Assembly (NCBI GenBank): GCA_963681505.1
Contig: OY811978.1
Span: 3,902,382 to 3,966,381, forward strand
Length of the DNA stretch: 64,000 nt
Origin: Eunapius fragilis
Lineage: Eukaryota > Porifera > Demospongiae > Spongillida > Spongillidae
Direction: 5' to 3'
The notes under the pieces are model-generated. The model ran no database searches, had not been told where the DNA came from, and saw only the letters and a list, made by a program, of their open reading frames with translations. Shown piece by piece: positions 1 through 64,000 of the stretch (its first letter is position 1; each line of letters opens with the position of its first letter). Position numbers and translations under genes: made by a program.

Positions 1-360
1 CTGTCCTTGTGAGAGAAGAAGGAAGTATGTCTTTATAGAGGGTCAGGGGCGCATGTCTCCTGTACGTAACACACACACCTCCACAGCACGTGCAGATAGC
101 CTTGCGTGATATGTGTATATATATATATAATATATGTATATCAACCATGGATACATGCATGCTGTGTATGTTGCTGTGTAAAGCGTGCGCTGTTTCAATT
201 ACGTAATACCTTGCTGGGTCATAGCCATTTGTGGCTTAGAATGGATGGTCCCTTTTTATGTATTGGTGAAAACCTCATGTTTCACTTTCACCTAGTTATG
301 CTCCTGATGTGTTTCCATGGCAGCAAAGGTAGCACAACCGGGTGATAATTATTATACAGG
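1..360. other. No gene recognised; short AT microsatellite
   Basis: No reading frame here resembles a known family. A TA-rich run lies around 118-140. The first copy of the 20-bp minisatellite begins at about 361. If copy A is full length, this stretch would be intronic sequence of copy A. Confidence 0.5.
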
Positions 361-975
361 CTCTGCTCCCCTAGGAGGGGCACTGCTTCCATAGGAGGGG
401 CTCTGCTCCCATAGGAGAGGCCCTGCTCCCATAGGAGAGGCTCTGCTCCCATAGGAGAGGCTCTGCTTCCATAGGAGAGGCTCTGCTCCCATAGGAGAGG
501 CTCTGCTCCCATAGGAGAGGCTCTGCTCCCATAGGAGAGGCTCTGCTCCCATAGGAGAGGCTCTGCTCCCATAGGAGGGGCCCTGCTCCCATAGGAGGGG
601 CCCTGCTCCCATAGGAGAGGCTCTGCTCCCATAGGAGAGGCTCTGCTCCCATAGGAGAGGCTCTGCTTCCATAGGAGAGGCTCTGCTCCCATAGGAGAGG
701 CTCTGCTCCCATAGGAGAGGCTCTGCTCCCATAGGAGGGGCCCTGCTCCCATAGGAGGGGCCCTGCTCCCATAGGAGAGGCTCTGCTCCCATAGGAGAGG
801 CTCTGCTCCCATAGTAGAGGCTCTGCTTCCATAGGAGAGGCTCTGCTCCCATAGGAGAGGCTCTGCTCCCATAGGAGAGGCTCTGCTCCCATAGGAGGGG
901 CTCTACTCCCACAGAGAGGCTCTGCTCCCATAGGAGAGGCTCTGCTCCCATAGCAGAGGCTCTGCTCCCATAGGA
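361..975. repeat. 20-bp minisatellite, about 31 copies
   Basis: The unit is CTCTGCTCCCATAGGAGAGG. It runs almost without interruption; variants mainly change GAGAGG to GAGGGG and CTCCC to CTTCC. Because 20 is not a multiple of 3, the minus strand stays open in all three frames for about 190 codons. This is a repeat artefact, not coding sequence. Confidence 0.95.
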
Positions 976-1309
976 CTGCGATTGTTAGAGGAAAAAATTA
1001 GGGCTTAGGGCAGGGTAGGGGGGGGCCGAAGGCCCGCTACGCCCTTCAACTTTTCACCCCCTCTCTGAATCCGCCCTCAAATTGCACCCATCCCTCCCAC
1101 CCTCCCTCCCGACACTCTTCATTGAAACTCACTAACCTCCACACTCTTTAATAATGCCATCTTGGCTATGGGGAGGCGCCTGCGACGCCATCTCAACCTT
1201 TCTATCCTCCATTGTTTGAGCCACCAGGGGCTGATGCCAATGGGCAGGAAGGTCTCACCTGTCTTATCAGCAATCTATCAGTCTATACTGGAACATACCC
1301 TGTACATGC
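976..1309. other. Unique sequence between two minisatellites
   Basis: There is a G-run at about 1017-1024. The only frame with protein-like composition is a 26-codon minus-strand ORF at 1132-1212, which I cannot support as an exon. No PPIP5K exon was found. Confidence 0.4.
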
Positions 1310-4300
1310 CTTGAGTGTAGGTCATGTGTGCTGGAGTGTAGGTGCATGTGCTGGAATGTAGGTACATGTGCTGGAGTGTAGGTACATGTGCTGGAGTGTA
1401 GGTACATGTGCTGGAGTGTAGGTACATGTGCTGGAGTGTAGGTACATGTGCTGGAGTGTAGGTACATGTGCTGGAGTGTAGGTACATGTGCTGGAGTGTG
1501 GGTACATGTGTGCTGGAGTGTGGGTGCATGTGCTGGAGTGTGGGTACATGTGCTGGAGTGTAGGTCATGTGTGCTGGAGTGTGGGTACACGTGCTGGAAT
1601 GTAGGTACATGTGCTGGAGTGTAGGTACATGTGCTGGAGTGTGGGTACATGTGCTGGAGTGTAGCTCATGTGTGCTGGAGTGTAGGTACATGTGCTGGAG
1701 TGTAGGTCATGTGTGCTGGAGTGTGGGTACACGTGCTGGAGTGTAGGTACGTGTGCTGGAGTGTAGCTCATGTGTGCTGGAGTGTAGGTACATGTGCTGG
1801 AGTGTAGGTACATGTGCTGGAGTGTAGGTCATGTGTGCTGGAGTGTGGGTACACGTGCTGGAGTGTGGGTACATGTGTTGGAGTGTAGGTACATGTGCTG
1901 GAGTGTAGGTACATATGCTGGAGTGTAGGTACATGTGCTGGAGTGTGGGTACATGTGCTGGAGTGTAGGTGCATGTGCTGGAGTGTAGGTACATGTGCTG
2001 GAGTGTAGGTACATGTGCTGGAGTGTGGGTACATGTGTTGGAGTGTAGGTACATGTGCTGGAGTGTAGGTACATGTGCTGGAGTGTAGGTACATGTGCTG
2101 GAGTGTGGGTACATGTGCTGGAGTGTAGGTGCATGTGCTGGAGTGTAGGTACATGTGCTGGAGTGTAGGTACATGTGCTGGAGTGTGGGTACATGTGCTG
2201 GAGTGTGGGTACATGTGCTGGAGTGTAGGTCATGTGTGCTGGAGTGTAGGTACATGTGCTGGAGTGTAGGTACATGTGCTGGAGTGTAGGTACATGTGTG
2301 CTGGAGTGTAGGTACATGTGCTGGAGTGTGGGTACATGTGCTGGAGTGTGGGTACATGTGCTGGAGTGTAGGTACATATGCTGGAGTGTAGGTACATGTG
2401 CTGGAGTGTAGGTACATGTGCTGGAGTGTAGGTACATGTGCTGGAGTGTGGGTGGGTACATGTGCTGGAGTGTAGGTACGTGTGCTGGAGTGTAGGTACA
2501 TGTGCTGGAGTGTAGGTACATGTGCTGGAGTGTGGGTACATGTGCTGGAGTGTAGGTGCATGTGCTGGAGTGTAGGTACATGTGCTGGAGTGTAGGTACA
2601 TGTGCTGGAGTGTGGGTACATGTGCTGGAGTGTGGGTACATGTGCTGGAGTGTAGGTCATGTGTGCTGGAGTGTAGGTACATGTGCTGGAGTGTAGGTAC
2701 ATGTGCTGGAGTGTGGGTACATGTGCTGGAGTGTAGGTACATGTGCTGGAGTGTAGGTGCATGTGCTGGAGTGTAGGTACATGTGCTGGAGTGTAGGTAC
2801 ATGTGCTGGAGTGTGGGTACATGTGCTGGAGTGTGGGTACATGTGCTGGAGTGTAGGTCATGTGTGCTGGAGTGTAGGTACATGTGCTGGAGTGTAGGTA
2901 CATGTGCTGGAGTGTAGGTACATGTGTGCTGGAGTGTAGGTACATGTGCTGGAGTGTAGGTACATGTGCTGGAGTGTAGGTACATATGCTGGAGTGTAGG
3001 TACATGTGCTGGAGTGTAGGTACATGTGCTGGAGTGTAGGTACATGTGCTGGAGTGTGGGTGGGTACATGTGCTGGAGTGTAGGTACGTGTGCTGGAGTG
3101 TAGGTACATGTGCTGGAGTGTAGTACATGTGCTGGAGTGTGGGTACATGTGCTGGAGTGTAGGTGCATGTGCTGGAGTGTAGGTACATGTGCTGGAGTGT
3201 AGGTACATGTGCTGGAGTGTGGGTACATGTGCTGGAGTGTGGGTACATGTGCTGGAGTGTAGGTCATGTGTGCTGGAGTGTAGGTACATGTGCTGGAGTG
3301 TAGGTACATGTGCTGGAGTGTAGGTACATGTGTGCTGGAGTGTAGGTACATGTGCTGGAGTGTGGGTACATGTGCTGGAGTGTAGGTACATGTGCTGGAG
3401 TGTGGGTACACATATGCTGGAGTGTAGGTACATGTGTGCTGGAGTGTGGGTACATGTGCTAGAGTGTGGGTACATGTGCTGGAGTGTGGGTGCATGTGCT
3501 GGAGTGTAGGTACACATGTGCTGGAATGTGGGTACATGTGTGCTGGAGTGTAGGTACATGTGCTGGAGTGGGTACATGTGCTGGAGTGTAGGTGCATGTG
3601 CTGGAGTGTAGGTACATGTGCTGGAGTGTGGGTACATGTGCTGGAGTGTGGGTGCATGTGCTGGAGTGTAGGTACATGTGCTGGAGTGTAGGTCATGTGT
3701 GCTGGAGTGTAGGTACATGTGCTGGAGTGTAGGTACATGTGCTGGAGTGTGGGTACATGTGCTGGAGTGTGGGTACATGTGCTGGAGTGTGGGTACACAT
3801 GTGCTGGAGTGTGGGTACATGTGCTGGAGTGTGGGTGCATGTGCTGGAGTGTAGGTACACATGTGCTGGAGTGTAGGTACATGTGCTGGAGTGTGGGTAC
3901 ATGTGCTGGAGTGTGGGTACATGTGTGCTGGAGTGTAGGTACATGTGCTGGAGTGTAGGTACACATGTGCTGGAGTGTAGGTACATGTGCTGGAGTGTAG
4001 GTACATGTGCTGGAGTGTGGGTACATGTGCTGGAGTGTAGGTATGTGCTGGAGTGTGGGTACATGTGCTGGAGTGTAGGTACATGTGTTGGAGTGTAGGT
4101 ACATGTGCTGGAGTGTGGGTACATGTGCTGGAGTGTAGGTGCATGTGCTGGAGTGTAGGTACATGTGCTGGAGTGTAGGTATGTGCTGGAGTGTGGGTAC
4201 ATGTTTTGGAGTGTAGGTACATGTGTTGGAGTGTAGGTACATGTGGTGGAGTGTGGGTACATGTGTTGGAGTGTAGGTACATGTGCTGGAGTGTGGGCAC

Positions 4301-4445
4301 ATGTGCTGGAGTGTGGGTACATGTGTGCTGGAGTGTAGGTACATGTGCTGGAGTGTAGGTGCATGTGCTGGAGTGTAGGTACATGTGCTGGAGTGTAGGT
4401 ACATGTGCTGGAGTGTAGGTACATGTGCTGGAGTGTGGGTGCATA
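1310..4445. repeat. 20-bp minisatellite, roughly 155 copies, 3.1 kb
   Basis: The consensus unit is GTGCTGGAGTGTAGGTACAT. Variants include GTGTGGGTACAT, GTAGGTCATGTGT, shortened units of 16-18 bp and units ending GGTGGGTACAT. Blocks of variants recur in the same order (for example near 2230-2640 and 2650-3250), which shows higher-order duplication of multi-unit segments. The long minus-strand frames read a repeated Tyr-Leu/Pro-His-Ser-Ser-Thr-Cys-Thr pattern and are not genes. Confidence 0.95.
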
Positions 4446-4449
4446 TGTT

Positions 4450-4670
4450 CATCTTTCCATCCCTCCACCTCTTCCCTCCTCCCTCCCCACCTCCTCCCCC
4501 ACCCCTCCTCCCCACCCCTCCTTCCCCACTCCTCCCCACCCCTCCTCCCCACCCTCCCTTCCCCATCCCCCTCCTCTCCACCCTCCCCTTCCTCCCCCAC
4601 CCTCCTACCACCTCCTCACCCTCCTACCACCTCCTCACCCTCCCCACCACCTCCCCACCACTCTCCCGCC
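4450..4670. repeat. C/T-rich low-complexity tract
   Basis: An irregular CTCCTCCCCAC-type pyrimidine tract follows directly on the minisatellite. No exon is recognised between here and 4855. Confidence 0.7.
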
Positions 4671-4854
4671 CTAACTGTACAGGAGAGCAAACCATCGCAG
4701 GGGGCACAGACCAGTGCTTCAGTGGAATGGCTCACTGTTTGCATGCCATTCAAAGTAGGAAACCAGTACATGTAGTTAACCATGGGATAACATTGGATAA
4801 CACATGCATGTAGGGTAGTGAATGCTTTAACAGTTTGAACTCCCTTTTAAACAG

Positions 4855-6828
4855 CACCCTCAGTAGTCGAGATGGAAGACATTGTTGATATTGATGGGAT
4901 GGTGTTTCGTAAGCCCTTTGTGGAGAAACCTGTGTCTGCCGAGGACCACAATGTTCATGTCTACTTCCCTTCCGATTGTGGAGGAGGGTCCCAGAGGCTG
5001 TTCAGAAAGGTGTGTTGGGTGTGATCATGTATTGAAGGTGTGGCCATGTATTGAAGGTGTATTGGGTGTGGTCATGTATTGAAGGTGGGTTGGGTGTGGT
5101 CATGTATTGAAGGTGTGTTGGGTGTGATCATGCATTGAAGGTGTGGTCATGTATTGAAGGGGGGTTGGGTGTGGTCATGTATCGAAGGGGGGTTGGGTGT
5201 GGTCATGCATTGAAGGTGTGGTCATGTATTGAAGGGGGGTTGGGTGTGGTCATGTATCGAAGGCATGTTGGGTGTGATCGTGTATACATGTGTGTATGTG
5301 TGTGTACAGGTAGTGTAGCGACAGGCTAGATGGGGTACACATAAGGACATGTATGTGGAGGGCATACGAGTACACAATACTACACATAAGGACATGTATG
5401 TGGAGGGCATACGAGTACACAATACTACACATAAGGACATGTATGTGGAGGGCATACGAGTACACAATACTACACATAAGGACATGTATGTGGAGGGCAT
5501 ACGAGTACACAATACTACACATAAGGACATGTATGTGGAGGGCATACAAGTACACAATACTACACATAAGGACGTGTATGTGGAGGGCATACGAGTACAC
5601 AATACTACACATAAGGACATGTATGTGGAGGGCATACGAGTACACAATACTACACATAAGGACATGTATGTGGAGGGCATACGAGTACACAATACTACAC
5701 ATAAGGACATGTATGTGGAGGGCATACGAGTACACAATACTACACATAAGGACGTGTATGTGGAGGGCATACGAGTACACAATACTACACATAAGGACAT
5801 GTATGTGGAGGGCATACGAGTACACAATACTACACATAAGCACATGTATGTGGAGGGCATACGAGTACACAATACTACACATAAGGACGTGTATGTGGAG
5901 GGCATACGAGTACACAATACTACACATAAGGACGTGTATGTGGAGGGCATACGAGTACACAATACTACACATAAGGACATGTATGTGGAGGGCATACGAG
6001 TACACAATACTACACATAAGGACATGTATGTGGAGGGCATACGAGTACACAATACTACACATAAGGACATGTATGTGGAGGGCATACAAGTACACAATAC
6101 TACACATAAGGACATGTATGTGGAGGGCATATGAGTACACAATACTACACATAAGGACATGTATGTGGAGGGCATACGAGTACACAATACTACACATAAG
6201 GACATGTATGTGGAGGGCATACAAGTACACAATACTACACATAAGGACATGTATGTGGAGGGCATACGAGTACACAATACTACACATAAGGACATGTATG
6301 TGGAGGGCATACAAGTACACAATACTACACATAAGGACGTGTATGTGGAGGGCATACGAGTACACAATACTACACATAAGGACGTGTATGTGGAGGGCAT
6401 ACGAGTACACAATACTACACATAAGGACGTGTATGTGGAGGGCATACGAGTACACAATACTACACATAAGGACATGTATGTGGAGGGCATACGAGTACAC
6501 AATACTACACATAAGGACGTGTATGTGGAGGGCATACGAGTACACAATACTACACATAAGGACATGTATGTGGAGGGCATACAAGTACACAATACTACAC
6601 ATAAGGACGTGTATGTGGAGGGCATACGAGTACATAGATTATCGATTTAGAACACTGAACAGTGAGTGAACTAGTTCTGTGATGTGACTTTGCTGATTGC
6701 TTGTGATCCTTGCTTGTCATGTGATCCTTTCTCGAGTCGTGTGATTTCACCCCTGTATCAGGCAGTGTGTCATGTGATTGCTCCACCTCCTCCTTCTGCA
6801 CCACCCCTAACCGCGTGTGTGTGCGTGT

Positions 6829-6882
<54 letters not shown>

Positions 6883-8270
6883 GTGTGTGTGTTGCTTGCA
6901 CAGGTTGAAGACCGATGCAGTGAGTATTCCGAGCACAGTGGGCTGCGTTCCAGTGGTTCTTACATCTATGAGGAGTTCATGGCAACCGATGGCTCAGATG
7001 TAAAGGTCTATGCTGTGGGTTTGGACTATGCCCATGCTGAAGCCAGGAGATCTCCTGTGAGTATGTGTTTGGTCACGTATTCAAATCTTCAATTTTGTGC
7101 CAAGTAGATGTACATGTAGATAATTGTTCTGTTGTCATTGTTGTTGCCCTGGGAGACATGTAGTGACTGGTGAATTGCGTGGGGAGGTGGTATCCTGGAG
7201 TGTGAGAATATTGGGGGGAGGCTGGCGGGAGGGGGAGGATGGGGGGAGGGGGGGGGAAGGCTGATATGATAGTCGAGGATGGAGGATTTTGTTAAGAGCA
7301 AAGGGAGGGGGTGAGTGGACCTGAAGTGGGAGGAGTAAGGGGTGAGTGGACCTGAAGTGGGAGGAGTCAGAGTGGACCTGAAGTGGGAGGAGTCAGAGGG
7401 AACCTGAAGTGGGAGGAGTCAGAGGGAACCTGAAGTGGGAGGAGTCTGGCCACTCCTCCTGCTTTTTTCTGTGAAGGCCTGTACCGCAACAGAGGGATTA
7501 AAGGAAGGGCAGGAGGGGGATGAGGGTGAGATTGGAAGGCATGTCATACATGTACATGTATATGTAGTATAATATGTCCTGTTTCCCCCTCCTCCCCCCC
7601 CCCCCCCCCCCCCCCCCCCCCAAGGCTCTGGATGGGCGTGTGGAGAGGGATGACTTGGGTAAGGAGAAGAGATTTCCTGTTCTTCTGACAGCTGCTGAGA
7701 AGCTGATAGCTAGGAAGGTGGTACTTGCATTCAAGGTGAGTTGAGGAGGGTAGAGATGTGGGGTGTGGATGGTGGAGATGTAGTGTGGATAGTGGAGATG
7801 AAGTGTGGATGGATTGGTGGAGATGTAGTGTGGATGGTGGAGATGTAGTGTGGATAGTGGAGATGAAGTGTGGATGGTGGAGATGTAGTGTGGATGGTGG
7901 AGATGTAGTGTGGATGGTGGAGATGTAGTGTGGATGGTGGAGCTGAAGTTTAAAGACCGCAGCATGGTTAATGCATGTACCAAGGAAGACTGGTGTGGAG
8001 AGGAGGAGGTTAGGATGAGGTTATTGGGTCAGTCTTGCTTGCTATGTTCTGACGTTGTCATTTTCAGGTTTGCTTCAATGTACTGATGTGTCATTGTGTG
8101 GTTGGTGTGTCAGCCATGATGTGGATTTGTGTATTCCTCCTCTTGCAGCAAACTGTGTGTGCATTTGACCTGCTGAGGTCCAATGGGAAGAGCTATGTGT
8201 GTGATGTGAATGGATTCAGCTTTGTAAAGAACTCTCAGAAGTACTATGATGACTGTGCCCAGATTCTATT
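4855..8270 (+). CDS. PPIP5K: Copy A exons: ATP-grasp kinase half (4 exons)
   Basis: Exon 4855-5009 carries [15 protein letters not shown] and [10 protein letters not shown]. Exon 6904-7056 carries [21 protein letters not shown] and AEARRSP. In B and C this last motif is AEARKSP, so the Lys next to the substrate-contacting Arg is Arg here. Exon 7625-7735 carries the ALDGRVERD and RFPVLL segment. Exon 8149-8270 carries [11 protein letters not shown], the Asp/Asn metal- and ATP-binding end of the domain. Exon lengths (155, 153, 111, 122 bp) match copy B exactly. The acceptor before 7625 sits behind a run of about 30 C residues. Confidence 0.9.
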
Positions 8271-11200
8271 GTGAGTGCTAAGGTGGTCTGTGTGCTAAGG
8301 TGGTTTGTGTGCTAAGGTGGTCTGTGTGCTAAGGTGGTCTGTGTGCTAAGGTGGTCTGTGTGCTAAGGTGGTCTGTGTGCTAAGGTGGTCTTTGTGCTAA
8401 GGTGGTCTTTGTGCTAAGGTGGTCTGTGGTCTGTGTGCTAAGGTGATCTGTGTGCTAAGGTGGTCTGTGTGCTAAGGTGGTCTGTGTGCTAAGGTGGTCT
8501 GTGTGCTAAGGTGGTCTGTATGCTAAGGTGGTCTGTGTGCTAAGGTGGTCTATGTGCTAAGGTGGTCTGTACTAAGGTGGTCTGTGTGCTAAGGTGGTCT
8601 GTGTGCTAAGGTGTCTGTGTGCTAAGGTGGTCTGTGTGCTAAGGTGGTCTGTGTGCTAAGGTGGTCTGTGTGCTAAGGTGGTTTGTGTGCTAAGGTGGTC
8701 TGTGTGCTAAGGTGGTCTGTGTGCTAAGGTGGTCTGTGGTCTGTGTGCTAAGGTGGTCTGTGGTCTGTGTGCTAAGGTGGTCTGTGTGCTAAGGTGGTCT
8801 GTGTGCTAAGGTGGTCTGTGTGCTAAGGTGGTCTGTGTGCTAAGGTGGTCTGTGGTCTGTGTGCTAAGGTGGTCTGTGTGCTAAGGTGGTCTGTATGCTA
8901 AGGTGGTCTATGTGCTAAGGTGGTCTGTGTGCTAAGGTGGTCTGTGTGCTAAGGTGGTCTGTGTGCTAAGGTGATCTGTGTGCTAAGGTGGTCTGTGTGC
9001 TAAGGTGGTCTGTATGCTAAGGTGGTCTGTGTACTAAGGTGATCTGTGTGCTAAGGTGGTCTGTGTGCTAAGGTGATCTGTGTGCTAAGGTGGTCTGTGT
9101 GCTAAGGTGGTCTGTGTGCTAAGGTGGTCTGTGTGCTAAGGTGGTCTGTGTGCTAAGGTGGTCTGTATGCTAAGGTGGTCTGTGTACTAAGGTGGTCTAT
9201 GTGCTAAGGTGGTCTGTGCTAAGGTGGTCTGTGTGCTAAGGTGTCTGTGTGCTAAGGTGGTCTGTGTGCTAAGGTGGTCTGTATGCTAAGGTGGTCTGTG
9301 TACTAAGGTGGTCTATGTGCTAAGGTGGTCTGTGCTAAGGTGGTCTGTATGCTAAGGTGGTCTGTGTGCTAAGGTGGTCTGTGTGCTAAGGTGGTCTGTG
9401 CTAAGGTGGTCTGTGTGCTAAGGTGGTCTGTGTACTAAGGTGGTCTATGTGCTAAGGTGATCTGTGTGCTAAGGTGGTCTGTGTGCTAAGGTGGTCTGTG
9501 CTAAGGTGGTCTGTGTGCTAAGGTGGTCTGTGTACTAAGGTGGTCTTTGTGCTAAGGTGGTCTGTGTGCTAAGGTGGTCTGTGTGCTAAGGTGGTTTGTG
9601 TGCTAAGGTGGTCTGTGTGCTAAGGTGGTCTGTGTGCTAAGGTGGTCTGTGGTCTGTGTGCTAAGGTGGTCTGTGTGCTAAGGTGGTCTGTATGCTAAGG
9701 TGGTCTGTGTGCTAAGGTGGTCTGTGTGCTAAGGTGGTCTGTGTGCTAAGGTGGTCTGTGTGCTAAGGTGGTCTGTATGCTAAGGTGGTCTGTGTACTAA
9801 GGTGGTCTATGTGCTAAGGTGGTCTGTGCTAAGGTGGTCTGTATGCTAAGGTGGTCTGTGTGCTAAGGTGTCTGTGTGCTAAGGTGGTCTGTGTGCTAAG
9901 GTGTCTGTGCTAAGGTGGTCTGTGTGCTAAGGTGGTTTGTGTGCTAAGGTGTCTGTGTGCTAAGGTGGTCTGTGTGCTAAGGTGGTTTGTGTGCTAAGGT
10001 GGTCTGTGTGCTAAGGTGGTCTGTGGTCTGTGTGCTAAGGTGATCTGTGTGCTAAGGTGGTCTGTGTGCTAAGGTGGTCTGTGTGCTAAGGTGGTCTATG
10101 TGCTAAGGTGATCTGTATGCTAAGTGGTCTGTGTGCTAAGGTGATCTGTATGCTAAGGTGGTCTATGTGCTAAGGTGGTCTGTGTGCTAAGGTGGTCTGT
10201 GTGCTAAGGTGGTCTGTGTGCTAAGGTGGTCTGTGGTTTGTGTGCTAAGGTGATCTGTGTGCTAAGGTGTCTGTGTGCTAAGGTGGTCTGTGTACTAAGG
10301 TGGTCTGTGTGCTAAGGTGGTCTGTGTGCTAAGGTCATCTGTGTGCTAAGGTGGTCTGTGTGCTAAGGTGGTCTGTGTGCTAAGGTGGTCTGTGTGCTAA
10401 GGTGGTCTGTGTGCTAAGTGGTCTGTGTGCTAAGGTGGTCTTTGTGCTAAGGTGGTCTGTGTGCTAAGGTGGTCTATGTGCTAAGGTGGTCTGTGTACTA
10501 AGGTGGTCTATGTGCTAAGGTGGTCTGTGTGCTAAGGTGATCTGTGTGCTAAGGTGGTCTGTGTGCTAAGGTGGTCTGTGTGCTAAGTGGTCTGTGTGCT
10601 AAGGTGGTCTGTGTGCTAAGGTGGTCTGTGTACTAAGGTGGTCTGTGTGCTAAGGTGGTCTGTGTGCTAAGGTGGTCTGTGGTCTGTGTGCTAAGGTGAT
10701 CTGTGTGCTAAGGTGGTCTATGTGCTAAGGTGGTCTGTGTGCTAAGGTGGTCTGTGTGCTAAGGTAGTCTGTGTGCTAAGGTGGTCTATGTGCTAAGGTG
10801 GTCTGTGTGCTAAGGTGATCTGTGTGCTAAGGTGGTCTGTGTGCTAAGGTGGTCTGTGTGCTAAGTGGTCTGTGTGCTAAGGTGGTCTGTGTGCTAAGGT
10901 GGTCTGTGGTCTGTGTGTTAAGGTGGTCTGTATGCTAAGGTGGTCTTTGTGCTAAGGTGGTCTGTGTGCTAAGGTGGTCTGTGGTCTGTGTGTTAAGGTG
11001 GTCTGTGTGCTAAGGTGGTCTGTGAGTGTGCTAAGACTGTGTGTGTGTGCATGCTGGTACTGTTCATTACTGGCTCATTGGTAATACATATACCTGGTGT
11101 ACATTGCTGGTACATATACTTGGTGTACATTGCTGGTACATATACATGGTGTACATTGCTGGTACATGTTCATGGTGTACATTGCTGGTACATGAGCGAT

Positions 11201-12972
11201 TGCTATTGATACATACTGGTAATTAAAACTAAACAACATCCATATTTCCCAGAATGTCATTTAATGAATACACCAATGTTCCGTTGGATTGAACATTACA
11301 TCTTTCATTTTTGGCTCACAGGGAGCTGATTACAATGAAGCTAGCCCCAGGTTACCGGTGCCTCCCAGCAACTCCTCATCACCCCGGGCCCCTGGACTAC
11401 CTTGCTCTGACCAGGGTCGCTGTCCCTCCAGTGCTGCGTAGTGATTCTGCGTAAGTCGATTTTTTTTTGCCCTTGTAAGGGGAAGGACTCATTTCACTAT
11501 GTGTGTGTGTGTGTGCAAGTGTGTGTGTGTGTGTGCAAGTGTGTGTGCAAGTGTGTGTGTGTATGTGCAAGTGTGTGTGTGTGTGTGCAAGTGTGTGTGT
11601 AGTCATGGTAGTTGTATTAATTTACTCACATGTAGCAGTTATTACATGTGTGCAGTGAACGTCTTCACTTGTGACATACATAACTGTTCCCACACATCCC
11701 ACACTCCACACACTCTACATACTCCCACACTCCCACTCCTCACATTCCTCATATTTCCCACACCATCCCACACCACACGCACTACACACTCCCCACACCT
11801 CCCTCCACACTTACTAGGGCACTTGCATGCAGATACGAGCTGCGGTGTGTGATCGGCATCATTCGCCATGGAGACAGGACTCCCAAACAGAAGATGAAAA
11901 TTGTAGTCACTCACAGGAGGTTCATTAAGCTGTACGAGGAGCTAAATGTGTCCAGAACTGGTCGTGTGAAGATCAAGGATCCAAAACTGATGCAGGTACG
12001 TGTAGATCATCATTGTGTGAGTACATCTTTCTATTCATATTCCCCTGTCAGTCATTTGTAGCTGTTATTAAAATGCAAAAATTTATTCAGGTTAAGGACA
12101 AGTCATGTGACGAGTCATGTGACGAGTCATGTGACGAGTCATGTGATAAGTCATGTGACGAGTCATGTGACAAGTCATGTGATGAGTCATGTGACAAGTC
12201 ATGTGATGAGTCATGTCTGTTTCTTAAAGAAGTTAGTGGAAAGTAATTAACTTGAGCTCTTTTTCACGCACAACACACACACACACACAGAGGGTACTGG
12301 ACATAGCAAGATACCTTGTTGACGAGGTCACACGGAAGAGAAATAGCGAAGGAGTGCAGGAAAAGCTTCAAAAGCTGGAACAGTTGAAAGCTGTTTTGGA
12401 AATGTAATAGCTCATTGTGTGACCACTTACCTTCCTTCAGTCAGGCAGTCTGTCTGCATGTACATTGTACATCTCTGTTTACATGTACATGTCTACCACA
12501 CTTCTCACAGGCATGGTCACTTCTCTGGCATCAATCGGAAAGTCCAATTCAAGCAGCTGAATGGAAAGTGTAGCCATGTACAGTCACCACATGGCCAGCC
12601 ACCAGACAAAGGTCAGTGATGTCATGTTTCATGTGACAATGCAGTATATGTTTTTTTTTTTTTTTACATCATTCAGGTCCCCAGCCCACCACCCAGCTGC
12701 TCCTGATCCTGAAGTGGGGAGGTGAGCTGACCTCTGTTGGACAGAGACAGGCCGAGGAGCTGGGGAGGGCCTTCAGGTGCATGTACCCTGGGGGTGAGGG
12801 GGAGTACGCCTCCCTGCCCGGGTCTGGGTTCCTCAGACTGCACAGCACCTACCGTCACGACCTGAAGGTGTATGCCTCTGATGAGGGCAGGGTACAGATG
12901 ACCGCCGCTGCATTCACTAAGGTACATTGTGTGTGTGTGTGTGTGTGAAAATGTGTGTATGTGTATGTGTAA

Positions 12973-13031
<59 letters not shown>

Positions 13032-13643
13032 TGTGTGTGTGTGTGTCTGTGTGTGTGTGTGTAAATGTGTGTCTGTGTGTTTGTGTGTTGGTGTCTTGGT
13101 TTTGTTGATAAAGTGTTTTGGGAGCTAAAATGACAGTTCTAACACAAAATATGTGGTACGAATACCCTTACAATGGTCAGGACAAGGCATTCCCTAGCAT
13201 ACTAGTACAAATACCCTTACAATGGTGGGCAAGGCATTCCCTAGCATACTGGTGGTCTAGCATGCCCACACATAGGTACTGTCACCATCACCATGGTCAC
13301 CACCAATTGATCCCACACAACATACATGCATGTATTGTGGAAGAGCAATTGGTTACCGGTAACCTTGGTAATAGTTCAGTGGTGGTGATGTGGTGTCCAG
13401 TATGAATACACATGTATGCATGTGCTTCGTTGGTGTCTGTAGGGTCTCTTGGAGTTGGAGGGCAACCTGGCATCTGTGCTGGTACATCTTGTCAAGCGGG
13501 ATGCTGTTGCCACGGCAATGTTGGACGTCTCGTGTGCCAATGTGGAGGAAGTGCTAGCCGTCGTCAAGGAAAAGCTTCATTCCACGTTGAAGTCTTCTGA
13601 GGATGTGACAGATGAAACCATTGCAGAGGTTGGTAATACTCAC

Positions 13644-13732
<89 letters not shown>

Positions 13733-16700
13733 GTGTTGGTGTGTTGGTGTGTGTGTGTGTGTGTTGGTATGCACTGCATGGTGTTTGTGTGTGTGTACCA
13801 AGTGCAGGTACATTGGTGCAGACGTTTGTACCGTAAAATACTGCCTGCCCCCTCCCATTGGAGGAGGGGAAAAAAAGGCTCATGTTTAAACAATTGTACA
13901 TGTATGTATTTCCATAACTGGGAACGTTTCCATAAACCTATTCAACATTCCAGGAAATAACATGGTACGATTTAGACAGAAGCATTTGCGGTTACTGAGA
14001 TGCGCTTGTTTAAGCACAAGCCGTTTTTTATTTTTTTATTGGGGTGGGGCCTTATTGGTGGTACCTTACAGTAATTGTGAACAACCTGAGTGGGGAGATT
14101 GGGGTCATTTTTTGTTACATTCCAACTAAGAGGGTGGGGGGGGGGGGGGGGTATGATTGTTTAATGACTTGTGTTTTTAAACACTGTAGCTGGTACCCAC
14201 TGGAATATCATCTCAAGAAAAGGCCATTCGGTTGGTTAAAAATTTTCAAGGAGCATGTTGTACACTTTGGGAGAAGATCAAGGAATTGATGGTCGGTTTG
14301 CGACAGATGTTGCCACTGCAAAGAGGTGAGTTGTTTCATATTGGTAATGGGCTTTATTCAGAATCATTGGGAGTGAGCTTTATTCAGAATCATTGGGAGT
14401 GAGCTTTATTCAGAATCATTGGGAGTAAGCTTTATTCAGAATCATTGGGAGTGAGCTTTATTCAGAATCATTGGGAGTGAGCTTTATTCACAATCATTGG
14501 GAGTGAGCTTTATTCACAATCATTGGGAGTGAGCTTCATTCAGAATCATTGGGAGTGAGCTTCATTCAGAATCATTGGGAGTGAGCTTTATTCAGAATCA
14601 TTGGGAGTGAGCTTTATTCACAATCATTGGGAGTGAGCTTCATTCAGAATCATTGGGAGTGAGCTTCATTCAGAATCATTGGGAGTGAGCTTTATTCAGA
14701 ATCATTGGGAGTGAGCTTCATTCAGAATCATTGGGAGTGAGCTTCATTCAGAATCATTGGAAGTGAGCTTCATTCAGAATCATTGGGAGTGAGCTTTATT
14801 CAGAATCATTGGGAGTGAGCTTCATTCAGTGATTCGTTAATGGTAGACCGGTAGCCTTCAAAGTTTTTCATGTTTGTTCAATTCTGCACTATGTGTATGT
14901 GCTGAGGCTGACCAGTGAGACATTAGCAGTAGTAGTAGTAGTAGCACATGTACAGGTCACCAACTACTACTTGGGATGTCTCAGTGCTTTGCGCCACCTG
15001 TAGGCCTAAGAGGCTATGCCTCAGGGCCTCCATCCCTTGGGTGGTGCTATTGTTGGTGGCATAGCTTAATGGTCAAGCTTTTAGCTGTTAACCAAAATTA
15101 GGAGCTTTAATCATTGGTAATTAGCTTCATTCAGAATCATTGGGAGTGAGCATTGTGATAGAAATATCACACCATTTATGTTTTGATGAGGGAATAGCAG
15201 TAGTACCAGGTGTGACCCCCTCCCCTCCCCCTCCCTTTCCCAGAGGTTGTGTTGTACCATGAAGAGACATTGATGATGATGTATAATCGATGGGACAAAC
15301 TTGAGAAGGTAGCAGTTGTATGTTTTTGATATGGAAGGTCAGGGTATGTTGTACATAAAGGTCAGGGTATGTTGTACATGAGGGTCAGGGTATGTTGTAC
15401 ATAAAGGTCAGGGTATGTTGTACATAAAGGTCAGGGTATGTTGTACATGAGGGTCAGGGTATGTTGTACATGAGGGTCAGGGTATGTTGTACATGAAGGT
15501 CAGGTATGTTGTACATGAGGGTCAGGGTATGTTGTACATGAAGTCAGGGTATGTTGTACATGAGGGTCAGGGTATGTTGTACATGAAGTCAGGGTATGTT
15601 GTACATGAAGGTCAGTATATGAAGGTCTGTACATGTATGGGGGAAGCATATCAGTGAGCTTTCATGTACATGTGAGGGGCCTGTGAGACTGTCTGAAAAC
15701 AATGTGATTAGGGGAGAGGGCGTATGGCACACAATGTTGTGGAGACCAACACTAGGCCTGTCAAAAAAATTCCACTGGATTTTCAACAGTTTCTAATTGC
15801 ACAAAATGCCAGCAATAATAAACACTTGAATATAACCAAAAAACCAATCACGGCGTCAGGATTACAGTGTGCAAGTGCCAATCAATGCCTTCTTCGATAT
15901 AGAGCAGAAATTCGCTAGGGGAACTCGTCACTGTTTCGGGTTCTAACTTGCTACATATGCACAGCTCCATCCACCAGTTTTGCGTGTGAAGCATCGTTAT
16001 GCGTCGTCCCCACTTGGTGCAACACTTGCTTCGCTGGTTGACAAGTACAAGTAATTTCTGTGCTTCAGAGCATGTGTAGCAGTATCTAACGGTTAAAAGG
16101 AAGCTGTCAGTTTTATAAGCCTGTGCAGTTGGAATTTTTTGGTGGAATTTTTGAGCATTTGCAGTTGGCATTTTGTGTAGCATTTTTTTGACACAATGAG
16201 AAATACCCCAATTAAGATAATAGCATACCAGCATTGCAGTTAATTAACCAGCAGTGCTGGTAAATGAAATAACTTCTGTTTGAAATTGAAATCTTCGTAT
16301 GACCCTAAGTACCAAGTTCCCCCATACCTTTTCTCTTATTGGCCATATTTGACTGTTGATAAGTTAACTAGAACCATGGTCATCTTCACTTTCAGCATAG
16401 AATCAATCTAAAGATGATAGTATGTTTATCTTACCTGTAAAAGCATATGACTGATTGTTTGGTCATGTATCTCCATGGTAACGCACTAGTAAGTAGGATT
16501 AGCCTGAGTAAGGTTGTGTTACTGGTTGTGGTTTGATTAGTGCACGCGCACGTACGTGTGTGTATGCATTTATTAGCAATCACATGTATTTTTTTAAATG
16601 CATGTATTCAGGATTTCCGGAATCATGATGGGGAGTTTGACATCAGTAAGATTCCTGATATTTATGACTCTGCTAAATATGACCTTTTGCATAACAGGTC

Positions 16701-17037
16701 AGGTAAAGTGTGTGTGTGGTGTGTAGGTGGGTTTGGTGTATAGATGGAATAAGGGGTGTGGTTTATAGATGGAATAAGGCATGTTCTTAACATTCATTTT
16801 TGTATGCAACAATGAAATATGTTTCACACAACGTTTGTACACATTCACCAGTTAGATAATTTACAAGTGGCTATACTGTGTATTTCTCCTTCACGTGCTT
16901 GTTTCACCTTCCTCACGAATGCAGGCATGTGTGTCTCAGCTCTGTGGTAGCCATTTATTCCTGTGCTATGCACCTTGCTGACATTGTTGTACCACAGGTG
17001 AGGTGTGTGTGTGTGTGTGTGTGTATGTGTGTGTGTG

Positions 17038-17083
<46 letters not shown>

Positions 17084-18428
17084 CGTCTAAATGATCCCAC
17101 AGGATCACATTTTCCTGTATGAAAATAAATTGCAATCTTTGCATGTTGAAAGCTAAACTTTTAATGAGAGGCATTGTATTGAATATAACTTAACTTTGCA
17201 TGACGTGATTTGTTTCCTTACGTTTGCTGTGAGCATTATTATCACCTGTGTGCAAACAGCTCTTTAAAGTCATTAATTAGCATTTCCTGATCATTTGAAT
17301 GTCTCCTTCCCCCATACATGTACATAAGTTATGCAGTTATGCAGTTATCTACCACAGCCTATGCTCTCTAGGTATCGTTATGCAGTTACGTACCACAGCC
17401 TATGTTCTCTAGGTATCGTTATACAGTTATGTACCACAGCCTATGCTCTCTAGGTATCGTTATACAGTTATGTACCACAGCCTATGCTCTCTAGGTATCG
17501 TTGTGCAGTTATGTACCACAGCCTATGCTCTCTAGGTATCGTTATGCAGTTATGTACCACAGCCTATGCTCTCTAGGTATCGTTGTGCAGTTATGTACCA
17601 CAGCCTATGCTCTCTAGGTATCGTTGTGCAGTTATGTACCACAGCCTATGCTCTCTAGGTATCGTTGTACAGTTATGTACCACAGCCTATGTTCTCTAGG
17701 TATCGTTATGCAGTTACGTACCACAGCCTATGCTCTCTAGGTATCGTTATGCAGTTACGTACCACAGCCTATGCTCTCTAGGTATCGTTATACAGTTATC
17801 TACCACAGCCTATGCTCTCTAGGTATCGTTATACAGTTATCTACCACAGCCTATGTTCTCTAGGTATCGTTACTGTGTTTCAAACCAGTTCATTTTAGTG
17901 AATATAGCACTTCTGAATGATTAAAATTAACTTAGTGTCCAGTATTACTTCATTTCAGAGGGCTTTGATTTAGTTAATTGACCAATTCATTGCAAATAAT
18001 TTAACTCAGAATACAAAGTTGTATAAGTAAATTTGCACTGGAGTACCTGTACAGTGTCATATTAAAGGCCTCTCATCTTTGTAACACAAAGGTACTGTCT
18101 AGGAGTATGGCCTCATATAATGTACATGTGTATTTGGTACTGTCTGAGGGTATGCCTCATATAATGTACATGTGTATTTGGTACTATCTAGGAGTATGGT
18201 ATAACTGCACTAGAGAAGCTAAAGATAGCGACTCAGGTGTGTCGCCCCTTGCTGAAGAAGATTAGAGCCGACTTCCGTCACACCCTCAGTGATGAAGTTT
18301 CCGACATCATCCACAGACTAGACCCCATGTATGCTGGGTGAGCTAGGAGGGAGGGAGGGAGGGAGGGAGGGAGGGAGGGGGTGCTGTGGGATGATATAGA
18401 TATGTATTGTCTGGTTGTGTTGTTTTTA

Positions 18429-18499
<71 letters not shown>

Positions 18500-21400
18500 T
18501 ATCAACCAGACAACAGTTTATACTAACCAAAAATTGTGAATTCAGTTTTGAATTAGGTTGCCTATGTGTTCAAATCCTATTATTGCATTACATGTACATG
18601 TATATGCTGTGTACTGATCAGGGGTAGCCTTCTGTTGAGGTGTATGGGGGAACCATACTGAGCAGGGATTAGCCTTCTGTTGAGGTGCATGGGGGAGCCA
18701 TACTGAGCAGGGATTAGCCTTCTGTTGAGGTGTATGAGAGAACCATACTGAGCAGGGATTAGCCTTCTGTTGAGGTGTATGGGGGAACCATGCATCGAGT
18801 ATACCTCGTGCTTAATTAATGCCCCCCACCCCACCCCTTGGAATGCTTCCTGGGATGTGTACATGTTACTCCCAGACACTGAATAGACCAAACTGTTTGC
18901 CACCACTGTTTGCCCACTGGGGGGGGGGGGAGGGGGGGCAGGCAGCTGCCACATGTGGGCGATTACTACCAAGCTAGCAGAGACCAAGGATATAAGCACT
19001 GGCTACCATTGTGTGTAGGCCAACCATGGTTTGGTGGCTGTGGGGGTAGAAGCCTCAGAGGGTGCACACCCTACCTGTGGGAAGTAATGATACACAAGTA
19101 CACGATAGAATGTGGCACAGGATACGTGTACATGTACACGTGTGGGGGAGGTGTGCATACAATTTATGTATGTGCAGTGGCTGATGACTGAGCACCCCCC
19201 CTTCTACCTTGGTCTATGGTGCCTTGGAACCAGGTCACTAAACCAGTTTGGGTGGTTGGGTTGGTTGTGGTTTTAGGACTGCCCCCCTTAAGAGGGGGAG
19301 GTTGGCTGTGATAGATGCTTATCAGCAGGCAGCATTCCCACAAACAATGTTTACTTCTGCTACCTAAACAAAAGCTTATTAAGTTTTATAAGTGACCTGT
19401 TGAAGCAAGCAAACATCCTTTACTGGTGACCACACATCATTAAGGGACGTCCTTAATGGGTGACCACACATCATTAGGGAACACCTTTAATGGGGTGGCA
19501 GCACTCATTTACATCCTTAATGGGTGACCACACATCATTAGGGGACACCCTTAATCTGTGACCATGCGTCATTAGGGGACACCCTTAATGGGTGACCATG
19601 CATTAGTTGGGCTTGGCTCACATCTTTGGGGGATGTTGGGATCATTCCTTGTGGTCAGGGCACACTGATTTTTTTTGGAGCAAGTTTTCCAACATTTAGT
19701 GCATTATGGTTGTATAGGTAGCTGGTCAATCCATGTATTGCTTAGGCAACTGGCATCTTGATATCCATGGATACATTGTGTATCAAACTGCATAGCTTAA
19801 CCAGCATTGGTCCTGTAGTAAGCCAGCGTGCAATACTAGTCTCATTGTACTACTTACTACAGGACCAAGGGCTAGTGCCTTAGCATAAAGCCTCTCTATA
19901 ACTGCTATCGAACCACTCCCTTTGTTTATATCCATGTTCCCTTTTACACCATACTCATCCATCTCTTCCTCCCATCTCACACTCTTTCGCCCTTCTTCGT
20001 CAATCCCTCCCTCCATTCTTTCCTCCAGCACCCCTATTATTCAGTCCCTTCTCATTTTAAGGACTAGGCAACAATGTTACATGCATCTCAATGATTAGTT
20101 TCAGTAAAACATTAGTTTTGCAAAAATTCATTGTGTTGCTTGCAAGCATGTTGCCTAGTGTATGTTCCGAGGCCTTATTGGGCAGATTTGATAGCACTTG
20201 GTCATATTTCCCATTTCACCAGAGCCCAAGTGTTATACGATCCATAGTCAAGCACTTGTTGTTTATTCATGTTGACATAGCAACAGGTTCTGTGGGAAGG
20301 CAGCATCTCAAGGTGCAGGTTTTTTTGTGTGTGATTGGATCTATTTGTTGGGTATAGCAATATTAGTTTGTTTTGTAATTGGATTATATTGACTGCATTG
20401 TAATCTACACAAGGCGAAATCTGGTGTAAATGACTTCTCTTGAGGGATATAGGTGCATGTTAAACCAAACTGCATTGTCATAGCGGTGGCTACAGGTCTT
20501 TGGTACAGCATTTAATACTATATGTTGTGAACAGTATCGTGTTAACTGATTGGTTGGCTGTCAGAACAGCTGCTCCCTGTCGCTGTGTTCCTACACCTCC
20601 CTCTCCCCTCTCCCCTCTGCTCTGTCCCTATTCACCCATTCCCCTCATTCCCTGCCTCTGTCCCTATTCACCCATCCCCCTCCCCTCACTCCCTACCTCT
20701 GTCCCTATTCAGCCATCCCCTCCCCTCACTCCCTACCTCTATCCCTATTCACCCATTCCCCTCCCCTCACTCCCTACCTCTGTCCCTATTCAGCCATTCC
20801 CCTCCCCTCACTCCCTACCTCTGTCCCTATTCACCCATTCCCCTCCCCTCACTCCCTACCTCTGTCCCTATTCACCCATCCCCCTCCCCTCACTCCCTAC
20901 CTCTGTCCCTATTCACCCATCCCCCTCCCCTCACTCCGTACCTCTATCCCTATTCAGCCATTCCCCTCCCCTCACTCCCTACCTCTGTCCCTATTCACCC
21001 ATCCCCCTCCCCTCACTCCCTACCTCTATCCCTATTCAGCCATTCCCCTCCCCTCACTCCCTACCTCTGTCCCTATTCACCCATTCCCCTCACTCCCTAC
21101 CTCTGTCCCTATTCACCCATCCCCTCCCCTCACTCCCTACCTCTATCCCTATTCAGCCATCCCCCTCCACACACTCACTTTATTCTCCACTTATCCAGGA
21201 GTTCAACAGGCGTCATGTCCCCAGACCGCCATGTCAGAACCAGGCTGTACTTCACCAGTGAATCTCATGTCCACACTATGGTCAACATCCTGAAATATGG
21301 AGGCCTTTTTGAGGTGTGTGGTTGAGTGCCTACCTACTTGCACACATGTACACACACACACACACACACGCACACACACGCACACACACACACATGCAAA

Positions 21401-22210
21401 ACACACCACACTGCAGTGATTGTGAGTCAAATCGCAGTATTCATTCCATTTTTGTGTACTCTATAAGGTGTGGTTTTCTTTTCATGTGATAAGCTTTAGG
21501 CAATCCACACATGGGTGGTACATGTATGTGTGCAGTCATACAATGTCATCATGGTTACATGGCTTTCCCTCTCTCCCTCTTTGTTATCCCATCTCTCTCC
21601 CCTGTCCATCTACACCAAACCCAAAGGAGCCAGTAGATGACCAATGGAAGAAGAGCTTGGAGATCATTAATAGCATGCCAGAACTGAACTACATGACCCA
21701 GATACTGTTCCAGCTGTTTGAAGATCCCCACCAGCCCTCAGACTCACCCTCACGTTACCTCATCAACGTACACTTCAGCCCGGGCGTGAGGGGAAGGGAG
21801 GACCTCATAGAGGCTGGGGAGGAGGTCTGTCATAACGGGGAGCACTCTTCCTCCTCCTCAGATGGGGCACCCTCCCTCATGCCACAACAGCACGATCTTA
21901 GAAGACCATCTGCCTCTCTGCCCGGTATGTGTATATGTCAGCTGCTTTTTTTTTTTGTTGAGGGTGCATGTGTGTAACATTTTATTTTTTTTAAATAGGT
22001 GACAGTGTTTATTCAATTCTCCGTGCCTTCCCTCCCTCCTCGTCTGCTTCTTTTCTCCTTGTGTCCCCTTTGCTCTCTTTTTTCTCTCACCTCTCACCTC
22101 CTGCAGGTCTTGAAAGTATGCCTGTATTGGAGGGAGTGGTACCACTGATGCACGTGTGCTCACTGCCTTATGCACAGTTGGACACATTCTTCTCCAGACT
22201 TAGTTCATAG
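4855..22210 (+). CDS. PPIP5K: PPIP5K copy A: inositol hexakisphosphate / diphosphoinositol-pentakisphosphate kinase (5' end not in window)
   Basis: Bifunctional cytosolic enzyme of the VIP1/PPIP5K family. The N-terminal ATP-grasp domain phosphorylates position 1 of InsP6 or 5-InsP7, and the histidine-phosphatase-like domain removes that phosphate. Eighteen exons in consistent phase can be read: 4855-5009, 6904-7056, 7625-7735, 8149-8270, 11322-11450, 11833-11995, 12291-12403, 12511-12611, 12677-12921, 13443-13628, 14190-14325, 15244-15308, 16612-16697, 16925-16997, 18192-18337, 21199-21313, 21627-21924, 22107-22210. They give 832 residues plus a stop. The first exon begins inside a codon, so upstream exons are needed; the counterparts of B exons 1-3 are absent from 1-4854. 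They are either upstream of the window or lost. Compared with B and C, this copy has one extra intron (14326-15243) and a shorter tail. Family assignment is secure; the activity of this copy is inferred. Confidence 0.88.
5010..5280. repeat. Minisatellite derived from the exon-4 splice donor (copy A)
   Basis: About nine irregular units of 16-32 bp start at the 5' splice site of exon 4855-5009. The donor reads AAGGTGTGTTGGGTGTG, and the repeat unit contains GAAGGTGTGTTGGGTGTG or close variants together with GTCATGTATT. The array therefore holds copies of the donor. Confidence 0.85.
5336..6634. repeat. 45-bp minisatellite, about 29 highly uniform copies
   Basis: The unit begins ACATAAGGACATGTATGTGG and is 45 bp long. 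It varies at only a few positions, chiefly GACATGT/GACGTGT and CATACGAG/CATACAAG. Because 45 is divisible by 3, each of several frames stays open for more than 430 codons on both strands. These ORFs have no independent support. The array lies in the intron between exons 4855-5009 and 6904-7056. Confidence 0.95.
6821..6893. repeat. (GT)n microsatellite next to a 3' splice site
   Basis: The GT run ends 10 bases before the acceptor of exon 6904-7056, so the polypyrimidine tract is almost absent. Confidence 0.9.
7305..7446. repeat. Minisatellite, about five copies
   Basis: Tandem copies share the core GGACCTGAAGTGGGAGGAGT. Confidence 0.85.
7590..7624. repeat. Poly-C polypyrimidine tract and AAG acceptor
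   Basis: A C-run of roughly 26 or more bases is followed directly by AAG and exon 7625-7735. A homopolymer of this size can form i-motif/G4 structures and is prone to sequencing errors. Confidence 0.8.
7750..7945. repeat. About 20-bp minisatellite downstream of the exon-6 donor
   Basis: Repeated unit GATGTAGTGTGGATGGTGGA with variants (GAAGTGTGG, ATAGTGGA). It begins about 15 bp after the donor at 7736. Confidence 0.85.
8271..11035. repeat. 17-bp minisatellite, about 2.76 kb, starting at the exon-7 splice donor (copy A)
   Basis: The unit is GCTAAGGTGGTCTGTGT, roughly 160 copies. The array starts within the donor GTGAGTGCTAAGGTGG of exon 8149-8270. The same array starts at the same donor in copies B (24667 on) and C (44957 and 51289, minus strand). 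Variants include GGTGATCTGT, GGTGTCTGT, TATGCTAAGG and an inserted GTCTGTG. Confidence 0.95.
11085..11195. repeat. About 25-bp tandem repeat, four copies
   Basis: Units contain GGTGTACATTGCTGGTACAT. Confidence 0.85.
11322..13628 (+). CDS. PPIP5K: Copy A exons: linker and first half of the phosphatase domain (6 exons)
   Basis: Exon 11322-11450 is the variable linker ([11 protein letters not shown] and onward; 129 bp against 111 and 126 bp in B and C). Exon 11833-11995 holds the histidine acid phosphatase signature [12 protein letters not shown]. Exon 12291-12403 reads [12 protein letters not shown]. Exon 12511-12611 reads [13 protein letters not shown]. Exon 12677-12921 contains [25 protein letters not shown] and [18 protein letters not shown]. 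Exon 13443-13628 reads [19 protein letters not shown]. All junction phases agree (2-2, 2-2, 0-0, 2-2, 1-1, 0-0). Confidence 0.9.
11493..11606. repeat. (GT)n with GTGCAAGT interruptions
   Basis: TG repeats are punctuated by GTGCAAGTG. They follow shortly after the donor at 11451. Confidence 0.85.
12096..12218. repeat. 12-bp tandem array of TCATGTGA (M-box/E-box-like) motifs
   Basis: About ten units of GACGAGTCATGT with GACAAG, GATGAG and GATAAG variants. Each carries CATGTG within TCATGTGA, the sequence bound by MITF/TFE/USF-type bHLH-zip factors in other animals. It lies in the intron after exon 11833-11995. A regulatory role is only possible, not shown. Confidence 0.75.
12926..13085. repeat. 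(GT)n microsatellite after the exon-12 donor
   Basis: The GT-rich run starts five bases after the donor GTACAT at 12922. Interruptions include AAATG and CTG. Confidence 0.9.
13645..13768. repeat. (GT)n microsatellite after the exon-13 donor
   Basis: An almost pure GT run starts about 16 bp after the donor at 13629. Confidence 0.9.
14190..18337 (+). CDS. PPIP5K: Copy A exons: second half of the phosphatase domain (5 exons, one split by an extra intron)
   Basis: Exons 14190-14325 ([19 protein letters not shown]) and 15244-15308 ([18 protein letters not shown]) total 201 bp. That is exactly the length of the single exon 14 in copies B and C. Next come 16612-16697 ([20 protein letters not shown]), 16925-16997 (HLADIVVPQ) and 18192-18337 ([20 protein letters not shown]). 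The last exon ends in phase 2 before GTGAGC. Confidence 0.9.
14326..15243 (+). other. Extra intron present only in PPIP5K copy A
   Basis: This is a GTGAGT...CCCAG intron in phase 1. It interrupts a codon inside what is a single 201-bp exon in copies B (31332-31532) and C (39217-39417 / 45559-45759). The two flanking exons of copy A total exactly 201 bp, so no coding sequence was lost or gained. Confidence 0.88.
14340..14832. repeat. 26-bp minisatellite, about 19 copies
   Basis: The unit core is GGGAGTGAGCTTTATTCAGA. A further isolated copy lies at 15119-15150. The array begins within about 20 bp of the donor of the extra intron. Confidence 0.93.
15328..15627. repeat. About 23-bp minisatellite, 13 copies
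   Basis: The unit core is GGTCAGGGTATGTTGTACAT. The array starts about 25 bp after the donor at 15309. Confidence 0.93.
15720..16255. other. Possible decayed dispersed element inside an intron
   Basis: A non-tandem, unique-looking stretch holds a 128-codon open frame on the minus strand (15848-16234) with no recognised domain. Composition differs from the surrounding satellite-rich intron. I cannot assign it to a transposon class. Confidence 0.25.
16998..17085. repeat. (GT)n microsatellite after the exon-16 donor
   Basis: The GT run begins at the donor GTGAGG of exon 16925-16997. Confidence 0.9.
17331..17872. repeat. 41-bp minisatellite, about 13 copies
   Basis: The unit contains CAGTTATGTACCACAGCCTA followed by TGCTCTCTAGGTATCGTTA. 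Variation is limited to single bases. Confidence 0.95.
18344..18500. repeat. (GGGA)n followed by (GT)n
   Basis: A GGGA run occupies 18347-18380 and a long GT run 18430-18499. Both lie directly after the donor at 18338. Confidence 0.9.
18620..18800. repeat. About 53-bp tandem repeat, 3-4 copies
   Basis: Units contain GCCTTCTGTTGAGGTG and CCATACTGAGCAGGGATTA. Confidence 0.85.
19430..19612. repeat. About 34-bp tandem repeat, five imperfect copies
   Basis: Units contain CCTTAATGGGTGACCA and CATCATTAGGGGACA. Confidence 0.8.
20590..21172. repeat. 41-bp pyrimidine-rich minisatellite, about 14 copies
   Basis: The unit contains CTCCCTACCTCTGTCCCTAT and CACCCATCCCCCTCCCCTCA. It ends 26 bp before the acceptor of exon 21199-21313, so it doubles as an extended polypyrimidine tract. 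The three plus-strand open frames through it are artefacts. Confidence 0.94.
21199..22210 (+). CDS. PPIP5K: Copy A exons: end of the phosphatase domain and short C-terminal tail (3 exons)
   Basis: Exon 21199-21313 has [14 protein letters not shown] and ILKYGGLFE. Exon 21627-21924 has [17 protein letters not shown] and [13 protein letters not shown], followed by a short Ser-rich stretch. Exon 22107-22210 ends in SRLSS and a TAG stop. The middle exon is 298 bp against 601 and 661 bp in B and C. Most of the basic, serine-rich disordered tail present in the other two copies is therefore absent. An AATAAA at 22437-22442 is a possible polyadenylation signal. Confidence 0.87.
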
Positions 22211-22503
22211 TACACCACTAGAACCAGACATGACCAAGTTGCTGGTTCAGCTTCAGGTGGCAAAATTGTACTCTATTGAATGTGCTGTATATATGTGCGT
22301 GTGTGCATGATGTGATGTGATGATTAATCTTTGTCGTTACTTAACTATTGATTAAGTCACGCCCCTTTTAATATTTGCGCACATCATCAAAAAAAAAAAA
22401 CCAGTTGGTCACCATATCAACGAGAAGAGGCTAAGTAATAAACGGAGGCAAACACAGTAGTCTAGCCCAGAAGGCATAAACTCTAAATGCGATATTAAAA
22501 ACT
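22211..22503. promoter_or_regulatory. 293-bp intergenic region between copies A and B
   Basis: This must hold the 3' UTR and polyadenylation site of A and the promoter and 5' UTR of B, unless B starts elsewhere. Visible elements are CACGCCCC (GC/CACCC-box-like, about 22360), an A-run at 22389-22400 and AATAAA at 22437-22442. No clear TATA box is seen near the expected position. Confidence 0.4.
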
Positions 22504-23026
22504 ATGAATGGTAGAAAAATAGCGAGAGGCAGTAATGCAAAAGGTAACTACCACGCAACGTCAGCTCAAGGCGAACTGGGGCGAAGAGATGAGAGGCACA
22601 ACAAAATCATAACTATTGGCATTTGCGCCATGGAGAAAAAGGTACGGTCTACGTATTGCGGAGAGCTGCGAGTCATGATTTGCGTGTTTACGCGGGAATA
22701 GACTTATGCCTGTCAGTACTAGTAAACGCTGTCACCTAGCGCGCCTTTTTGTTTGCAGGTGCTGGCCTCTCCCATGCATAGCATTCTAAGCAGGTTTCAG
22801 CTTCAGGACCATCAGCTTCAGGAGCATATCAAGGTTGTATACTTTTCTGATGACGTAATCCTAAACAAACCCATCGAGGAGTGGCCCCAGTGCAACTGCC
22901 TCATAGCCTTCTACTCCAAGGGGTTCCCCCTGGACAAGGCCATAGCCTACGTGAACCTCAGACACCCTTTTGTCATCAATGACCTCGAGATGCAGTACAG
23001 CCTCATGGACAGGTGAGTCAATTGTA

Positions 23027-23062
<36 letters not shown>

Positions 23063-24666
23063 ACACACACACACACACACATATATACACACATGCACAC
23101 ATTACGCATACACATACACACATTACACACACATATTCACACATACACACATGCACGCACATACACACACACTCACACACATATGCCTTTTCTTCTTCTC
23201 ATTTCCAGATGTAAGGTGTATGAAATCCTCACTCATCATGGTGTAGAGGTACCCAGGTATGCTGTTCTCAACCGTAAAGATGGCGACGATACCTCAGGTA
23301 TGAGATCCTTACAGCATACACATATTATGTGTGCAATTTGTCTCCATGGCTACATTATGGTATTGAAGTTAATTTAACTCAAGCCATGCTATTAAATGTT
23401 ATTAAAATCAAGCTCTTATTGTTTAAAATCTGTATCACTCATCTAGGTGTGAATTTCAGCGAGGTAGATGACACAGTGGAGGTTGGAGGAGTTGTGTTCC
23501 ACAAGCCCTTTGTGGAGAAGCCAGTCTCTGCTGAGGACCACAATGTGTACATCTACTTTCCCTCAGACTATGGGGGCGGGTCACAGAGGCTGTTCAGGAA
23601 GGTACCCAGGGGTGAAGGTGGAGGAGGAGGAGGAGGAGGGAGAGGGAGGGGGAGGTGGGTGTGGTAGTTGATGTGGAGATAACCATGGTTACACCTCTTG
23701 GGCAGAGCATGGACCACAGCAGCCAGTACTCTAGGGAGAGCAATGTAAGGAATACAGGGTCCTACATCTATGAGGAGTTCATGGCCACCGACGGGGCAGA
23801 TGTGAAGGTGTACACAGTGGGCGTGGACTACGCACATGCTGAAGCCAGGAAGTCCCCTGTGAGTGGGCAGAGTCTGTAGTTGCATGTGTCTTACACACCG
23901 CTCTCTGAATGCGCATATGTGTCTTGAGTGGAGGGGATGGGACCAGACAACAGCAGCATCACTGCATTGTTGCACACAGTGCACTACACATGCATACAAC
24001 ACGTGTGTACTCACATAAGCACACACATGCACAACGTACACATACAGCACACACATACATGACACACGTACACATTCACAAGTACTCTGCCATGTGGGAG
24101 CCAATATTGAGTTGTGCCTTGTTCCCCCTCCAGGCCCTGGATGGGCGTGTGGAGAGGGATGACTTGGGTAAGGAGAAGAGATTTCCTGTTCTTCTGACAG
24201 CTGCTGAGAAGCTGATAGCTAGGAAGGTGGTACTTGCATTCAAGGTTAGCACACCACATGATAGGGGTGGGAGGAAGGGGGGGGGGGGGTGCTTACATTG
24301 TGGCTATGGCAGGAATAATGAGGTGTCAGGTCACATGATGGTAGGAATAATGAGATGTCAGGTCACATGATGACAGGAATAATGAGGTGTCAGGTCACAT
24401 GATGGCAGGAATAATGCAGCTCATCAGGTCACATTATTGATGCTTTGGAGGGGTGGTAGGGAGGGTGGGGGTCGAGGTCATGTACCCTGAACCATTGATA
24501 ATTAATTATAATTTTATTGCACCTACTACATTCCCCTCCTGCAGCAAACAGTGTGTGGGTTTGACCTGCTGAGAGCCAATGGGAAGAGCTATGTGTGTGA
24601 TGTGAATGGATTCAGCTTTGTAAAGAACTCTCAGAAGTACTATGATGACTGTGCCCAGATTCTACT
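22504..24666 (+). CDS. PPIP5K: Copy B exons 1-7: ATP-grasp kinase domain
   Basis: Exon 1 (22504-22641) ends in GICAMEKK, the basic pair expected near the substrate pocket. Exon 2 (22759-23012) reads [18 protein letters not shown] and [18 protein letters not shown]. Exon 3 (23209-23297) reads [20 protein letters not shown]. Exon 4 (23447-23601) has [18 protein letters not shown]. Exon 5 (23706-23858) has [13 protein letters not shown] and AEARKSP. Exons 6 and 7 end in [11 protein letters not shown]. All signature residues of the family that I can recognise are present. Confidence 0.92.
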
Positions 24667-25130
24667 GTGAGTGCTAAGGTGGTCTGTGCGCTAAGGTGGT
24701 CTGTGTGCTAAGGTGGTCTGTATGCTAAGGTGGTCTGTGTGCTAAGGTGGTCAGTGTGCTAAGGTGATCTGTGTGCTAAGGTGATCTGTGTGCTAAGGTG
24801 GTCTGTGTGCTAAGGTGGTCTGTGCTAAGGTGATCTGTGTGCTAAGGTGGTCTGTGTGCTAAGTGGTCTGTGTGCTAAGGTGATCTGTGTGCTAAGGTGG
24901 TCTGTGTGCTAAGGTGGTCTTTGTGCTAAGGTGGTCTGTGTGCTAAGGTGGTCTGTGTGCTAATGTGGTCTGTGTGCTAAGGTGATCTGTGTGCTAAGGT
25001 GGTCTGTGTGCTAAGGTGGTCTGTGTACTAAGTTGGTCTGTGTGTGTGTGGAGGTGCATGTACCCAGTGCCTACTGTGAGTGTGCTAAACTTGTCTGTGA
25101 ATGCTAAGGTGTGTATAGGAGTGTGTGTAG

Positions 25131-25163
<33 letters not shown>

Positions 25164-28100
25164 TGACCAGTGGATCATCCAAAAGCCGCAGGTGTGCAAT
25201 GTGTTCTGTTTCTAGTGCAGAAAATGTTGTTTAGTATGTTAGCAATGTTTACATATTACATATTTCTTCCTGTTGACTGATGTGGTTTGTGGGGGCTGTA
25301 AACTAATGCTTTAATACTGTGGTGTTTTATCCCTTCCCTACCCCACCCCTTTGCTCCCTGATGTGCAGCCCAACCCCCTTCACTATCCCTCCACCCCTTC
25401 ACAATCCCTCCACAATCCATCCTTTCATAATCCCTCCATGCCCCCTCCACAATCTCTCCATGACCCCTCCACTTCTCTGAAAACTGTATTTTAAAAGTAT
25501 TTGTCACTTATAGTGATTTGGAACAGACAACCTCTGTTGTTAGTACTACATGTATGTTGCCTGCTGCTGCAGTGTCCACTAGCTCCTGCTGCAGTGTCCA
25601 CTAGCTCCTGCCGCAGTGTCCACTAGCTCCTGCCGCAGTGTCCGCTAGCTCCTGCTGCAGTGTCCACTAGCTCCTGCCGCAGTGTCCACTAGCTCCTGCC
25701 GCAGTGTCCACTAGCTCCTGCTGCAGTGTCCACTAGCTCCTGCTGCAGTGTCCACTAGCTCCTGCCGCAGTGTCCACTAGCTCCTGCTGCAGTGTCCACT
25801 AGCTCCTGCCGCAGTGTCCACTAGCTCCTGCTGCAGTGTCCACTAGCTCCTGCCGCAGTGTCCACTAGCTCCTGCCGCAGTGTCCACTAGCTCCGGCTGC
25901 AGTGTCCACTAGCTCCTCCCGCAGTGTCCACTAGCTCCTGCCACAGTGTCCACTAGCTCCTGCCACAGTGTCCACTAGCTCCAGCTGCAGTGTCCACTAG
26001 CTCCTGCTGCAGTGTCCACTAGCTCCTGCCGCAGTGTCCACTAGCTCCTGCCACAGTGTCCACTAGCTCCTGCCGCAGTGTCCACTAGCTCCTGCCGCAG
26101 TGTCCACTAGCTCCTGCCACAGTGTCCACTAGCTCCTGCCGCAGTGTCCACTAGCTCCTGTCGCAGTGTCCACTAGCTCCTGCCGCAGTGTCCACTAGCT
26201 CCTGCTGCAGTGTCCACTAGCTCCGGCTGCAGTGTCCACTAGCTCCTGCCGCAGTGTCCACTAGCTCCGGCTGCAGTGTCCACTAGCTCCTCCCGCAGTG
26301 TCCACTAGCTCCTGCCGCAGTGTCCACTAGCTCCTGCCACAGTGTCCACTAGCTCCTGCCGCAGTGTCCACTAGCTCCTGCCACAGTGTCCACTAGCTCC
26401 GGCTGCAGTGTCCACTAGCTCCTGCCGCAGTGTCCACTAGCTCCTGCCGCAGTGTCCACTAGCTCCTGCCACAGTGTCCACTAGCTCCTGCCGCAGTGTC
26501 CACTAGCTCCTGCTGCAGTGCCCACTAGCTCCTGCTGCAGTGCCCACTAGCTCCTGCCGCAGTGTCCACTAGCTCCTGCTGCAGTGTCCACTAGCTCCTG
26601 CCGCAGTGTCCACTAGCTCCTGCTGCAGTGCCCACTAGCTCATATTTCTGCTTGGCTCAACCGCCTGGCAGTTCTATAGAGAGAGCACATTAGATTGGTA
26701 GCCTACATGTTCCCTTGTACATAGGTATTTTATTTCCAATTGTAACATTTAATGCAGGAGAGGGGAGGAGGTTGGTGATTGGAGTGTGTAGTGAACCCTT
26801 CTCTCCCTCCCTCTCCATATGCAGGGAGATGATCACAGCCAGGCTGGCTCCTGAGTACATCCCACGGCTACCCTCCTCTGCCCAGAGCACAGCTGTGGAC
26901 ACACCTACTCCACTGTCCACAACTGGTGGGAGCATGTACGTGTGAGATGGGCAGGGAGGGGAGGGAGGGAGGGGCTGAGGGGGAGGGTGGTTCAGCATTG
27001 GGGCGCTTGCAATGCCTTGAGCCACACATTATGTCCATGGAATGCTGTACATGGATGGTTATATGTGGTGATTGTATATGGGTGGGGGAGCCTAGGGGGA
27101 GGGGATAACCCGGGGGAGGGGATAACCCGGGGGGGGGGGGGGGGGGGGGGGGGGGCAGCTCCCTAAAGTGTGCCATTGTCATGAGAGGCTGATCGTGTCA
27201 TATTCTGGTGGACAAAAAACCCGCATCTGTTGCCTGTTGATGCTTCTGAATTTCAGGCATGCATGGTGTTTGTCTGCTGGATTATCAGGAAAAGGGTCTA
27301 CATTTAATGCATGGTTCTACACAGGTATCGCAACCATTTATTTTGCCTTGATCAGCACACTTGGAGCATGTGTACCAAATGTGACTGAGCCGATCCTCTG
27401 ACCATCCCCTCACCTCCCTCTGACCACCATCTCGTCACCTCCCTCTGACCACCATCCCCTCACCTCCCTCTGACCACCATCCCTCTGACCACCATCTCCT
27501 CACCTCCCTCTGACCACCATCCCTCTGACCACCATCCCTCACCTCCCTCTGACCACCATTCCCTCACCTCCCTCTGACCACCATCCCTCTGACCACCATC
27601 CCTCACCTCCCTCTGACCACCATCCCTCACCTCCCTCTGACCACCATTCCCTCACCTTCCTCTGACCACCATACCTCTGACCACCATCCCTCACCTCCCT
27701 CTGACCACCATTCCCTCACCTCCCTCTGACCACCATCCCTCTGACCACCACCCCTCACCTCCCTCTGACCACCATCCCCTCACCTCCCTCTGACCACTGT
27801 CCCCTCACTTCCCTCTGACCACCATCTCCTCACCTTCCTCTGACCACCATCCACTTACCTCCCTCTGACCACCATTCCCTCACCTTCCTCTGACCACCAT
27901 CCCCTCACATCCCTCTGACCACCATTCCCTCACCTCCCTCTGACCACCATCCACTCACCTCCCTCTGACCACCATTCCCTCACCTTCCTCTGACCACCAT
28001 CCACTTACCTCCCTCTGACCACCATTCCCTCACCTTCCTCTGACCACCATCCCCTCACATCCCTCTGACCACCATTCCCTCACCTCCCTCTGACCACCAT

Positions 28101-29519
28101 CCACTCACCTCCCTCTGACCACCATTCCCTCACCTTCCTCTGACCACCATCCACTTACCTCCCTCTGACCACCATTCCCTCACCTCCCTCTGACCTTTGC
28201 TCACCTCCATGCAGGCAGGAGCTGCGGTGCGTGATTGGCATCATTCGCCATGGAGACAGGACTCCCAAACAGAAGATGAAAATGGTGGTCACTCACAGGA
28301 AGTTCTTCAAGTTGTTTGAGGAGCTCAACGGATTCAAAAATGGTCGTCTCAAACTGAAAAGGCCAAAGCTTCTGCAGGTGAGTCCTGCTAGACATGGCTG
28401 TGACCTTAAGCTTGGTAGGAAGGCTGTTATATAACCTGAGTTCTGCAATGGTTTGGTTTGTGTGGTTAAGTGACAAGTGTTATGAATTTAATGTTGTGTT
28501 TTTATGCACATTTGTCAGTTTTCTCCTTTGACATTTTTTGAAACAGAAAGTGTTGGATATTGCCCGCTACCTTCTGGAAGAGGTGGAGAAGAACAGGGGG
28601 TTCCCCTTAATAGAGGAGAAGGTCCATAAGCTCCAACAACTCAAAGCAGTGCTGGAGATGTAAGGAGGGGGTAGGGCTGGAGATGTAAGGAGGGGGTAGT
28701 GCTGGAGATGTAAGGAGGGGGTAGTGCTGGAGATGTAAGGAAGGGGTAGTGCTGGAGATGTAAGGAGGGGGTAGTGGTGGAGATGTAAGGAGGGGGTAGT
28801 GCTGGAGATGTAAGGAGGGGGTAGTGCTGGAGATGTAAGGAGGGGGTAGTGCTGGAGATGTAAGGAGGGGGTAGTGCTGGAGATGTAAGGAGGGGGGGTA
28901 ATGCTGGAGATGTAAGGAGGGGGGGTAATGCTGGAGATGTAAGGAGGGGGTAGTGCTGGAGATGTAAGGAGGGGGTAGTGCTGGAGATGTAAGGAGCGGT
29001 CGCTTGGTTATGTGTATATACCATGCTTTGTTGTGATCCTGTATACTTATATACTGTCACTGTACTCTTGATCAGCTGTGCTCGCTTATGTGAACGAGAA
29101 GATATGTGGGTTTGCTTGTGGTCTGTAGTGCATGTGTAAAGTGCAGCAGAAAATGACACACTTCTTACATCTTCGTTTCCATGCATACACTTCAGGACGT
29201 AAATGGCATGAAAGCGTTTTCGTATAAAACAGTAATGTGCTGGCGCATTGTACCTGGTTGAAAAGATGGCCATTAGAGCGTTGTAAGCAAAGTGAAATAA
29301 AGACGTGCATAGGCTTTAATTACATATGCTTTGGAGGGTCCAGGCAGTAGTTAGCAGACATGGTATATGACACAATGTTTATTGTCAGGCTTGCTTACCT
29401 ACTCCTCCACCCATCAGGTACGGCTATTTCTCAGGTATCAACAGAAAAGTTCAATTCAGACTTCTTCTAAGGAGACCAGGAGATAGGCGTATGTCATCTT
29501 GCATGCACGCGCGTGCGCG

Positions 29520-29575
<56 letters not shown>

Positions 29576-32500
29576 TGCGTGCGTGCCTTGTACATGTATT
29601 TGGATGCAGTAGAGAAGGGCACTACTCTATGTCCTCCCTCACATTTCCCTCCTCCCCTCCTCCCTCTCCTCCCCTCCTCCCTCTCCTCCCTCCCCCCCCC
29701 TCCCCCTCCTATCCCTGGCAGGTCCCCAGCTGCTCCTGATCTTGAAGTGGGGAGGTGAGCTGACCTCTGTTGGACAGAGACAGGCCGAGGAGCTGGGGAG
29801 GGCCTTCAGGTGCATGTACCCCGGGGGTGAGGGGGAGTACGCCTCCCTGCCCGGGTCTGGGTTCCTCAGACTGCACAGCACCTACCGTCACGACCTGAAG
29901 GTGTATGCCTCTGATGAGGGCAGGGTACAGATGACCGCCGCTGCATTCACTAAGGTATGCATCTACATTTTAAATTTTGTTCCATAAAAGTGATTTTTTT
30001 GGCTAAATATATGAGAGAAAGGATAGTTTTAAAGTGGTAAAAAGCCTTTGCGGTAGTCGGCAAGGTTTTCCTTAGCATATTTTGGGGGTCTTTTCACGTC
30101 TGCTACAACAAGACAGGAATGTATGTTACACTGCAATGTTACTTTGGGTCTAGCTGTGGAGCAGGGGGCAGTGCGTGTACACATTGGGTCTAGCTGTGGA
30201 GCAGGGAGCAGTGCGTGTACACATTGGGTCTAGCTGTGGAGCAGGGAGCAGTGCATGTACACATTGGGTCTAGCTGTGGAGCAGGGAGCAGTGCGTGTAC
30301 ACATTGGGTCTAGCTGTGGAGCAGGGGGCAGTGCGTGTACACATTGGGTCTAGCTGTGGAGCAGGGAGCAGTGCATGTACACATTGGGTCTAGCTGTGGA
30401 GCAGGGAGCAGTGCATGTACACATTGGGTCTAGCTGTGGAGCAGGGGGCAGTACATGTACACGTTATAGGTATATCAGTTGTAATGAACTTTGCTGTAAT
30501 ATGGGTGTCTCTTAGAGGGGAACAGCTGTCTAGTAATAACTGTCGTTCATTTCCTGTTATGCCAATATGTGTTGGGTGAGCCTTCTGGGTTAAATTGTTT
30601 TGATTAGATAACCATCAGATTCAAAAGATCCAAATAAATACATTTCTAGTGTGATGTGGTTACATCACTTCAGTTTAGCAGTATTGTAGGCCAAATGGGT
30701 GTGGTGTGGTATTCTACTTTTACAGATGACCCAATCAGAAATTATATTTAGTGTTACAATGCATACATGCCATGTAATTAATGACTCAGAGCGGGTTAAG
30801 TCATAATGTGAACCTCTGGGACTAGACATCATGGATCACACAATCTATTTTCTTCTACTCAATATACAATAATTGGTGACACATATACAGCTAACCTTAG
30901 GTTCTCATATAAGCAGCAGCTAAGTGGGAACAGATTATCACCTACTGCGTAATCTTACATATGTACTTGTGCTAATTAGAGCACCTTAGAACACCTTTCT
31001 TTGTCCCAGGGATTGGTCTGGATATAGGGTTACTCCAATGACATTCTGTACTCCTTGACCACCCCCCCTCCCTAGGGACTTCTGGAGCTGGAGGGGAATG
31101 TTGCCTCTGTACTGGTCCACCTGGTGAAGAGAGACCAGCATGCGACGGCCATGTTGGATCACTCCGCCACTGATGCAGGGTCAGTGAAGAGCACGGTGAA
31201 GGAACGTCTGGACGAGCTCCTCATGATGCCAGGGGACATCACTGACGACCTAGTGAAGGAGGTGTGTGTGTGTGCGCAATAGGTGCTGTGCCATTTTGAG
31301 GCATTACACGGGGGCTTTCTGATTTTCACAGCTGATACCAACCAACAGCATATCTCAGATCAAGGCGCTCAAAGCTGTCAGGAACCTCCAGAGGGCGTAC
31401 GAGGTCCTGTACGATAAGATTAGGGTTCTCATGAACGACCTCAGAGTCGCGTCTGTGTGCGGGTCAAAGGTCACCCTGTACCACGAGGAGACTGTTGACA
31501 TGATGATCAACAGATGGGGCAAACTGGAGAAGGTAACTGTCCATGTAGTACCATCACTGTACACTCCCTGTACCATCACTGTACATGTCACTGTAGGCAT
31601 CACTGTACACTCCCTGTACCATCACTGTGGACATCACTGTATACATCACTGTATACATCACTGTACACATCACTGTGGACATCACTGTATACATCACTGT
31701 ACACATCACTGTATACGTCACTGTATACATCACTGTGGACATCACTGTATACATCACTGTATACATCACTGTACACATAAATGTTTACATCACTGTACAC
31801 ATCACTGTACACTCCCTGCACCATCACTGGACACTCCATGTACCATCTCCCTGTACGCTCCCTGTACCATCACTATATCACCACGGTATGCTCCCTACAA
31901 TATCTTTGCATACTTTTTTGTGTGGTTCATCACTGTATGTACCAACCATCACTGTATAATCTCTCCTTTACATGTCTGCTGTAGGCATAAGCCATTAACT
32001 ACTTTTACAGTCCTAAGGCAACGTCTTGTAATGCTTTTAGTTTGTGCAATGATATAACAATCCATTTTTTATTGGCGGGTGCATGTTCACCTTCCCACCC
32101 ACTACCCCTCCTCACACTCACCTTCCCACCCACTACCCCTCCTCACACTCACCTTCCCACCCACTACCCCTCCTCACACTCACCTTCCCACCCACTACCC
32201 CTCCTCACATGTTCACCTTCCCACCCACTACCCCTCCTCACACTCACCTTCCCACCCACTACCCCTCCTCACATGTTCACCTTCCCACTAGCCCGAGGTA
32301 CACAATTTCACTCCTGCACTGTTTTTTTGCAGGACTTCAAAACACCAGATGGAAAGTTTGACATCAGCAAGATACCAGATATCTATGACTGTGCCAAGTA
32401 TGACCTTCTCCATAACAGGTACACACGTCTGCACGTAGTGGAACACGCATCTATATAATAAGTGCACGCTGTATTCCCTTCAGTCAACTTGGTCTGTGCA

Positions 32501-32867
32501 GCTTGACCGAAATCTATCGTAGTTCTATGTATTTAGCAGACATTGTCATTCCACAGGTAAGTGACACTTGTAGTGAAGTAGCCCTTCCTCCTTCCCCCTC
32601 CCCCCCTTCCCAACCCTCCCTATCATAATACCCCCACCCCTAACCTTACTTCACTCCACCCCATCACTCTGCAGGAGTATGGTATCACTGTGGACGAGAA
32701 GCTGAACATAGCCACTATGATATGTCAACCATTTCTCAAGAAGATACAGGCAGACTTCAACCGTGTGGTCAGTAATGAAGTCTCGGACATTATCCATAGA
32801 CTGGACCCTCAGTATGTGAGGTAGTTTTTCCCCTATCCCAAAGTTACTTAATGAAGCTGCACACAAT

Positions 32868-32901
<34 letters not shown>

Positions 32902-32902
32902 T

Positions 32903-32958
<56 letters not shown>

Positions 32959-34935
32959 GACTGCATAATATTATGTGCATCTGGTGCTAGAGTTAGCAAA
33001 ACACACAACTTTAAATGGTGACTTGTAATCAAGTCCACTATAATCAAGTGACATTGTGTATTAGGAATTTATATTCCTGTATGGATTGCCCGAGGCATAA
33101 CATGAGGGTTGCCTTTACGCTTTCAGGTGTGCATGCAATGTCATGTATGTTGTGTTCTGTTGTAAAAAGGAATGTGCGTTTATTCCTTCATAACCCGCTG
33201 CTTCTTGCCACCATTGTAGGAGTTCAGAGGGTGTTGCATCTCCAGATCGCCACATTCGAACCAGACTTTACTTCACCAGCGAATCACATGTTCACAGTGT
33301 GGTCAACATTCTGAAGTATGGCGGCCTCTTTGAGGTGGGCCCTACATAAGCACACATGTATGGTTGTGCCCTTATAAGGATAGGATGTACTATGTACCCA
33401 ATGAATTTGGAGAAACTCTTGTTGTTGGGAAACGTACTGTATAAAGCAAAATTTTGGAATGGTACAAATTTTGGAATGATGCGTTTGGTAGCAGTCGTAC
33501 AGTCCATAGCATGGTTAGCATTTGGAGGTACCTGTGTGGTGTACCTACATTCTTGCATCCTTTAACAATGGTAAATCTGAGCAGGGACGCTGTTACAGAT
33601 TTTAGTGTTCCAAAATTTTTACTATTCCAAAATTTTGCGTCCTACAGTATTAGGAGGAGGGGATGCACCTGTAATGTGTGCACATGAAGGGAAAGATGTG
33701 TGCACGGGAGCAGTGCAGGAGGTCAGGCTATACTTTTGTATATGAATATAACTAGATGATGCAGTTGTTAATCTGCACAATAATCGCATTACAATGTTTT
33801 TGATAACGCTCCATTCTTGTAACAAATTCATTCATACATAATCCAAAGTATATGTACCACATCAATATACTTATATAGGGGAGAAGGGGTTGGGCTTAAG
33901 CCCTTACCAGCCCAACCACTGCAATGTACACATGTACGAAGGAAGGGATGGAGGAGGGAGTGATGGAGGAGTCCTGTGTATGCATGGATAAATATTTAAA
34001 TTTATGTTTGTTTTTTTTAATCGAAGGATCCTGAGGATGCTGTTGGGAAGGAAGGCATTCTGAAGATCAGCGCCACACCAGAGCTCAACTACATGACCCA
34101 GATTGTGTTCCTCCTATATGAGGACACTAAACAGTCCCCAGACTCGCCCCAGCGCTACACTGTCAGCATACGCTTCAGTCCTGGGGCAAAGTACAGGGAG
34201 AAGTTCCTCAGCGAGGGGAGCCTAACAAACGATCACAGGGGGATGTCATTAGACCAGACCAACAAGGTTCCAATGAACGTCTTCAGCTGCACCCACCACA
34301 ACATACAGCCCCAGAGATCAAATCTGTCCCTGATGGAGAGAAGCCCCTTCAGGAAGGCGTCGTGTCCAGTACAGCTGACTGATCTGCAGAACGACTATGA
34401 CCAGATGAGGCCCATGCGTGTCTACAAGAGGACCCGTGCAAGACGTAAGTCTTTCACCATGGGCACTGAGCTGGCCAGGCAGCTTGTTGGATTCAGGCGG
34501 TCCCGGTCTGAGACTAGAGCGAGGTCCGAGTCGGACATGAGCTCGGAGGACGACAATGACCCCACCCCTTTGTTGCACTCGCCCCAGCTGAGTCCGACTA
34601 CATCCAGTTCTAGCTTGCACGATGGAGGTTAGTAGCTCAATCGTTGGGTCTGTGTGTTTTTTAGATGGATCTTACGTACACTGCACATGCATGTAAATGG
34701 TGAACATATATTACGTTAGTCGTTACATCATACTTTGCATACAACAGAACCAGAGGATACAAAACTAGAAGTCATCGAACCTTTGGCAGAACTGTACTCT
34801 GTCTCTCTGAAGCAGATGAGCAGTATGCTCACGAGGATGACTTCACAAGGGATTGGGGATGTGGATAAGATCTGCTCCCCACCACGCCCAGCAATACCTA
34901 CCACACCTAATAAGGAGAAGCATGGGACACTCTGA
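22504..34935 (+). CDS. PPIP5K: PPIP5K copy B: complete inositol hexakisphosphate / diphosphoinositol-pentakisphosphate kinase
   Basis: Twenty exons in consistent phase give 1,102 residues: 22504-22641, 22759-23012, 23209-23297, 23447-23601, 23706-23858, 24134-24244, 24545-24666, 26825-26935, 28215-28377, 28547-28659, 29418-29488, 29722-29954, 31076-31261, 31332-31532, 32333-32418, 32484-32556, 32675-32820, 33220-33334, 34027-34627, 34748-34935. The ATP-grasp kinase spans about residues 35-340, the RHGDRTP motif lies at about 389, and the phosphatase-like domain runs to about 900. A basic, serine-rich tail follows. The start was chosen because the next domain residues (GICAMEKK) lie in the same exon and copy C has the equivalent exon. 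Length is somewhat shorter than vertebrate PPIP5Ks because of a shorter tail. The enzyme makes 1-PP-InsP5 and 1,5-InsP8. Confidence 0.92.
23031..23180. repeat. (CA)n microsatellite after the exon-2 donor
   Basis: CA-rich repeat filling most of the intron between 23012 and 23209. Confidence 0.9.
24318..24430. repeat. About 32-bp tandem repeat with TCACATGA motifs, 3-4 copies
   Basis: Units contain GGAATAATGAGGTGTCAGG and GTCACATGATG. TCACATGA is the reverse complement of the TCATGTGA motif repeated in copy A at 12096-12218. Confidence 0.8.
24667..25040. repeat. 17-bp minisatellite starting at the exon-7 donor (copy B)
   Basis: Same unit as in copy A (GCTAAGGTGGTCTGTGT) and the same start point, GTGAGTGCTAAGGTGG, but only about 22 copies. 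Confidence 0.95.
25558..26641. repeat. 22-bp minisatellite, about 49 copies
   Basis: The unit contains CTAGCTCCTGCCGCAGTGTC. The main variants are CTGCTGCAG, CTGCCACAG and CTCCGGCTGCAG. It lies in the intron between exons 7 and 8 of copy B. Confidence 0.95.
26825..29954 (+). CDS. PPIP5K: Copy B exons 8-12: linker and first half of the phosphatase domain
   Basis: Exon 8 (26825-26935) is the variable linker [13 protein letters not shown], ending TTGGSM. Exon 9 (28215-28377) has [20 protein letters not shown]. Exon 10 (28547-28659) reads [18 protein letters not shown]. Exon 11 (29418-29488) reads [13 protein letters not shown]. Exon 12 (29722-29954) has [16 protein letters not shown] and [18 protein letters not shown]. 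Exon 12 is 12 bp shorter than in copy A. The last ~217 bp of exon 12 differ from copy A at only two positions that I could see. Confidence 0.91.
27090..27160. repeat. GGGGATAACCC repeat and poly-G run
   Basis: Two GGGGGAGGGGATAACCCG units are followed by a pure G-run of about 28 bases (about 27130-27157). Likely G-quadruplex former and assembly hazard. Confidence 0.85.
27400..28196. repeat. About 25-bp pyrimidine-rich minisatellite, about 33 copies
   Basis: The unit contains CTCCCTCTGACCACCATCCC. It ends less than 20 bp before the acceptor of exon 28215-28377, so it also forms a very long polypyrimidine tract. Confidence 0.94.
28651..28999. repeat. Minisatellite copying the exon-10 end and its 5' splice site (copy B)
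   Basis: About 14 units of 24-26 bp contain GCTGGAGATGTAAGGAGGGG. The first unit is the real junction: exon 10 ends GCTGGAGAT at 28659 and the donor is GTAAGG. Every later unit repeats the last nine exon bases and the donor. Confidence 0.95.
29519..29575. repeat. (CA)n microsatellite
   Basis: CA run upstream of exon 12 of copy B. The same arrangement (CA run, then a conserved intron segment, then exon 12) occurs in copy C. Confidence 0.9.
30143..30462. repeat. 40-bp minisatellite, 8 copies
   Basis: The unit contains ACATTGGGTCTAGCTGTGGA and GCAGGGAGCAGTGCGTGTAC. Variants are AGGGGGCA/AGGGAGCA and GTGCGTG/GTGCATG. Confidence 0.95.
31076..32820 (+). CDS. PPIP5K: Copy B exons 13-17: second half of the phosphatase domain
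   Basis: Exon 13 (31076-31261) reads [20 protein letters not shown]. Exon 14 (31332-31532, uninterrupted) reads [18 protein letters not shown] and [19 protein letters not shown]. Exon 15 (32333-32418) reads [20 protein letters not shown]. Exon 16 (32484-32556) reads [12 protein letters not shown]. Exon 17 (32675-32820) reads [20 protein letters not shown] and ends in phase 2 before GTAGTT. Confidence 0.9.
31540..31880. repeat. 12-bp minisatellite after the exon-14 donor
   Basis: About 26 units of ACATCACTGTAT, with CACA and GGAC variants and CTCCCTGTACC insertions. The array begins within about 15 bp of the donor at 31533. Open frames on both strands are repeat artefacts. Confidence 0.93.
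32080..32288. repeat. 31-bp pyrimidine-rich minisatellite, about 7 copies
   Basis: The unit contains CACCTTCCCACCCACTACCC. It ends 45 bp before exon 15 of copy B. Confidence 0.93.
32866..32957. repeat. (GT)n microsatellite
   Basis: GT run with GTAT interruptions, about 45 bp after the exon-17 donor of copy B. Confidence 0.9.
33220..34935 (+). CDS. PPIP5K: Copy B exons 18-20: end of the phosphatase domain and disordered tail
   Basis: Exon 18 (33220-33334) has [20 protein letters not shown]. Exon 19 (34027-34627) starts with [20 protein letters not shown] and continues into a low-complexity basic and serine-rich region ([20 protein letters not shown]). That composition suggests basophilic-kinase phosphorylation sites. 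Exon 20 (34748-34935) has [19 protein letters not shown] and ends in KEKHGTL and TGA. Confidence 0.9.
33435..33649. mobile_element. MITE of 211 bp with TA target-site duplication
   Basis: The ends are imperfect terminal inverted repeats. The left starts CTGTATAAAGCAAAATTTTG and the right, reverse-complemented, starts CTGTAGGACGCAAAATTTTG. Twenty of the first 24 positions agree, and both arms continue into a second AATTTTGGAA block. TA flanks both ends (33435-33436 and 33648-33649), as expected for Tc1/mariner-type insertion. No transposase frame is present. It sits in the intron between exons 18 and 19 of copy B. Confidence 0.7.
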
Positions 34936-35532
34936 CCTCGTCTACCTGTGTAAATCATCTTCATCATCTGAGACTCCTGTGATCACATTAGAATGATCGA
35001 GAGAGCATTTGTGCGTGTTCATTATAATTCATTAACCATTCATATTAGCCTTCATTGTGGATATTTTTGATGAAAAAAAAATGTTTCTTTTTTTTTGTTT
35101 TTTTTTTTTTTGTCTTTAGTTGTAGCCTACCAGGGGCACCAGACAGTTGGCAAGAAGAATACTGGAAGTGTTTGTCACCCATTCTGATATAGAGATGTTA
35201 TGGTTTGAAGATGTGGACATGCAATGCTTCGTCATGGTTGGGTGCATCATATCTCACGAGGTTCAGCTGACTAAGTAAGCTTGCAAATCCCACTGGTTGT
35301 GGCTTCTGTGAACCTTTTTTTTTTAATGTAGGAGTATACCATTATATTTCCTGAAATGTTGAAAACGATTGTGGAAGCTAGTTTTATGGAGATATGATTT
35401 TAACGAGCCTTTAAAATTTTTTAAAATGCATATAGGGCATGGCAATACTGGTAGGTTAATAATAACTAGAATAATTTACCTCATAGAAAGTGTAATATGA
35501 TGCCAAACAGAAAATAAATAATTTCATGCCAG

Positions 35533-35574
<42 letters not shown>

Positions 35575-35603
35575 TGTGTGTGTGTGTGTGTATGTGGAAA
35601 ATA
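34936..35603. other. Convergent intergenic region between copies B and C
   Basis: This must contain both 3' UTRs. AATAAA occurs at about 35513 on the plus strand, usable by B. There is a T-run at 35088-35112 and a GT microsatellite at 35538-35594. No exon is recognised. Confidence 0.55.
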
Positions 35604-54192
<18,589 letters not shown>

Positions 54193-55999
54193 GCGCTGAT
54201 GAGACGAATCAATTTACAGATCGACGCAATTTCAAATAAAGTTACTAACGTGACCACACCCCTTAAATGTCCGGTGTTTTCAAAGCGATGTGACAGTGTG
54301 CTTGCCTTGTGTAAGAGTGAGCGCGCGCGACGATGGGGAGCCTAAAGTAAGCCTGAGGCTTTAGCATCACTGCGATTGTGACGCGGGTCACAACGGATGC
54401 TGGGGGGGGGGGGGGGGGGGGTGCGCCTATTAATCACTTTGGAGGTGTGTCGGGGGTGTGTCGATGTCGCAAAGTCTATTAATAACTTTGCAAAACGTCA
54501 TCGTCATATCGATTTTTTACATAATGGTAGGAGAGAACACACAAAGCCGTGCACACTGCAGTTCACTATAAAATATCAAGCAAACTGGATGGCGTTATCG
54601 AGCCTCGAATGCATGTGTATTGTTTGCATCTAGAGGCTCTACAGAGGGCTGTTTCAAAAGGAACTCGAGGGGAGCGAACATAAAAGGAAGTATGCATGTG
54701 ATGATGTTACAACTAGGAAACCTTCACATGAAGCTTGAGACAATCGAACGTAAGGGCGAACCAAGCATTCCTTCTCCAGAGGCTCGAAGTATCCCATTTC
54801 TTGTTTGATTTATTCACGTTTCAAAGTGTATTCATATGAAGTTAACGTAAGGTTGTGATCTGTCCAAACAAACAGCCACGTCGTGAATGACCCAATCCTT
54901 GGTCAATCTGTGATTAATGAGCAATTCAGAACAGGATTGTCTCCTCCATACAGATGCATTCTAGTTGGCGTTTCAAAGCTCTAGACTATAAGCAGTGTCT
55001 TTGCATATATTGTGTGCGTTTTGGCACAATGTTGGTGATATTGCGGATTGTGATACATTTAGACCGCTTACAACGGACAACTATAAGCATAAGGTGGGTG
55101 CACAATCAGGAGGTCATAGGTACAATGAAGTTGTGACAACCTAAGTTCATGGGTACAAAGGAAATCATTGCATTCCATTAGATGAGCTCTCTCTCTGCAA
55201 TCAGTTTGGCCTCCAATTTGGCTATGGTGGTGGTGGTATACCCCATCTCCAGCATAAGCGTTATAACCGATTAAAATCCAAACAAATAAACTCATCACAT
55301 GCAGAGATATACTGTGAATGGCCCACACTCTCAAGTTAGAGCTATGAAGAATGAAGGGATACCAATACCTTAACCTAATGCAAGTACAGACATTTCAAAT
55401 TTTGTTGTGTACCACCCCTGCCTCTTACTACCACCCCTGCCTCTTACTACCACCCCTGCCTCTTACTACCACACCAATGGCAATGCGCACCTAGTCTCCC
55501 AACTCCTCCATGTACCCCCCCCCCCCCCCCACCCATGTCCCTAACCTCCTAATGACCAAGATTAAGCTCCATACCTTACTGCACTATTCCACCCACACCC
55601 ACCCAGGCATCCAACCACATGAAACTAAATAAATATATGTACCATTAACACCATCAAGTTGCTCTGGGTAAGGTGTAACTGTTGTAAAGTTTCAGTGTAA
55701 TTAATATTCTCTGTGATAGGAGCAGATATTAAATTACACTCCAGCCATTTACGATGCAAAACTAAAAGAACTCCACAGGCGGAAGGGATTGGCAGAGCGT
55801 TCCCTCACGCATCGTTTTATGTCGTCGATTACCCCATAGTAGTGTCGCTACCCAGACCAAAGTTTGCATGGCTTAGAAGATATGAAAGCAAACCAAGCGT
55901 GGCAGGGTAACCATTAACAAGAGATCAGAACTGTGGTTCCAATTCATTTGCCGATCGTCTTAAACTGGGGTGCTAATTTTAACCACTTGCACTACTAAT

Positions 56000-56216
56000 T
56001 AAGGGGGCGTCTCCAAACTATTTTGGAAAAGATAACGTCATTTTGACGTTTCATTATAACCCCCCCTCATAAAGGAGTCCGGTCGCCATCTTTTTTGGTC
56101 AGTACTAGTACACATCGGAAAACCTCACGAGCCTGAACCTCTCCCCCCCCCCCCCCCCCCCCCCCACCCCTTCCATAACGTCAAAATGACGTTAATAGTT
56201 TGGAGACGCCCCCTAA
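56000..56216. mobile_element. PIF/Harbinger-like MITE, 211 bp, with TAA target-site duplication
   Basis: The element spans 56003-56213. The ends are inverted repeats of GGGGGCGTCTCCAAACTATT, and an inner pair around AACGTCATTTTGACGTT continues the stem. TAA flanks both ends (56000-56002 and 56214-56216). A 3-bp TWA duplication and a GC-rich G-starting terminus fit PIF/Harbinger. There is no coding capacity, and an internal C-run lies at 56142-56165. Confidence 0.78.
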
Positions 56217-56337
56217 ATTCATTGAATGAATCAGACGTTTAAGTATAGGATAGTTATAGTTTCAGTAATAAAAGGGTGAAGCCTTTAGATATGATAATTC
56301 AAATTCATGTTCACGCAGGAAAAAAAAAACTGGGATT

Positions 56338-56541
56338 TTGGCTACGATGACATACCCTGATAACTTCTACCATAGATTGAAGACCTTACGGAAGGTATTC
56401 AATCTATGCTTCTACAGCATTAAAAAATCAGTGCGAGAATTTGTTATAGATTACAATGCATGTAGGTTCTGGGAACGAGAATACAAATCATACAAGTTAC
56501 TGTATACATCGGTTAAATCGATTGTGGTTGAGCCGTATTAA
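56338..56541 (+). other. 67-codon open frame just upstream of the ankyrin ORF (uORF or unrelated)
   Basis: It ends 10 bp before the ankyrin start codon. Composition is protein-like (aromatic and basic), but I recognise no family and see no splice site that would join it in frame to the ankyrin ORF. It could be a 5' UTR ORF or a separate leader. Confidence 0.25.
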
Positions 56542-56551
56542 AAACTGAGCA

Positions 56552-57965
56552 ATGAACACTTCGATACAACCCGACAAAGGCATCTATCTACTTCATGCGG
56601 CATGTTATGAAGGCGACATCAACCTGGTAAGACTACTGGTCACCAAGTATGGCTGGGACGTCAATGCTCGAGACGCAGAAGGCGATACACCTTTAACGTG
56701 CGCAGGTTTAGGTGGCAGTGTGGAGTGCGTGGAGCTATTGCTTAACGAGTTTCACTGTGACATCAAAACCAAGGGCCATAATAACAGGACTATCCTTCAT
56801 AATGCGTGTATCCAGGGTCACACCTTCCTAGTGGGAGTGCTTATTACCAAGTATGGCTGTGATCTGAATACTCGGGATGCAACTGGCGATACGCCCTTAA
56901 TGTGTGCTGGTATAGGTGGTAGTGTTGTGTGTGTGAACCTATTGATTGAAGAATTTCATTGTGATATCAACACCAAGAATTATCAAGGTAGGAATATCCT
57001 TTACTGTGCATGTAACAAAGGCCACACCTCCCTGGTGAGGCTTTTGGTTACTAAGTATGACTGTGACCTCAATACTCATGATGAAGAGGGATACACACCC
57101 TTGACGTGTGCTGGTTTAGGTGGTAGTGTGGAATGTGTGGAGCAGTTGATCAATGAATTTCACTGTAACGTCAAGACCAAGGGTCCTAATGGAAGGACTA
57201 TCCTTCACAGTGCATGTAATATAGGTCACACCTCCCTTGTGAGACTGCTGGTTACCAAGTATGGCTGTGACCTCAAACCCCGCGATGAAGATGGTGATAC
57301 ACCCTTCACATGTGCTGGTTTAGGTGGTGGTGTGGAGTGTGTGGAATTATTGATCAATGAGTTTCACTGTGATGTCAATACCAAGGGCTGTTCTGGTCGG
57401 ACTATCCTTCACAGTGCATGTGTGAATGGCCAAACCTCCATGGCGAGACTGCTGGTTAAAAAGTATGGCTGTGACATCAATGCTCGTGATGCATATGGCG
57501 ATACACCCTTAATATTAGCTGGTTTTGGTGGTAGTTCTGAGTGTGTGGAGCTATTAGTTGACGAATTTCACTGCGACATCAACACCAAGAACCGTCTAGA
57601 TAAGACTATCCTTCATGCTGCATGTAACAAAGGCCATGCCCACCTGGTGAGACTGCTGGTTACCAAGTATGGCTGTGACCTCAATGCTCGAGATGCAGAG
57701 GGCAATACACCATTCCTAGTTGCCGGTTTTAGTGGTAATGTGAAGTGTGTGGAACTATTTATCAATGAATTTCATTGTGACATCAAGACCAAGAACTCTC
57801 TGGGTTTTACCATCCTACATAATGCAATTTGGACTGGCAAAATCAATGTATTAAGAGCGTTAGTTGTAAAGTATGACTGTGACCTTCAGATGTGTAATAA
57901 ACTGCTGAATGAATTTTCAATGACCAATGAAATGGTGATACAAAAGCTAAAGAAAAGAGGGAAAG
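56552..57965 (+). CDS. Ankyrin-repeat exon (13 repeats)
   Basis: One exon encodes 13 ankyrin repeats of 33-34 residues with TPL and ILH starts. They alternate between two types: one with GHTSLVRLLVTKYGCDLN, the other with GGSVECVELLINEFHCDI. The higher-order unit is therefore two repeats (68 residues, 204 bp). Without splicing the frame runs on to TGA at 58019-58021 and gives 489 residues. A GTATGC donor at 57966 in phase 1 matches the phase of the next exon. Confidence 0.88.
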
Positions 57966-60900
57966 GTATGCAGTTTAAAATTTGTTTTAATGCAATGGTT
58001 GACATATATAGCTGCAACTGATGTATAGAATTTAATGTGTCATTATTGAATTCCAGTGTCTGTTTGAAAAGGTATTATTATTATTATTATTTAATTTCTA
58101 AATGGCCTCTTAGATATTTGTTGCCCAGGACAACACAATTTGTAATGTTGTAATATTATTTGTTTACCACATAAGCAGACTTAGGAAGTTCTGAAAATGT
58201 GTATTTTCAGTGTTATTGTGTTTCATAACTCTGCTGACTGCAAGGTGATAACCATATGCATGGTAATGCAGTTCTGTGTGTCATGACCACTATTGAGGCA
58301 TCATGAGCCCTTTAATTTCTGTTCCTCCCTTGCACTTTTCTTTTAATCATCTCTAGGTTTGGTTGTAAATTGATAGCATCTGATCCAACAATCCTCGAGG
58401 TTGTAGTTACACTGGCACTATTTTCTTTTAAAATGTATTAAATTGCTGTAGTGTGTTCTTTGATGATATGTTGTAAAACAGAATGTCACACCCCACCCAC
58501 CCACATATTCTGAATTATGCATTGTTGTTGATGTTTCTTTGTGTAACAACAGCCAAACAGCCATAGGTGACAAGAATTCTACGAGAGTTCCACACGATAC
58601 ACTGACATGCACAATGTATACATATATATCCCATACACACACTCTCTCTTTGTTCAGATGCTATTAGTTTGACAGATAAAAGGTTTTTTTAAAAGTGTTA
58701 TATGCACTGAAATAGAATATATTCATACCTTTTCACTGCAGAGTAGTAAACTATGGATGTACGCCTGGTTGTGATTAACTTATATACAACAGCAATGTGT
58801 TATGTATGTACCTATCTGTATTTAATGAATGGCAATATTCTTTTACAGTAAAAATGAAGTACTTTGAGTTGTCAGACGCAACCAAAGCTGGTATGTATTA
58901 TGCATGTGTTGTCTGCTTATACTGCTACAAGTATATTGAAGGAAAGGGAAGGAAATTCATAGCTGGTGCAGGTTTATTTTAAGTTCAACTTAATTTTAAT
59001 TAAACGGTTGAAGTATGAGTTATTCTGCAGCTGGGAAGATATGTATTCATTTTTCTCCAGGACTGGAAGGAGCTGACAGCATTTCCCACATTGAACCATG
59101 GTATGATGTTGGATTTTACCTTGGGGTGAATATGTCCCACCTGGAGGACCTGAAGGGTCTGCCTTCAGGTCAGATGAGCAGGATCATAAGGGGCTGGCTA
59201 GGTGGGGATAGATACATGTTTGACTACTTCATGGAGCCATGTTGGAAAACATTGGTGAAGGCCATTGCCCATCCTGCTGGAGGGAACAATATCTCTCTGG
59301 CTGAAGAAATAGCATTATCTCATCTTGCTCCTGCAGATGAAAGGTTCATTGGTATGTTGTGTTTCTGTTGTGTGGGTTACTAAAATAGTTGTGATCAGGC
59401 AGTGAATGGTATGTTTATTACTTCGCTGAATATTGTAATGTAGTGATACCTGTGTTTCTCACTGCTGTCTTTCAGCACTATCATTGTTTTCTATAGTAGG
59501 TGTTACGTCAGTGTACATAGCTTTAAAGGCGAAGTATATAGGTAATTGTCTACACTACACTTTTCGTAGGAATGCAGCACTCCAGTACTGTTTGTGAAGA
59601 GCTCTTAGCTTCTTGTGACAAGTGGTACGACCTTGGAGTGTTGTTACAAGTTAACAGACAGACTTTAAATGGTATAAAGTCACGCCATACTCCTTCAGCG
59701 CGTTTGAACCAAGTTGTGGTGGAGTGGTTAAAGCTGAACTCCAGTCTGAGCAGTCTCCCCACCTGGAGCCACCTGATCAAAGCCATTGCACAGATCAATA
59801 TGGAGAGAGAGGCCAAAGCATTGCAGCAGTCCCATCCTATGCCAAGACACAGTACCAGTGGTATGGAGAGCATAACATTACGGGGCAAGAGGGAAATGGT
59901 AGCTGGAGGTAGCATTGATCTAACAAATTATTGCTATTTCTATTGATACAGCTATTTATAAAAAGGCTGATATACTAATTGTATTTTTGGTATCAGAAAT
60001 TTTAAAAGACAACCGGTGGTGGTTATGCACCCAGACATAAATAAACATCATTGAATGGTTATGCAACGGCTTGAACTGAACTAGTCAATGTTGGTTTTTC
60101 TAGTACAACAGTTAGTATTAAATGTTTTGATGAATACTAACTAGCATTTAAAAGTGGAGACTCAATGATATTGTGAGGCGTAGCAATTGATCAGAAATAT
60201 TTACACGCATCTCTCTGTGATTATCTCTTGATGTCCACTATTACAGGAAATACTGTGAGCAATGCATCATTAGGTAGGTTCTTTTTGAAATCTATTTGAA
60301 TCAAGTATGAAATTGCCAATATACTTCTCCCTAATAGGTGAGCAGTCACTCCTTGAGGTGGTTGATACCATATCAGAGCTGAAGGACCAATGGCAGGCCC
60401 TTGGCCTGGCTCTGAAGCTGGACCCATCAGTGGTGAAGGAGATATCTGGCACCACCTCCAAGGACTGTCTGACAAAGGTGGTTGCCCTGTGGCTGAGGTG
60501 TGATAAGGTTACACCTTCATGGCACAGTCTGGTGGACTGCCTCCGTACTGGTCTGTGGGGAGACAACTCATCCATTGTCAGCAGAATTATTAATAAACAG
60601 CCCAAGGCTACTGCTGTGTCTGGTAAGTGTTGTAGAAATAGAAATATATTTATTGTAGTAGTCAGGAACTATCTAGAGACTTCATTGTACCCTGGCAGTG
60701 ACATACCATACCAACACAGGGGCGGATGTTTGAAGGGGGCGTGGCAGAAAAGAGGGGGTTTCAATGATTTATTCACAAATATCAATGCAGATTGCCTAAT
60801 TTCCTGGTATGAAAATGTTATCAAAGGGCTGAGAGGGGGAGTTTAAACCCCCAACCCCCCCCCCCCCCCCCAGATCCGCTACTGCCAGCCCTTGCCAGTA

Positions 60901-63309
60901 CTGCTACTGCCAGCCCTTCGAGGCTCTTCTTGTTTCCACAATCATGTTTTATATAAATGTTCAAATTGCATTGATTGCCAAACTGAATCCACCCACACTC
61001 TCCTCAAATTACATAATCTGTATTTTTTAACAATACAATCTTTCATTTACATAGTAGTGTCATCTGAAGAACAGAAAATGCAGGCCAAGAAGCTGTATAA
61101 TGAGGCCATGGAGAAGGGGTATGCTGAATGTTCAACCATCAGATGTCTTATCCATGGATCAGCTGGGGTGGGCAAAACACATGTGAAACATCTCCTCCTC
61201 AAAATGCCTCCTCCTAAGCTTAGAACCAGCACAGGAATCGCTGATAACCCTGTTCGTGCTGTGACAGTGTCTGCACTGGGTGTTTCCAAGCAAGACGAGG
61301 ATGACTGGCATGTCCTTGATGGGGACTATGACCTCATGCATGCAGTGAGCCAGATGATCAAAGGATATGTGGAACCTCTTCCCAAGAAGGATGATCCCCC
61401 TATGGTACAGCCTACTAGCCATTCAAGTCACCCAGGACCTTCAGCAAATGGATATGCGGAGGATGGCAGTATGTTATTTAGTTCATTCCCCAGCAACCAC
61501 ACACATGATGTAATAGTACCGCCAGATGAACATCACATGTATAGCCACCAACCGTTAATGCTCGGACTTCTGCTCCCGATCCCATTAAACCAGGCAATGC
61601 CTCAGACCAACTGTCTGTGGAAGAGCACTTTATCAATATTATTAACCAGCTTACAGGTGGGTAATGAAATTGAGTATATAATCAGATGTAATCAGTCGTT
61701 AATTGCTTGTTGCATTGTTCATATACAGGTAAGAAGGAACATCTGAAAATGAAGTGGATCCAGTTGATAGACAGTGGTGGCCAACCACAGTTTCACCATC
61801 TCCTTCCATTCTTCGTTGGAAACCTGTCTGCAGTGCTGTTTGTCCTCAAGCTATCAGAAAAGTTTGATCATGCACGTAAAATAGAGTGTTTTGGAAGTGA
61901 CGGCGAGAGTATTGGAGGGACTTATGAGACATGTTATTCACACAAGGAAGTAATGGAGCGTTCACTGAAGGCATTCCAGTCCAACCCAACTGGTGCAGGT
62001 CCAACTGGTACAGGTGGACCTCTTGTTATTGTGATAGGTACTCATGAGGACCATGAGCATATATGTGATGAAACAAGGGAAGTGAAGAACAAGAAAGTTA
62101 ACAAATGTTTGCAGTTAAATAAAAAGTGCACACCATTGTATGTGGGGCAAGACATGACAAAGGTGATCTTTGGTGTCAACTGTAAGACACCTGATACGAA
62201 AGACAAAAAAGTTGCCGAAGACTTGCGTAAAGAGATATCCGTACTAACTCCAAAACCCAGGAAGATACCCATTGCCTGGTTTGGTTTGGAGGTGATACTT
62301 CATGACCTGGCTCAGAAGAAGAAGAGAGAGGCACTTAGTGTTTTGGAGTGCAAGCAAGCAGCTGAGCGTGTTCAACTGAAGGATGATGCATTCACTGCTG
62401 CTCTTAGTCAATTTGTGGGATGTAATATCCTTTTGTATTATCCAGATGTCCTTCCAGGTGTGGTATTCTGTAACCCCCAAGTTCTTCTTAGGATCATTAC
62501 TGAGCTGGTTCAGCACCGTTATAAATTAATGGAACGGCCAGATCTGAATACGCCAATCAGAGGTGATTGGAAAAGGTTCAATGATTATGCATACATAACT
62601 CAGAAATTACTAGATGAATTTCCTGGACACTACTATGATGGTGTGTTCTCATCTTCTGACCTCATCAAGCTGTTCACCAGTCACTCAATAATGGTTCCAG
62701 TGGGCAATGGAGAATACTTGATGCCTGCTCTTCTTCCTGAGCTATGCCTCAGAGGCTGTCAGTCTGGCCTTCATTCAGGTGACCCCCTCCCATCAGGTGA
62801 TCTCCTTAGCCTTCTATTAGATGACCCCCTCCTGATACGGTACAAGGGAGGATGTTTTCCAAATGGAGTCTTTTGCTTCCTTGTGGCCTTCCTCCTCAAT
62901 CATGCAAAATGGACTGTGTGCACAAAAGATGGGAAGCCCAAATGTCTGTATAGCAATTCAGTCGCCTTTTCAGCCTCAGATTTCCCAGCAACAGTTACCA
63001 TCATTGACAGCCTTTCGAATTTTGCAGTTCACGTTGTTCTGAGCCATGGTTGTCCATCTCTCCACTCCTCTGTGCTATCCGATGTCCGCCGAGGGATCAT
63101 GACTGCATGTAAACACCTTGGCTACCAGTGTGCAGAGGGAGACCTCATAGATGCTGTATACTGCAGGCATGATAACTGTGGAAGGGATGCAAAACACCAC
63201 GCTGACATCAGAGTAACAAATTATGGCTCTTGGGCAACATGCTGTAAAGATGAAGGTCGAACGATGCCTTGTCCTTCTGCAGTTTCCATGTCCTGCTCCA
63301 AAGTCCTTG
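56552..63309 (+). CDS. Ankyrin-repeat / triple Death-like domain / Roc-COR GTPase protein (possibly incomplete at 3' end)
   Basis: Nine exons are all joined in phase 1: 56552-57965, 58849-58890, 59061-59351, 59570-59908, 60247-60273, 60338-60622, 61055-61468, 61594-61656, 61729-63309. They give about 1,485 residues. Order: 13 ankyrin repeats (about 5-450), three Death-like domains (about 486-582, 583-695, 705-799), a Roc GTPase with P-loop GSAGVGKT (about 834-841), DSGGQPQF and the Roc-type G4 THED, a COR module (about 1145-1350) and a Cys/His-rich end. The architecture resembles receptor-adaptor or STAND-like signalling proteins expanded in sponges and cnidarians; no ligand or pathway can be named. 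Fusion of the ankyrin exon to the rest is inferred from phase. The ankyrin ORF could instead stop at 58021 as a separate gene. The last exon either ends at TAG (63324-63326) or splices at GTATGT (63310). Confidence 0.7.
57966..58848. other. Intron (inferred) between the ankyrin and Death-domain exons
   Basis: It contains no recognised exon. An ATT microsatellite is at 58075-58092. If the ankyrin gene is separate, this holds its 3' UTR and the next promoter. Confidence 0.45.
58849..60622 (+). CDS. Death-like domain exons (three domains, two micro-exons)
   Basis: Exon 58849-58890 (42 bp) encodes KMKYFELSDATKA. Exon 59061-59351 encodes a domain with PWYDVGFYLGVNMSHLEDL and CWKTLVKAIAH. Exon 59570-59908 has KWYDLGVLLQVNRQTLNGI and TWSHLIKAIAQ. 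Exon 60247-60273 is a 27-bp micro-exon. Exon 60338-60622 has QWQALGLALKLDPSVVKEI and SWHSLVDCLRTGLWGDN. The W..LG..L.......I......W..L...L pattern is that of Death-fold domains in sponge and cnidarian receptor proteins. Every exon is symmetric (1-1), so any can be skipped without frameshift. Confidence 0.78.
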
Positions 63310-63326
63310 GTATGTACTTATTATAG
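61055..63326 (+). CDS. Roc-like GTPase and COR exons
   Basis: Exon 61055-61468 holds the P-loop segment IHGSAGVGKTHVKHLLLK. Exon 61594-61656 is a 63-bp linker containing EEHFINIINQLT. The intron between them (61469-61593, GTATGT...CCAG) was placed because the uninterrupted frame loses protein character there; its acceptor is the least certain. Exon 61729-63309 holds WIQLIDSGGQPQFHHLLPFF, the THED motif in VIGTHEDHEH, then the COR-like PIAWFGLEVILHDLAQ, GCNILLYYPDVLPGVVF and YLMPALLPEL. It ends in a Cys/His region (CRHDNCGRDAKHH, GSWATCCKD). DxGGQ and THxD are the Roc forms of the GTPase motifs. Confidence 0.82.
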
Positions 63327-63484
63327 TTTTTGTTATGATTGCCATCTACATATACATGGAACATTCTACAAGATTTTCACCTATATGGATTTATATATAT
63401 ATATATAACATCCAAATCAAATCTATATACTTTTTGAAATATTAATGCTTTTTACTAAACACTGCATACAACACCATTACTATG

Positions 63485-63745
63485 TACATAGAGGTGTACT
63501 GTCACTATTGAATTCTTCTGTTTTGTATTTTATCCATTATGGAGATAGCTGTGCAAAGTGTGTGCACAATTTCCCGCTTGATTTGCGCCAATGATTTAGG
63601 TAGATACCTGACATTGAATGCCTAAATCATTTGTGCAAATCGAGCGTGAAATTATGCATGCACTTTGTAAAGCTATATCTCCGTTACAAATGAAGTAAAA
63701 ATTAATCAAACAGAACAATTCAATGGCACGGGACCCTTCTACGTA
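63485..63745. mobile_element. Imperfect long inverted repeat (fold-back element or MITE remnant)
   Basis: Two arms of roughly 100-115 bp face each other across about 22 bp. The inner arms are 63541-63599 (GGAGATAGCTGTGCAAAGTG onward) and 63622-63682, whose reverse complement starts GGAGATATAGCTTTACAAAG; about four fifths of positions agree. Similarity continues outward with TTGAATT-TTCTGTTT on both sides. No target-site duplication could be fixed. Confidence 0.65.
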
Positions 63746-64000
63746 GGTACCAAATTTGAAGCTATTTGATTGCTTCTATCTGAAGATGTGGCCGTTTGGA
63801 ATCCTATGGAGTATCGGACCTTGTAACGTTGGTACACCGCATCAGTAAAACACCGAAATGTATTTTCACATATAGCAATGGTGTGGTATGTTGTTTTAAA
63901 AATAGGAACCCTATAGCATTAATATTTCGGAAGATATTCAATCCACAAAGTGAAAAATATATATGTATAATTAACATTTTGTAGTCTAGTTGTGTGCTAT
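63746..64000. other. No gene recognised at the right edge
   Basis: A 62-codon frame (63796-63984) resembles no family. This could be 3' UTR or intron of the Roc-COR gene. Confidence 0.4.

Follow-up and report, generated by a model that had tools for sequence, protein, structure and literature searches.

What kind of protein is encoded by a sponge locus in which an ankyrin array precedes death domains and a Ras-like GTPase, and is it encoded by one gene? We examined this in the window G000:C8:3902382-3966381, a stretch of 64,000 nucleotides from a 219 Mb assembly of 24 contigs. The first-pass annotation had described 13 ankyrin repeats, three Death-like domains and a Roc-COR GTPase, joined in a single gene reminiscent of Roco and DAPK proteins and ending at 63326. 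On balance, our analysis favors one intracellular protein of ~1,567 residues, which would work as a sensor, switch and adaptor of the Roco type.

Gene model and integrity of the window copy

The gene model comprises ten exons on the + strand, nine inside the window and one past its end, linked by GT-AG joins. The predicted joined protein has 1,567 residues and carries 13 ankyrin repeats, three death domains, the Roc-COR GTPase and a fourth death domain, in that order. All nine introns are in phase 1 with GT-AG borders, some of them resting on small or disputed pieces. Exon 1 (56552..57965) holds the start codon, with an in-frame stop upstream at 56546, the ankyrin repeats and a phase-1 donor, G|gtatgc, at a position matched in two paralogues, L043 and L045. 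The first three death domains lie at 59061..59351, 59570..59860 (where an alternative donor at 59908 is likewise frame-preserving) and 60338..60622. Two possible small exons of phase 1-1, both uncertain, have canonical sites and can be skipped without loss of frame, namely 58849..58890 (42 nt) and 60247..60273 (27 nt); the former is uncertain because no counterpart turned up when the corresponding parts of L042, L043 and L045 were searched by motif. The Roc start exon with the P-loop (61055..61468) is followed by an exon with the end of the Roc linker (61594..61656, phase 1 on both sides) and by a large exon (61729..63309) with the remaining Roc motifs, a region like COR-A and COR-B and a donor, G|gtatgt. 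The gene end at 63326 was rejected, as the stop at 63324-63326 sits in the intron (63310..64352, the window ending at 64000) that opens after donor 63309|gtatgt. The model runs to 64648, its last exon (64353-64648, or L009:735-1030) lying beyond the window and encoding death domain 4 and the stop codon.

The 13 repeats of ~34 aa are encoded in one exon (residues 10-471), and the annotated number was borne out by the repeat count and by a Pfam Ank_2 match of 8e-114 on the nine-exon product. Their frame has 490 codons, and the longest frame in 200 shuffled sequences has 154. The array also matches ANK_LRRK2 (36.7 bits, cut-off 27.5), as do the longer arrays of siblings, which we take as a probable sign of general ankyrin likeness. 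By a motif count that gives 12 repeats for the window copy, one too few, L043 has at least 28 and L045 at least 25, both arrays reaching the edge of the sequence compared. Variability peaks at positions 6, 9, 10 and 33 in one repeat type and at 6, 32 and 33 in the other, and variable ankyrin positions such as these tend to face ligands. Between repeats of one array, pN/pS is 0.43-0.82.

The first Roc exon is a single open exon in the four closest relatives (L042, L043, L044 and L045, which are 78-83% identical to the window copy in the large GTPase exon). In the window copy, a variable linker of this exon shows a gap of 10 bases, and the exon has 3 extra bases compared with most siblings, so that its frame is shifted. 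An unbroken exon 61055-61656 was rejected, as it leaves the shifted frame. The 125-nt stretch that contains the gap and is coding in the siblings (61469..61593) is bordered by a gtatgt donor and a cag acceptor, and its removal as a GT-AG intron preserves the frame. A product without COR is possible for the window copy. The copy would then be partly decayed, the frame change truncating it after the P-loop and leaving a protein of ankyrin repeats and three death domains that lacks COR and the last death domain. The ten-base gap versus four siblings with one open exon each is consistent with such decay, as is the number of private codons in the COR exon, the highest of the five copies (47, of which 24 are nonsynonymous and 23 synonymous, against totals of 20, 17, 25 and 27 in the siblings). 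The exon that follows the gap, however, is under purifying selection: dN/dS is 0.28-0.39 among the five close copies, and the 0.28-0.36 of pairs with the window copy resembles the 0.32-0.39 of the siblings among themselves. Since the donor and acceptor would also permit a frame-keeping splice and the other exons of the window copy are open, we regard decay as rather unlikely. The corresponding dN/dS values are 0.34-0.57 for death domain 1, 0.30-0.71 for death domain 2, 0.42-1.20 for death domain 3, where changes are few, and 0.41-0.64 for the P-loop exon in pairs without L042.

The GTPase region

The Roc motifs claimed in the first-pass annotation are present and in order, with GSAGVGKT at residue 818 (G1), DSGGQ at 957 (G3) and GTHED at 1046 (G4), a numbering that presumes the splice 61468-61594. 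Domain profiles, one of the checks that the annotation had proposed, gave a divided answer: Ank_2 and death domain 4 pass their cut-offs, while the window protein reaches only 14.0 bits against a Pfam Roc cut-off of 27 and has no Pfam COR match. Such a cut-off marks the reach of the profile search and is not in itself a property of the protein. Among 25 family sequences, Pfam Roc was found at E<=1 in six (best 7.9e-4) and Pfam COR in none at that threshold. COR-A matched at E<=0.01 in 23 of 82 copies of the GTPase exon, one of them over the cut-off.

Structure and profile comparisons point to Roco proteins. Foldseek placed Roco/LRRK chains at all of ranks 1-8 for a model of a relative's whole Roc-COR region and at ranks 1-3 for a model of the window exon. 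The proposed check by structure prediction came out in favor of Roco in its rankings but not in its quality, the two models being of low confidence (mean pLDDT 50.6 and 44.8) and the Roco matches having low TM-scores (0.16-0.23, relative to the query). Aligned by profile with six Roco proteins from this genome, the region was collinear across Roc and COR with an E of 2.3e-5, which is the value of a single comparison, and a second profile alignment for COR gave 1.5e-4. In the PDB, single-sequence searches of the GTPase region returned nothing meaningful, and a profile of the family alignment had Rab-like protein 3 first (E 0.17) and no Roco protein among the best 10 rows. From the structure rankings, the profile alignments and the relatives' COR-A matches, COR lies directly C-terminal to Roc. 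These resemblances in fold and profile support a divergent Roc-COR, predicted beneath the Pfam Roc and COR cut-offs; the annotated COR is backed in this way by fold and relatives, not by a Pfam match of its own.

Relatives and death domains in the same genome

Searching the genome with the large GTPase exon gave at least 82 places at E<=0.001, including the window's own and hence at least 81 relatives, a lower bound because 82 of 171 candidates were scored. This is the count of similar genes that the annotation had suggested; some of the relatives lie beside other sensor modules, an arrangement resembling that of innate immune receptors. The places are partly in arrays, 44 of the 82 being on C2 and 16 on C1. 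Each of the 29 best-scoring relatives (L013 to L041) has a P-loop exon no more than 1.5 kb upstream. Flanks were compared for the four close paralogues and for four distant relatives (L046-L049). Kelch repeats stand upstream on the same strand in L047, L048 and L049, and a Neuralized domain (L046:5920-6267, 6.6e-9) stands upstream of the Roc-COR relative, also on the same strand; L031 has Kelch in its flank. From their position, these neighbors would form one gene with the GTPase exon. Upstream of L041 there is a MINT_RAM7 match of 1.4e-13, below the cut-off of that profile. In one scan each of collections of prokaryotes and viruses no relative was found, none of 96 and 27 pattern matches, respectively, being confirmed.

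Of 357 Pfam Roc candidates 150 were scored, and all 82 copies, the window's counted, start more than 3 kb away from these matches. This suggests that counting such proteins with the Pfam Roc profile gives too low a number. COR-A matches were seen at 121 places genome-wide, many on C1 and C2, with 50 of the 121 rows exceeding the curated cut-off, among them two that belong to one frame.

The three annotated Death-like domains stand as three exons with tblastn support, but the count was incomplete, a fourth domain lying past the window. In tblastn, death domains 1 and 2 match each other, and domains 1, 2 and 3 match domain 4 (2.7e-5, 4.9e-4 and 1.3e-6) at 25-29% identity, the best E in the whole comparison being 4.5e-7. 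Domain 4 passes the Pfam Death cut-off narrowly (23.2 bits against 22.6; E 7.9e-5); the Pfam scan found no match for domains 1 and 3, and domain 2 alone of the first three was detected, below threshold (0.0074). A death-domain profile compared with the PDB had FADD first (E 0.061).

The exon of domain 1 recurs in three siblings at 83-86% identity and that of domain 3 at five other places in the genome at 84-88%. Exons like that of domain 1 were found at 20 further places (63-76% identity, mostly on C5 and C19) and at weaker ones, and exons like that of domain 4 gave 99 matches, many on C2. Among the 43 of these that were listed, 3 (the window's own counted) have a GTPase-exon place within 6 kb and 15 have a COR-A match within 12 kb. 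Since exons of both types occur at such other places, death-domain exons are common to other families as well. The C-terminal death domain comes as two types. The window copy and L042 share the first, which Pfam Death scores at 0.15 in L042; L043, L044 and L045 carry the second (2.5e-12, 4.3e-14 and 2.5e-10). The first death domain of L042 has no Pfam match. In other relatives, the C-terminal domain is over the cut-off in L027, below it in L021, L029 and L031, and visible by eye only in L046, where Pfam gave none. A sixth set of three death-domain exons was seen at G000:C22:1853561-1855307, with no close GTPase exon beside it among the matches listed.

We tentatively propose that the genome may hold a combinatorial receptor repertoire parallel to the NLRs, built on a divergent Roc-COR at 82 or more places that a Pfam Roc search misses. 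Ankyrin arrays of differing length, Kelch propellers and Neuralized domains would be interchangeable as its sensors, as would its death domains, and phase-1 exon shuffling together with tandem duplication would have spread them. If true, early animals would have a further, GTPase-based class of candidate recognition receptors, and the naturally occurring variants in this large family could be used to study how binding is turned into assembly by Roc-COR.

Proposed working and comparison with known systems

In the sensor-switch-adaptor model, the ankyrin array would bind a protein ligand and Roc-COR would act as a nucleotide-controlled dimerization switch driven by GTP cycling. Once the switch opens, the death domains may recruit death-domain adaptors into a signaling assembly, with an immune or cell-death output as a possible result. 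Human Roco proteins have been studied largely through LRRK2. The excerpted text of PMC6337361 counts four of them and offers a precedent in DAPK1, whose Roc domain controls an output. Like the Roco proteins LRRK1/2, MFHAS1 and bacterial Roco, the window protein has a Ras-like GTPase that bears DxGGQ and THxD, is immediately followed by COR and has a repeat-type module ahead of it. It differs from them in falling below the Pfam cut-offs, in a long insert between G1 and G3, in its four death domains and in repeats of the ankyrin and not the leucine-rich type, and no kinase was found; the Pfam scan of the predicted protein gave no match to the LRR, kinase and WD40 domains of LRRK.

A close counterpart in its modules is DAPK1, which in excerpts of PMC6337361 has a kinase, RocCOR, a death domain and a link to the cytoskeleton. 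DAPK1 unites ankyrin repeats, a Roc-COR unit and a death domain at its C-terminus (PMC12365538 for the ankyrin repeats, excerpts of PMC6337361 for the rest), as does the window protein, which has three extra death domains between ankyrin and Roc. The window protein might be a cell-death or cytoskeletal regulator of the DAPK kind with no immune role. Against this, the Pfam scan of the predicted protein found no CaM-dependent or other kinase domain, and the + strand between 54346 and 56551 has no frame of 90 aa or more (frames of at least 80 aa being listed), though smaller exons are possible there. The family, moreover, is expanded in arrays and its sensor modules differ, features more typical of recognition families. 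We consider a DAPK-like regulator unlikely.

The sensor-switch-adaptor reading has further parallels in animals. Trichoplax CARD/death Rocos, actiniarian NG3 and an Aplysia MyD88-like protein with ROCO combine Roc-COR with death-fold domains (PMC11378527, PMC5094078 and PMC9334734, in excerpt), and in these excerpts none is named with an ankyrin array and three tandem death domains. Roc-COR joined to death-fold domains in animals is therefore already known, and the variant with an ankyrin array and tandem death domains appears to be new; among the matches listed from the open-licence literature, none describes this module order or the expansion of the GTPase-exon family. Sponges have large death-domain and NACHT families (literature including portions of PMC8195603, PMC6208332 and PMC12909245). 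Sponge NLRs, an expanded family of NACHT-LRR proteins of which some carry DEATH or CARD (per excerpts of PMC12909245), share with the window protein sensor repeats, a nucleotide switch, a death-fold adaptor and expansion. The window GTPase, in contrast, is of the Roc type, and scanning the predicted protein with Pfam gave neither NACHT nor leucine-rich repeats. The 357 Amphimedon TRADD-N proteins join death-like domains to variable parts such as ankyrin repeats (excerpted in PMC8195603). Unlike them, the window protein has Roc-COR, and TRADD-N had no Pfam match in the predicted protein, a profile that divergent copies may escape.

In two of the paralogues, L043 and L045 (contig C22), one strand carries ankyrin repeats, three death domains, the P-loop exon, the GTPase-COR exon and a C-terminal death domain. 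This equal module order supports the predicted joins and upholds the annotated single gene near Roco and DAPK. The locus could instead be two neighboring genes, with an ankyrin gene beside a separate death-domain/Roc-COR gene, as might be read from the 42-nt exon without counterpart in siblings and from L042, which has the other modules but where no ankyrin exon was found within 4.1 kb upstream of the first death domain, a 26-residue antisense match being all that was seen; the L044 stretch is too short to judge its upstream modules. With the ankyrin exon adjoining the three death-domain exons in L043 and L045, its donor at the matching place, two genes are very improbable. Weak AAA_16 matches, seen in L046 (0.011) and in 11 of the 25 family sequences (0.063 at best), might assign the P-loop to an AAA or STAND NTPase instead of Roc, but this is hardly credible given the order of P-loop, DSGGQ and GTHED, the Roco-first structure rankings and the relatives with COR-A matches.

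Elsewhere in the window, 39008-45148 and 45349-51480 form a direct duplication, 98.8% identical, around a gap of 200 N (45149-45348), which is possibly an assembly duplication; the neighboring gene in this region presumably resembles an inositol-pyrophosphate kinase. Long arrays of minisatellite repeats lie at 1302-4444, 5336-6634 and 25561-26641, and some of them are open in several frames. Outside it, L049:3839-7498 and L010:6265-7432 contain open frames that by eye resemble parts of retrotransposon gag, reverse transcriptase and integrase.
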